Program-made: the position numbers and the translations under genes
Origin: Aedes albopictus
Lineage: Eukaryota; Arthropoda; Insecta; Diptera; Culicidae
Length of the DNA: 64,000 nucleotides
NCBI RefSeq assembly: GCF_035046485.1
Contig: NC_085137.1
Span: forward strand, 248,161,233 to 248,225,232
Direction of reading: 5' to 3'
In this document: one piece after another, positions 1-64,000 of the stretch
Numbering within the stretch: position 1 is the stretch's first letter
Layout: each line of letters begins with the position of its first letter
The notes under the pieces: generated by a model
Seen by the model: only the letters and a program-made list of their open reading frames with translations
Database searches by the model: none
What the model was told of the DNA's origin: nothing

Positions 1-84
1 TGCAAAGTTCGCATGGATTTTTTTTATTAAAAAGAGATTATTTCCAAGGTATAGAGTTATATCCCGCATAGAGAAATACAGTTT

Positions 85-735
85 AGTTTATGGAAGTAGT
101 ATAAATTAACAAATATTTTCATGAATAATCTTATTTCTCCGCTTAACAGGCACCTGCAAGTATGCAATTGTACAGCATCCCCATGTAGTTCGTGAGATGA
201 CCAACATATATTTACAGCTGAAAACTTGTAATGTATTTTGGACACCACCTATTTTAAGCGTTCTAGATGAATGCTAACGATTGGCTGCCTAATGCTTCTT
301 TATTGATCATCTTTCATTGCAATAAGGCTTTTAAATTTCTTACAATTACAGTGACGATTCGTTCGTTGAGAGCTCGTTAGATGGGCTGTCTCGATGGTTG
401 AATGTTCACTGGTTGGGGCAAAACCCAACTAAAAAACACTGTCAATGTCAAAATAGATGTCAAAACGAGTTTGACATCTGACCGCCGTCGCATCACAGCT
501 CCTGTATACAGAACGTTTGCGCAAGTATGTGAGTGTTTCGTGACGTATTTCTCGCCACTTGCGTGTGTTTAGAGCATTTTGATCAGTTGTCAGTTGCCCA
601 AACGAACGAACACGATTCGCTAATCGGGGCGCAGTCGTGACCCAACCAGTGAATCCAGACTGTATTAATTCAACGATTTTGATGCGAATATTGTAACTGC
701 GACGTGTCTGTCGTCTTGCATTCCTGTACACAGTG
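85..735. repeat. Dispersed repeat, interrupted copy of the 48-49.6 kb unit
   Basis: Sequence from about 85 to 348 and again from 663 to about 735 matches the unit seen twice near 48.4-49.7 kb (shared phrases around 'ttttggacacc' and 'ttaattcaacgatttt'). This copy lacks about 70 bp found in the others and is split by a 314-bp TA-flanked MITE. No coding potential is evident. The first ~85 bp of the window are AT-rich with nothing recognisable. Confidence 0.7.
349..662. mobile_element. 314-bp MITE with TA target duplication (Tc1/mariner type)
   Basis: The element starts CAGTGACGATTC and ends GAATCCAGACTG, so the termini are short imperfect inverted repeats beginning CAGT. It is flanked by TA on both sides (347-348, 663-664). 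The same sequence without the element is present at 49590-49620 with a single TA at 49603-49604, which proves the boundaries. A second 314-bp copy lies in the opposite orientation at 45066-45379. The open frame across it is a by-product, since it contains no transposase motif. CAGT termini with TA duplication are typical of Tc1/mariner derivatives; that assignment is inference. Confidence 0.85.
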
Positions 736-1000
736 TTGGGAATACTCACTTGCGAAAAGTTATACTCACTTGCTTCTATCTCAGTCCAGAAGCATGCTAT
801 CCAAGGGGTTGGAAACTCTGACACCTTGTGTTAAACACCCGTTTCACACACCAAAAACACCTTTTGACACACTTCGACACCTTTCAGATATGGAGCAGGA
901 TTTTATTTTTTTATTTTTCTGGCATCATTGGCCGCCGATGTTTTTGTTGATTCAAATTCGCAGTCGCAGTGCAGAACACAAAAGTGCTCGCAATAATCTG
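736..1000. repeat. Repeat fragment related to flanks of the 10.1-12.5 kb nest
   Basis: The stretch 745-830 matches, in reverse complement, the sequence on both sides of the MITE nest at 10078-12467 (for example 'tactcacttgcttctatc' and 'ccaaggggttggaaactc' joined directly here at about 796). It therefore represents a related locus without that insertion. The rest to 1000 is not recognised. Confidence 0.55.
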
Positions 1001-1372
1001 TGCGCGTTCGAAGAAATACGCTCGTCTGCCTCCCAATCACATGGGATCGGGAAAAATTGTCGTCGGATTGCTCGGAACCGGGAAGAGGCAGCAACGGAAG
1101 ACCGGATGAGTTTACACTGGAGAGCTACGACCCGCGCAGCTTAAAGGATTCGATACAGCTGGTAGACGAAATCCTGTGTCAACACAATCATGGACCGGAT
1201 GACGAAACTCGACTACTCTGCCGCCGCCGCCGCCGCAGCCCAAAGACCAAAATAAAGGAGGCCGACTGCTAGACGTTTACCACCGTTGACCAAGATTTTC
1301 AAGGAGCAGTAACAATCAGGTTGGAACGAGGATCCTGGTGCAACAGCGGAATTCCGTGAGGACCTGCCAGGG
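1000..1372 (+). other. Unassigned exon-like fragment
   Basis: The segment has higher GC than its surroundings and an open frame of about 90 codons (1000-1272) ending in an arginine-rich stretch encoded by a short gcc/gcc repeat. I do not recognise the protein. No convincing splice signals or start context were found. It directly precedes a duplicated segment (1373-1846) and may be part of the same duplicated, decayed locus. It is probably non-functional. Confidence 0.25.
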
Positions 1373-1846
1373 TCAACCACCGGTGGGTAACCGGTACGGA
1401 AGTGGTGGTGCTATGGGTGCTGACAACGGTGGACAATCGTGCTCGGATATGCATAAGTTTACTACCAAAAGCAAGAGTGAGGAATGTGAATAGTACTTGT
1501 TTTGAGAAAAGGTTCTTTTCTGTTTTTTTGATTTCAGTTCGAGTTTCAATGTTACGTTATATTTCGTGGTTTAATACGAACTTCATTCACATTTAAGATC
1601 ACAATATGTAAATGAAACTCAAATATGCCAACAATAAATTGTATTAAAAGAAAAGTACGAAAACCAACCAAACAAAATTTCTATTAAGTCCAATCCGCCC
1701 TTGATATCCAAGTTGTGCTAAAAAGTCCTGCTAATTAATGGTCTTATGTGGATTCAAGAAAGCTACGCTCCATTTCATAAATATTTCACATTGAAATCAG
1801 CAAGGTTAAAACTTTTCATGCTTCTGGCGTTTTCTATTACATATTA
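1373..1846. repeat. Segmental copy of 8221-9010
   Basis: Phrases such as 'gtaaccggtacggaagtgg', 'gctgacaacggtgg', 'tccgcccttgatatccaag' and 'ttatgtggattcaagaaag' occur in the same order at 8221-9010. The 8-kb copy is longer because it carries at least two small inverted-repeat insertions. The copy here was entered by the gypsy element at 1850. Confidence 0.75.
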
Positions 1847-1850
1847 GCAT

Positions 1851-2034
1851 TGTGATACTTTGGAGTTTAATTAACTGTTAGAATCTAATAATAAGCTTTT
1901 ATTTAAACTCTATAGAAACTACACTAAGAACTTCGTAGCACTTTGACGTAGGTACGTCTGCACACCAGAGAAACTAATTCACAAATGCTTTTCTGTACCA
2001 TCGGGTTGCTTGGATCAGTAAATCATTCACCACA
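1851..2034 (-). repeat. 3' LTR of gypsy element (184 bp)
   Basis: Starts TGTGATAC and ends CACCACA. It is the same as 7693-7876 except for two A/G differences near its right end. It is preceded by the target duplication agcat. Confidence 0.95.
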
Positions 2035-2048
2035 TCTTCCTTTTTATC
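2035..2048 (-). other. Polypurine tract of gypsy element
   Basis: On the minus strand the sequence directly before the 3' LTR is purine rich (GATAAAAAGGAAGA). The same position in the small LTR element at 10342 and in the miniature element at 50027 also reads as a purine tract ending GGAGA. That supports a shared ancestry of the three. Confidence 0.7.
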
Positions 2049-4456
2049 CAGATTATGGTTGATTGACAACATAATCGCGTTGCCAGGTTGGTCGAGACAT
2101 CGAACGGGATGGACGAGATGTTTGCACTGGTTCCAGATCGTGACCGACTACAGGACTGTTTGTTCCATCGCATACGCCACTTGATGTTCCTTCATCGTTA
2201 GGATGTTTGGGTATTTTCTTGACATGAGCCGTGTTTCTTTCAAGCACGCCACCGGATACGGGATCAAATACTGTAACGCGGTTTCCTTTCCTCTCAACTA
2301 CGTTATATTCTGTTCTGCCAAATGTTGAAGTAAGTTTGCCTGTCGACACAAGGTTCTTCAACAGAACGTTGTCTCCTTCTTGAACTTCTGAGGGCTTTGC
2401 ATGACGTCTGATATCTTCCCTTTCTTTCCCTCTATGTTTTAAAACGGTATCTCTGTCTTGGGCTTCGGAACTAACAGGTGGCGCCGTTTCTATGTCGCCA
2501 ATCGTCGGAATTTTGGACCGAATTAAACGATTTTGCAATAGCACCGATGGGGCCTTTCCTGTAATTGAGTGTGCAGTGGTGTTATACATCATTAAATACT
2601 GCAGCAAATCCGTTTCCCAATCACGGTTTAAAGAATGGCTGATCTTGAGTCGTTTTAGCAGAGAGCTGTTTTGTCTCTCAACTTCGCCATTCGCCTGCGG
2701 CCAGTATGGAGCGGTATGGTTGAGAGTTATGTTTCTTGTGCGACAATAGTCCTCAAATTCCGTGCTGATAAACTGACGACCGTTGTCCAGTGTGATCGTT
2801 CTTGGATAACCTAACCGCACAAAGATTGGTTCGATTTGTTTGATTGTTTCTTCTGATGTGATCCTCTTCATGATACACACTTCCTTGTATCGGCTGTAGT
2901 AATCCACTATCACCAAGAGATATACGTTCGACGGTAACGGGCCCAGAAAGTCCATTGCTACATCTATCCATGGCTCATTTGGCATAGCTCGACGGCGCAT
3001 TGGCTCGGGTGCAGAGGGTCTACTAACCAAACGGCAGCCTTCACAGTGTTTAACTGTTTTTCTTGCATCTTCGTCCATTCCAGGCCACCAAACTCTGTCA
3101 CGCAGGCGCGTTATCATCAACGTTTCTCCTGGATGCCCTTCGTGTGCGAGCTGCAGCATCCTTGTACGCAAATTTTGAGGAATAACTATTCTGCACCCGC
3201 GGATTACGTAATCTTCAAGAAGAGCCAGCTCGTTTTGGAAGGGTGTATACTTCTTGGCACCATCCCTGACTGATTCATTCGCCCAATCTCCTGTCAACAG
3301 AGCGTCCTTAACGATAAGCAATTCCGGGTCCTCGTCTATTGCGTTCTTGATTTCTGATACATCCACAGCAACTGAATCCGTAATGGCATTGATGTAGATC
3401 TTGTCGTCGCATTTATCGATGTCTTCATTATCATTTGTTGGAGATAAACGAGAAAGCGGGTCCGCAACGTTCAGCTTGCCGGGCTTATACACAATCTTGA
3501 ATTTGAACGGTTGTAATCTGAGTACCCATCTTTCGATGCGACCTGGAGGCTGCGAGGTTGGCTTGAAAATCGCTGTTAAAGGACGGTGGTCAGTTTCGAG
3601 TTCGAAGTCCCTGCCGAGCAGGAACAATTTAAACTTCTCGACGCTCCACACTATGGCGAGGGCTTCCTTCTCGGTTTGACAATATCTGCGCTCTGTGGGA
3701 GATAGGCTCTTGCTAGCATACGAAATGACGATCGGCTTATCATCGCATTCATCTTCAAACTGCAGTAGGACTGCTCCTAAACCCACTGGTGACGCATCTG
3801 CGACTACTCTAGTTCGTCGGTTATTATCGAAAAATCCTAGTACTGGAGCGGAGCATACTGCCTGCTTGAGATTTTGGAACGCAATATCGTGCTTCGACGA
3901 CCAGTCGAATTTCTGTCCGGTAACAGTCAGCTGTCGAAGATGGAATGTCTTGGTAGCCAAATCGGGGATGAACCTTCCTACGTAGCCAACAAGACCAAGA
4001 AAACTGCGTACCTCCTCCGCAGATCTGGGTGACCTGAACTGCTGCACGGCCATTATTTTATCTTCCGTTGGTTTAACGCCGTGTTGGGAGATATCGTGCC
4101 CTAGAAATTCCGTCTCCGATACCTTGAATTTGCACTTCTTCGTATTTAGTACCACGTTGTGGGCTTCCAGGGTATGTAGAACGCGCTGCAAGGCGGCATC
4201 GTGTTCAGCTTTCGTTTTCCCATAAATAAAGATGTCATCTTGAAAGTTGAAGGAGTTGGGACAGTCGCTCAATAACTGTTCGATTATCCTTTGAAAGTGT
4301 TCGGACGCGCTGCAGATTCCGAACATTAACCTTGTGTATCGGAACATCCCGAGGTGCGTAATGAATGTCGTGATGTGTCGACTTGACTCATGCAATTCCA
4401 CTTGGTGATACGCATCTTTGATGTCAAGCCGGGAAAACCACATGGATCCATTTAAC

Positions 4457-4520
4457 CTGTTAATTATTTATTTAATTTATTTGATGTTATTCATTTCACA
4501 ACTTCATCTTGATACAGTAC
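4457..4520 (-). other. Intron-like segment B in gypsy RT (64 bp)
   Basis: On - it begins GTACTG and ends TTAACAG, is AT-rich and contains stops. Its removal joins codons for LLAR to LNGSMWFSRLDI, the normal RT continuity, with correct phase (2 + 1 nt). Its length of 64 is not a multiple of three, so retention also shifts frame. Size and composition resemble the 59-99-bp introns of Nup42 and RIOK3 in this window. Confidence 0.75.
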
Positions 4521-4803
4521 CTTGCAAGAAGATCATCAAGAGTAGGTATCATATGATACTCTCTCCGGATCGCAGTGTTAACACGACGCATGTCGATGCA
4601 CAGCCGCACGTCACCGTTGTCTTTTATGACTATTACAACAGGTGACACCCACGGACTAGGACCATTAACTTTTTCGATAATACCCAATTTTAATAGCCTA
4701 TTGAGTTGATCTTCGACTTGTTGACGAAGAGCTATTGGGACTCGGCGAACATGTTGGGCCACGGGGTTGACAGTTTCATCAATGTTAATACGTATTTTGA
4801 CGC

Positions 4804-4860
4804 CTGTATGTATGATTAAATTTTACAATTTGTGTTTATTAGCTAAATACTAATTTATAC
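4804..4860 (-). other. Intron-like segment A between protease and RT (57 bp)
   Basis: On - it begins GTATAAATTAG and ends CATACATACAG. Removal joins ...KFPVIKG to VKIRINIDETVNPVAQ, the expected lead-in to gypsy RT, with phase 1 + 2 nt. If retained, translation ends three codons after the lysine (G-I-N-stop), so only Gag-protease would be made. A CTAAT branch-like motif lies inside. Confidence 0.75.
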
Positions 4861-6043
4861 CTTTAATTACAGGGAACTTATCAATAGCGTTATCTGAAAT
4901 GTGCTGAATCTCCTCCGGACTCACGGCGCTAGGTAGGCCGATCAACAACACTCCCAACTGCTTCGATGTAACTCTTCCTAGCAAGTTCTGTTCACCTTTT
5001 ACAACATAAAATGTAGTGTCAACACTGAGGCCATTACCCTCGACAACCGTTATTTCGGCATCGAATGTACAGATGATACTCAAGGATTCACGTTGCGCGT
5101 AAGCCGATAGCTGTTTGGATGACGGACGCACATTCTTCAGGAAAGCATTTTTGTTCCGGATATATTGCCACGTTGATTCATCAACAATGTTGTATTTGCT
5201 ACCTGAGTCGATCATCATTTCGATGAGCACGCCACCGACCTTACACCAAACCAACTCGTCGTGGTTATCGCTGATTGCATATATGAAGGAGTCCTGCGGA
5301 TGAGCTTCAGGTTTCACAGCACGTGATTCAGGCAACTGATTGGCGCTGACAGCGTTGATTTTGGGCTTCTTGAAACGGCGATGATCTTGGTAGTCTGTAG
5401 ACTTGCGCTTTTCCGGACCAGACTTATCAATCCTTCCGCGACACTTTTTCGCGAAATGACCAATGGCATCGCAGTTGTGACACTTGACGTTCTTGGCTGG
5501 ACAGTTCTCTTCTGGCTTGTGTGGTCTGTTGCCACATCTGCTACAATCGGAAACTTGATAGCTTTGTGCCCAGCGAGATTTGTCATTAGTATTGGATATT
5601 TTGTTCACAAACGTACTGCCACGACTGGTTTCTAGCATGTTCCCAGCACTAGAAGCATGTTGGTTCAACTCACGGACTTGGTGTTGAATAGAAAGGTGGG
5701 TGTTGACGAGGTTGGTAAGCTCGTCCAAGTTGATGTTGGGCTTCTCCAATATTTTCCGTCACAATTCAGGTGGTGCAAGCATTACGATCTTGTCAATCAC
5801 GGCTGCATCGCGGCTTTCTCGTTCCGTTGTTCTAAACTGACATTTAGTGGCCAATACCTTGGCCCGCAGCAAAAATTTGTCAAGGGTCTCGCCGGTGACT
5901 GGTTTCTGCGTCCAAAATGCGTGCCTCTCGAAGGTGTCGTGGCGTTTCGGAGCAAAATAATTGTCCAATCGTTGTATGACATTTTCGAAATCATCTCCGC
6001 CGTCTTCAGTGGTTTCATGGTTAGCATTGGGTAAGCTCTCATA

Positions 6044-6458
6044 GGCACCCTACAGACCACTCAAACGGTTTGACCAACATTGACTCCGCCCCCAGATTGG
6101 TGGTTGAGTTGGTGCTGTGTTTGACCGTGTGTGATGCTGTTTGACGAACCGATTTGGCAGCTCGTCAAACCGATTTGACGGTTGATGGTTTGGTCGGCAA
6201 AAATCAAACCAGTTTGATTTTACTCAAACCAACGGTGGGCGGAGCCAATGTTTGACGAACCGATCGTACCGTGTGTAGTGTTGTTGCACAAACATAGTGC
6301 GATTCCAAATGGGGGATGATGTTGGTGCAACCAAAGTGACATGTTGGTGCAACACGATTTGGCAGTTCGTCATACGGTTGCAGAAACATTCGCTGGTTCG
6401 ACCAACCTGGGGGCGGTGGCAATGTTGGTCAAACCGTTTGACTGGTGTGTAGGGTGCC
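6044..6458. mobile_element. 415-bp MITE inserted in gypsy gag
   Basis: Terminal inverted repeats of about 45 bp read GGCACCCTACA...AAACGGTTTGACCAACATT from either end. Flanks are ATA at 6041-6043 and 6459-6461, a likely 3-bp duplication. Removing the element plus one ATA restores the gag frame (…LQRVY-ESLPN…). There is no transposase. A 3-bp duplication suggests a PIF/Harbinger-like origin (inference). Confidence 0.85.
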
Positions 6459-6649
6459 ATACACACGTTGAAGTTGACGACCAGCGACAGCCAGGAAGAT
6501 GCTTTTGAGTCTTTTCTTGCTCTTCTTGCTCATCGCAGCCGCGATGTACTCAAACTGTCTCTTGTAATCGAACCATGAGCGCTTGCACGCTGACGTCATC
6601 ACTGTCTCCTTCTCTTTCTTTCCTTCGGCGGCGGTCTATAAAGCCGTCC

Positions 6650-6676
6650 TTGCCCTCAAAAAAAATTTGAGGGCAA
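6650..6676. other. 27-bp perfect palindrome in gypsy leader
   Basis: TTGCCCTCAAA is followed by five bases and then TTTGAGGGCAA, giving an 11-bp stem on either strand. It lies 51 bp upstream (on -) of the gag start at 6599. It could be a leader RNA hairpin; its function is unknown. Confidence 0.6.
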
Positions 6677-7082
6677 TGTTTACAAATCGTATGAGAATTC
6701 GATGAGGTTATGTTTTTGATGCATGCCTCTATGATTGTCTAAGTTCCGTTATTGGAACGTTGTCACACTCGAACGGTGGCAGTTTAAACAACTGGTCTTC
6801 CATCTGTTTAAATTAGATTTTATTAAGTCGTGGTTGCATTCAAAAAATGTATACTTTTACAAACTTTGGGAGATCTTAGACACATGACATAAACAAACTA
6901 AGATTGTTTTTCATTTGCCCAGTTGCCATTGGCAACCAATTCCGTCTGGTTCACTGGGCTTGCCATATATTAAGCGATGCATTGCGTTGGCATGACAACC
7001 ACGTGTTATTATTATTTTTTTAGCATTTTACACGTTGCCCTCAAGGCCAAGGCGAAAACCCTTTTTAGAGGCAAAATTTTCA

Positions 7083-7572
7083 CAGTTTGACCTGGCGGAT
7101 CGTATCCGCCGCAAATGCAGTTGCTTTTTAAGGCCAACCGTTCGTACAACAGCCTGACCCGACGGATCGTATCCGTCGCTAAGGCAAGTTCCCTTCGAAA
7201 GGCGAACTTTTTACAACCTGACCCGACGGATCGTATCCGCCGCTAAGGTAGTTGCCTTTGAAGGTCAACTTTTTGTACAACAGCCTGACCCGACGGATCG
7301 TATCCGCCGCTAAGGCAAGCTCCCTTCGAAAGGCGAACTTTTTACAACCTGACCCGACGGATCGTATCCGCCGCTAAGGTAGTTGCCTTTGAAGGTCAAC
7401 TTTTCTTTCAACAGTCTGACCCGACGGATCGTATCCGTCGCTAAGGCAAGTTTCCTTTTGAGGCGAACTTTTACAGCCTGACCCGGCGGATCGTATCCGC
7501 CGCTGAGGCAAGTTCCCTCCTAAGGTGAACTTTTCAGCCTGGCCCGACGAATCGAGTTCGTCGCTAAGGCAA
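7083..7572 (-). repeat. Eight-unit tandem hairpin array in gypsy 5' leader
   Basis: Units of 61-67 bp start at about 7083, 7145, 7209, 7275, 7339, 7406, 7468 and 7529. Each holds a hairpin of the form GACGGAT-cgt-ATCCGTC. Variants GGCGGAT/ATCCGCC and GACGAA/TTCGTC keep pairing by changes on both arms. A second hairpin of the form AAGTTC...GAACTT or GTTG...CAAC follows. The units alternate between two subtypes. The array sits between the PBS and gag, where packaging or translation signals usually lie. Confidence 0.85.
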
Positions 7573-7672
7573 CCACATGTTTGATACAGAAAAAAAATGT
7601 GCTTGATTTCCCAACTTCTGCAAAAGTTGCTTGAGGGTTTTACTTACATTTTCCGATACTCAAAGGCAGCGT

Positions 7673-7690
7673 GGATTGTTCTCGTCGCCA
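7673..7690 (-). other. Primer-binding site of gypsy element
   Basis: On -, two bases after the 5' LTR, the sequence reads TGGCGACGAGAACAATCC. TGG matches the CCA end of a tRNA. The first 12 bases are identical to the corresponding site of the element at 10168-11670. The exact tRNA was not determined. Confidence 0.7.
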
Positions 7691-7692
7691 GA

Positions 7693-7876
7693 TGTGATAC
7701 TTTGGAGTTTAATTAACTGTTAGAATCTAATAATAAGCTTTTATTTAAACTCTATAGAAACTACACTAAGAACTTCGTAGCACTTTGACGTAGGTACGTC
7801 TGCACACCAGAGAAACTAATTCACGAATGCTTTTCTGTACCATCGGGTTGCTTGGATCAGTGAATCATTCACCACA
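7693..7876 (-). repeat. 5' LTR of gypsy element (184 bp)
   Basis: TGTGATAC...CACCACA, two differences from 1851-2034. It is followed by the target duplication agcat at 7877-7881. Confidence 0.95.
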
Positions 7877-7881
7877 AGCAT

Positions 7882-8220
7882 AAAAAAAGCAATTTCAACT
7901 TCAACATGTAAATACGTCAGCATGTTCTTAATTGATCCATGTTTCCCTTCAGCTGGTGCGGTTGATCGTAAGCGCGGCGCTTCAGTCGTTGTCCGTCGTA
8001 CAGCCGGACGGCTTGATCGAAGTTGACCGATACAGCTCCGTGATCAGTTTCATAGTGGCCATGATTTCCGTGAGACGGATCGTCCGAAGCGATTGAGTGC
8101 ACCGGAACTGTTTGACCAACGTCTGTGTGAAGTCACAAAAGTTCATCTTGAGCTGTTTCTGACATGATCTTCAGATTCTCTAGGAGCAGCAAGTGAGAAC
8201 GCCGGAACGGAACACGATCA
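7882..8220 (-). repeat. Duplicated fragment A, open on minus strand
   Basis: It is nearly the same as 9190-9480 ('aacatgtaaatacgtcag', 'gcttgatcgaagttgaccga', 'gtgcaccggaactgtttga'). On - a short frame (8102-7917) reads HSIASDDPSHGNHGHYETDH..., which I do not recognise. Because the 9.2-kb copy carries indels that break this frame, it is most likely a decayed gene or repeat fragment rather than a gene. Confidence 0.55.
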
Positions 8221-8371
8221 ACCAACGGTGAGTAACCGGTACCCCGGTACGGAAGTGGTGGTGGAAGGGGTGCTGACAACGGTGGGCAATCGCGCCCGGA
8301 TACGCATCAGTTTACTACCGAAAGCAACAGCAAGGAATGTATTCTCAATTTAGTTGAAAATCGGAGTTTTC

Positions 8372-8521
8372 GACTAGCGAAGTTGGATTTTTCTCCAAAT
8401 CCGTGCGTCGGATCTAACTTCGGAAGTGGTGCGCTGTATAGCAATCCTGGTCCGCTATACAGCGCACCACTTCCAAAGTTAGGTCTGACGCGCGGATTTG
8501 GAGAAAAATCTAACTTCGCTA
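8372..8521. mobile_element. 150-bp foldback MITE
   Basis: Two arms of about 70 bp (CGACTAGCGAAGTTGGATTT... and its reverse complement ending AACTTCGCTAGT) meet around a few bases at 8440-8450, giving an almost complete hairpin. The homologous stretch near 1490 lacks it. Confidence 0.75.
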
Positions 8522-8568
8522 GTCCAAAATTCCGGGTTTCAACTGCACGTACAATAAATTGTAGTCGT

Positions 8569-8684
8569 ATAGGGCAATGCACTGTTTTGATTTTGTATGG
8601 GATTTTGACGTTTCGTGGCCTTGTTGTTTACAAAATTTCTGTAAGAGTGAAAGAGAACGAGATAATCTCATGCACTGCCCTATT
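8569..8684. mobile_element. Small inverted-repeat element
   Basis: It begins ATAGGGCAATGCACT and ends with the matching inverted form near CATGCACTGCCCTATT. Arms are about 16 bp. No coding content is seen, and it is absent from the paralogous segment at 1500. Confidence 0.5.
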
Positions 8685-9010
8685 GAGAAAGTATTCTTTT
8701 CTGTTTTTGGACGGGTTTTTACTTTCAGTTCAAGTTTTAGTTTAACGTTAATTGTGAGTTAGATTTTGTGATTTAATACGAGCATTATTCACACTTACAT
8801 GGAACTAACATGCCAACAATACATTGTATTGAAAGTAAACAGTGTATTGAAAGTGAAGTACGGAAGTCTATTCCGCCCTTGATATCCAAGTTGTGCTGAA
8901 AAATCATGTAAAATTTACATCATTTAATGATGTTATGTGGATTCAAGAAAGCTATGCTTCATTTCATATTTCACGATGAAATCGGCAAAGTTGAAAGTTC
9001 TTGCTTCTGG

Positions 9011-9189
9011 TGTAAATTCCCCACTAAAAACTCCTTCCTAAACCACCAATGATCCTTCCCAAGACGTCTGATTGATTAGATTCTATCTTGCTCTGAACGA
9101 AACTAGCGCTTCTTCGAGAACTGACTTCCAAAAAAACAATATTTTTATTTTAATAATAATTCAATCTTGTTATAATTACAATTTATTTT
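9011..9189. other. Unassigned spacer
   Basis: AT-rich sequence between two duplicated fragments. No gene or repeat was recognised. Confidence 0.4.
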
Positions 9190-9480
9190 ATGCAATTCCA
9201 CCTTCAACATGTAAATACGTCAGTATGTTCTTCATCCATGTTTCCCTTCAGCTCGGTGTGCTTGATCGTTAGCGCGGCACTTCAGTCGTTGCCCGTGGTA
9301 CAGCTGGACAGCTTGATCGAAGTTGACCGATGCATGCAGTCACGTTCACCAACGCTGTGATCAGTTTCATAGTAGCCATGATTGCCATGTGGCGGATCGT
9401 TCAAAGCGATTGAGTGCACCGGAACTGTTTGACCAACGTCTGTGTGAAGTCACAAAAGAGATCTTGAGCTGTTTCCTTGG
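9190..9480. repeat. Duplicated fragment B (copy of 7882-8220)
   Basis: About 290 bp match 7910-8150 with several small indels, including extra bases around 9330-9350 that shift the minus-strand frame. Confidence 0.65.
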
Positions 9481-10077
9481 TTGGTCTCGTCAAACTACTC
9501 AGACTCGGACATCGTCCGGATGCTCACTGTTGCAGCTCCGTGGTAATTTGGCCTATTAGAACTAGTTCATCAGCGTAGTCAATACCGATTGGGATTCGAA
9601 TCCTTTCAGGATGTATTATTCGATCCAGCCGTCCACGATTATGATGATAGCCGACTTCGAGTATCTCCGAATAAAATACAAACTTTTCTCATCCGTTACA
9701 CTTTCCAATTCGTCACCACCACTAGCAGATGAGCGCGAACACCTTTCTTGGAGTTTTGAACTTTTTGTCCCACTGCTGATGTTGCATCGTAACTCGTTCC
9801 GAGTCCGAATATGAATTTACCGTTCCGACGTAGTCTGGATCGTACCGATGGTTACCGCTTTTCACCCGGGCCACGATTAATTCCTTCCACTACGATCAAA
9901 ACAAACAACTGATGAGGAGAATCTCGAAAAGTGTTGCCAGTAATTTGAAAAAAAAATGACATCTATCACATGAGCTGTCAAAAACGTCATTGAACTGCTC
10001 ATGCACCGAGAAACACCCAAAAACACCCGAAAAGCACACTTTAGCACATTCAAGGGTGTCAGAGTTTCCAACCCCTT
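9481..10077. other. Unassigned region
   Basis: No gene is recognised. The last ~50 bp resemble 798-880 in reverse complement (the 'gtcagagtttccaacccc' motif). Confidence 0.4.
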
Positions 10078-10167
10078 GATGCTATCAAAAAATGATGTTT
10101 GAAGGGCTTTTAGAATGTAGTTTAATCTAAAAGTTTGCCGAATAAAGTATAGGTCGCAGACGCATAC

Positions 10168-10341
10168 TGTGGTATTTATTGAAATATTGTAGCCACGATA
10201 GGTAATAATTATTTATTCTACTATTATAGTATCACTGGTGTAAGTATATTCTGTCTTCCAATGACTGTGTTTTTCCTCTGCTGTCAGTCTCCTCAACTTC
10301 ATGGTTGCTGTGATCATCTGCCAATGAACCCGACTACCACA
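10168..10341 (-). repeat. 3' LTR of non-autonomous element (174 bp)
   Basis: TGTGGTATTT...GACTACCACA. I see no difference from 11497-11670, so the insertion is young. Confidence 0.95.
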
Positions 10342-10380
10342 TCTCCTTTTTTCCAAAAAAAAACAAAGGACTATGCGTCT

Positions 10381-10985
10381 AACCCCAGCCCGGTGGATGT
10401 GCGTTCGATGGGGATCTCCAACTGGTCCTCCTTGAGCTCCGTAAATGCGTCCGTGGCATCTTTTGATTTGACTGCCGCCGCCGTCGTCACTGCCACCACA
10501 TCAGCCTGCTCATCACCACCTTGACTGGCCGCTTCCAAGGCCGGATGTTCCTTGAGCTTCGGCGGTGGCGGAAGCGACACTTTCAGCTTCAGTGAACTCA
10601 GCATCCGACTGCTCTTCTTGACGGCAGTATCGTGATGTACGTGTTAGTTTTGTTAGATGATGTGAAATGTCTCTTCGATGCAGTTTGGAGATGGGCTTCT
10701 TCTCGTGGGAATCCTCATTTTCCTCCGAGTGGCACCGCAACAAATTCGGTCTTCGTCCTCGTTCACGTCGAATCCTCTCGAAGTCGTCGTCGCCTCCATC
10801 GAACTCTTCATTCTCCTTGTTGGCTTCCTCCTCGGCGATGGGTTCGTTGGGTACCACATCTTGGATGTCGTCCAGCGTGAACGCCATGCCTCCGATCTTG
10901 GATGGTCTGGAGGAAAAATCCACCGAGAGGGTGTTCAGATTGCCCCCGCTCATGTCGTCCGACCGCTTTCTTGCCCGCACCGGTA
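10381..10985 (-). pseudogene. Transduced scribble-like coding fragment
   Basis: On - it encodes, in order, a linker with FTLDDIQDVVPNEP, an acidic stretch, FERIRRERGRRPNLL, KLHRRDISHHL, and, after a frame change near 10600, VSLPPPPKLKEHPAL followed by IPIERTSTGLGL at the edge. An HRRDTPHHL-like motif after the LRR region and a GLG-containing start of PDZ1 are features of LAP-family Scribble proteins, the cortical polarity scaffolds. Homology stops at GLGL just before the rest of the PDZ1 core, next to the element's PPT. The fragment lacks start codon, LRRs and PDZ domains and is in sense orientation. The family assignment is from remembered motifs, not a search. Confidence 0.6.
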
Positions 10986-11440
10986 GGATTTTCATCCGCC
11001 GCAAAGGCACCTCCCTTTTTCAAGGCGAAGTATTCTTGCCCGCACCGGTAGGATTTTCATCCACCGCAAAGGCATCTCCCTCTTTCGAGGCGAGATATTC
11101 TTGCCCGCACCGGTCGGATTTTCATCCGCCGCAAAGGCATCTCCCTCTTTCGAGGCGAGATATTCTTGCCCGCACCGGTCGGATTTTCATCCGCCGCAAA
11201 GGCATCTCCCTCTTTCGAGGCGAGATATTCTTGCCCGCACCGGTCGGATTTTCATCCGCCGCAAAGGCATCTCCCTCTTTCGAGGCGAGATATTCTTGCC
11301 CGCACCGGTCGGATTTTCATCCGCCGCAAAGGCATCTCCCTCTTTCGAGGCGAGATATTCTTGCCTGAACCGGTCAAATTTTCATCAACCGTCAGGCATC
11401 CCCCTCTTTCGAGGCGAGATGTTTTTACGCCAAATCCGTC
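10975..11440 (-). repeat. 65-bp tandem array in leader of non-autonomous LTR element
   Basis: About seven units begin 'cttgcccgcaccggtcgg'; most are identical and the outer ones differ. Each contains a GGAT-tttc-ATCC hairpin and a second ATCTC...GAGAT hairpin, in the same order as the units at 7083-7572. The array is open in several frames and gives repetitive spurious peptides. Confidence 0.9.
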
Positions 11441-11479
11441 AAAATAATACTTACTCCAGCGTCCCGCACACGAGAGTTT

Positions 11480-11493
11480 GATTCTCGTCGCCA
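11480..11493 (-). other. Primer-binding site of non-autonomous LTR element
   Basis: Three bases inside the 5' LTR, the minus strand reads TGGCGACGAGAATC. Its first 12 bases equal the site of the 1851-7876 gypsy element. Confidence 0.7.
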
Positions 11494-11496
11494 TTA

Positions 11497-11670
11497 TGTG
11501 GTATTTATTGAAATATTGTAGCCACGATAGGTAATAATTATTTATTCTACTATTATAGTATCACTGGTGTAAGTATATTCTGTCTTCCAATGACTGTGTT
11601 TTTCCTCTGCTGTCAGTCTCCTCAACTTCATGGTTGCTGTGATCATCTGCCAATGAACCCGACTACCACA
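11497..11670 (-). repeat. 5' LTR of non-autonomous element (174 bp)
   Basis: It appears identical to 10168-10341 and is followed by the duplicated catac. Confidence 0.95.
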
Positions 11671-11817
11671 CATACCAAAACCGTGAGAGTGCTGTGAGCA
11701 CAAGATGAGTATAAATTATACGAATTTTACTCACCTCGTACTCACAGCTCTCTCACAACTTTGGTATGCGTTTGTGACCTTTACTTTATTCAGCAAAGTT
11801 TTAGATTAAACTACAAC

Positions 11818-12423
11818 CGCAGACAGACGTTCAAGTTTGACTCAGCGGCTTGTGTAAAAAAAATGGCCGCCACAATATGCCAAGTGGCAATCAGCGAACA
11901 GATGGCGACGTTCATATTCAATCGCTGCCTCACATGTGCGTTGCGACCAACAACTGTCACCACGGTCGTCTTCCAGCCGGATGGCGGGAAAAGACCGCAC
12001 GTGTTGCACGCTAATAATGTTTCCACATAATTTGTGCAGAGTAAATGACTTTTATTTAATGTCTAAAATCTTTTGCACAAATTAGCGCAGGACTCTTGTA
12101 AAATATTTTACACATTATTACTTTTATTTTACATAGATTTGCTTGAATAAAACTGCATTTGGATGAACTTCACTCGCATTGGGAAATCTTTGTGAATGTG
12201 ACGCAAATGTAGGAATGATTTTGACAGTGTTTGTTTTGATTTTATTTTTCGGTGGGTGGTGAATTGGGTGGTAAGTAAGCGGCTGGAAGCACGTGGTTTC
12301 TCAAACTGTCAACTGCACGCGACTGCACTGTGGCAATCGGTTGCCTAGGTGTCGCTAGTGAAAATTTACATAGAAAATTTGAATAAATTTGTTCGAGCTA
12401 GAACGTCTGTCGGTCTGTCTGCG
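11818..12423. mobile_element. 606-bp TIR element with 7-8-bp target duplication
   Basis: The termini are CGCAGACAGACGTTC and its complement near GAACGTCTGTC...GTCTGCG. The flanks repeat ctacaac (11811-11817 and 12424-12430). Removal rejoins the right arm of the surrounding MITE. The duplication length suggests a hAT-like origin (inference). No transposase was seen; the short open frame inside is not recognisable. Confidence 0.65.
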
Positions 12424-12540
12424 CTACAACCTAAAAGCCATTCAAACATCATTTTTTGATAGCATGCGTCTGGACTGAGATAGAAGCAAGTGAGTATCAC
12501 TCTTGCAAGTGAGTATTCTCAACACTGCCTGTACATTCGA

Positions 12541-12770
12541 GGGGTTTTAGTGAAATAATTTACATTTTCGATAATTTTGAAGTAAATTCTTAATTGTTAA
12601 GCGTATTTTCACCGTAAGTCATCAGAATATGGTCTACTTGATCCAATAATCGATATTGAGAAGTATCTACTTTTATAAGCTCTCCGGAACAAGACATACA
12701 ACGCCGTGCCTGTCCAAATTACATACATGTCCAAATTATATTTTTTACCCTATTGCCTTGTCACACACTA
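12541..12770. repeat. Copy of the repeat at 49672-49897
   Basis: Over 200 bp match closely ('ggggttttagtgaaa', 'gaagtatctacttt', 'gctctccggaacaag', 'tgtccaaattatatttttt'). No gene content. Confidence 0.8.
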
Positions 12771-12774
12771 AGAT

Positions 12775-13750
12775 TCAGATGTTCCAGCTCAGTAATTTTT
12801 TTACAGAGTTCAGTATTTTTTCCATCTTTTTACTGAGTTTTCAACAGCAGATTTATTTCGATACACACTTATTTTGTATTTACGAGTTCGGTAATTTTAT
12901 CTACTGGATTCGATTTGTAAACAACAAAATTGGCGACAAATCAGTATTTCCATCTAAAAGAAAGCGAACTTCAGTTAAATGTTCTGCATTTTACTGAGTT
13001 CGGTAATGTTTCATACTATTTTCTCAGTAAAATTCACGCTTCACCGAAAATGGGAATAAGTCGGTAGACGCAGGTACTGACTTTCGTTAATTATTGTAAT
13101 TTTACTGAGTTTTCGTCATTATAAAATCAAAACAACCAGCTGCCCTCGGTGGCAGCTGTCAAACAAAATTATCGTTTCGTTTTTCGGTAGCTGCAGCAGC
13201 AGCGAGATGCCGGAAAATTCCAGATAATTATTACAACAAAATGCCTTCTAATCGGACAGGAGACTCGAGTTTTCTGTGACCCCGCCAACTTTCAGGTAAG
13301 TAATAGATAAATTTGTAAAAAAAAAGTGATTTTACTGAATGTGGCACTACCGAGATTGGCAATGGTAATGACAAAGCTTCTCCCGCCGGATTCTTCTGAC
13401 TCTTACGAATTTGCTACTAACGAGCTCCAGTCAACACCAACGCCGATGAGATTTCGTGCCATGTAATCACTGTCTTTACGAATTCCTTTACTATTCAACC
13501 AAAAGTTGGCGGGGACACAAAAGGTCAATCATTCTGTGGCAGTCCGAAATAAAAAAAACGAGATGCGGCATGCGGGAAACCACAATCAACTGAAAAACTC
13601 AGTAATCTGAGGTTATTGAACAATTTACCGAAAATCAGTAATTTCTTCTCACAAAAATTACTGACTAAGTCGGTAGTTTTTTGACAGATGATCCATTTAC
13701 CAATTTACTGACTTTTAAGTAATGGTATCATTACCGAGTATGGGGTGATA
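12775..13750. repeat. Decayed TIR repeat rich in TTACTGA/CGGTAA motifs
   Basis: Short degenerate palindromic motifs of the form TTACTGA(G)TTCGGTAA recur many times in both orientations. The left end ('cacactaagat...ctttttactgag') is the reverse complement of the end of a related element at 20175-20440. No coding potential. Confidence 0.6.
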
Positions 13751-13754
13751 CTCA

Positions 13755-14010
13755 CCTCGTAAGTACTGTGTAAAAAGATAGGCCAAGAAACGGTCAAGAA
13801 ACGATTTTCTGTCGAAATTTCTTGAGCGGTACTCAGCTGAAACGAAAAAATCGACGAACTTGATGATCAATGATCATGGTGACAAGGGTGGTGATGATTG
13901 TGTCGATCAAGCCAGCTGTCAATTTTTCTTTTGGGAAAAATACCCTGACCAATTATTCCGCAAGGAAAAGTGACGTTTCCCGCGCTGTTCGGATTTTGTG
14001 CGAGGTGCGA
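13755..14010. repeat. Copy of the 33624-33928 repeat family
   Basis: Shared phrases include 'gtactgtg', 'caagaaacggtcaagaaa', 'cttgagcggt' and 'aattattcc'. It is more diverged than the 33.6-kb copy and lacks its clean termini. Confidence 0.6.
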
Positions 14011-14484
14011 GATGTAAACAACATAGAGCGGCTGCTAGGGCTGGTGTGAATTTAGATGATGTTCCTACCGGATTCTAATGCCTACATTTCTATGGAACCA
14101 TCACCGGAACACTGCGGTTAGCTGTTGCTAGAATGGACCACTGGATGAGACACCGGAACTTGTTACAAATCATACAAATTGAGTGTGGGGAGACACTATT
14201 TTCAAAATGAAGTGGTGTTGATTAGTGATTTGTACGGGAATTCCTCCGGGAGCTCTTTCTGGCAAACCTCCAAGAGTTCCTCCGGAGTTTCTTGCTGGGA
14301 TTCTTTTCCGGAAGCTGTTGTAAATTCTTAGCAATTCCTTCAAATATTTCCAGCAGTTTTGGAATTCGCCTAAAAGTTTCTGAGATTTCGTCCTAATTTT
14401 TCTTCTAGGATTTCAAAACCAGTATTTGAGTTTGTGATTTTTCCAAGATTTCTATCTGTGATTCCCCAAAAAAAAACCTCAGGG
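14011..14484. other. Spacer before minisatellite
   Basis: No gene recognised. The last ~250 bp already contain scattered 'gaattcctcc'-like words, grading into the array. Confidence 0.4.
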
Positions 14485-17400
14485 AATTCCTCTTGAAATT
14501 CGATTTCACCACGAATTCTTGAGAGGATTCCACCAGGGATTCCTCCAGAGATTCTTCCAGGAATTCCTACAGGGATTCCTCCAGGAATTCCTCCGGAGAT
14601 TCCTCCAGCAATTCCTTCAAAAATTCATCCTGGAATTCCTCCGGGCATTCTTCCAGCAATGCCTCCGGAGATTTTTTTTGGAATTCCTCCACGAACTCCT
14701 CCAGAGATTGCTTCAGGAATTCCTCCAAGGATTCTTCCAAGAATTTCTCCAGGGATTCCTTCAGGGATTCCTCCGGGAATTCCTCCAGGAATTCATCCAT
14801 AGATTCCTCCAGGAATTCCTCTGAAAATTCTTCCAAGAATTCCTCCGGGCATTCTTCCAATAATTTCTCCTGAGAATTCTCCGGGCATTCTTCCAAGAAT
14901 TCCTCCGGGGAATCCCTCGGGGATTCCTACTGAAAATCCTTCAGGGATATCTCCAGGAATTCCTTTCAGGGATTCCTGTAGAAGTTCCCATTCCCATTCC
15001 TCCAGGAATTCCTTCAGGGATTCCTCCAGGAATTCCTTCAGATATTCCTCTAGGAATTCCTTCAGCGATTCCTCAAGGAATTCCTTCAGCGATTCCTCCA
15101 GGAATTCTTTCAGGGATTCCTCCAGGAATTCCTTCAGGGATTCCTCCAGGAATTCCTTCGGAGATTCCTCCAGGAATTCCTCCGGGGATTCCTCCAGGAA
15201 TTCCTCCGGGGATTCCTCCAGGAATTCCTCCGGGGATTCCTCCAGGAATTCCTTCGGGGATTCCTCCAGGAATTCCTTCGGGGATTCCTCCAGGAATTCC
15301 TTCGGGGATTCCTCCAGGAATTCCTTCGGGGATTCCTCCAGGAATTCCTTCGGGGATTCCTCCAGGAATTCCTTCGGGGATTCCTCCAGGAATTCCTTCG
15401 GGGATTCCTCCAGGAATTCCTTCGGGGATTCCTCCAGGAATTCCTTCGGGGATTCCTCCAGGAATTCCTTCGGGGATTCCTCCAGGAATTCCTTCGGGGA
15501 TTCCTCCAGGAATTCCTTCGGGGATTCCTCCAGGAATTCCTTCGGGGATTCCTCCAGGAATTCCTTCGGGGATTCCTCCAGGAATTCCTTCGGGGATTCC
15601 TCCAGGAATTCCTTCGGGGATTCCTCCAGGAATTCCTTCGGGAATTCCTACGGGGGTTCCTTCAGGAATTCCTACGGGGGTTCCTTCAGGAATTCCTTCG
15701 GGGATTCCTCCAGGGACTCCTCCGGGAATTCGTTCAGGAATTCCTCCAGAAATTCGTCCAGCAATTCTTCCAGGATTCCTCCCAGATTCCAGGATTCCTT
15801 CAGAAATTCTTTCGGAGATTCCTTCGGGGATTCCTCCAGGAATTCCCTCGGAGATTCCTCCAGGAATTCCCTCGGAGATTCCTCCAGGAATGCCTTCGGA
15901 GATTCCTCCAGGAATTCCCTCAGAGATTCCTCCAGGAATTCCTTCGGTGGTTCCTTCAGGAATTCCTTCGGGGGTTCCTTCAGGAATTCCTTCGGGGGTT
16001 CCTTCAGGAATTCCTTCGGGGATTCCTCCAGGGATTCCTCCGGGAATTCGATCAGGAATTACTCCAGGAATTCTTCCAGCAATTCTTCCAGGATTCCTCC
16101 CAGATTCCAGGATTCCTTCAGGAATTCTTTCGGGGATTCCTTCGGGGATTCCTCCTGGAATTCCTTCGGGGATTCCTCCAGGAACTCCTTCGAGGATTCC
16201 TCCAGGAATTCCTCCAGGAATTCTTCCAGGAATTCCTCCAGAAATTCCTCCAAGAATTCTTCCAGGAGTTCCTCCAGGAAATCTTCCAGGAATTCCTCCA
16301 GGAATTCCTCCCGGAATTCCTCCAGGAATTCTTCCAGGAATTCCTCCAGGAATTCTTCCAGGAATTCCTCTAGGAATTCTTCCAGGAATTCCTCCAGAAA
16401 TTCTTCCAGGAATTCTTCCAGAAATTCCTCCAGGAATTCTTCCAGGAATTCCTCCAGGAATTCTTCCAGGAATTCCTCCAGGAATTCTTCCAGGAATTCC
16501 TCCAGGAATTCTTCCAGGAATTCCTCCAGCAATTCTTCCAGGAATTCCTCCAGGAATTCTTCCAGGAATTCCTCCAGGAATTCTTCCAGGAATTCCTCCA
16601 GGAATTCTTCCAGGAATTCCTCCAGGAATTCTTCCAGGAATTCCTCCAGGAATTCTTCCAGGACTTCCTCCAGGAATTCTTCCAGGAATTCCTCCAGGAA
16701 TTCTTCCAGGAATTCTTCCAGGAATTTCTCCAGGAATTCTTCCAGGAATTCCTCCAGGAATTCTTCCAGGAATTCCTCCAGGAATTCTTCCAGGAATTCC
16801 TCCAGGAATTCTTCCAGGAATTCCTCCAGGAATTCTTCCAGGAATTCCTCCAGGAATTCTTCCAGGAATTCCTCCAGGAATTCTTCCAGGAATTCCTCCA
16901 GGAATTCTTCCAGGAATTCCTCCAGGAATTCTTCCAGGAATTCCTCCAGGAATTCTTCCAGGAATTCCTCCAGGAATTCTTCCAGGAATTCCTCCAGGAA
17001 TTCTTCCAGGAATTCCTCCAGGAATTCTTCCAGGAATTCCTCCAGGAATTCTTCCAGGAATTCCTCCAGGAATTCTTCCAGGAATTCCTCCAGGAATTCT
17101 TCCAGGAATTCCTCCAGGAATTCTTCCAGGAATTCCGCCAGGAATTCCTCCAGGAATTCTTCCAAGAATTCCTCCAAGAATTCTTCCAAGAATTTCTCCA
17201 AGAATTCTTCCAAGAATTCCTCCAGGAATTCTTCCAGGAATTCCTCCAGGAATTCCTCCAGGAATTCGTCCAGGAATTCTTGCAGGAATTTTTCCAGGAC
17301 TTCCTCCAGGAATTCTTCCAGGACTTCCTCCAGGAATTCTTCCAGGACTTCCTCCAGGAATTCCTCCAGGACTTCCTCCAGAAATTCTTCCAGGACTTCC

Positions 17401-18027
17401 TCCAGGAATTCTTCCAGTACTTCCTCCAGGAATTCTTCCAGGAATTCCTCCAGGAATTCTTCCAGGAATTCTTCCAGGAATTCTTCCAGGAATTCCTCAA
17501 GGAATTCTTCCAGGAATTCCTCCAGGAATTCTTCCAGGAATTCCTCCAGGAATTCTTCCAGGAATTCCTCCAGGAATTCTTCCAGGAATTCCTCCAGGAA
17601 TTCTTCCAGGAATTCCTCCAGGAATTCTTCCAGGAATTCCTCCAGGAATTCTTCCAGGAATTCCTCCAGGAATTCTTCCAGAACTTCCTCCAGGAATTCT
17701 TCCAGGAATTCTTCCAGGAATTCTTCCACGAATTCCTCCAGGAATTCTTCCAGGAATTCCTCCATTAATTCTTCCAGGAATTCCTCCATTAATTCTTCCA
17801 GGAATTCCTCCAGGAATTCTTCCAGGAATTGCTTCAGGAATTCTTCCAGGAATTGCTCCAGGAATTCTTCCAGGAATTCCTCCAGGAGTTCTTCCAGCAA
17901 TTCCTCCAGGAATTCATCCAGCAATTCCTCCAGAAATTCTTCCAGGAATTCCTCCAGGAATTCTTCCAGGAATTTTTCCAGGAATTCCTCCAGGAATTCT
18001 TCCAGCAATTGCTCCAGGAATTCTTCC
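14485..18027 (+). repeat. Minisatellite, 12/24-bp unit, first polarity block
   Basis: The basic 12-mer is TTCCTCCAGGAA with an EcoRI site at each junction, organised as 24-mers. In 15100-15650 the 24-mer is ggattcctccaggaattcctt-type; in 16200-17900 it alternates 'attcctccagg' and 'attcttccagg'. The edge (14485-15000) is degenerate and the centre nearly uniform, as expected from unequal exchange. Because 24 is a multiple of three and the unit lacks stops in most frames, very long spurious reading frames arise ([16 protein letters not shown] and NSWRNSWK repeats). I do not annotate these as genes. Confidence 0.95.
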
Positions 18028-19790
18028 TTGAGGAATCCCCGGAGGAATTCCTGGAGGAATCCCCGGAGGAATTCCTGGAGGAATCCCCGGAGGAATTCCT
18101 GGAGGAATCCCCGGAGGAATTCCTGGAGGAATCCCCGGAGGAATTCCTGGAGGAATCCCCGGAGGAATTCCTGGAGGAATCCCCGGAGGAATTCCTAGAG
18201 GAATCCCCGGAGGAATTCCTGGAGGAATCCCCGGAGGAATTCCTGGAGGAATCCCCGGAGGAATTCCTGGAGGAATCCCCGGAGGAATTCCTGGAGGAAT
18301 CCCCGGAGGAATTCCTGGAGGAATCCCCGGAGGAATTCCTGGAGGAATCCCCGGAGGAATTCCTGGAGGAATCCCCGGAGGAATTCCTGGAGGAATCCCC
18401 GGAGGAATCCCCGGAGGAATTCCTGGAGGAATCCCCGGAGGAATTCCTGGAGGAATCCTCGGAGGAATTCCTGGAGGAATCCCCGGAGGAATTCCTGGAG
18501 GAACCCCCGGAGGAATTCCTGGAGGAATCCCCGGAGGAATCCCCGGGGGAATTCCTAGAGAAATCCCCGGAGGAATTCCTGGAGGAATCCCCGGAGGAAT
18601 TCCTGGAGGAATCCCCGGAGGAATTCCTGGAGGAATCCCCGGAGGAATCCCCGGGGGAATTCCTAGAGAAATCCCCGGAGGAATTCCTGGAGGAATCCCC
18701 GGAGGAATTCCTGGAGGAATTCCTGGAGGAATCCCCGGAGGAATTCCTGGAGGAATCCCCGGAGGAATTCCTGGAGGAATCCCCGGAGGAATTCCTGGAG
18801 GAATCCCCGGAGGAATTCCTGGAGGAATCCCCGGAGGAATTCCTGGAGGAATCCCCGGAGGAATTCCTGGAGGAATCCCCGGAGGAATTCCTGGAGGAAT
18901 CCCCGGAGGAATCCCCGGGGGAATTCCTAGAGAAATCCCCGGGGGAATTCCTAGAGAAATCCCCGGGGGAATTCCTAGAGAAATCCCCGGAGGAATTCCT
19001 GGAGGAATCCCCGGAGGAATTCCTGGAGGAATCCCCGGAGGAATTCCTGGAGGAATCCCTGGAGGAATTCCTGGAGAAATCCCTGGAGGAAATCGCAGGA
19101 TTTCCTGGAGGAATCTCCGCAGAAATTCCTGGAGGAATCCCCAGAGGAACTCCTGGAGGAAACCCCGGAGGAATTTCCGATGGAATTCCCGGAAGAATCT
19201 TTGATGCAATTTTCGGAGGAATCTCTGAAGGGATCCCTGGAAGAATTTCTGAAGGCTTCCCCGGAGCAATTTCTGAAGGAATCCCCGGAGCAATTTCTGA
19301 AGGGATCCCCGGAAAAAGTCCTGGAGGAATCCTAGAAGGCTTCCATGGATGAATCTCTGGAAGAAACCCCGGAGGAATCTCCGATGGAATTCCTGAAGGA
19401 ATCTCCGAAGGAGTTCACGGATGAATCTCCGAAGGAATTCACAGATGAATCTCCGAAGGAATCCTTGGAGAAATTCCTGAAGGAATCCCCGGAAGAATCC
19501 CAGGAGGAATCTTAGAAGGATTTCATGGATGAATCCCCGGGGAATTCCTGGAGGAATTTCTGAAGGAGTCTTCAGATAAATTTCTGAAAGAATCCTCGGA
19601 GGAATTCCCGGAAGAACCCCTGGAGGAAGTTTAGAAGGATTTTAAGGATGAATCCCCGGAGGAATTCCTGGAGTTATATCTGCACAAATTGCTGGAGGAA
19701 TCACCGAAGGAATTTCTGGGAAGAATCCTCTACGGAATTCCTGGAGGAATCCCTGGAGGAGGCTCCGGTGGATTTTCCGTATACCCGAAG
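18028..19790 (-). repeat. Minisatellite, inverted polarity block
   Basis: At about 18028 the array turns into its reverse complement, with the 24-mer ggaggaattcctggaggaatcccc and an occasional 'ggaattcctagagaaatcc' variant. It is homogeneous to about 19080, then decays to 19790. The left and right blocks can in principle fold back on each other. Confidence 0.93.
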
Positions 19791-20174
19791 CAATTCCTTT
19801 TCGAATTCGAAATCACATTTTTCCAGCAGCGCGATATTTTCTAAAACAAATCGTGTCTGGTTGAAGCAAACAGCCAGTTGGCCCGCTCAGAATATCACCG
19901 GTCAAATAGAGCTGGAGCGCCTCGGATTGCTGGTCAATCTTCCAGTTTGCTGCGGTCCAGATCAGTAGATTCATGCCTGCTCCTGGTAGGGGAGTTCGCT
20001 TGTTCTTGCCGATTGTCCCGGTTTTATTCCAAGTCAGTCAGATTGGTAAACAAAGAGTTTCGTCGATTTTTTTTCTTTTTTTCTCTCTCAAGATCGACTG
20101 TCAAAATTACTTTGGTAAAAATGCACTTTTTTCCTTGACCTCATTTCTTGCGATCTGAGTACTAAGCTTATACT
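19791..20174. other. Unassigned spacer
   Basis: No recognisable gene or repeat. It contains a T-rich tract near 20068-20090. Confidence 0.4.
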
Positions 20175-20440
20175 ATAGTCAGCAGTTCAAAAACCCAGTA
20201 AAATTTTACCGAAGTCGGTAATCTAAATTCGCTGTGTACACTTGGTAATCGTATTTACCGTTCACCAGTAACGATATCAGTAACTTTTGACAGTTTGACA
20301 GCTGAGCTCGGTAACTCATTTACAGAATATCCGCAAAATAAACAACCGAGCGTACCGAGTTAAATCTGCTGTTGAGAACTCAGTAAAAAGATGGAAAAAA
20401 TACCGAGCTGATCTTAGTGTGCAGTTCGACCTTTTCGCGA
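20175..20440. mobile_element. TIR repeat related to 12775-13750
   Basis: It ends with 'aactcagtaaaaagatgg...cttagtgtg', the inverted form of the 12775 terminus, and contains several CGGTAA/TTACCG motifs. It lies about 240 bp upstream of the Nup42 start codon. Confidence 0.6.
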
Positions 20441-20519
20441 ATTTCTCCGGATATTTTTTGTTTCACCTATAAACGAGTATTTTAATTATAAGCGTGTATT
20501 TGTTTACAAATGTTTATTG

Positions 20520-20682
20520 TTTACTGTTTATTTTCATTTTAGCTGTCACAGTTCCCAGAATCGTGTGAGTTTCAGTGGGCAGCTGGTCTTTGATCTGCGA
20601 TTGTTTTGTGCTTCTGTGCAGTTTTTATCGTATAGTTTTCTCATTTTGTGTTAACTAAATAAATAGTGAAAAACGTCTCAAA
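20520..20682 (+). promoter_or_regulatory. Nup42: Probable 5' UTR of Nup42
   Basis: This short stretch between the upstream repeat and the ATG contains several 'gtgtt/tcagt' initiator-like words (for example near 20570) but no clear TATA box. The exact transcription start cannot be fixed from sequence. The ATG context is 'ctcaaaatgg'. Confidence 0.4.
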
Positions 20683-22079
20683 ATGGTTATTTGTACCTAT
20701 TACCTGAGCAATAACTGTCGGTTTGGCTCGAAGTGCAACAACGATCACATCGATTTGTCGTAAGTACTTTGCATTGGCGGCATTAGTTTTAAACGATTAA
20801 AATTACTTTTATTCCCTAATTCAGATCGGTCATCAAATCCGAAGTCGATGTAACCCTCAAGGGAAATCAGTGGCCGCTGTCCTGTTTTGGGCCATTCAAG
20901 GAACGCAACTGTGTGCCAAATTTCATCGAGGACGTCAGCTTCGAGGAGATCCGGATGATGTACCTGGAGGCGAAAATGCAGAACAACATTGCCGGCCATC
21001 AGATGCAACTGATGCAGATGATTAACGAGGCCAAACAAAAGATGCAGTGGCTTTCGACGACCAACAGGGACATCATGAACGCGTTGATTGAGATTTACAA
21101 CCAGCCAGAGGATTCAGCCAAGGCTATGCCAACGCAAGCGAATCCATTTGCAACGGCACCGATGGGCGGAGGTAATGTTGCTTCCGCAGCTAGCATTTTC
21201 GGCGGTGGAACGGCTGGAGGTGGTGGATTTGGAACGACTGGAGCGGGATTCGGTGGAGCTGCTGGGGGAACAGCTGGCAACATATTTGGAGCTGCTCCAA
21301 ATCAGTCCGCTGCGAATATATTCGGATCCGCTGGAACAGGCAGCACAATTGGCGGAAGCATATTTGCTAAACCAGCTCCTACGGCGACTGGGACATCCAG
21401 CATCTTTGGCGGTTCAGCCACACTGGGCCAACAGCAGCCGGCCAGTAGTAGTGTGTTCGGGGGTCCCGCTGTATTCGGAGGAAGTGGCTCTTCCTTGTTT
21501 TCGTCTGTTGGTCAACCACAAACAGCAGCAGCTGGCGGGTCCATCTTTGGGAGTACTACCGGAGCAACTGCAGCCACTTCCGGAAACCTGTTCGCCCAGC
21601 CCTTCGGTGGACAACAGCAGTCCCAAAGTCAGAATTTGTTCGCACAGGCACAGCCTCAAGCTCAGTCGGCAGGATCGCCGTTCACGGCAGCTCCGGCACC
21701 GGCGGCGGCCAGCAATCCGTTCGGTTCACCTTTCTCGGCATCAGCCGCACCGCAGCAAAATCTCTTCCAACAGCAAGCGACGACTGCCCCGCCACCCTTC
21801 GGACAAGCCGTTCAACCCTCGTCGCAGCAAAGCCTATTCCTGCCAGCCCCGCAACCTGCCACCACCACGCAATCCCCGTTCGGCAGTGCACCAACGGCCG
21901 GAGCTTTCGGAGCAGCAGCGACGCAGCAAGCACCGGCGATGGTTGCCCCGAGTCAGTCGGCCACAGTTTACAGCCGCGTCGAAGATCTGACCAAGGAACA
22001 ACTGGATGCGTTCGCGGCGGATCGATTCGAGCTGGGAAAGATTCCCACGGCGCCGCCTCCACGGGAGATGTGCATGTGA
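20683..22079 (+). CDS. Nup42: Nucleoporin Nup42/NUPL2-like (CCCH finger plus FG repeats)
   Basis: Two exons, 20683-20759 and 20825-22079, joined across a 65-bp GT-AG intron (20760-20824), give 443 residues. The N-terminus holds a CCCH finger (C4, C12, C18, H22). A helical segment follows at about residues 60-105 (FEEIRMMYLEAKMQNNIAG). The centre is a low-complexity domain with many FG/GLFG-like repeats (SIFG, NLFAQ, FGGAA). The C-terminus reads EDLTKEQLDAFAADRFELGK and IPTAPPPREM, the conserved tail of Nup42, which in other species contacts Gle1 on the cytoplasmic face of the pore during mRNA export. The start is the first ATG in the finger frame. A poly(A) signal (aataaa) follows at about 22148. 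The gene looks intact. Confidence 0.92.
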
Positions 22080-22200
22080 AGCGAAGGGAGGTGTGTACCT
22101 ACTTAGAAGCTAGATTATGACCGTGTTACGAATAATACTTGGTAAATTAATAAAGATGATGCACAAGGCAAGGTTTGATTTATATTGGGGTTTTTCATAA

Positions 22201-22404
22201 ATCGTAACTTTGTGGAGCGGATCTGGTTGGATGGTTAGAACACTTGACTATCACGCCGAGGACCTGGGATCGAATCCCACTCCCGACAAACTCACAAAAA
22301 TGTGAGTTCTTCCTTCGGAAGGGAAGTAAAGCGTGGGTCCCGAGATGAACTAGCCAAGGGCTAAAAATCTCGTTGATACAGATAAAAAAAAAAATCGTGA
22401 CTTT
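22201..22404 (+). mobile_element. tRNA-derived SINE (Feilai-like) with 11-bp target duplication
   Basis: The element body is 22212-22393. The 5' part has pol III box A-like (tggttggatggttag) and box B-like (gatcgaatccc) sequences. The tail is an A-run. Flanking direct repeats are atcgtaacttt (22201-22211) and atcgtgacttt (22394-22404), one mismatch. It lies directly downstream of Nup42. The tRNA-like head is not a tRNA gene. Confidence 0.85.
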
Positions 22405-24895
22405 AGTAGTTGCATACGTCTATCGTTTCGCAGACAGTGCGCGTCGACGTAACGTTGGCCAGGAAGAGTTAGCACGGAAATTCTCCTAAGGAAGATGACA
22501 CAAGAGGAATTGTAGAAGAGAGGTCTATACCTATTATGAAATTGCTCGCTTCCCTGGAGGACAAGAATGCTACGGTTCCAAAATCCAGTTCTATTATTAT
22601 AGGTTTGGGGGTCGAGTGGCACTAACTCAGAGCTTCCAAATTAAACGGCTACAAGAGGATACTAATGTTATACCGCTTATGCGGGGTCGAACCGTTTCTT
22701 CTGAAATGCTTAGAACGCATTGTGGATCATCACATCCGTGATGTTCATCTGGCCAACGTGCCTCTTCATGTGAACCAACATGCCAACAATCAATCTGGTA
22801 AGTCCAATGTGACTCTTTTACATAAGGTTGTTTACGATATCGAGAAGGCATTCGCTCACAAGCAATCCTGTTTGGGTGTTTTCTTAGATATCGAGGGTGC
22901 CTATGACAACGTGCCTTTCGATGCCATATTGGAACCCGCACGGGGTCATGGTATATCACCAATGATTTCCAATTGGATTCACCAAATGCTCAAAAACCGA
23001 CATCTCTTCTCGACATTGCGTCAAGTGGCGATTAGGAAATTGAGTGTTTGTGGATGCCCCCAAGGGGGAGTCTTATCACCACTTTTATGGAATCTCGTAG
23101 CAGATACGCTATTGAGGCAACTCAATAATAGCGGTTTTCCTACTTATGGTTTTGCCGACGACTACCTAACATTGTTAGTCGGTATGTGCATCAGCACCCT
23201 TTTCGACCTGATGCAAAACGCTCTTCAGGTAGTTGAGGGTTGGTGTCGCCAATATGGCCTTTCGGTAAATCCGAGTAAAATATCTATTGTTCTTTTCACG
23301 GAAAAGCGAAACCGTAATGGTGTTCGACCTTTACGTCTCTTTGATTCTGAAGTGTGTGGTGGCAAAATGACGAAGTGAGAACGGTCCAATCAAACTTAGG
23401 CCATCTCCAAAGGATGTGCTTAATGGCGATGTTTGGAGCGTTCTCTTCAACTCCTACGGCAGCGCTCGAAGTTCTCTTTGACGTTGCCCCACTACACATT
23501 CATCTCAAACAAGAAGCACTTTCTTGAACTTACCGTCTACGGGTACTCGGTCTACTAGAGGAAACTCCTGTAAACCGCACATCAACACACACCTCGTTGT
23601 TTCCACTTTTGGTGATTTGGGACAAAATTGTCCTTGCTCCAAGTGAACTTACAATTGCTTGTAATTTCCCATATAGGACATTTTCCACGAATTTCCCTTC
23701 CCGGGAAGAGTGGACATCTGGTTATATGGAAAGAAGTATTTCAGACGGCATCGTATGTTACACCGATCCCTTCTCGAAGGTCGAGCTGGTGCCGATGTCT
23801 ACTCCCATGAGCTAAGGCTACATCAACCTTACTCACTTGGTAGACACTGTACCGTTTTTAAGGCCAAAATCTTTACTCTTATGTGCGGAGTGCAATCAGC
23901 ACTTCAGCAGCACGTAATGGGCAAAGTAATATATTTCTGTTCAGATAAATAGCCTGGCAGCTATTAAAGCACTTGTTTCGGCCAACTTTGGGTCGAAGAT
24001 AGTTATCGCTTTTCGAACTCAAATCGAGGAGCTGGATTCAGCAAACGCTGTTCACCTTGTATGGGTACCTGGCCATTCTTCCAACGCTGGAAATGAATTG
24101 GCAGATAAGTTAGCTCGCACTGGAGCATCACATGACTTTATTGGCCCTGAGCCAACTATTTCGATATCGAAGTGTTGGGTAAAGCTTCAGATTCACACCT
24201 GGGCTGGCACAGACAATACTGGAATAGTTTGGAGTCATGTCGTCAAACTAAATTGTATTGTACTGAGCCATCTTCAAGGGTGGCGAAGTATCTTACAAAT
24301 CTGTCAAAGCAGAATTGCAGCATTCTGGTCAAAGCGTTTACTGGCCACTGCCGACTCAGCTATCACATGGCGAATATTCAGCAAGCTGATTGCTTTGTAT
24401 GTGATAGTTGTGGATCCGATTATGGAACTTCGTATCATTATTTGATATGTAATTGTCCAGTTTTGCGCAACTGCGTTTTCGAGTATTCGTAGTATTAAGT
24501 GAAACTGACTTCAGAAACCTGAATCTTCGGGATGTTTTATTGTTCTTGACCCGCTGTGGTAAGAGCTATGGCTTTACGCTTTATGCGTTATTACAGTGCC
24601 CTTTTCAGGGCGCTGTTTGAACTTATTGTGGTACGTTTATGCGTTAGTGCCCTCTTCCAGGGTATCTTATCCTATTTCCCTACCCGTCCTTGTCCCCATA
24701 TTATTCCTTATTTCCTTCCTTTTCCCTGAGGTAGATGATGAAATAGGCTTTTACTATGGCGATGACACACATTTCCAGTCCCAAATGGAGGATAACTTTC
24801 CTCTGGAGCCGGCCTTCTGATACATGATAATACATGTTAATAGCTTACTGGAGGCTCACTCTCCAGAAAAATAAAGAAATCATGACGTTTTAAAA
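22405..24895 (+). mobile_element. Decayed LOA/Lian-like non-LTR retrotransposon, 5' truncated
   Basis: An RT frame at 22665-23378 shows LGVFLDIEGAYDNVPFDAIL, CGCPQGGVLSPLLWNLVADT and GFADDYLTL. After frame breaks a thumb region follows (near 23590-23740), then an RNase H remnant around 23945-24115 (IKALVSANFG..., HLVWVPGHSSNAGNELADKLA) and a cysteine-rich tail (CFVCDSCGSDYGTSYHYLICNCP). The RT plus RNase H layout is characteristic of the LOA clade, to which mosquito Lian belongs. The 3' end is near an AATAAAG at 24870. Several frameshifts and stops make it inactive. The endonuclease part is missing. Confidence 0.82.
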
Positions 24896-25066
24896 GACGT
24901 CGAAAGGAGTTTCTTTCCATTGAACACACCGCCTAGCTTCGATCGATCATTCATATTTTGCATGAGGTGTCCATGTTCCGAAGCGTCCACATATTTCGTT
25001 AAATAAATAGTCTTAAATCCGTTAACTTACCTGCATCCACTACTCCTCGGTTTAACTTCCAGCTCA

Positions 25067-27060
25067 TTACGCCGCTATCCTTTCTTCCGCCATATCGCTG
25101 ACTCCCGCAACTGTTGAACCTGCTGCTGTGGCTTGTGACTGACAGTGCGAAAGTGGGCCTTCCCCAAGCGTCGTAGTGGGACTTTTCCTTTTCCCGTGGC
25201 TCTTGTTGTTAACCACTTTCCACGCAAAATCGAACGGATATTCAACCGGCTTGAAGTGATCCGGGGTGTCATCATCGATTCCGCTGACCTTGTGAGCCGG
25301 TTGACCCTTCATGTGGATACGCTCCAGAATCGTGGCATTGTGCGTCAGGGGATCCAAGCCGGTGATGTGGAAGAACAGATCCTCTTTACTCTTGACGCCG
25401 CTGACTCCGCGTTTGGTGAAGAACTGTAAGAACGGATGTTGTTGGATGGGTTGTCATTTGTTTCTCTTAGCTAGTTTAGTGATCTAAATTTAAAAAAAAA
25501 CTAAAAAGTACTTGTCACTTACCGTGCTGATGTTGTCACAATCTCGCATCAGGAACTCCAACGCACCGGGATGGCCCGGTTCCACCGACTGAGCCACATC
25601 GATGATCCAGCACTGCTCATCGAACCACAGCACATTATACTCGGACATGTCGGCATGCACCAGCCGGGCCTCGTTGTACAGCTTGTACATGATCTCCACC
25701 AGCTCTTCGTAGGCACAAATCAACTGCGCATCGCTCAGGATGGCCTCCTTCAACTTCGGCGCCGGAACCATGTTTTCCCCAATGAAGGACATCACCAGGA
25801 CGTTCTTCTTCAGTGCAACGATTTCCGGACACCGAATGCCGTACTTTTTCATTCGGTTCAGATTGTGCAACTCCTTTTCGGCCCACATGTTGATGACCAC
25901 CTTGGCGTTCTGCTTCGAGTACCTTCCGGCAAACCGGAAGTCATCCTTAATGTATCGATCACGCTGCTTGAACTCGTTCAATGTGGTGCTGAAAATCTTA
26001 ATGGCCACTTCCTTCGGATGCGAGTCACCCTCTTCTAGGTTTGGATTCATCGGATCCGTTTCGGCATGTAAAATGACAGCTTCCTTCCCGGTCGAGATGA
26101 TTCCATCGATCGATTCTAGCAGTTGGTTATTGATCCACTTGTACAGAATCATCCGAGTCGGCTCATCCAGACCCATTTCCGCCGTCGCGATGTTCTCCTT
26201 TCGGTCCTGAGCTTTGTGCTGCTTCTTGGTGGCCTTCTTCGAATGCGTTTTCAGCTGATTGAACACCTTGTTGGACAGTTTCATATCGAAACCGGCACCA
26301 TCTCCGGTAGAAAACTCCGGCGGAAACGACATCACCTTGCAAGCGTTCTTCCGCCCGGAAATATCCTGATTGTGCTTGGTAACCATTTCTCCGTCCTCGT
26401 TTACCTTGTAGCCTACCTTCGGTATAGACTTTTGCTCTTTTTCGTTCGTCTCGAATCTATCCCAATCCGCCTTCGGATCCAAAGGAATATCCTGCACCTC
26501 TTCGTACACCAACTCTTCCGGTACCATCCGGTAATTCTTCAGCGATATCTTCACGCAAGAATTCTTGTTACGGTGGTCCTCCACACGCTTCAGTTCGTCA
26601 TCGTATTCACTATCGAACTGAGCCTGCAGCAACTTGGCAATCGCCGCATCCGAATCCAGCTGCTTCTGGTCCGCTTCCTCGATAGCCCGGAGAACATCCT
26701 CCGGTATGGCAGCCTCTGCGAATCCACCCACGGCTCCACCACTAAAAAACAAAACCATGCATCACAATCCGTCACGACTCCGTCCATCAAAACAACTCAC
26801 CTTTCCTCCAGCAATCCCGGATCTATCGCCTTGGAGCAACCGGGCATTGGTTCAAACTCTTCCGGTTTCACAACAGCCTTCACTGGCGGCATTGCCCCGG
26901 CCACCGCTTCCTTTCTCGAGTGCTTCGCTTCTTGGACTCTCGCCGAAATCACCCCTCCTCCCTCTTGTTTCTGCAAACCGCGTGCAAATTCCTCGGACAT
27001 GATCTCCTGGAAATCGACGGCCTCGACCGCTGCCACTGTTCCCCACGGCGACGAAGACAT
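25067..27060 (-). CDS. RIOK3: Atypical serine/threonine kinase RIOK3-like
   Basis: Three exons on -, 27060-26801, 26741-25523 and 25423-25067, separated by GT-AG introns of 59 and 99 bp, encode 611 residues. The N-terminal part carries the RIO3-specific MSEEFARGL and LLQAQFDSEYDDEL motifs. The kinase core follows: nucleotide loop STGKEAV (303-309), catalytic lysine in VAIKIF (335), KQRDRYIKDDFRF, hinge MSFIGENMVPAPKL, catalytic loop HADMSEYN (449-456) and metal-binding IIDVAQ (Asp468). The last exon adds FFTKRGV and a basic, low-complexity tail. RIO3 proteins are cytosolic and linked to small-subunit maturation and innate immune signalling in animals. The ATG at 27060 is the first in frame. 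The gene looks intact. Confidence 0.93.
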
Positions 27061-27371
27061 ATTTTTCTTTTGTGACAAAAACTAAGGGCTAGACTTGGGC
27101 GCCTAAATACGCTATTCCTACGAGGTATCTATGTACAAAATGTTGCTCACGAATCACCGCAACCTAAGCACGAAGCTAGACTATCGAAATGTTGTGAAAT
27201 TCTTAAATCGTAATGCAAAATAATGAAGTAATGACGAAGTCGTGTGAAAAGGGATCCACGCACGGACACGACGATTGCACTTGCACCAAGGAGAATTTTG
27301 ACGTTTATCGTTGCATGTTTATGTTCGAAATTTTCGGAAATGCATCAGGGTTGCCCCAGACGCGGTGCACG
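27061..27371 (-). promoter_or_regulatory. RIOK3: Upstream region of RIOK3
   Basis: About 300 bp between the RIOK3 start and a MITE. It includes 5' UTR and probably the promoter, but no clear TATA box or initiator stands out. No other gene is seen. Confidence 0.35.
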
Positions 27372-27760
27372 CTACACGGAACTACAAATCAACCCAAATT
27401 TAAGTTGTTTTGACGCAATCCCGGTCTTCCGTGGAATTGCTCAAATTTGCGTTAAACAGCGAAAGTGGTGAATGAGTAGTTCTCGTTTGAGAGCGGCAAA
27501 AAAATTAACCCAGTGGTAAGTTATTTTCACCCAACGGAGGCCTCAAATGACGCAAATTTGGGTTAACTCAAGAAAACCCAAATTTGGCTTCTTCCACGGA
27601 AGAGCAGCGGATGCGTCGGTGCTTCTCTCTTTGTTTTCGACAACATTGCGGTGGGGCGAGGGAGAAAACAACCCAACTTTGAGTTAAAACTTTATGCAGT
27701 TTACCCAAATTTGAGTTTTTAAAACTTATTCTTTGGGTTATAATATTTTTCCGTGTAAGA
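27372..27760. mobile_element. MITE-like element rich in AACCCAAATTT palindromes
   Basis: Ends resemble each other inverted (CTACACGGAA at left, TTCCGTGTAAG at right). The interior repeats AACCCAAATTTGGGTT-like words several times. There is no transposase. Confidence 0.55.
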
Positions 27761-27804
27761 TCAGTTCTGGAGCTCGATTTGAACTAGGATAGGATACGAT
27801 AACT

Positions 27805-28059
27805 CTAGATTGAGTTTAAATAAGGGCGAAAGTAACATGAGAGAGTTCTCTTCATCGACTCTCTCTTTTGCAAATTACAGTGACAAGATGCAAATTCAAT
27901 CGAACTTTTTTACCTTTAGACGCTAGATTGCATCGCAACCTAGCGATTTATGGCCAAAAAGTTTAATCATACTTGCATCTTGTCACTTTAATTTGAAGAA
28001 GAGAAAGTCGATGAAGAGAACTCTCATGTTACTTTCGCCCTTATTTAAACTCAATCTAG
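27805..28059. mobile_element. 255-bp long-TIR MITE, copy 1
   Basis: Arms of about 90 bp (CTAGATTGAGTTTAAATAAG ... and complement) flank a short centre. A near-identical 257-bp copy is at 35812-36068. Confidence 0.88.
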
Positions 28060-28181
28060 AACTAGTCAGCCCAAAAGAGACCAATTTGGGGACCACTAAT
28101 CTTAGCAACGCGGAAAAACAAGACAGCAAGCTGTGAAATTAGACAGAGAAGTTGCAGGTGTCACATCCTATCCTAGGATTT

Positions 28182-28418
28182 GAATAGGTCGTATGTGCTT
28201 TTGTCGATTAAAAATTCGATCAGTTGGATTCGCTTATCATAGCGAAAACCGTAGAAATTGAGCAAAGTTTATACATACAGCAGAATCCTCACAAAACAGG
28301 CTTTCTGTTCCATTATTAAAAGTTTGCAAAATATCTGCCATATTGCTACAATGCCTAAAATAAACTGATCGAATTTTATATCGACAAAAGCACATACGAC
28401 CTATTCAAATCGAGCTCC
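28182..28418. mobile_element. MITE with ~45-bp inverted arms
   Basis: The left arm 'tttgaataggtcgtatgtg...gatcagtt' pairs with the right arm 'aactgatcgaatt...cacatacgacctattcaaa'. One terminus also occurs alone at 46678-46700. Confidence 0.7.
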
Positions 28419-28429
28419 AGCTTCCAGCT

Positions 28430-28601
28430 CCAGCTTCCAAAAAGTGCACAACCGCAAATATGCGTAAATGATACTCAAATATAGGTAAACAAAACTCAAA
28501 TATGGGTAATGTGGACACAAATATGAGTAATTGTAACCCAAATATGGGTTAATATTATCTATAAATGCGGTTGTGCACTTTTCCAAAATATGAGTTTTAT
28601 T
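28430..28601. repeat. Repeat entered by the copia element (left part)
   Basis: It contains repeated AAATATGGGTA-like words and a 'gtgcacaaccgca...tgcggttgtgcac' inverted pair (28446-28581). Similar motifs resume after the copia element at 33428-33510. Confidence 0.5.
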
Positions 28602-28880
28602 TGTGGAGGTGCAATGGTAAGACCTTTTCAAATGTTACTCCACATTGCCCACCCCTACTGGTGGACCGAGAGCTGATGACAGCAACACATCTGGTATGTT
28701 CTTTGCATTTTTCTATTCATTGCTCACTAGTAAAACCGTTCGCCTACCGCGTGCATTGTATTTTACATTTATCCCGAATTAAACCCGTTTCGTAGAGTAA
28801 TCCCGCGAGTTAAGTCTTCTTTCGCTGATTCCGAATTCCCGGTGCTTCTTCCGTTCCACTGCTGCCTGATTCTGCCATCA
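28602..28880 (+). repeat. 5' LTR of copia element (279 bp)
   Basis: TGTGGAGGTGC...TCTGCCATCA, identical by eye to 33144-33422. Confidence 0.96.
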
Positions 28881-28896
28881 GGTTATTGGCCCAAGG
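28881..28896 (+). other. Primer-binding site of copia element
   Basis: Directly after the LTR: ggttattggcccaagg. It resembles the internal tRNA-iMet complement used by Drosophila copia, one base longer in the middle. Confidence 0.6.
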
Positions 28897-29169
28897 ACGC
28901 GGTCGCCGCGGATTTCGAAGAAAGTGATCGGAAAACGATTTGGCTGGCCGAGCCGCCATTGTTCCGTTGTGCGTGCGAAAAGAGACAAGAGGAAAATACT
29001 CGTGAAGACACTGCCGGGCGCCGGCTGCGAGTGTGTTAGTGACTCGGTGAACGGTGTTGTGGTCCCCACCGTCGATCGGTTGGAAGATTGGTGAACGATT
29101 AGAGTGCGGCGCCGATAAACAAAACATTTTGTGTTTCGATTTGCCAAGTGACTGTGAACGGTGGTGAAA

Positions 29170-32100
29170 ATGGTCGATGCCAGATTCTCTATTCCAAAGT
29201 TAAACGGACAGAACTGGCAGAGCTGGAAAGTGCGCGTAGAAATGCTTTTGTGTCGCGAGGATCTGTGGTACGTAATTGAAGACGATCCTCCGGAAGACGA
29301 TGAACAGATCGAGTTCGCTCGGTGGAAGGTTGCCGATCGAAAAGCTAAAGCGACCATTGTGCTCTTGTTAGAAGACAGCCAGCTCCCGCTGGTGAAGAAT
29401 AGTGTTTCCGCGCGTGAAGTGTATAACTCGCTCAAATCGTACCACCAGAAAACAAGTCGGTCTGTGCGCGTTTCGCTGCTGAAGAAATTGTGCGCGATGA
29501 ATCTCCCAGAGCGCGGGGATCTGGAGCGACACTTGTGCGAAATCGACGAGTTGTTCGACAGACTTGGAGCCGCGGGCACAGAACTTGACAAGGACACAAA
29601 GATCTGTATGCTCTTGCGAAGCCTGCCGCCGTCGTTCGACGGAATCGTCTCGGCACTCGATGGTCGGCCAGATGACGATATTTCCATGGACGTAGTCAAG
29701 TCCAAACTGATGGACGAGTACCTCAGGCGCATGGAGAGGGAAGGTTCCTCCAGCAAAACGGAGAAGGCGATGCGCTCCTCGGAAGGGAAGAAGACGAAAG
29801 AAACGAGAACGTGCCACTTTTGCAAGCTGCCGGGCCACCTGCGCCGGAACTGCAGGAAGTTTCTCGCGTCGCAGAATGCGGAGTGCTCGAAGAAAGAGGG
29901 CGCAAAAGCGAAGACCGCCCAAGCTGGTGAGAAGCAGGTTGCTTTCACGCTGGCTGAAGATGCTGGCTCGTCTGCCTGGATCATCGACAGCGGAGCAAGT
30001 ACTCACATGACCGGAGACAGATCCTTCTTCGGAGAACTTCAGGAATTCGCTGGAGGTTGGATCACCATGGCGAATGGTGAGAAAACACAGATTCGCGGCG
30101 AAGGAAGTGGTGTGATCAGTGGTGTTGACGATAACGGTGAAAATGTGAAGATCTCGATGGCCGAAGTGAAGTATGTGCCGGGCCTCGCGACGTGTTTGAT
30201 TTCGGTGGGGCGTCTGGCGAAGAAGAATCTGAAAGTGGTATTTGAAGAAGATTCGTGCAACATCTGTGACCAGAAGGGAACCGTTGTCGCGACCGGAGTT
30301 CGCGCCGGCGGCCTCTATCGCCTGCGGCTTGGTCATTCGTCGATGAGTGCTACAGCTGGCCAACATCTGGAGAACTGCCAGCACCAGTGGCACCGGCGGT
30401 TGGGCCACCGCGAGTGGGCAGCTGCCGAGCGTTTGCTGAAGGAGGAGCTTGCGACCGGACTTAAGGTGAGCAACTGTGGATTGCGAGTTGTGTGTGAGTG
30501 TTGCATGGAGGGGAAGTCCGCCCGGGCCCCCTTTCCTGCGGTGTGTGAGCGAAAATCAACCCAGATTCTCGACATCGTCCACACAGACCTCTGTGGACCG
30601 ATGAAGAATGAGACCCCAAGTGGTTGCCGCTATGTCATGCATATTATTGATGACTATAGTCGGTTTACCGTGACATACTTGCTGAAAGCAAAGTCCGAAG
30701 CAGCAGGAAACATCAAGGACTATGTCCGGTGGGTTGAGACTTTGACAGGGCGCAAGCCGCGTGTAGTCAGGTCTGACGGCGGTGGCGAATTTGATAACGC
30801 CGAGCTGAGGCGATTTTACAAGGAGGAGGGAATAAAGCCACAATACACAACCGCATATTCTCCGCAATCCAACGGCGTTGCTGAGCGGAAGAATCGGTCG
30901 ATAACCGAAATGGCGACATGCATGTTGATCGACGCGAACCTGGAGAAACGGTACTGGGGTGAAGCGGTACTCACTGCCACCTACCTTCAGAACCGACTTC
31001 CGTCCAGGTCAATCAACAAGACGCCCTTCGAACTGTGGTGGGGGCGTAAGCCGGACCTCAGCCACCTTCGAGTGTTCGGCGCTGAGGCGTTTGTCCACAT
31101 TCCGGAAACCAAGCGAAGCAAACTGGAGAGCAAAGCTCGGAAGCTTATCTTCGTGGGATATTCCATGGAGCATAAAGGGTATCGGTTCCTCGATCGTGAG
31201 ACGGACCGTATCGTTGTCAGCCGCGATGCCAGATTCGTGGAGCTGGGCAATGGTTCATCGTGTACGGAGCTTCCTGTTGCTGTTCCGGATCCTGCAAAAC
31301 GTCGAGCTGTTGAAAAGAGCGAAGTGCTGTTCAAGGAAGAGAACGAAGCGAAGCCAGAATGTGATGAGGCAGAAGATCCCTTGAGAGTGCTGCCAGGAGA
31401 AGAGGCAAACAGTGATGAAGAACAAAGTGATGCGAATAGCCAATACGAATCTATGAGTGACAGTTCTGAGGCGAGAGTGCAAGCCCCTGTTCGTCAGTCT
31501 TCCCGTGTGAACCGTGGTGCAATCCCCAAACATTTGAACGATTATGTGCTGGACTTTTCTGTGGGTATTGCTGCGTGTGCGGTCGAAGAACCGACGGACG
31601 TTAGTGAAGCAAAGCAGAAGCGTGAGTGGAGAGAGGCTATGGTCGATGAGCTAGACTCACATCGGCGAAATGACACTTGGGAGCTCGTTCCATTGCCTCC
31701 TGGAAAGAAGGCGATAGGCTCCAAGTGGGTGTTTAAAGTGAAGAAAGACGAACAAGGGCGAGTGATTAAGTACAAGGCTAGAATAGTGGCGCAAGGATAT
31801 GCGCAGAAGTTTGGTGTGGACTTTAACCAAGTGTTTGCTCCCGTGACACACCAAGCGACGCTGCGTACATTTCTCGTAGTGGCTGCGAAGCAGAAGATGT
31901 TCGTTCGGCACGTTGACGTTAAGACAGCCTACCTCAACGGCGAGTTAGAGGAAGAGCTGTACATGCGCCAACCGCCGGGTTACGAGGTACCTGGACAGGA
32001 GGAGTCTGTATGCCGTCTGAAGCGTAGCATCTACGGCTTACGACAGGCCGCGCGCTGCTGGAATAAGAAGCTGCAGGAGGTTTTGTCAAAGCTTGGATTT

Positions 32101-33114
32101 CGCGCGTCTGCCGCAGACCAGTGTCTGTTTGTGAAGAAGGAGGGAAGGCTGAAGATCTTCATACTCGTGTATGTCGATGACATGCTCGTTGCTTCAACGG
32201 ATGATAAGGAAATTCAGCGGATCGTCGGCAGCTTGAAGAACGAGTTTGACCTGACCAACCTTGGAGAAATACGCCACTTCCTAGGAATGGAGGTGCTTCG
32301 TGATAGCGGTGGATTCAAGCTGCGTCTCCCTGTGTACATCGACGAACTTATTGCCAAATTCGGTATGGATCAAGCGAAGCCGGCAGCCTCCCCGATGGAT
32401 CCGGGGTTCCTGAAAACATTGGACAAGAGTGAGGAACTGGCTGATGCGACGAAGTACCGTAGCTTGGTGGGCGGAATCCTATACTTGGCTGTTAGCGTGC
32501 GACCGGATCTGGCTGTTAGTGCAGCGATTCTTGGCAGGAAGTTCGCCAAGCCGAGTGAGCGTGACTGGTCAGCAGCCAAGCGCGTACTTCGATATTTGAA
32601 GCAGACCCGCAACTACTATCTCTATCTTGGCGCAGGCGAAGATCAAATGTTGCTCGGCTACACGGATTCCGACTGGGCAGATGATATCGAAACTAGACGA
32701 TCGACTTCCGGATTTGTCTTCTTGCTCGGGGACGGTGCAATCTCCTGGGCCAGCCGAAGACAATCGTGCGTTACACTCTCCTCTATGGAGGCTGAGTATG
32801 TGGCGCTCAGCGAAGCCTGCCAAGAAGCTCTGTGGCTGCGGAAACTTCTACGGGACTTCGACGAAGAGCAACGACTACCAACCGTACTGCGGGAGGACAA
32901 CCAAGGTTGTATTTCCTTCGTTACGACTGAACGGTCGAGTCGACGGTCGAAACACATCGACACCCGTGAAAGATTCGTCGAGGAGCTGTGTATCACGGGG
33001 CAACTAGCTCTGGAGTATTGCCCAACGGATTCGATGGCGGCCGATGCCTTGACGAAACCGCTGGGACCACTTAAGCTGGAACGATTCCGGCAAATGCTTG
33101 GCGTCAACGAGTAG
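29170..33114 (+). CDS. copia Gag-Pol polyprotein, intact
   Basis: 1314 codons from the ATG at 29170. In order: Gag (UBN2-like, FSIPKLNGQNWQSWK at the start); a CCHC knuckle CHFCKLPGHLRRNC (about 215-228); protease WIIDSGAS (about 270-277); the pre-integrase HQWHRRLGH; integrase core with HTDLCGPM, RSDGGGEFDN and NGVAERKNR; RT with KWVFKVKKDEQGRV, HVDVKTAYLNGELEEEL and YVDDMLVAS (about residue 1000); RNase H with YTDSDWADD and SSMEAEYVALSEA. No stop or frameshift was seen. The order integrase before RT identifies Ty1/copia. All catalytic motifs that can be recognised are present. Confidence 0.96.
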   Translation: MVDARFSIPKLNGQNWQSWKVRVEMLLCREDLWYVIEDDPPEDDEQIEFARWKVADRKAKATIVLLLEDSQLPLVKNSVSAREVYNSLKSYHQKTSRSVRVSLLKKLCAMNLPERGDLERHLCEIDELFDRLGAAGTELDKDTKICMLLRSLPPSFDGIVSALDGRPDDDISMDVVKSKLMDEYLRRMEREGSSSKTEKAMRSSEGKKTKETRTCHFCKLPGHLRRNCRKFLASQNAECSKKEGAKAKTAQAGEKQVAFTLAEDAGSSAWIIDSGASTHMTGDRSFFGELQEFAGGWITMANGEKTQIRGEGSGVISGVDDNGENVKISMAEVKYVPGLATCLISVGRLAKKNLKVVFEEDSCNICDQKGTVVATGVRAGGLYRLRLGHSSMSATAGQHLENCQHQWHRRLGHREWAAAERLLKEELATGLKVSNCGLRVVCECCMEGKSARAPFPAVCERKSTQILDIVHTDLCGPMKNETPSGCRYVMHIIDDYSRFTVTYLLKAKSEAAGNIKDYVRWVETLTGRKPRVVRSDGGGEFDNAELRRFYKEEGIKPQYTTAYSPQSNGVAERKNRSITEMATCMLIDANLEKRYWGEAVLTATYLQNRLPSRSINKTPFELWWGRKPDLSHLRVFGAEAFVHIPETKRSKLESKARKLIFVGYSMEHKGYRFLDRETDRIVVSRDARFVELGNGSSCTELPVAVPDPAKRRAVEKSEVLFKEENEAKPECDEAEDPLRVLPGEEANSDEEQSDANSQYESMSDSSEARVQAPVRQSSRVNRGAIPKHLNDYVLDFSVGIAACAVEEPTDVSEAKQKREWREAMVDELDSHRRNDTWELVPLPPGKKAIGSKWVFKVKKDEQGRVIKYKARIVAQGYAQKFGVDFNQVFAPVTHQATLRTFLVVAAKQKMFVRHVDVKTAYLNGELEEELYMRQPPGYEVPGQEESVCRLKRSIYGLRQAARCWNKKLQEVLSKLGFRASAADQCLFVKKEGRLKIFILVYVDDMLVASTDDKEIQRIVGSLKNEFDLTNLGEIRHFLGMEVLRDSGGFKLRLPVYIDELIAKFGMDQAKPAASPMDPGFLKTLDKSEELADATKYRSLVGGILYLAVSVRPDLAVSAAILGRKFAKPSERDWSAAKRVLRYLKQTRNYYLYLGAGEDQMLLGYTDSDWADDIETRRSTSGFVFLLGDGAISWASRRQSCVTLSSMEAEYVALSEACQEALWLRKLLRDFDEEQRLPTVLREDNQGCISFVTTERSSRRSKHIDTRERFVEELCITGQLALEYCPTDSMAADALTKPLGPLKLERFRQMLGVNE

Positions 33115-33143
33115 CAGCAAAAGGACGTTACATTGAGGAGGAG

Positions 33144-33422
33144 TGTGGAGGTGCAATGGTAAGACCTTTTCAAATGTTACTCCACATTGCCCACCCCTAC
33201 TGGTGGACCGAGAGCTGATGACAGCAACACATCTGGTATGTTCTTTGCATTTTTCTATTCATTGCTCACTAGTAAAACCGTTCGCCTACCGCGTGCATTG
33301 TATTTTACATTTATCCCGAATTAAACCCGTTTCGTAGAGTAATCCCGCGAGTTAAGTCTTCTTTCGCTGATTCCGAATTCCCGGTGCTTCTTCCGTTCCA
33401 CTGCTGCCTGATTCTGCCATCA
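33144..33422 (+). repeat. 3' LTR of copia element (279 bp)
   Basis: Identical by eye to 28602-28880; followed by duplicated ttatt. Confidence 0.96.
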
Positions 33423-33427
33423 TTATT

Positions 33428-33623
33428 TACCCATATTTGCGTAAAGTTTACGCAAATTTGAATAAAATTTACTAATATTTTAGAAAAATAGGTAAACTGA
33501 TCTAAGCGTGTGGGAAATTAATGCTAGAGCACTGAGGGATGCGAATAGAATCAAAACGGTTGTCAAGATATCTCCAATAATCAATACGAAACTGGAAATT
33601 CGCCCGTGAAGTGTAGTACGGTA
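33428..33623. repeat. Repeat entered by the copia element (right part)
   Basis: It starts 'acccatatttgcgtaaagtttacgcaaatttg', in the style of 28430-28601. The remainder is unassigned. Confidence 0.45.
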
Positions 33624-33928
33624 GTACGCACCTGAAAAGTACTGTGGAAAAGGATAGGACAAGAAACGGTCAAGAAATGATTTCGTTGTCAAAATTCCCT
33701 CGAAAATTCCTTGAGCGGTCCGCAGCTGAAAAGAAATGAAAATTGTGTAACGCTCGTAACGCCTGCCGGGCAAATCAAATGGAGCTGTCACTTTTCCTTG
33801 CGGAAAAATGTTTCGTTCAATTATTCCCCAAGGAAAACTGACATTTCCTCCCATACTAATCAGTTGTCAAAATTCCTTTGGTAATTAGAGGGATTTTTTC
33901 TTGAGTGCTTTTCTTACCAGGTGCGTAC
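33624..33928. mobile_element. 305-bp TIR element (family also at 13755)
   Basis: Termini GTACGCACCTG and CAGGTGCGTAC. Interior shared with 13755-14010. No coding content. Confidence 0.75.
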
Positions 33929-33929
33929 T

Positions 33930-34080
33930 TGATTGATGCACCAAGCGAAAAGAAGAAGAAGTTTTGACATCCAAGCGGTGTGCCGTCGATTAGATCCTCG
34001 TCGCTGATTGGTCGAAGGATGTAGGCGGCACACCGCTTGGATGTCAAAACTCTTCTTCTTACCGCTTGGTGCATCAATCA
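33930..34080. mobile_element. 151-bp foldback MITE
   Basis: Arms of about 50-60 bp (TGATTGATGCACCAAGCG ... and complement) enclose a short loop. It abuts the preceding element. Confidence 0.85.
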
Positions 34081-34306
34081 CTAGGCTTGACTCCAGTTTC
34101 ATTCAATTTCAACGACCCCAATCCCCCACTACATCATTTTTGAATGACCAAAAGGAGGCGGCGCTTCTAACATTTTTGCTGTCAATCTTTTTTCTTTTTT
34201 TTAGAGAGTTTTATTCTTCAGACAATCAATATTTCAAAAACAATCTTATGTAACTCAAGAACTTCAATCCAAATGTATGTAATTCGACGAGATTCTCATG
34301 AAAAAC

Positions 34307-34740
34307 TCATTTTTCAGTTTCATCACTTACGTTTTCCGCTGATACCTCTTCCTCCTGTTTTTGAATGGTCGCGATATTACGCGGTGGACCCGCGGACGTA
34401 GATGCCCCGTTCAAGTTTGCGACAATGCTCTCCAGCGTTGGCATACTAAATGGTGTACGATAAATGTACTGATTAGGTCCTCTTAAATCTATCACAAGGC
34501 GTATATCGTGCTTGCCCTTTGGAACCACGATCATGGAGGAACAAAACGAGGTGTCCATGTCCTGCGTTACGTTTTCAATGATGTTGGAACTGACTAATTG
34601 TTGGAGACGTTCTTCTACCAACGGTTTGACGGCCTGGGGTATGCTGAGATAAATGTTTCTGCATGGTGGTACTGACTTGTTGTACGAAATTTTCACCGGT
34701 GGTATGTTGAATTTCGGAAAAGAATCATTCGAAAATCATT
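34307..34740 (-). pseudogene. Ty3/gypsy RT fragment fused to foreign C-terminus
   Basis: On - the frame encodes the RT finger region: FPKFNIPPVKISYNKS, VEERLQQLVSSNIIENV, SMIVVPKGKHDIRLVIDLRG and TPFSMPTLESIVANLNGA. Where a normal RT continues to the palm, this copy switches to STSAGPPRNIATIQKQEEEV and stops after SDETEK. A GTAAGT splice-donor-like site lies near the end (reads AAAACGTAAGTGATG). No LTRs were found nearby. It is either a truncated element or an exonised fragment; the former is simpler. Confidence 0.65.
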
Positions 34741-35805
34741 CAAAGTTGCGAAGTGACGCATACTCTTTCATCTAAAACTTTGAAACGTGATTCTTACGAT
34801 TAATCTCAAATATCAAAAGCTGGTTCACCGAGTCCTCCAAAGTTGCGAGGTGACGCATACTCTTTCATCTAAAACTTTGAAGTAGTTTATGCATGATTCT
34901 TGCGTTTAATCTCAAATATCAAAAGCTGGTTCACCAAGTTCTCCAGGGTTGCGAGGTGACGCATACTCTTTCATCTAAAACTTTGAAGTAGTTTATGCAT
35001 GATTCTTGCGTTTAATCTCAAATATCAAAAGCTGGTTCACCAAGTCCTCCAAAGTTGCGAAGTGACGCATACTCTTTCATCTTAAACTTTGAAACGTGAT
35101 TCTTACGATTAATCTCAAATATCAAAAGCTGGTTCACCGAGTCCTCCAAAGTTGCGAGGTGACGCATACTCTTTCATCTAAAACTTTGAAGTAGTTTATG
35201 CATGATTCTTGCGTTTAATCTCAAATATAAAAAGCTGGTTCACCAAGTTCTCCAGGGTTGCGAGGTGACGCATATTCTTAAATCTAAAACTTTGAAACGT
35301 GATTCTTACGATTAATCTCAAATATCAAAAGCTGGTTCACCAAGTTCTCCAGGGTTGCGAGGTGACGCATACTCTTTCATCTAAAACTTTGAAGTAGTTT
35401 ATGCATGATTCTTGCGTTTAATCTCAAATATCAAAAGCTGGTTCACCAAGTTCTCCAAAGTTGCGAGGTGACGCATACTCTTTCATCTAAAACTTTGAAG
35501 TTGTTTATGCATGATTCTTGCGTTTAATCTCAAATATAAAAAGCTGGTTCACCAAGTTCTCCAGGGTTGCGAGGTGACGCATACTCTTTCATCTAAAACT
35601 TTGAAGTTGTTTATGCATGATTCTTGCGTTTAATCTCAAATATCAAAAGCTGGTTCACCAAGTTCTCCAGGGTTGCGAGGTGACGCATACTCTTTCATCT
35701 AAAACTTTGAAGTTGTTTATGCATGATTCTTGCGTTTAATCTCAAATATCAAAAGCTGGTTCACCAAGTTCTCCAAGGTTGCGAGGTGACGCATTTCTCA
35801 GCCTA
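34741..35805. repeat. ~97/106-bp tandem array, about ten units
   Basis: Units run from 'gttgcgaggtgacgcatactc' to 'aaaagctggttcaccaag'. Two variants occur: a short one with 'gaaacgtgattcttacgatt' and a long one with 'gaagtagtttatgcatgattc' or 'gaagttgtttatgc'. Starts are near 34741, 34838, 34945, 35051, 35147, 35253, 35351, 35457, 35563, 35669 and 35775. The array lies just upstream (on -) of the RT fragment. Confidence 0.92.
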
Positions 35806-35811
35806 CCATTT

Positions 35812-36068
35812 CTAGATTGAGTTTAAATAAGGGCGAAAGTAACATGAGAGAGTTCTCTTCATCGACTCTCTCTTCTGCAAATTAAAGTGACAAGATGCAA
35901 ATTCAATCGAACTTTTTTACATTTAGACGCTAGATTGCATCGTAACCTAGCGATTTATGACCAAAAAGTTCAACAATACTTGCATCTTGTCACTTTAATT
36001 TGAAGAAGAGAGAGTCGATGAAGAGAACTCTCCCATGTTACTTTCGCCCTTATTTAAACTCAATCTAG
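35812..36068. mobile_element. 257-bp long-TIR MITE, copy 2
   Basis: Near-identical to 27805-28059, including both ~90-bp arms. Confidence 0.88.
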
Positions 36069-37689
36069 ATTTGATGAGGTTGTGTTGATGAATCTTGAAA
36101 ATTTCCTTGATAATAAATGGACTGCTCTTAATTAGTTGTATTAAGAACTGAACAACTTCTGGAGTTATTCCAAAGATTCTAATGTATTTGTTGTTCGAAA
36201 CCTGATTGCCGCCTGCAAACTGCATCCCGGAACGAGGCCCCCCAGCGAGAAGCAGAAAGTTGCAATGAAAGTTGGAGGAATGTGATGTGGATTCAGAGCA
36301 GGTAACGCAGAGTTTGAGGTGTTGGTAAATTGAATTTTATTTGAGCGTTTTCGTTCACCTACTGACTCAAGTGTAAAAGTTTCACCCATCGCTTCTCACT
36401 CATTTCCACTACCGGTCGGACTACCAGCAGTCGTCGTCGTCATCGTTGAATGAACCGGATTGTACATGCCCGAATTTTGAAGCAGGGCCTTGGGTCATGG
36501 ATCACGTCCTCGGAACTGACATGTACCCTGTCAACAAAGCGTATCAAGTAGAACATTTTCCGTATCCGCCTGCCACAGATTCCACCGGTGAACTCAAACG
36601 GATTACGCCCAAAACGTGGCGCAACGTTGGCAAAAGCCCCTGCATCATCACCAACTTTTTACGGCCACTTCCGCGCGTTTTCACTGAATCGTAGGGAGGT
36701 TTAACATTTTCACTATTTCGTTCTGGCTGGCCGATCCTTTAATTTTGATTCCCTTCAGTTTGTATTCCAGGAGGTAATCGATCTGAAAATCATAGAAATA
36801 GCTTTTTCTTTGGACATAAACAGTGATGGTAACACAAGTCTTACCTTCTTATGCTTCTATCCTCCCGAGGAAACTTCTGATTCTCGCTGGCTTTATTCGT
36901 GAATCTTATCACACCGCACGCTTTTTCGGTAATTTGTTAGACATAACCGTCTTCAGCCACAGAACGATATCCTTTTATCACCCGCGAACTCAAACAAAAA
37001 TCGTCCTACGTTTTTAAATTTTCAATCGATTCCGTGCTCGATTTTACTGTTTATGTTCCTTTGTTTGGCTGCGATCACGACTTTTGTTGTGCTTCTACCG
37101 CTTCTACCCCCCTACTCACAAAATGAGCTGTCAAAATTCTCCCATCAGCAGCTTTACCGTACTGCACCATTTTTCGGCATTCAATAAATATTTAATCATT
37201 TTAAATGCTTGTTTTTAATCAAAATAATTACATTTGCTTTGCTTAATAAAAAAAAGCAATTAAAATTAAAAACAATGCGCTGGAAGGTATACTAAATTGG
37301 TCATTTTGAGTTCAATCAAGAGTAAAAATTCTTAAAATACTATTTTCCCTAATTCGGTTCAATCACTGTAAGCTTGTATGCGCTATTGAGTCGCCATCTG
37401 TTGGAGTTTGGTGGAACATCAGAATGTTTCTATTAGTTTCCGATAGAGTTACATTATACTTGAAGCGCCTCTCGCGGTGGAATATGTCGGAAACCGATGC
37501 AGGTAGTCCATTTACCTTTGTTTTTGCGACTTTTTCGTTCTTTTGTTTTGTTTTTTTTTCTTTGCAATGCGTTTTGACTGACCCAAGCAGTTTTGGAGGG
37601 TAAAAAAGGTCGTCCCAAGAGTCCTGATGTGGATTAATTAAACAAATAGTGCGATGAGGCCACCCCCCGATAATAATAACCGAAGATAA
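36069..37689. other. Unassigned region with possible exon remnants
   Basis: A + frame (36446-36694, 82 codons) reads GPWVMDHVLGTDMYPVNKAY...; I do not recognise it. On -, a GT-AG bounded stretch (about 36783-36842) would join KHKK to IDYLLEYKLKGIKIKGSASQ, ending in a stop at about 36690; this is also unrecognised. Either could be a leftover of a host gene next to the DDX43-like pseudogene. The remainder to 37689 is AT-rich without features. Confidence 0.25.
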
Positions 37690-38518
37690 ACAAAAACTTC
37701 TATAACGAACTGCCGGAAGTGGCCAAGATGACACCGGAAGAAGTGAGTGAGTTGCGGACAAACCGTTGGTGCCGATTCCAAACCCAGTGCAGAGGTTCAA
37801 GCAGGCTTTCCGTGAATGTTAGAGGAAATCAAGAAGCAAGGCTTCGCAAAACCTTCGCCGATTCTGGCCCAGACTTGGCCAGTGCTACTCAACGTCGAAG
37901 ATCTGAATGGAATCGATCAAACTGGAACCCGGCAAACTTTGGCTTTCCTATTGGATTGCCGGCGTTTATCCACATCGAGGGCCAACAGGTTTCGCGAGGC
38001 GAAGCCTGGGGTGGATCGAACTTTCTAGTGATGGCACCAACTTGTGAACGGGCCCAGCAAATTGTGAAAGTATCTTGGAAAATATTCAAGTACCAATTTC
38101 AAAACAAATTGTCTGGTGGTGGCGATCGGAGAGCGCAGATCGTATAAATAAAGTGGCCGTCCATAAACGACGTAGATTTTTTAAGGGGAGGAAAGGGTTT
38201 TGGTCGAAGTCTACGCTCCATACAAATATTCTGATTTTTGTATGGAAAAAAGTCTACGAGGGGTGATGGGAGGGGGGTTTCTGAGGGCAAGGGTGGCGTG
38301 GAGATCATCATTGAAACGCTAGGTCGGCTGAGCGACCTCGTGGCTGCCAACGTCATCGATAGTACACCATCGCCTATCTGGTATTGGACGAGGCGGATCG
38401 TAGGTTGAACATGGGCTTTGATTCTTCGAAAACTCTTTCTGGACATCCGGCCCAATTGGCAGACCATCATGACGAATGCGACGTGGCCACCATGTGTCCA
38501 CTGGTTGACACAAAGCTA
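37690..38518 (+). pseudogene. DDX43-like DEAD-box helicase pseudogene, 5' portion
   Basis: Frames change several times, but helicase landmarks appear in order: ELPEVAKMTPEEVSELRTN, EEIKKQGFAKPSPILAQTWP (Q motif region), DQTGTRQTLAFLLD (motif I with GKT degraded to RQT), SGGGDRRAQI, IIETLGRLSDLVA (motif Ib region), AYLVLDEADRRLNMGFD (motif II, DEAD intact) and IRPNWQTIMTNATWPPCVHWLTQSY (motif III, SAT changed to NAT). No introns are evident between the motifs, so a processed copy is possible. A small repeat (about 38150-38290) interrupts it. Identity with DDX43 rests on the TSATWP-region wording; another DEAD-box paralogue is possible. Confidence 0.75.
38150..38290. mobile_element. Small MITE in helicase pseudogene
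   Basis: The inserted sequence 'gtggccgtccataaacgacg...ctacgaggggtgatgg' separates GGGDRRAQI from the next helicase motif. It resembles in layout the element at 43565-43720 (G-rich centre, 'catacaaa...tttgtatgg'). Confidence 0.6.
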
Positions 38519-41500
38519 CACTGAAAAAAATGACACGATCGATTCATGTGTTTTAACTTACGGACCGATCCATATGCGCCAACGTTTTTCTGATGTATTT
38601 TTCCAGTGGATTTAATATTTTCTACACTTTAGATTAATCAGATTCACAACATAGGTTCCACAGAAAAGGCCACGTCACCGATTCAAATGTAATTCACTTC
38701 AATATAATATTGGTTACACATGGCGTTCAAATTGCCCTATCTTTATCTGAATGCGATAGTCAAAACATCAAATTCTCATATGTGATTCTAATGTTATTTA
38801 AGTAATTTCTCAAACGTATTTGCGTTACTGGTTATTTCAAATGGATTTAATAACTGGAGGCACAGGACCAACAAAAAAAAAACGTCAAATGCGTCAAAAC
38901 GTTTTTCAACATGGTCGACAATAGATCACTCGAGTTTGCCGTTTGCTGCGAAGTATGTTGTTTTAATTTTGATTTAATCAATCATTAAGTTAATTATTTT
39001 AATCCATTTCCAGGAGAGAACATTGGCAGGCCAGTTTTCGGTCCCCAGAAGGTGAGCAGTAAAACTTTTTAGTTGGCCATCGCTTATTTTCACTTCGTTC
39101 CAGACCTAACTTCAGTCGCTTGCTGAATTTTCATTATCGTGAATTATCCTGTCTTGATGAATTCTTCCAGGGTACCAAGAATCTTAGCTCGTCGTCGCGA
39201 AGTCGACTCACCTTTCTCCGATTGCATGCATAGTGGCTTTTATCGCTTCGGGGAAGTAAGTGTTCCTGGATTCATCGGAGGATAGGTGGCAAGGGCCGGT
39301 TGGCAGTAGAGAATTATCGGTGGTCACATCTGTTGGTGTAAATTGGGGAAGTGTATGGCTGCCCCCACAGCTGGTGGAGAAGTCCCACACTGAAATGAAA
39401 ACTCCATTGATTTTTATGTGCACAAAGCAGATAAAAGTGAATCGGTGGCTCAAATCCTCATTTTATGTGCGGCAGTTAGATTTTAAAGTGTTTGCATTAA
39501 ATATAATTGAGATGCACATATTTTTCATATGCAGTGCTATGAATTCGAAGAATGGTACATTTACAACCTATGTTAACTGAATATAAATTTTGAGTGCATC
39601 GATTAATAATTCAAAACGTTCAAAACATTTTATTAACGGAAAAATGATGGAGCAAAAAGGAAGACTTTTATTGCTGGCTATTGCTATTTCAAGTCTCCCG
39701 GTCGAATTACTGCAGTTTTGTTCAAGGTACCGTATTTTAGTCATTTTTTTACGTAATAATAATCAAAATATGCCAACAGATCAAGATCGAGGTTACGACG
39801 CGGCAAAGTACAGTGAAATCTATCAGCGGATTTTTGCTTGAATACAGGAGCGCGTAAGTATTCATTTCTTTGTGATTGATAAAATAACATTTGATTTAAA
39901 TCGGGATTTAAATAAACGATTTCTTTCAGGGGTTTGATATTATCAGCTTTGTTCAAGTGGAGGTGCTGATCGTAAAACAAACACGCTGAAGCGGATTACG
40001 CTTTTAGTAGTAGATCCAGTCGCGCGTCGCACCACCGAAGTCTTCCGGAGAAAAAGCTCAGGCCTGAGGAAGCCCAAAGGATCAGTGATTCCCCACCGAA
40101 AAATGCTTTTGGAATGATCCAAGTAATCAATATAGTTTCCAAATCTGATTCCAAATACATTTTTTCATCATAAGATAATGAATCTGAATTATTTTATTTC
40201 TAGAAAATCACATATAGTGTTTATTTGTGATGCATATTAAATGCAATAGGTTGACCTTTAAAATGAAAAAAGTACAGACCTTTATTATTTATGTGCATTG
40301 CATCTTGCATTGCATGTAGAAACTAAGATGGGCTAAAATCTGGTTCTATGTGCAAGGCCAGTGTAATTTATGTGCAAAGCTTGATTGCAAAAATCAATGT
40401 GCGCGGCATATAGAAACTAGATGCGGATTATTTTTAGTGCAGTCTCTGTGTTTGCTATCGGAAAAGCAATGCGCTCATTCACATCCAGTTTTAACGTTTG
40501 CTCGGATCCGTTAGCTGCTCCGGAATTGTAGCTGAGCTTTGAAGGACCATTTCATCCGGGATCGTGAGGCAATAGGTTCGCAGTGCTCGTTGAGTTGTCA
40601 AAGTAGGTAATAAATAATACATGTCTTTTTTGGGAAACTATTCAAACAATTATAAAACTCAGAATTTGTTGAAACATTTTTTGAGAAAATCAAAATTAAC
40701 CTTATTTTTTTTTAGTTTTGTCAATAAATTATGTTTATTCTGAGCTTCGTCCCTCATTTAATCCATAGTAATACTATCAAAAATATTATTAATAAAATCA
40801 AGTAGAACCATTAAAATGCACTTACAATAAATTGTTATTACAATTAAAAATTTCGATTTTTAATAAATTATCGAATTAATATATATAAGTAGTGAAGTGC
40901 TATTATTTTGCGCAAGCTCTTGATTTTTCTTTTACGGTATCAAATTTGATTAGCAAAATATGTGTGCTAAGAGTAAAACTAATTTATCCCAAGTAACACA
41001 CATGTTATATAAAAGTTACGACAGCGCAGGTTTTGGTTGTATAGAAGTTTATTTTACGTTATTTCAACACAATATTAGAATTACGTTAAATAAACTTGTA
41101 TACAACCAAAACTTGCGCTGTCATAACTTTAATATAACATGTGTGTTGCTTGGGATCCTTAACACATATTAAGTTAAATTTCAAAACTGAAATCGTGAAA
41201 GTAAAACTATGAGTTTGTGCGAAATAATGGCACTTTACATTGTATTTTCCATGAAGCACTATATGTACGGCATAACTTCCAATCCATGTGGATCAAAACA
41301 CAAAATTTATGTGCAGCAAAATATGACGTTGATGTATTCGAAAGTTGAACTTCACTAGATTGGAATGGTTTATTTGATGGCACTTCATTCAGAATCCCTA
41401 TGTATTCTATTCAAATTTCGTGTGAAATACACATGAGATTCGTGTGGACCATTGATAGGTAGGTGCACAAATATAGTCGGTGAACCCATATGTTTCACAC

Positions 41501-41578
41501 GTGACATTCGTGGGTTTTACAATTTGCGCAAATCTATATGTAAAACACATTACTCAGACGTGTCAATTTTTTTGAGTG
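38519..41578. mobile_element. 3.06-kb TA-flanked element in the helicase pseudogene
   Basis: Termini are CACTGAAAAAAATGACACG and its inverted form CGTGTCAATTTTTTTGAGTG, each next to TA (38517-38518, 41579-41580). Removing it and one TA joins LTQSY to MNIPIQVY in the helicase frame, so the insertion point is exact. The interior is a composite with many 'ttatgtgca' words. No transposase was recognised. TA duplication and CACTG ends suggest a Tc1/mariner-type non-autonomous element. Confidence 0.85.
40987..41155. mobile_element. 169-bp foldback MITE nested in the 3.06-kb element
   Basis: The arms TCCCAAGTAACACACATG... and ...CATGTGTGTTGCTTGGGA pair over about 70 bp. Confidence 0.85.
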
Positions 41579-41719
41579 TACATGAATATTCCGATCCAGG
41601 TATACTTCGGATCGGAACGCTGAATCAGGCCGCAATGCACACTGTTTATCCAACAGATCGAGATGAGTACATGCGGGTGATGAACTTCGTGACCAACATT
41701 TGGGGCTTGTTCACAAATG
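41579..41719 (+). pseudogene. DDX43-like helicase pseudogene, 3' portion
   Basis: Continues the 37690-38518 pseudogene after the 3.06-kb insertion: MNIPIQVYFGSE, then in another frame LNQAAMHTVYPTDRDEYMRV and MNFVTNIWG, the stretch after motif III in DDX43-type helicases. It is truncated at 41719 by the next repeat family. Confidence 0.7.
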
Positions 41720-41747
41720 CACGCTCAAATCGGTCCACTCAGAAATG

Positions 41748-43237
41748 TGTAATACCGTATTACTCCGTTAATACGACACCGACTGTTGTCGTATAACCGG
41801 GGTAAACTTTTAATTCAACAAACTGGTCACCCTACACCACCACACTCAGAATAATTAACAGATTGAATATAAGTGCCCTGCACTTAGATTGTGACCAATT
41901 GCTTTTGCATTTAAAAAATAAGTGCAGCCCTATCGAAACTTTCTCAATTCAATCAAGATGAATTTTATGTGCGAACCTGTTGCATTGTAAAAATCAATTA
42001 TTGATGGGATTTAATTGTGAGGCACATAATTTCTATTACTAAGAATAATAACTTTATATTGGTATTAGGAGTAGACTTTGAAGTAAACATAATTGAAAAT
42101 CTCGAATGATCTGCGATCGAACTGATATAAATAACTTTCCAAATCATTTTAAACTGGTTTTGGAAAGTACTTAACCAACTCGATCACAGATTATGCCGAG
42201 CTTGATTTGCTATCTAACAGTTAATAGAGAACCGTTGACGATTGTCACACAATAAGTTTTATTTTCAAGCCATTATGAACTCAATCCGCCGATCTGCCAA
42301 CGTCACGGTCAACGAAGATGATGAACCAGGGAGGATGCAACAATGAGCTCCCGTAGGCTCCCGGTCAAACAGCACGTCTCAGTCGTAGCTCCATCCGGCA
42401 GCTCCGAAATCGATTCCGATTTCGTCCTTGGTGACGGTGGTACAGCGGTCGGCGTTTTAGTGTTATTCTACCGAAAATACAAAAGAGATGTATGTACTTT
42501 GAAAACATTTTACAAGATGGATAATAAATTAACTACTTACCTTGGAAAACAAACAGAAACTCGATCGGCAAATTTGATATCTTGAGCTTAATCTTGAGGA
42601 TGACGATTTTTCCGCCCGAAAATGTGGATCTCCCGCACGCGCCATGCTCGTTTCGCGCTTGTTATGCTTGTGATTGGATTTTATGTTGACAGGGTTGTAA
42701 TTTATGTTGCTGCACTCTAAATGTATTATAAGAAGAATGAAATTTAACAAACTAACTATTTATTTTCATTAGTTGCACATAAAATGATTTTTTTCTCTCT
42801 CGTTACTGATCTATGTGCTTTTTGCACTTAAATTCTATCAGTAAATTTATTTGAGTGCATGCTCATTGAAATTTGGCAACTCTATTTTTGTTTTTGTTTT
42901 GATTTCCAGATTTGTTATGAAACATAATTTTATCAAATATTGCGGTGGTGCGAATGAAAAGCTCGTTCTTTCTACGATTGTTGCCATCCTCAGTTCATTC
43001 CGGTTGGTCTCCAGGCGGTTTGGGTGTTGAATAGCACCAACTCAGAACTTCCGAAATTTGCGGCTGCAAGAGGAGTTGCTGCGGGTGCGAGTATAAGCGC
43101 AATATCAAACTGTTTTGCATTTACAGTGTACATCGCTGTGACATTTGAACACTTTTTAATTCGACATGTGTCGTATAAGCGGGGTACGAATTAAAAAGTG
43201 TCGTATTAAAACGTGTCGAACCAGAGAGGTAAGACGG
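41748..43237. mobile_element. ~1.49-kb insertion with inverted GACAC/TACGACA ends
   Basis: Left end 'accgtattactccg' and right end '...taagacggt' are inverted, and both ends hold repeated 'aatacgacac' words. The surrounding repeat continues after removal ('aaatgtgtaat' to 'cactcatttgtgcat'). It contains a short unrecognised frame (42343-42585, + strand) preceded by another at about 42274. No transposase was seen. Confidence 0.6.
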
Positions 43238-43274
43238 TAATCACTCATTTGTGCATATTTTCCAGACCACACTA

Positions 43275-43490
43275 TTATGCTTTTGGTCGAAATACGAAGT
43301 GACCGAACGTGCGAAAATTAATTTTTGACCTACTTAGAAATGTCGCAACTCAATTTGGATTAGTGCATATTGTTGCTCTTAATTAGCTTAATGATGCGCA
43401 ACAGAAAAAATAGATTCAAATTTACTTCGCAGCTGCAACTTCGCATGTGCTTCTAGCGACGACTTCGATTTGGTGGTGCGACGATAATAA
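43275..43490. mobile_element. ~215-bp insertion
   Basis: Sequence between 'ccagaccacac' and 'aattttgtgcaaagtgacc' is absent from the 50.7-kb and 46.1-kb copies of the surrounding family. Its right part resembles 44340-44400. Confidence 0.5.
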
Positions 43491-43562
43491 TTTTGTGCAA
43501 AGTGACCTTACACATTTTTGTGTTGATGCCAGAATATCGAAACAGTCTGTGTAACTGTCACA

Positions 43563-44910
43563 CAGGGGCCATGCACAAATTACGTCACGTCTTAAGGGGG
43601 AGGGGGGTTTTGCAGAACGTGACGACCCATACAAAAATATTGAGGTCCCATACAAAAAGTGTGACATAGGGGGGAGGGGGATTGAAAAAGGTCGATTTTT
43701 GCGTGACATAATTTGTGTATCACCCGTGGTATCACCGTATCACGAAAAAAAAATCGCAGTAGGCGTTGCCGCGTGCAGACGTGTTTTGATCTGCTCGTCG
43801 TATTTCGTTCGCGTTTGAAAGTTTTTTTTTTTCTTCGCGATTCCGCTGACAGTTTGGCCGGTGCTACGCCATCCGGATGGCTCTTCCGCGGGTGAAAAAG
43901 TGTGAAATATAGATTTTGAGAAGATTTGTGTTCAAACATCCATGTTACTGAAGCAGCTGGCAGCGTTACACCATCTGGAAGTGTTTTAGAGTCTTGTGCG
44001 AGATTGCATGCCGCTGGCAGCAGGGGGTTCACGCAAGCGGGGCCGAAGTAGTTTTATCGTAATTTTTGGCGTTTTTGTCTGACCGGCCATTAGATTCGAG
44101 AACCGGTCGGTATTTAACCAAGCTATCAATGATTCGCGAGTGGTTCCAGAATCGAAGAGTGTGGCCTCATATTCATATTGTCTATCCGGTTGGAATCAAG
44201 ACCGACATTCAATCAGAAATTGTCATTTTCTTGGTCCACAAGTGTCGCAACTGTTTCGCATCTGGTGCGCTGTGTTGCTGACAACAACGGGAAGGATGCG
44301 CACTACTTTTGACATGGTTATAAAACGTCGCGAGTTGGGTCGCGTCGCGACTTGATTGTGCGAAGTCCGGTTTGGTGGCGGCCCGACAATAATTCTGTGA
44401 GAGGTCAAGTGACGTGTGTTCAAATGATGACTGAATGCGTGCGTGATGGTGACGAGACGAGGAGCATGCCGAGCATGCCTATCTGCGCTGTTACGATGTT
44501 CCCATGGTGATGGCAGCGCTACCTTGGATGGATTCCGGTGAGAATGTTGTAATTATCGTTACTACAACAAATTGAACTAAATACGCGCCAGTTTCGAATT
44601 TACCTTTGAAACAGGAAGTGTGTTTGCATTATCATTATCCATTTGATAACGGTAATGCACACATGCGGGGCTTGTTGTAAGTGAAGGTGACCTCGGAATG
44701 GACGTGAGTAACCAGACATTCTGAAACGGGTCACTGGATCCCAACAGAGCTATCACCTTTCAACTCCCGGGCTAAAGATGATTTCAGTTGTGAGTGTGAA
44801 ATTAAGTAAAAACCATACAGGCAACTGAAGACATTCCATAATACCACTGCCGGACAGTGGGAGTTGAATTGTACACACACACACACACCCGTGGTATCAC
44901 CGTATCACCC
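43563..44910. mobile_element. ~1.35-kb insertion, starts with a G-rich MITE
   Basis: It breaks the family between 'gtaactgtcacac' and 'cattgaagaatgtgtg'. The first 160 bp (43565-43725) form a MITE with ATGCACAAATTACGTCACG and CGTGACATAATTTGTGTAT ends. 'cccgtggtatcaccgtatcac' occurs at both 43722 and 44888, so it bounds a further inner insertion of about 1.15 kb. A (CA)n tract lies at 44872-44888. No gene recognised. Confidence 0.5.
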
Positions 44911-45065
44911 CACATTGAAGAATGTGTGAAGGTTACACATTGAGAAAACGCTTCCCTTTTTGCTTCAAAAATATGTGGAAGCGATATTAAAATTGATTTC
45001 AGAGCTCGCTGGGGAGCTCGAGAATGCCGAAAATTATCGCTTCCTTGTGGCATTCCTGCCTAGTA

Positions 45066-45379
45066 CAGTCCGGATTCGCTGGTTGGGTCACGACTGCGCC
45101 CCGATTAGCGAATCGTGTTCGTTCGTTTGGGCAACTGACAACTGATCAAAATGCTCTAAACACACGCAAGTGGCGAGAAATACGTCACGAAACACTCACA
45201 TACTTGCGCAAACGTTCTGTATACAGGAGCTGTGATGCGACGGCGGTCAGATGTCAAACTCGTTTTGACATCTATTTTGACATTGACAGTGTTTTTTAGT
45301 TGGGTTTTGCCCCAACCAGTGAACATTCAACCATCGAGACAGCCCATCTAACGAGCTCTCAACGAACGAATCGTCACTG
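45066..45379. mobile_element. 314-bp MITE with TA target duplication, second copy
   Basis: Inverted copy of 349-662, same length. TA on both sides (45064-45065, 45380-45381). The unoccupied site is present in the opposite arm of the host element at 45911-45920 (TA at 45914-45915). Confidence 0.88.
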
Positions 45380-46206
45380 TATTCCAAACCGGATCAGGAC
45401 CGAACGCCAAAGTTCGCTCCTGATCCTGTGTGTACTAGGCACACAGAGAACAGACATCCAAGTCCAGTTCCAAAACAGTGTAAGGAATTTAACGGCCATT
45501 TGATATCGGCAACACAAGTGGCAATAGCGTGGCACTGTAATCGGTTAATTTCCCATACTAATTTAATTCACCACTGTTTGGTGGCGTTAGTGCAAGCCGT
45601 CTGCGGCAAGCAAACGCTTCAAGAAGACATTTTTATTGTTTACAAAGGACTTAACTGCCATTGTGACTATTGTTGACTAGCGCTAGCGAGCTGTGTTTTG
45701 GCTGCTGAGCAATAAAAGCACAACTATTTTGTGCTAAATTGTGTAAATCATTATTGATAGATTGATTACCAATAAATAAGCCCGAAAGTATGTCGTTATG
45801 TGATCTGTGCTGCTGGATTATCACTTCCTTCCAGTCTTGGATACCGGGTCTCCTGCCTAGTACACACAGGATCAAGAGCAAACTTTGGCGTTCGGTCCTG
45901 ATCCGGTTTGGAATACTAGGCAGGAAGGCCGCAAGGAAGCGATAATTTTCGGCATTCTCGAGCTCCCCAGCGAGCTCTGAAATCAATTTTAATATCGCTT
46001 TCACATATTTTTGAAGCAAAAAGGGAAGCGTTTTCTCAATGTGTAACCTTCACACATTCTTCAAATCAGCCTGCAAACGCTTCAATGTGTGACAGTTACA
46101 CAGACTGTTTCGATATTCAGGCATCAACACAAAAATGTGTAAGGTCACTTTGCATAAATTTAGTGTGGTCTGGAAAATATGCACAAATGAGTGATCATTA
46201 CACATT

Positions 46207-46462
46207 TCAGGCCAAACATATCAATAGGTCCTATCTGCATTTGAGAGGCTCTCTTTGTTCACTTTATCTTTCAATAATTGCAATGTAATGGTACACTTTT
46301 CAACTATTTTTGCAGTACAAATCAAAAGACGATTTTTTTACCATCGTTCAATGCAAAGAGACAACCATAATACAAATAAATAGCTGAGATATTTACGAAA
46401 GAGAGGAAAACCAAAGAGAGCTTCTCTTTTGCAGATAGGACCTTTAGACATGTTTGGCCTGA
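46207..46462. mobile_element. 256-bp MITE, ~45-bp TIRs
   Basis: Starts TCAGGCCAAACAT and ends ATGTTTGGCCTGA; inner arms 'ggtcctatctgca' and complement. Removal restores 'acatttctgagtggacc' of the surrounding arm. Confidence 0.82.
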
Positions 46463-46524
46463 TTTCTGAGTGGACCGATTTGAGCGTGTAGTGGTTTCTG
46501 CTTTTAGGAGTGTTGCGTGTACGT

Positions 46525-46675
46525 ACACGCTGCATTACACGAACACCACTTGAGTTACTGGTTGAAAATAGTAAAAAAAAGCTCAGCTGTTCCCAGCAAA
46601 ATCAAATGGGCATATTTTCAACCAGTAGATTTGCATTAGTGTTCGTGACACCGCGCTGCGAAACCACATCACAGC
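46525..46675. mobile_element. Small inverted-repeat element
   Basis: 'cacgaacac...ctggttgaaaata' pairs with 'tattttcaaccag...gtgttcgtg'. It lies just outside the 41720-46488 element. Confidence 0.55.
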
Positions 46676-46859
46676 AAACATACGACCTATTCAAATCGAA
46701 CGCCAGATTTGTTCAACCCTGCAAAATAATTGCACAATCCTGTCCCCTTTTTCGAACATAATGACGGCTGCCAAAACAGCTGTCATCATCAGCCATAATC
46801 AAAAGGCGAGAGTTTTCCTTCGTTTTTCATCTTTGCGCTGCAGCAGCGAGTCGTCCTCG

Positions 46860-47190
46860 TCAGGCATTTTCATTCATCGCAGTCACTCGGTTCTTCTGAT
46901 GGTGTTAAATTTCGTCGTCGTCGTCGTCTTCGTTTTAGACCGATTTATCAAAATTAGCAGCTTTGTAAAGTGTATAAAATGTTCGCGAGGTATTCGCGGC
47001 TAGTTAGTGCATGAAGATTGCGTCGAAAAGTGTGTGCTAAAAGTGTGCAATCGACGGAAAGCTGCCAGCTAGCGATTGTTTTGGGTGCGGAAAAATTGTG
47101 TTGTCTTTCGAAAAAAAAAGTGACGCGATTCTTCAACCAGTGCAGCATCAAACGCGGAGGATTATCGTGTGCTAAAAATAGGTGTGCATC
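46860..47190 (+). promoter_or_regulatory. Possible non-coding first exon / 5' UTR
   Basis: The composition changes to that of mosquito 5' UTRs (cgtcgtcgtc, many 'gtgtgc', 'aaaagtg'), with an initiator-like 'cgcagtca' near 46880 and a donor-like 'aatag|gtgtgc' near 47180. No long frame starts here. If real, the gene would continue rightwards, but no following exon was recognised in this window. Confidence 0.3.
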
Positions 47191-47689
47191 CTGAGCTCAT
47201 TAGCGGTATTTACCGAGAAGAAACAATCCCGAATAATAATTAGTGCTCTTGGGTTGCGGGGTGGGGTGGTTAAGGGGGAGGCGCAATAGGTGTTTCCTTC
47301 GGATGCTTTGCGGGTTGCTGTGGTGTTGCAAGCATCAGAGCTCGGCAGTCACCACTAGCAGTGATGCCAGATTTGCGGAATTTTTTCTACACTAATGAAA
47401 ATTCGATCAAGTCAAACAAGATGTTTGAGCATTGGTTTCTTTCTGTGTACTAACAGCTTTGCTAACGTTGCTTCCCCTCCTTGATGACCGTAAGGACGTA
47501 GCCGGCGCCATTATTGACCTTGCTATACATAGTTGGGAACTCTCCAACTGTGTACAATGCAAATGATGTGCTGGTGCTAGTCCCAAGCAACTAGGCTAAT
47601 GCTAATTGTAAAGGATAATCATTCAGTTACTACTTTACATTAGGGCAAGGATTCAAGAACCAGGGTCCAATAAACGAAAGATTCTTTGG
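47191..47689. other. Unassigned region
   Basis: No gene or repeat recognised in this ~500-bp stretch. Confidence 0.4.
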
Positions 47690-48085
47690 GTTTTGACACC
47701 AATTAGTAAACTATTTTATGATGGGCAACAAGATTTTTCCAGAACTGCTGTCTTAGTACGTAAAACGTTAAATTGCTATCTTATTACAGAGTTTATCAGA
47801 AGGGACATTTTTGCGGTCGTGATAGAGGTACCAACCACTACTGGTAAAACAGATCGCTGTGGCTTCAGCTTAGTTTCCTGTGGTAAGGTACACCGGGGCA
47901 AGTTGAAACACGAAGTTTTGATTTAGATTTCAATACAATTTGGAAATTTGTCCTTCGCTAAAAGATCTCTTCCTGAGATCGCATCATTTGTACAATTCTG
48001 TAAAGAAAACAAACCGTTTATCATTGACGCAAATGCGCATCACACGGTATGGGGTAGTACGGATATTAACAATCACTATTAGGGT
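47690..48085 (+). pseudogene. LOA-like endonuclease domain fragment
   Basis: Reads FSRTAVLVRKTLNCYLITEF and FAVVIEVPTTTGK, then in a later frame FCKENKPFIIDANAHHTVWG and STDINN, the APE-endonuclease core (N-A-H-H ... W-G-S) of LOA/Lian elements. Broken by frameshifts, and joined at about 48080 to a tandem repeat. Confidence 0.75.
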
Positions 48086-49615
48086 AATTCATGTATTTTG
48101 AACAGGCTGAGGACAACGTGGGGAAAATCGTCCCCTAACTTTCTTAGAAAACAATTAATTATTTTGCAAAGTTACTAATACGCTTATAATATGATTGTAC
48201 TTTGCGTTTCTGGTGACAAAAACCTTAACGAAAGCATTTTAAGCTTAGAAAATTACAATTTCCGATTGCTGTTAGAATAGCATTTTGGAAACCGAATATA
48301 TGTTTTGGACACCCTCGGGTATATATAATTTGGACAGGGCAATTATCTCAATGTTTAGCCATGAATACTGTTAAATCATGAAAGTAGCATAAATTAACGA
48401 GTATTTTCTTACAAATAATCAAATATCTTCTTTTTTTAATTTCTTTGTATTTGTGAATTTTAACTTAATGCTAATTCTTCACAAGGATCAAATATCTCCG
48501 CTTAAGAGGCATCTATTTTGATAACTATTACAGTTTTAATAAAATCGAGAACATATCGCCAGATCCACAGAATAACGCCTCCAAGTATGCAATCGCACAG
48601 CATCCCCATGTAGTTCGTCAGATGACCAAAATATATTTACAGTAGAAAACTTGTAATGTATTTTGGACACCACATATTCAACACGTTCTAGATGAATGTT
48701 AAGAGATTGGCTGCCTAATAGCTGCCTTATTGAACATTTTTCATTGCAATAGGGTAATTCATGTATTTTGGACAGGCTGAGGACAACGCTGGAAAAATCG
48801 TCTTCTAGCTTCCTTAGAAAGCAATTGATTATTATGCAAAATTACTATTGGGTTTCCCATTAATGTTTAGACTACTGTGATAATTTGAGAATGCACTGAA
48901 TCATCATTTCCCAGCGAAATTTCACACCAATCAACCTTATTTTGTTTATCTGCCGACGCCCCTGTCATGAACTCAACCGAACTTGTGTATGCCAGCCGTT
49001 GCGAAGTCGTATGCGAAATTCGACTTTGATGATGATAATTTCGGCCGAGTCTAAATGGGTGCAAATGTCGCAATAATACGCTTAAAATATGATTGTACTT
49101 TGCGTTCCTGGTGACAAAAACCTTAACGAAAGCATTTTAAGCTTAGAAAATCACAATTTCCAATCGCCTGTTAGAATTGCATTTTGGACACCGAATATAT
49201 GTTTTGGACACCCCCAGGTATATATAATTTGGACAGGGCATTTATTTCAATGTTTAGCCGTGAATACTGCTAAATCATGGAAGTAGCATAAATTAACAAA
49301 TATTTTCTTGCAAATAATCAAATTTCTCCGCATAACAGGCATCTATTTTGATAACTATTATAGTTTTTGTTAAAATCGAGGAAATATCGCCAGACCCACA
49401 GAATACGCCTCCAAGTATGCAATTGGCCAGCATCCCCATGTAGTTCGCCAGATGACCAAAATATATTTACAGCAGAAATCTTGCAATGTATTTTGGACAC
49501 CACCTATTTTAAGCGTTCCAGATGAATGTTAAGAGATTGGCTGCCAAATGCTTCTTTATTGAACATTTTTCATTGCTATAAGGCTTTTAAAATTCTTACA
49601 ATTATTAATTCAACG
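48078..49615. repeat. Tandem pair of ~680-bp units
   Basis: Unit 1 is 48078-48755 and unit 2 48756-49615; both start 'agggtaattcatgtatttt'. Unit 2 is longer because it contains the 226-bp insert 48848-49073. A third, partial copy is at 85-735. Repeated 'ttttggacacc' phrases occur. No coding content. Confidence 0.88.
48848..49073. mobile_element. 226-bp TA-flanked insertion
   Basis: Present in unit 2 and absent from unit 1 (site at 48176-48179). Flanked by TA (48846-48847, 49074-49075). Termini are weakly inverted (TTGGGTTTCCCATT / ...CCCATTTAGAC...). Confidence 0.7.
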
Positions 49616-49671
49616 ATTTTGAGGTGAATATTGTGTGTGACTGTGAAGTGTATGTCGTCTTGCATACCTGT

Positions 49672-49897
49672 GCATTTGAGGGGTTTTAGTGAAACTATTT
49701 ACATTTTCGATAATTTTGAAGTAAATTTGTAATGGTTAAGCGTATTTTCAACGTAAGTCATCAGAATAGGGTCTGCTTGATCCACTAAACGATATTGAGA
49801 AGTATCTACTTTAATTAGCTCTCCGGAACAAGGCATACATTGCCGTGCATGTCCAAATTATATACATGTCCAAATTATATTTTTTACCCAATGGCTT
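49672..49897. repeat. Copy of the repeat at 12541-12770
   Basis: Close match over more than 200 bp in the same orientation. Confidence 0.8.
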
Positions 49898-49934
49898 TCA
49901 AATTTCTTCCAATTATTAATGTCCAGATTACATA

Positions 49935-50420
49935 TGTGGTGGGTTACGTGCTTGCTTCTTGACAGTTGGAGTGGTTATGAATTGAAATCCTGCCATCAGC
50001 CTACTTGATGAGTATCAAATTACCACATCTCCTTTTCTTTAGAAAGATGGCTCCTTTAACCAGCCGGTTGTCCGTGAAGGACTTTAGTAATCGTGCCTTC
50101 ACCGGACCAACCAGCCGGTTGTCCGTAAAGGACTTTATTTTGTTTCTCGTGCATCTTGAGGTGATCTGCCACTTTAGATTTGATCGCTTCGTTTTATTTT
50201 CAATTTTCTTCGTCATCTCCCCACGGTACTGAAATCCGGCCGATTCATTGGTTCTGGGGCCGGGCGAAGGGCTTTCGTTTAAAGAATCTTCGAATTATTC
50301 TTCATCTTCATTGAAATCCAGTAAGATCCGATCCTCGTCTGCCATTTTGTGGTGGGTTACGTGCTTGCTTCAGTTGGAGTGGTCATGAATTGAACTCCTG
50401 ATGAGTATCAAACAACCACA
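49935..50420 (-). mobile_element. Miniature LTR retrotransposon (TRIM-like)
   Basis: Direct terminal repeats are 49935-50026 (92 bp) and 50348-50420 (73 bp, with small internal deletions), both TGTGGTGGGTTACGTGC...ACCACA. On -, a TGGCAGACGAGGATC primer-like site lies next to the right repeat and a purine tract (AAAGAAAAGGAGA) next to the left. The internal ~320 bp contain a duplicated 'accagccggttgtccgt' motif. No coding capacity. Site layout matches the two larger minus-strand LTR elements in this window. Target duplication is unclear. Confidence 0.7.
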
Positions 50421-50439
50421 AATTATATTCCATCAAAAT

Positions 50440-50637
50440 GGAGCCTTGTAAAAGTTTTTTTATACCAATAAAGAGAAGCGAGACAAGATGCTTCCGAAAG
50501 TTTATAGGTCAATTAGTCTTTCTTCAGTTTCGTTGAAGACTATGGAAAAGGTTTTGAAGGATTTTATCAATTGTTCTTACATAAAAGAACGTCCCCTATC
50601 TAACTTCCAGTTTGCTTATCAACCTGGTTAGACAATG
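50440..50637 (+). pseudogene. LOA-like RT fragment
   Basis: One frame reads YRSISLSSVSLKTMEKVLKD and ERPLSNFQFAYQPG, the YRPISL to QHAYQ region of LOA/R1-type RT. It is cut at 50637 by a repeat of the 41720-46488 family. Confidence 0.7.
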
Positions 50638-51376
50638 GTTACGCACGCTCAAATCGGTCCACTCAGAAATGCGTAATGATCACTCATTTTTGCATATTTT
50701 TCAGACCAAACTAAATTTGTGCAAAGTGACCTTACACATTTTTGTGTTGATGCCTGAATATCGAAACAGTCTGTGTAACTGTCACACACTGAAGCGTTTG
50801 CAGACTGAATTGAAGAATGTGTGAAGGTCACACATTCAGAAAACGCTTCTTTTATTTCTTCAAAAATAATGTAAATGCGATATTGAAATTAATTTTATAA
50901 CTCGCTGTGGAGCTCGAGAATGCCGAAAATTTTCGCTTCCTTGGGGCCTTTCTGCCTACCAAACAGGATCAAAACCGAACGTCAAAGTTGAAAAGTTCGC
51001 ACCTGATCCTGTAGGCAGGAGACCCCGTATCCAAGATTAGAAGGAAGTGATAATGCGGGCAGTACAGAACACAACGACATACTTTTGAGCTTATTGATTG
51101 GTAATCAATCTACAAATAATGATTTACATAATTTAGCACAAAATGGCTCGCCAGCGCTCGTCAACAATAGCCACAATGGCCGCCGTCAAGTAAGTCCTTT
51201 GTAAACAATAAAAATGTCTTCTTGAAGCATTTGCCAACCGCAGACGGCTTGCACAAAAATGTGTAAAGTTCCATCAGCTCATAGCATGAGCTTGCCTTAC
51301 ACATTTTTTTCACACATTCTGCAGGCTTTGACAAGCGATGACAGAAAGTGTGTGAGGATTACACATCCACTGTGCA
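50638..51376. repeat. Single arm of the 41720-46488 family
   Basis: Begins CGCACGCTCAAATCGG and follows the arm consensus through 'gcggttgc' homologues to about 51330, without the insertions seen in the other copy. It contains three of the 17-bp palindromes. Confidence 0.78.
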
Positions 51377-51379
51377 GGC

Positions 51380-51602
51380 ACGGACTTACAAAAAGTATTG
51401 CAACAATATTGCATCACCCTGACTCACCTCGATATCTCCAAAACCCGAGGACTTTCAAAGATGCTGTCTTCAGGAAAGTTATTCAGAAGACCAAAAGCAA
51501 CAACTTTTCTGAAGGCGGCATTTTTGTTGGTGTTCTGGTTTTAGAGATATCGAGGTGAGTCAGGGTGATGCAATATTGTTGCAATACTTTTTGTGAGTCC
51601 GT
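51380..51602. mobile_element. 223-bp foldback MITE
   Basis: Arms of about 66 bp (ACGGACTTACAAAAAGTATT ... and complement) around an ~90-bp centre. Confidence 0.88.
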
Positions 51603-51607
51603 ACTTA

Positions 51608-52562
51608 TAGACTGTTTCAGAAATTATAAATACACTTTGTTAATTGAATTAAATGAACTTGTCTAATGGTTTTTACCAATTTCTTTCAGCGTATAGCATA
51701 TTGTACTCCATATTTTTATATTTCCTTTCAATTGTCTTGATATTTTTAAAAACAGTCGAGTTCTCTAAGAAATAAATTATTTTTTCAAATTTGCATTTGC
51801 ACAAAGGTGATTTTTAATGAATCCAACATTATTTATCACTAAATACCATAAATTATCTAAATTTTTATCACATTCGATTTCTCAACAAGTTGTCTAAGGA
51901 ATGCCTTGATAAAATTAGGGAAAAATCAATAAAGGCATTTCTACAACATTTTTTCGAAGATCAAGTTTCTTATTTTTTAAGGTTTTCAACGGATCATAAG
52001 AACTACCACACAGTTTCTTAGCTTTCCTGAACGCATTCAATTCAAACAAACTTATTTTTTCAGCTCATTCGATCCTTCAGATGGAAAAACTTGTCATACC
52101 ATAAAAACGAATGCAGTAAGCAGTAATTAAAACATGCGTTTGCTTAACGTTTGTTGCTACTGGTGTTGAGAAATTTGCAACAAAAAAATTTGTATTGAGA
52201 AGGCCCGTAATGGTGGTTCTTGATCAAATATTCCAGTAAAAATCACTCTTACCAATCGAGAAATATCTTTTATTATCGATGCAGCAATTTTTATAGTGTT
52301 TGGAAATTAAATATTTTATCTGTGAGATTTTTTTCTATTCTACCATGCTACATTTTTTGACCACTTTGTGCAACTTCAAATTTCAATCATCTAGTTTACA
52401 GAGCCCTATTTTTTAACTTTTACCAGAAACATCAACAAAATTGGTATTATTTGCTTCGTTAGCATGTTTACTATAAGAGCTAGAAGAAACTTTTTTGGAT
52501 ATTGTGCTCAAATTTAAATGGCAGTTAATCGTTAGTGTATTTATAATTTCTGAAACAGTCTA
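51608..52562. mobile_element. 955-bp non-autonomous TIR element, TA-flanked
   Basis: Ends TAGACTGTTTCAGAAATTAT and complement (about 28 bp), with TA at 51606-51607 and 52563-52564. The interior is AT-rich with no transposase frame. Confidence 0.82.
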
Positions 52563-52564
52563 TA

Positions 52565-52960
52565 TGACGGGTAGTGTATATCTTTGTTGTTGTTCGTCAG
52601 AGCCTTCTGCTGAAACGACCCTAGCGGCTTTTTCAATACTTTTCATTATTTGAACCCGTGGATTGACACAAAGTATTTTCCCATGTCTTTTGGCCATAGA
52701 ACATTGATGATGATTATCGTTGGCAGAATTTTAGTGTTGAAATTCTAGCACCGATTCTTTGCGAGGTACTTATCCGAAACTCGTATGGTTCATAGCTTAG
52801 TTTTCCCTAGATCCTCTGCGGATTTCTGGCAATATTCACAGCTAGTGGTATGCTAGTGGTATACACTTTTTTAATTGCTGGCGTGAGCTTTGTTTTAGAT
52901 ATTAATATAAATAGATTCTTTAAACCAATTTGATGGAATATAGCCAGGAAACCACAGCTG
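52565..52960. other. Unassigned spacer
   Basis: About 400 bp with nothing recognised. Confidence 0.4.
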
Positions 52961-54810
52961 TAGGGTTAGGCGGGGCAGAATGGACACCCTCAATATTATC
53001 ATACATTCGAACTATTATGCATATAATCCATTTATTTACAATGTAGTTTCAGCAGAGAAACATTCAAAATTAGTATTATATAATTATATCGCCCTCCTCG
53101 TTTTTTGTACATGGAAATTATAATTTTCACACCTTTCAAAATACGGTCTTATGACAAATTAACTGCAAATGGATTAAAAACTGATAAGTCTCTATAACAC
53201 ATTTCATTAGTTTAGCTGTATTGACATACTTAACCTGTTTATATTTACTTCTTTTTATATCGAAAAACTTGTTTAAAAATGTGTACTCTTATGGGGCAAC
53301 CCTAATCCCACTTAATGCATCTGGCAGGAGCCAACATCTATCGTGTATCCACAATAGAATCCTTTATGGATACACAAATGTTTACATACAAGATGTTGGA
53401 TTCTTAAAAATGGCGGCCTCGCACCCTGGTGTATGGTGTCCATACTGTCCCGCATATATACCTAGCTTAAAGGGTGATACGGTCAAAATTTGGTCACACA
53501 ATTTTTTTTTTCATAACTTTAGACTGCGTACACCAAAACAGCTGATTTTTGGACCAGTAATGCTACATTATATGTAGCTTATACCATAAAATTTTCATCA
53601 AAATCGATTAAGTATTGGTTGATATTTAGATAAAATCATCGACCTACCTTTTTAAAATTTTGTACAAAGGCGCTCCATAGTAAATTTTCGGAAATTTAAG
53701 GTCAGTAAAGCACAATTTTAATTATAGAACTACCAATACTGCTCCGATTTTTTCAAAATTTTACAGCATAATACTATTATGAAAACATGTTCTAAGTAAA
53801 ATTTTGAGCCATTTTGTATGAATACTTTCAAAGTTGTAGCAGTTTGAATATCAATAAAACTGATCGGGTGCCACCTAAGCAAATATAACTTTGTAACGGC
53901 TGGATCAAATTGAATGAAATTTTTACACAACATTTTGATATGCATACTTCACATATAGAAAAAATGTCATTGAAATCGGTTAAGTATCTCTGGCTCTATA
54001 AATAAAACAGTAAAAATGTGTTCTTATTTGTGAATCCTCTTTGCACAAAATTTTAAAATTGCAGATCTCAGGGTTCAACAATATCTCCGCAAATACATAC
54101 TAGACCGATTTTGATAAACAATGTATGGTACAAGCTACATATAATGTACCATTACTGATCCAAAAATCAGCTGTTTTGGTGTACGCAGTCTAAAGTTATG
54201 AAAAAAAATGTGTGACCAAAATTTGACTCGACTTGACAAAATTTGACCACCTAAACAAACATAACTTTGTAACAGCTGGAAATTTTTACACAACATTTTG
54301 ATATGTATACTTTACATACAGATTTTTTTTCATTGAAATTGGTTCAGTATTTCTGGCTCTATAAATAAAAGAGTAAAAATGTGTTCTTATTTTTTAATCC
54401 TCTTAGTACAAAATTTTAAAATTGCAGTTTTTAGGATTCACAACATCTCCGCAAATCCTACACCGATTTTGATGAAAATTTTATGGTATAAGCTACATGC
54501 AATGTTCAAAAATCAGCTATTTTGGTGTACGCAGTCTCAAGTTATGAAACAAATAGTGTGACCAAATTTTGACCGTATCACCCTTTATATACGTTAGGTA
54601 TACCTAACGACGGCCATGAGAAGTTAACATTTTTCGAAACGTTTTTTGAAGTAGACAAACCAAATTTATCCTTTTGTACTCATGTTCAACAGCTGCTGTA
54701 TGTATATACTTCAAAAGGATACATGCATGAAAAAGGTTAACTTTTACGACATCCTGACAGGTAAAATCGTCAAAAACCTTAGGGTGTCCATATTGCCCCA
54801 CTTACCCCTA
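52961..54810. mobile_element. ~1.85-kb TIR element hosting a nested element
   Basis: Outer ends 'tagggttaggcggggcag' and '...ccccacttacccct a' are inverted (TAGGG(T/G)TAAG(C/T)GGGGCA, then ATGGACACCCT). TA may be the duplicated target. No transposase seen; it contains the 53470-54585 element. Confidence 0.72.
53470..54585. mobile_element. 1.12-kb TIR element, TA-flanked, nested
   Basis: Ends AAGGGTGATACGGTCAAAAT and complement, with long inner similarity ('gactgcgtacaccaaaacag'). A third internal copy of this inner sequence occurs near 54150-54235, so the element may be a composite. TA lies at 53468-53469 and 54586-54587. No coding frame. Confidence 0.8.
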
Positions 54811-55026
54811 TTGCAAGGAATCTGTCGAAGATCTCGGGAGGAATGCAATCTAGTTTGTACATACACAACCAGTACATGCACTCTATCAACTTTATATCGT
54901 CTGTTCAGTATAACTAACGAATCTATCGATAAACCTCAAACAATCAGAATAACGTTTCGCAGTTCCGTCAAATCTGGCATCCGTGCCCGGGGCAGCCGAA
55001 ACAGCTGAGCTGAGAGATAACCAGTC
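54811..55026. promoter_or_regulatory. Upstream region of Reps
   Basis: Sequence between the TIR element and a hAT-type MITE. It probably belonged to the Reps promoter before the MITE split it at 55026. No distinct motif is assignable. Confidence 0.3.
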
Positions 55027-55506
55027 CAGTGATGCCACATACACAGATTTACCTAGAATTACACAGATTTTTTCCCATTTTCGCCTACAGATATCTGTGA
55101 TCACAGATCAAAGATATTTGCAATAAAAAAGATTTTTAAGATTTTTAAACAATGACAATGACTTTCGTGAAAAAAAGCTTTATTATAATTTTCATGTACT
55201 CAAATTTAAAAAATAGAAATTGAATCTTCTAGTGGGATGGCCTAGGCCAAGCTTCAGGCGCATTGTTTTTGAAGTTCTTGTGGTTTCTGATGATCTTCAG
55301 ATGCAACCTGGGAGTGTTTTGGTCGACGTTATTCTAAGAACATTTTTTTCCGTTTCTTTTTTAAACAAATTGTTCAAAAATATCCGATTTTGGAGACATA
55401 AACCTATCACAGATTATTACTAAGATTTTCTGAAATTTCCTACAGATGAAAAAGATTTTTTTGACCAAAATCACAGATGAAAACCGAAAAAAATGTGGCA
55501 ACACTG
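55027..55506. mobile_element. 480-bp hAT-type MITE in Reps upstream region
   Basis: Termini CAGTGATGCCACAT and ATGTGGCAACACTG. An exact 8-bp target duplication aaccagtc lies at 55019-55026 and 55507-55514. The interior is AT-rich with repeated 'cacagat(t)' words. An 8-bp duplication with CAGTG ends is typical of hAT elements. Confidence 0.9.
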
Positions 55507-55766
55507 AACCAGTCTCGAAAAGAAGAAAAACGAGTGTAAATTATTAAGCGCACTGCAGCAGCAGTAGCAGCAAGTCAGCCAGCCAGCAGTAACCGCGAAC
55601 CACATTAAGGTAAAGGGAGAAAGTGATCCAAAGTGCTGAAGAGACGGGGCTGAAGAAAGATAGTGATAGCGAAGAAAAAAGTTGAAATATTACGGAAAAA
55701 ATATCGTAGTTTAGTGCAACTGTAGTGTGTGTGTCCAGGTGCTGGATCCGTGTGACCACAGCGGCG

Positions 55767-55916
55767 ATGGATGAGCTGTCGGAGACCGAGCTGCGCTACT
55801 ACAACGACCTGTTCAAGATCTGCAGCGAATCTTCGGACGGGAGCGGGAAGGTTCCGGCTCTGAAGGCCACCTCGCTGTTCCGATCGGCCAATTTGTCCAA
55901 CGAAGTTATTAATAAG
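55767..55916 (+). CDS. Reps: Reps1-like EH-domain protein, first coding exon (partial)
   Basis: Fifty codons from the ATG at 55767 to a donor site AAG|GTAGGT after 55916. The peptide LSETELRYYNDLFKIC ... TSLFRSANLSNEVINK matches the start of the first EH domain of RalBP1-associated Eps-domain proteins (REPS1/2), which link Ral signalling to endocytic adaptors. Translation through the donor ends within about 40 codons, which supports splicing. No second exon was found to the right, so the intron spans at least 8 kb and contains a SINE, a CR1-like element and other repeats. The 250-bp 5' UTR (55515-55766) has cag-repeat stretches. Confidence 0.78.
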
Positions 55917-56114
55917 GTAGGTGCCAGTGCTTTTTTCTATATGCTTGAAGAATTGCGAAACGTAGATTCAAAGATAGGATTTTTTATTGCTTTGTGATTA
56001 ATGCTTGTGAATGTGCGACAGTGCTGCCAGGTATATGCTTAGGTGTCGGAACTAGCACGTTCTGTTAGCTTACTACGTTTGGTGCAAGCAAACAAGATAC
56101 GCTTTATTTATTTT

Positions 56115-56395
56115 TATTATTCCTCTTGGCTTAACGTACCCATTGGTACAAAGCCTGCTTCTCAGCTAAGTACTCTATGAGAGCTTCTTGTTCATTTTGC
56201 ATGTGTATATCGTGTGGCAGGCACGAAGATACTCTATGTTCAAAGATTTCAAGGAAATTTCCTTTACGAAAAGTTCCTGGATCGACCGCGAATAGAACCC
56301 GTTACCCTCAGCATGGTCTTGCTGAATAACCAAACCTTCACAGCTGCGTTCTTATTAATTCACAGTTTGTTCTAAGTAGTTACAGATTGTTTGCA
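56115..56395 (-). mobile_element. SINE-like repeat, tRNA-related end at right
   Basis: 'ggcttaacgtacccattgg', 'aaagcctgcttctcagct', 'atatcgtgtggcaggcac' and, at the right, a reversed box-B-like 'atcgaccgcgaatagaaccc' resemble an abundant Aedes tRNA-derived SINE in reverse orientation. It lies in the presumed Reps intron. Family name not assigned. Confidence 0.6.
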
Positions 56396-56679
56396 CTACT
56401 TAATGCAGGACTCATAACTCATCGAGTCATAAGCGCGGTTTAAAAATAATTCTACAGTAGATCTACACACTATTAAATAAGGGGTCCAGAATTAAGGGGT
56501 CACTTACACAATTAACAAATAACGGATAACGGATTCCATCCGTTATTCGTGCCATACTGCGTTTCGTTGCGTACTCCATCTCCGCTATACTGCGTTTCAC
56601 CGTGAATCGCTTCTAACGCGATAAGAGTATCTCCACCGGTGTTCTATATCAATATCGAGTTCGACGAAAAGGTGTAATT

Positions 56680-57459
56680 ATGGCGAAACTACTTTGCGGA
56701 GAGTGTAAACAAGAGATTAACGATCTCGAACCAATTCGTTGTGGTTTCTGCGAGGCCTCGTTCCACATCAATCAACAGTGTTGTGGATTAAATTGTCGCA
56801 CCATGAAAGACGCGTTTGCATCAGGGAAGGCAATGTTTATTTGTTCCTTCTGCAGAAGTAAGCTAAACGGTCGTTCCATTGAAGCCTATATTGCTGACAA
56901 CTGCAACCGCCAACAAGAAGCAATGCCACCGCTTGCCGATGTACCAAAACAAGTACAGGAGCTGTTCACAGTGGTCGAAAAACTGAGCCAGAAAATTTAC
57001 AACTTTACTGGTCAGTCGACCCAACCATCCCAATCACTTGGTATTTCCTCGCCGTCAGCATGGCCTAGACTCGGTGTTAAACGTCGTCGAGAAGATCGAA
57101 GACCGGACGTGTCGGTTCCCGCTGTAAGCGGTACGAAGACGATCGATCTAAGCGAGATCCAACTGTCTGTGCCGTCTATCACGAAAGCCCCGCTACCGGA
57201 ACAGTTTTGGTTGTATATGACTGGATTGAATCCGCTAATTACCAATACCGACGTGCAAAAAATAGTTTCACGATGCCTGAATATTTCTGATGGTGCTGAG
57301 GTTGCGCGCCTTGTTCCCAAAGGGAAAGACGTGTCAACTTTGACATTTGTATCCTACAAAATCGGATTAGATCCTGCTCTAAAGGAATTAGCTCTGGAGC
57401 CTTCATCCTGGCCTGTTGGAATACGCTTAAGAGAGTTCATTGACTACTCAAAAAACTGA
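56680..57459 (+). CDS. CR1-like ORF1 protein with PHD/RING-like finger
   Basis: 259 residues. The N-terminus has a Cys/His finger (CGECKQEIN, CGFCEASFH, CSFCRSKL) like the PHD-type fingers of some CR1-clade ORF1 proteins. It is followed by a coiled segment (VQELFTVVEKLSQKI), a basic patch (KRRREDRRP) and a C-terminal domain (FWLYMTGLNPLITNTDVQKI) that looks RRM-like. Such proteins bind element RNA. The ATG is in a good context (taattatggcg). Intact. Confidence 0.8.
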   Translation: MAKLLCGECKQEINDLEPIRCGFCEASFHINQQCCGLNCRTMKDAFASGKAMFICSFCRSKLNGRSIEAYIADNCNRQQEAMPPLADVPKQVQELFTVVEKLSQKIYNFTGQSTQPSQSLGISSPSAWPRLGVKRRREDRRPDVSVPAVSGTKTIDLSEIQLSVPSITKAPLPEQFWLYMTGLNPLITNTDVQKIVSRCLNISDGAEVARLVPKGKDVSTLTFVSYKIGLDPALKELALEPSSWPVGIRLREFIDYSKN

Positions 57460-57555
57460 TTCAAAACTCAAACACCACTCAACAATCCGTTGACCATTTC
57501 CCACAACACTCTTGTTTAAAAGATGAGCTAGGCTCATTGAATCACCGATACCAGC

Positions 57556-58305
57556 CAGTTTCAACACCAGGATGCACGCCTGCAAGCCTCATGGGAGCCC
57601 CTAATCCCCTCGTCACAGTCGAGCCCTTCCTGCCAGCGTCCCGCAGCCATCCTGGTCCTGTGTACGAGTGTGGAGAGGGGGTCTTCCAACCCGTCCTCGC
57701 AGGCAAGTACATTTCCGATGAACATACTTCCCTTCCGGTAACTCGCACCCCTTTTGGCAGTTCATCTTGCACTGGTTTTGGACCTAGAACAACAACGTGT
57801 CCCGAGATCATTTCAAACGACCGCATCATACCTCCATCTTCAAGCCAGCCATCTTCTGCAGTGGTTTCAACCCCGGGATGCACGCCTGCAAGCCTTATGG
57901 GAGCCCCTAATCCCCTCGTCACAGTCGAGCCCTTCCTGCCAGCGATCCGCAGCCATCCCGGTCCTGTGTACGAGTGTGGAGAAGGGGTCTTCCAACCCGT
58001 CCTCGCAGGCAAGTACATTTCCGATGAACATACTTCCCTTCCGGTAACTCGCACCCCTTTTGGCAGTTCATCTTGCACTGGTTTTGGACCTAGAACAACA
58101 ACGTGTCCCGAGATCATTTCAAACGACCGCATAATACCTCCATCTTCAAGCCAGCCATCTTCTGCAGTGGTTTCAACCCCGGGATGCACGCCTGCAAGCC
58201 TCATGGGAGCCCCTAATCCCCTCGTCACAGTCGAGCCCTTCCTGCCAGCGACCCGCAGCCATCCCGGTCCTGTGTACGAGTGTGGAGAAGGGGTCTTCCA
58301 AGCTC
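57556..58305 (+). repeat. 306-bp in-frame tandem repeat at ORF2 N-terminus
   Basis: Units start at about 57556, 57862 and 58168; the third is partial and diverges near 58300. They differ at only a few bases. Each encodes 102 residues with STPGCTPASLMGAPNPLVTV and GPVYECGEGVFQ. Because 306 is a multiple of three the frame survives. Confidence 0.93.
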
Positions 58306-60914
58306 CGTTTACAGGCGAGTACACTTGTAATCCCAGCAACTGTCTCTCTGTGCCCGTTGTTCCATATTCCAGAATTTCAAACACGCCATCGAATACCACG
58401 GTTACAAATCCGGTGTTTAATGATACCTTGCTGATTTATTATCAGAACGCTGGAGGAATGAACTGCGACGTTACCAAATACTACCTAGCAACATCCGACG
58501 GCTGCTACGATGTTGTAGTACTGACCGAAACCTGGCTTGATCCCCGAACCACATCCAGTTCGGTTTTCGGTCCCGATTACGAAGTATTTCGCTGCGACCG
58601 GAGCCCCAGAAACAGCCGCAAACTAACAGGTGGTGGTGTCCTCATAGCTGTGAAGAAGACACGCAGGGTCACCAATATCCAAAACGACCTATGGGGAAGC
58701 GTCGAGCAAGTGTGGGTTCGTATCCAGCTGTCAAACCGCTCTATCTTCCTTTGCGGAATCTACTTCCCGCCAGATCGTATACGTGATGAATCATTGATCG
58801 ATACGCATAACCTGTCTATTATGTCAGTTGTCGAAACTGCCTCAGCTACGGATGAAATCATCGTCATTGGGGACTTCAACCTACCTGGAATTTCGTGGCG
58901 GTCGTCCTGCAATGGGTTTCTCTATCCCGACGTCGAACACTCCTCTATACACAACGGTGCTTCCAAACTCCTCGATTGTTACAGTACCGCTACGCTAAGA
59001 CAGATTAATCAAGTGACTAATGAAAACAACCGCTGTTTGGATTTATGTTTCGTTAGCGCTCAAGAAGAAGCTCCGGTTATTATCGAGGCTCCGTTACCTT
59101 TGGTCAAAGATGTCAATCACCACAAAGCGTTAGTTATCACACTCCATGATCACCAGATTAGCTTGGCGCAATCGATCAGTTCGGTTTTTTACGATTTTCG
59201 TAAAGCCGACCATCAGAGCATTATCGAATACCTGGCAGCTATTGACTGGAACGATGTTCTCGATGAACGTGACGTGGACATTGCAGCGCGGACTCTCTCG
59301 CACATTCTGGGACATATCGTCGATAGGCATGTGCCTAAAAAGATTCGCGCCAACAATGACCATCCATGGATATCTCGCGATCTGCGCAGGATGAAGACAA
59401 CGAAACGAGCAGCACTTAAGCGTTATTCGAAATACCGGACCTTCTCTCTCCGTGAGCACTATACCAGACTGAACTCGGCGTACAAGGTCGCTAGTCGTCT
59501 GTGTTTTAATCGATATCAGCGCAAAATTCAGCAAAATCTGAAGTCCAAACCGCAGGAGTTTTGGAGGTTCGTGAATGAGAAGAGGAAAGAATCTGGTCTT
59601 CCTACGACGATGACTTTGGACGAAAAGGTGGCATCCACACCAGACACTATTTGCCAGCTTTTTGCAGAAAAGTTCTCCAGCATTTTCTGCAATGAAACTC
59701 TTCCGGCAGCGATTATTGCTGAGGCAGCAAATAATGTTCCTTTGGTCGAGGACACTTGGGCCAACTTTGTTGTCGATGCGACAATGATTTGCGATGCGGC
59801 TGCGCGGTTAAAAACATCCACGAAACCCGGGCCGGATGGAATTCCTTCTGATTTTCTGAAAAAGCACATTGAAAGTTTGCTGATTCCCATACTGCACGTG
59901 TTTAATCTGTCGTTGTCCAATGGAGTGTTCTCATCAATTTGGAAGACGTCTACGATGTTCCCTGTGTACAAGAAAGGCGACCGGCAAAATGTCAACTCTA
60001 AACTGTTTGAATTAGTTTTGATGGACCCACTGCTGTCTCATTGTAAACAATACCTGAACGAAACGCAACACGGATTCATCCCGGGCAGATCCACCGCTAC
60101 TAATCTCCTGTGCCTCACATCTGATATTGCTGACAGCTTTGCCGAAAAATCGCAGACAGATGTCATCTATACCGACTTGTCCGCGGCCTTCGACAAAATT
60201 AACCACGCCATCGCAACTGCTAAATTAGAGAGACTCGGCTTAACCGGCAACCTTCTGCGTTGGTTTGAATCGTATCTTACTATGCGTAAACTTAGCGTCT
60301 CCGTAGGCGATTGCCAATCCACCGAGTTCTTGGCAACATCCGGAATTCCCCAAGGAAGTCACCTAGGGCCTCTGATTTTCCTACTCTACTTTAATGACGT
60401 GAACCGCATGCTGCGATGTCCTCGGCTGTCATACGCGGACGATATGAAGCTTTACCTTTTAATCCGTTCCATCTCTGACGCCTTGAAACTTCAAGAAGAT
60501 ATCGATTCTTTCGCAACATGGTGCGCATTAAATCGGATGGTTGTGAACCCAAGTAAATGTTCGGTGACCTCGTTCTCCCGAATAAGCCAACCAATTCAGT
60601 TCAACTACAAGCTCCGTGACGCAACAATCCAACGCATCGATCAAGTGAAAGATCTTGGAGTAATCCTGGATACTAAGCTTACGTTTAACCTCCATGTCGC
60701 ATATATCGTTGACAAAGCGTCCAGGACCTTAGGATTCATTTTTCGCATCGCCAAGGACTTCACCGACGTTTACTGTTTAAAATCCCTGTATTGCTCCTTG
60801 GTCCGTTCAACCCTCGAATACTGCTCTGCTGTTTGGTATCCGTATTATCAGAATGGTTCTAACAGAATCGAATCGTTTCATCCGCTATGCGCTCCGTCTG
60901 CTTCCATGGCGTGA
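57591..60914 (+). pseudogene. CR1-like ORF2 (endonuclease-RT), defective
   Basis: The frame is open from 57537; the first ATG is 57591. The N-terminus is a 102-residue tandem duplication (see separate entry). Endonuclease motifs: YYQNAGGMN, VVLTETWL, VIGDFNLPGISW and the later NRCLDLCFV. RT motifs: KPGPDGIPSDF, DVIYTDLSAAFDKINH, SGIPQGSHLGPLIF and SYADDMKLYL. The conserved YRPIS block is missing: QNVN runs directly into SKLFELV at about 60000, an in-frame deletion. Near 60865 a frameshift moves the C-terminal FIRYALRLLPWRDPLRLPSY region to another frame, which continues to 61263. These defects predict an inactive protein. Overlap with upstream ORF1 is none; the gap contains an atgagctag. Confidence 0.87.
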
Positions 60915-61263
60915 TCCGCTCCGGTTACCAAGCTACAACAATCGATGTCAGTTGATTCGACTCGAAACTCTCCAATCGCGCAGGGATATGGCAAAGGCTA
61001 TGCTTATTGCCGACACTTTGCAAGGAAGAGTCGATTGCCCTGCCATTCTGGAAGCGGTTGACTTGAACGTTCGTCCTAGGGCCCTTCGGAGCAACGCGAT
61101 GCTTAGATTGCCTTTCCGACGAACCAATTACGGTCAACACACGTCGCTGATTGGATTGGAACGTGCGTTCAATAGAGTTGGCCACCTTTTCGACTTCCAC
61201 TTGTCCCGCCAAACGATGCGCCAAATATTCCGCAGATATTTTACGAACAATAACGAACTGTGA
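60853..61263 (+). pseudogene. Frameshifted C-terminus of CR1-like ORF2
   Basis: Encodes FIRYALRLLPWRDPLRLPSY through SRQTMRQIFRRYF and a stop, the usual CR1/T1 ORF2 tail, in a different frame from 57591-60914. Confidence 0.85.
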
Positions 61264-61449
61264 TTTTATATGTTTTTTTTTTGTTACGGTATTTGACTTT
61301 TGCGCATTTTTGTTCCTGTTTTGTCTTGTATTTTAAATGCAGTTTTGTTTTTAGTTTTTATAGTTATGTATTAGTTATAAGAGGCCATCATTGGGGCATA
61401 AGATGTCTGTTGATGTTAATAATAAATAAATAAATAAATAAATAAACAT

Positions 61450-61649
61450 CTAAATTAACGACTCATGCAAAATATTTCGTTTTACCAAATCGAATTTGAT
61501 AGTTTTAAGCGATTTATGTTAGGTACGATATTTCCCATACAAGTCATCCTCCAAAAGTTGCATGCAAGTTTTCATATTAACATAAAATGTTTAAATCTAT
61601 CAAATTTGATAAGGTAAAACGAAATATTTTGCATGAGTCGTTAATTTAG
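61450..61649. mobile_element. 200-bp foldback MITE
   Basis: Arms CTAAATTAACGACTCATGCA ... and complement, about 55 bp, adjoining the CR1-like tail. Confidence 0.87.
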
Positions 61650-61879
61650 ACGTTAATTGACCAATTAACCTTTTGATTGCTTAAAAACCATATTTCCAAG
61701 CTTAATGGTTTGCAGTCAAAAAAGCCCAAAATCGCATATTTTGTCCTATAAATTGAGGTATAGCTCAAAATTGTGACGTGCTGGAGCAAATCTGAGCCCG
61801 GATTCGGATTCAGCGGCCCAAAATCCTTCGGAGACACATAAGTTTGCTCTTGAGACAAAACAATGTTGCGCTGTGTAAT
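61650..61879. other. Unassigned spacer
   Basis: No gene recognised. Confidence 0.4.
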
Positions 61880-63661
61880 AAAAATAAAAATTTCTGAACT
61901 AACCACCAAAGATGTATGTGCTATCACAATTAATGTCTCTGTTGTAAATTTCAACAGGAAATACGTCTATTGTTCGATGTATTTACCGCATGATGAACCG
62001 TCCCTTACGGATGGTTTCAAGTCATCGCATACTGCACTTCAAAGGGCCTTTCGCTAATTGTTGGCAGTGGTGCTTATGCTCACCATATCATCTGGGGCAG
62101 CTCAGACATTAACTTGAGAGGCTCCAGTTTGATGGAATACAAGATACAAGTAGTACAGATCTTGGATTACTTAACATAGGCAACCGCCCAACCTTCATGG
62201 TACCTGCTAGAGATGAAGTATTAAGCCTTCAGTACACGCTTTGTCAAGTGTGCAAATTTTTCCGCACGGATTACCCAGCAGGCCAACAGCAGTCACAACA
62301 TTGACAAAACATCGGGAATGTCAAGCGTTTGCTTTGATGTTGGTTGATGCGTGCGGAAAAGTTTGCACACTTGGCCAAGCGTGTACAGAAGGCTTTAGAC
62401 ATAACGCTTTGCTCTAGTAGTATTAGTCACGAGCTGACTAATTGGCATCTGTCAGATGAAGAATCTTTATCTCATCATCGCTACATCATTTTTAAACACT
62501 AAATGTTATTTCGCAAACTTTGCGTTCCAGGCATCCCCGGTCAACCCTTTGGGATCTATTTACTGATTTGATTACGGCCAAATTTCATGGATAACTCACC
62601 ATCCATTGACACTCCAAGTGATTAAGATGATGCCGTTGATACTACAACGGCTTTCATCATGGAAGCTTTTGAAGAAACTTGCCCTCAGCGGTCTGTTAAG
62701 GTCAAACAACCAGAAGAAACAAAGTAGAAAGAGAAGGAACAGACGACGTTCGAGCGATTCGGAGGCATTCAGGACCAGTGAATCAAAATTCAACCATCGC
62801 GCAACAATAATGACAATGTCGCAACCTGTATTTGTTGCGACAAACAAACCCACTCGATATAAGTTTGTCCCAACTTGAAAATAATGGGATTAACATCGTA
62901 CACCACGAGTTTAGAGATTTTTAAGCCTTGCATTGCGATTTTCGAACGGTAACTTCGAGTCGGTAAACACTGCAACTCTGGTGAAGCTCTATCATCAAAC
63001 AGTTTCGACTCTGGGTTAGCAATAATTGATTATTCACGAGTTGAAAAGTACGCAACAAATTCAGCTTCCGTTTTGTCTGCAACAAAAAATTTCGAGATCA
63101 TGTCATTATCTGTTACCAGTAGGGATAAAGAGTAATCATCGCACCTTCTTTGTTGCTTGTTTTGTGCCTCTTTTGTCTGACAATTGTCTTCACTGTTCAG
63201 GACGGCTCGCAAGATCTACCAAAAAGCTCTTCGATCTACTGAACGATACGGTTGGAAAAACCTTTGTACAAATGTTTCCAGTTTAGGTGAAGTCAGTCGG
63301 TTGAACAAAATCCTTGCAAAATATAAGGATTTCCTAATAAACAAACTTTGTTTGCCAAATGGCGATATTATTTACTTTAACGAGGAAGTTCTGGAATGAT
63401 TATTCAGCACACACTTCCCCGGATGTGTGGATGTTCATCTTCGGATGAACGTGTTGCCTTTTCTTGTAGGAATGATTCCCTGGCTTCGGCTCGCTGTATG
63501 GTAACTATAGGGTTTGATTATTTTTGAAAAATCTACTTGTTTGCAGTCTTCTACAGGGTATATTCCTAAATCCTGGCGAGATATTACAGTTAAGTTCATT
63601 CCGAAAGTAGGTCGTAAGTATGAAGAAGCACAGAGCTTCAGGCATATCAGTTTGACCTCTA
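61880..63661 (+). pseudogene. Decayed LOA/Lian-like endonuclease and RT
   Basis: Endonuclease pieces in several frames: VCAITINVSVVNFNRKYVYC, AYAHHIIWGSSDINLRGSSL, LNIGNRPTFMVPARDEVL, ITLCSSSISHELTNWHLS and DEESLSDHRYI-like text. These are followed by TTTAFIMEAFEETCPQRSV, then RLNKILAKYKDFLINKLCL, and RT up to SWRDITVKFIPKVGRKYEEA and SFRHISLTS at 63655. About 450 bp (62740-63185) between them are unrelated. A MITE sits at 62224-62395. Not functional. Confidence 0.75.
62224..62395. mobile_element. 172-bp MITE with TTA target duplication
   Basis: Ends AGCCTTC...GAAGGCT, arms about 45 bp (GTACACGCTT..CAAGTGTGCAAA). TTA flanks at 62221-62223 and 62396-62398. Removal rejoins 'gaagta-tta-gacataac', which encodes the expected VLDIT of the endonuclease. 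The 3-bp TTA fits PIF/Harbinger. Confidence 0.85.
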
Positions 63662-64000
63662 CGACAAGGTGATGGACTTTCCTGCCTACTATTCAACATC
63701 GCCCTGGAAGGTGTTATGCGACGAGCCGGGCTCAACAGCCGGGGTACGATCTTCACGAAATCCAGCCAATTTGTCTGTTTTGCGGATGACACGGATATTA
63801 TTGCTAGAACATTTGGAACGGTGGCAGAACAGTACACCCGCCTGAAACGTGAAGCAGCAAAGGTCGGACTGGTGGTGAATGCGGCTAAGACAAAGTACAT
63901 GCTGATAGGTGGGACTGAGCGAGACAGGACAAGCCTTGGCAGCAATGTTACGATAGACGGGGATACTTTCGAGGTGGTAGAAGAATTCGTCTACCTCGGT
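63662..64000 (+). pseudogene. Second non-LTR RT fragment, joined in chimera, runs off window
   Basis: Reads QGDGLSCLLFNIALEGVMRR, FVCFADDTDIIART and AAKVGLVVNAAKTKYMLIGG, ending EFVYLG at the edge. The QGDGLS/FADDTD wording is of another non-LTR family than the LOA-like sequence directly before it (which ended at YRPISLTS-equivalent). The 'acaaggtgatgg' overlap marks the junction. Clade not determined. Continues past 64000. Confidence 0.75.

What the first reader, a model, noticed from the sequence alone, without database searches (positions are those of the whole stretch)
4457..4860. Gypsy pol interrupted by two phase-perfect intron-like segments that could set the Gag : Gag-Pol ratio
Segments 4804-4860 (57 bp) and 4457-4520 (64 bp) start GT and end AG on the coding strand and look like ordinary small mosquito introns. 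Removing both gives one continuous protease-RT-RNase H-integrase frame with correct codon phase (1+2 and 2+1). Retaining the first stops translation three codons after protease. A retrotransposon normally loses introns on each reverse transcription. Their presence suggests that unspliced genomic RNA makes Gag-protease and the spliced RNA makes Gag-Pol, replacing frameshifting. If conserved in the family this would be an unusual expression strategy.
Basis: partly seen in the sequence, partly recalled or inferred. Interest (0 to 1): 0.88.

Follow-up and report, generated by a model that had tools for sequence, protein, structure and literature searches.

The report
Spliced introns inside mosquito retrotransposon pol
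A group of mosquito Gypsy retrotransposons keeps two short, real introns inside its polymerase gene, and copies that lost them exactly at the splice sites show that the RNA is spliced; most likely unspliced RNA makes Gag-protease and serves as the genome, while spliced RNA makes the full Gag-Pol, a strategy already known from plant Ogre elements.

Summary
Segments 4860-4804 (57 bp) and 4520-4457 (64 bp), minus strand, are GT...AG introns in the pol of a Ty3/gypsy element. They are not private: in the window's genome (Aedes albopictus, inferred) the same sites carry introns in six families, 19 of 22 copies at site 1 and 21 of 24 at site 2, although exon synonymous sites are saturated (families A-D). 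The remaining copies lack the introns exactly at the splice sites. One lacks both, has LTRs identical over 181 bp and is 99% identical to a sister that keeps intron 1: the trace of spliced RNA passing through reverse transcription. In all six families intron 1 stops the frame 0-3 codons after the split codon, which would give Gag-protease from unspliced RNA. A second clade has its own intron with immediate stop inside RT (8 of 9 loci read); a third position was seen once. A Gag/Gag-Pol switch is likely (0.7), but no RNA data were available and some intron-free copies also moved. Plant Ogre elements work this way, so the kind is known; an animal case with repeated gain and natural intron-loss copies looks new.

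The parts
7693..7876 (-). 5' LTR (184 bp)
   Evidence: 98.9% identical to 1851-2034
1851..2034 (-). 3' LTR (184 bp)
7877..7881 (.). target-site duplication AGCAT (copy 1)
   Evidence: flank read directly
1846..1850 (.). target-site duplication AGCAT (copy 2)
   Evidence: flank read directly
7678..7690 (-). primer-binding site, TGGCGACGAGAAC, 2 nt after the 5' LTR (tRNA-Ser type by recall)
   Evidence: sequence; the tRNA assignment is recalled, not tested
4861..6803 (-). exon 1: gag + protease, from ATG at 6803 to the first base of the split Gly codon; interrupted in this copy (see next three rows)
   Evidence: ORFs 4850-5758 and 5759-6049, match to the 460-aa relative P0121, start codon
6044..6458 (.). 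insertion in gag with 58-bp terminal inverted repeats (MITE-like)
   Evidence: inverted repeat I2
6575..6730 (.). second small insertion in gag (ends approximate), TCAT on both sides
   Evidence: gap in the match to P0121, sequence
5759..5761 (-). in-frame stop codon in gag of this copy
   Evidence: frame boundary
4804..4860 (-). intron 1 (57 bp, phase 1, GTATAA...ATACAG), in-frame TAG three codons after protease
   Evidence: site exactly empty in L016/L021, L043/L058, L060
4521..4803 (-). exon 2 (283 nt): N-terminal part of RT
4457..4520 (-). intron 2 (64 bp, phase 2, GTACTG...TTAACAG)
   Evidence: site exactly empty in L016/L021, L042/L057, L043/L058
2053..4456 (-). exon 3: rest of RT, RNase H, integrase, to the stop codon
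   Evidence: ORF 2053-4467; Pfam RVT_1, RT_RNaseH, RT_RNaseH_2, Integrase_H2C2, rve

Best explanation
The two segments are genuine spliceosomal introns fixed in a clade of Mag-like Ty3/gypsy retrotransposons. Shown: the RNA is spliced at exactly these sites in families B, E and F, because copies exist that lack one or both introns precisely; RNA still carrying the introns was copied into DNA recently, because most of the copies judged, including young ones, keep them. Inferred: one transcript has two fates. Unspliced RNA ends its reading frame at the stop just inside intron 1 and makes Gag-protease, and it is the packaged genome; spliced RNA joins protease to RT-RNase H-integrase and makes Gag-Pol. 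Donor sites that mostly lack G at +5 would keep splicing inefficient, so Gag-protease stays in excess. Introns are retained because copies that lose them lose this ratio, although such copies can still move, perhaps with help in trans.
For: (1) Same positions, GT/AG, six families A-F, different intron sequences and lengths (site 1: 57, 57, 60, 62, 66, 66 bp). (2) Exact intron loss: L016/L021 lacks both (99.7-100% to intron-bearing L022 on both sides of each site); L057 keeps intron 1 and lacks intron 2; L058 lacks both and is about 99% identical to L057 on both sides of intron 1; L060 lacks intron 1 and is 98.5% and 99.2% identical to intron-bearing L037 on its two sides. (3) Twelve elements with an intron at site 1 (one of them truncated) have LTR pairs 98.9-100% identical. 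(4) Exons of families A-D: synonymous differences saturated (0.79-0.98), nonsynonymous 0.03-0.26. (5) A stop within four codons after the split codon in all six families; as early in all six in about 0.1% of shuffles. (6) In public protein data 16 of 19 Gag-protease proteins that reach the junction end there. (7) The intron label needs three changes on the RT tree, as one gain and two losses would give. (8) A separate clade with an intron and immediate stop in RT, 8 of 9 loci read, and a third position in L065. (9) 18 of 21 donors lack G at +5 (that insect donors mostly have it is recalled).
Against: No RNA reads could be mapped. An intron-free copy with LTRs identical over 181 bp exists (L058), and L070 in the second clade has its site empty, so the introns are not strictly needed for a round of transposition. 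Ten of 10 more distant loci judged at each site have no intron there. The second clade's intron lies inside RT, so its unspliced product would be Gag-protease plus a truncated RT, less neat than a stop after protease. The early-stop and +5 counts ignore relatedness, and early stops come partly free with AT-rich introns and GTAA donors. One family-C database protein, P0151, runs through site 2; if it comes from DNA it is one more loss.
Confidence: 0.7

Rival explanations
1. Neutral passengers. The introns are real and spliced, but set no ratio: a leak of unspliced RNA happens to be the one packaged, and the introns persist by inertia.
For: Intron-free copies are found among young elements; more distant relatives do without introns at these sites.
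Against: Empty sites are not rare among the copies judged (3 of 22 at site 1, 3 of 24 at site 2), yet introns survive at both sites in six families, four of which were compared and have saturated synonymous sites; pol introns arose at other positions in a second clade.
Confidence: 0.18
2. Tissue gate. Splicing is blocked in the soma and allowed in the germ line (as recalled for the third intron of the Drosophila P element), so the introns confine polymerase to the germ line rather than set a ratio.
For: Donors without G at +5 and early stops fit regulated retention equally well. Not exclusive with the best explanation.
Against: No direct evidence; no tissue data available here.
Confidence: 0.08
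3. Borrowed enzymes. Intron-bearing copies are moved in trans by intron-free relatives and need not be spliced.
For: Related pol frames without these introns are common in this genome.
Against: RT sequence on both sides of the introns is under strong purifying selection between intron-bearing families, and exact intron loss shows that splicing happens.
Confidence: 0.03
4. Not introns: random insertions or decay, or a stop that is bypassed by frameshift or readthrough.
For: Segment 1 is 57 bp, a multiple of three, as readthrough would need; so are the site-1 introns of families B, C, E and F.
Against: Segment 1 holds two in-frame stops; segment 2 is 64 bp; the site-1 intron of family D is 62 bp; GT/AG kept in six families, and empty sites are exact.
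Confidence: 0.01

Closest known systems
Ogre (Tat clade, plant Ty3/gypsy)
   Same: [quoted passage not shown] the two experimental papers it cites were not available to me). Same order of parts and same inferred logic.
   Different: Plants, not animals; the region is 274 bp on average there against 57-66 bp here; two introns here; Ogre has an additional RNase H domain (PMC6317226, passage) and long LTRs (2435-3529 bp in the table passage of PMC2533021), so this looks like an independent origin.
BARE and copia (Ty1/copia)
   Same: Splicing used to balance Gag and Pol (BARE: abstract of PMC3735527; copia recalled).
   Different: In BARE splicing favours an RNA for Gag only; here retention would make Gag-protease and splicing Gag-Pol, the opposite sign.
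Foamy viruses
   Same: Pol is expressed from a singly spliced RNA (PMC3185757, passages); Gag from unspliced RNA is recalled.
   Different: Foamy viruses make no Gag-Pol fusion (same passages); here a fusion is inferred.
Cer1 of C. elegans
   Same: An LTR retrotransposon that must export unspliced genomic RNA (PMC10309623, abstract and passages).
   Different: Its spliced RNA makes a regulator (CERV), not Gag-Pol.
Intron-containing Penelope-like elements
   Same: Retroelements that keep introns (recalled; only abstract openings of later papers were seen).
   Different: Not LTR elements (abstract opening).
Mag lineage of Culex (PMC3286476)
   Same: LTRs of 119-304 bp, PBS mostly Ser or Leu, TSD of 4-5 bp, one or two ORFs in most families (table passage).
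   Different: No introns inside the elements are mentioned in the passages read; the term 'intron' there concerns insertion sites.

Membership tests
Ty3/gypsy LTR retrotransposon | LTR pair, TSD, domain order RT-RNase H-integrase | tested here: met
   LTRs and TSD; Pfam order RVT_1, RT_RNaseH, Integrase_H2C2, rve
Mag lineage | RT phylogeny groups with Mag | not tested
   No named Mag reference was put in the trees; NCBI names of relatives are 'K02A2.6-like'
Mag lineage | short LTRs, tRNA-Ser/Leu primer, 4-5 bp TSD | tested here: inconclusive
   LTR 184 bp, TSD 5 bp, PBS TGGCGACGAG; the tRNA match is recalled
Spliceosomal intron (GT-AG) | GT/AG ends, conserved position, natural copies with exactly empty sites | tested here: met
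   empty sites L016, L042, L043, L060
Spliceosomal intron (GT-AG) | junction reads in RNA | not testable with these tools
   no RNA data; P0146 and P0151 run through site 2 but whether they come from RNA or DNA is unknown
Ogre-type intron-retention expression | intron between protease and RT, with stops | tested here: met
   intron 1 in six families, early stop
Ogre-type intron-retention expression | only a subset of transcripts spliced | tested here: inconclusive
   indirect: both intron-bearing and exactly intron-free DNA copies of the same families
Ogre (as a clade) | additional RNase H domain between RNase H and integrase, long LTRs | tested here: not met
   LTR 184 bp; between the RT_RNaseH matches and Integrase_H2C2 no further RNase H family at E <= 0.01; no Ogre sequence was put in a tree
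Foamy-virus expression | Pol as separate protein from spliced RNA with its own start | tested here: inconclusive
   exons 1 and 2 keep phase across intron 1, which fits a fusion; a separate start was not looked for

The most novel reading that the evidence does not exclude
Animal LTR retrotransposons have repeatedly and independently evolved an intron-retention switch: short introns with weak-looking donors and an early in-frame stop arose at several positions in the PR-RT stretch of Mag-like elements (sites 1+2 in one clade, site 3a in another, site 3b in a third), each splitting a single ancestral Gag-Pol frame into Gag-protease (unspliced, genomic) and Gag-Pol (spliced). Selection on the Gag to Pol ratio keeps them, against steady loss by reverse transcription of spliced RNA.
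Probability: 0.55. Interest if true: 0.82.

Novelty: new variant of a known kind. Interest (0 to 1): 0.72.

Why it matters
Introns should vanish from an element that copies itself through RNA. Here they persist in six families while sister copies lose them exactly, so the balance between intron loss and selection can be measured in natural copies, a natural version of the marked-intron transposition test. It would bring the plant Ogre strategy to animals, with apparently independent gains at several positions, and it gives a system for asking how unspliced RNA leaves the nucleus and how an LTR element sets Gag to Pol without frameshifting. It also warns annotators: such elements look broken, or like multi-exon host genes, to gene finders.

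Tried and rejected
Private late insertion in one dead copy: rejected. Frameshift or readthrough: rejected (two in-frame stops, 64-bp second segment, exact empty sites). Searches of viral contigs and prokaryote genome contigs for related DNA found none. Pfam gave no hit at E <= 0.01 for the exon-2 frame and the two upstream gag pieces, and a zinc knuckle below its cut-off for the Gag-protease frame. dS could not be computed because synonymous sites are saturated; that comparison was ungapped, and family D has one extra residue near the end of the exon-3 stretch, which inflates its nonsynonymous value; families E and F were not compared. The tree rests on 60 columns, counts the intron-free copies L021 and L043 with their clade, and does not include L071. 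Donor strength of host introns was not measured, so the +5 G norm is recalled. Of the 48 matches one (C1:69670814) was never read; L052, L045 (site 1) and L056 (site 2) could not be judged. In one search only 150 of 4444 first-look candidates were scored; the 128 open-frame lengths were copied by hand into. Of the nine frames over 1250 codons in that list, four were read (L068-L071). Ends of database proteins can also be contig ends; this was not checked.

Full report
What is there. The minus strand of 1851-7876 holds a Ty3/gypsy LTR retrotransposon: LTRs of 184 bp, 98.9% identical, five-base target-site duplication AGCAT, a primer-binding site TGGCGACGAGAAC two bases inside the 5' LTR, and RT, RNase H and integrase domains in order. 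Gag of this copy is broken by a 415-bp insert with 58-bp inverted repeats, a second insert of about 156 bp and an in-frame stop. The protease-RT stretch is split by the two reported segments, at the stated coordinates, with GT/AG ends and phases 1+2 and 2+1. Retaining the first gives K-G-I-N-stop. Exons of the window were never joined here.

Genome and protein context. The window lies on a 518.7-Mb contig of a 1.34-Gb assembly. P0122, a protein that NCBI names as Aedes albopictus, lies on a contig of 338,177,654 bases, the length of contig C1 of this assembly, so I take the species to be Ae. albopictus (inference). In protein databases the longest pol exon finds its own family and 'K02A2.6-like' relatives, many of them dipteran, at up to 86% identity (120 of 3285 listed).

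Relatives carry the introns. A search with the 701-base junction stretch gave 48 matches; all but one were read. Six families (A, the window's; B to F) have introns at the same two sites. Site 1: intron in 19 of 22 copies judged (A 7; B 4, one of which lost the intron's 3' end in a deletion; C 3; D 2; E 1; F 2), exactly empty in 3 (L016 of B, L043 of F, L060 of E). Site 2: intron in 21 of 24 (A 8; B 4; C 5, two of them neighbouring copies with a decayed acceptor; D 2; E 1; F 1), exactly empty in 3 (L016, L042, L043) (L060 came). Intron sequences differ between families; A against B keep the clearest similarity. Of more distant loci, 10 of 10 judged at site 1 and 10 of 10 judged at site 2 have no intron there; one of them, L054, has an intron elsewhere (below).

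Splicing is shown by DNA. L016/L021 (family B) matches intron-bearing L022 at 99.7-100% on both sides of each site but lacks both introns exactly; its 3' LTR is complete, while its 5' part is missing. In family F, L059 has both introns, L057 only intron 1, L058 neither; L057 and L058 have LTR pairs identical over 193 and 181 bp and are 99.2% and 98.7% identical to each other on the two sides of intron 1; one LTR of L058 lacks about 13 bp at its outer end. In family E, L060 lacks intron 1 exactly and is 98.5% and 99.2% identical to intron-bearing L037 on the two sides; it has lost most of pol downstream. The open frame around exon 2 is 897 codons in L057 and 1358 in L058, against 73-116 in the 18 intron-bounded rows. 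The simplest cause is reverse transcription of partly or fully spliced RNA. Conversely, twelve elements with an intron at site 1 (one truncated) have LTR pairs 98.9-100% identical: the RNA copied in these was unspliced at site 1.

Selection and age. Between families A-D, synonymous differences in exons 2 and 3 are 0.79-0.98 (saturated) and nonsynonymous 0.03-0.26. So the protein that straddles the introns was under selection in intron-bearing lineages for a long time. On an RT tree of 41 rows (36 different) the families lie on one side of a branch with 99/97 support, together with proteins of Topomyia, Uranotaenia and Armigeres and P0007; the intron label needs three changes, which can be one gain and two losses. 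The intron state of those other-species proteins is unknown.

Stops and donors. In intron 1 the frame stops after 3, 3, 3, 1, 4 and 1 codons in families A-F, the split codon included; all six are as early as the latest of these in 0.1% of shuffles. In public protein data, of 24 Gag-protease relatives found, 19 reach the junction: 16 end within 0-20 residues after FPxIKG or its equivalent, and 3 run on; the search's length limits excluded full Gag-Pol. Of 14 exon-2-sized proteins, 7 end at site 2 or read a little into the intron, 6 run through it and 1 ends earlier. By eye P0145, P0147 and P0150 are families B, D and C with intron read-through; P0151 is identical to family C in exon 2 but runs through site 2. 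Whether these come from RNA or DNA is unknown. Of 21 donors read, 18 lack G at +5; that most insect donors have it is recalled.

A second intron clade. Exon-2 peptide against the genome: 150 matches scored out of 4444 candidates; 22 at 76% identity or more (the clade above), 128 at 64% or less. In these 128 the open frame is 560-640 codons in 59 and over 1250 in 9. Eight loci from the 560-640 group were read: seven (L054, L061-L064, L066, L067) have a GT...AG intron of 89-159 bp at RT GL(Y/F)R|(Y/F)KRL, phase 2, with a stop at once; the eighth, L065, has a 70-bp intron a few residues upstream in phase 1. Of four long frames read, L071 also has the GLFR|YKRL intron (97 bp), L070 has that site exactly empty, and L068 and L069 have no intron at either position. 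So 8 of 9 loci of the L054 type carry it. On a 60-column tree L070 falls inside this group, which is a supported clade apart from the site 1/2 clade, with L065 in neither. Introns in pol therefore arose at least twice, probably three times.

How it most likely works. Shown: splicing at these sites, recent copying of intron-bearing RNA, loss of introns by copying of spliced RNA, coding constraint across the introns. Inferred: unspliced RNA makes Gag-protease and is the genome; spliced RNA makes Gag-Pol; weak donors hold splicing low. The ancestor of the clade probably had one continuous Gag-Pol frame, since outgroup loci are continuous across both sites, so the introns added a switch and did not replace a frameshift. 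Against a strict need: intron-free copies also moved (L058, L070).

Comparison. [quoted passage not shown] PMC2533021 and PMC3305785 mention a pol or gag-pol intron in Ogre families (passages). That is the same logic in another kingdom and clade. BARE makes a Gag-only RNA by splicing (PMC3735527, abstract); foamy viruses make separate Pol from spliced RNA (PMC3185757, passages). In ten paper searches of an open-licence library I saw no animal LTR element with introns in pol among the titles and abstract openings listed; most of these lists were capped at 15-20 papers, and most subscription papers are not in the library, so prior description is not excluded.

Noticed in passing
window 6044-6458: Insert with 58-bp inverted repeats (91% complementary) inside gag, MITE-like, with ATA on both sides as a possible 3-bp duplication.
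   Followed up: partly
window 6575-6730 (approximate): Second small insert in gag flanked by TCAT; contains a GCCCTCAAA/TTTGAGGGC palindrome.
   Followed up: no
window 7082-7584: Eight tandem copies of a roughly 65-bp unit between the 5' LTR and gag; repeats in the 5' UTR are also reported for three Culex Mag-like elements (PMC3286476, passage).
   Followed up: no
window 10903-11422: Six overlapping copies in register with a 65-bp period, a tandem array.
   Followed up: no
window 30394-31047 and 34400-34732: Weak matches (27-33% identity) to the integrase and RT parts of the Gypsy proteins used as queries.
   Followed up: no
L054:1006-1139: The site-3a intron of this locus begins with a stretch that reads like a worn copy of the coding sequence that follows the intron (R*MNLLFGIC against YKRLMFGVS); a possible trace of intron birth by tandem duplication, seen in one locus only.
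   Followed up: no
proteins P0010 and P0015: In-frame inserts of about 20 and 25 residues in the RNase H and protease parts that look like retained introns at yet other positions.
   Followed up: no
proteins P0090, P0093, P0095, P0080, P0087: Pol frames in protein databases begin with residues that read like a 3' splice site (for example FCFIQ or SLIVQ) directly before the GLFRYKRL motif, which fits introns near site 3 in further families.
   Followed up: partly
L029:671-899 and 4283-4511: A 229-bp direct repeat, 100% identical, bounds a foreign insert inside a family-A copy within the protease part; probably a nested LTR element.
   Followed up: no
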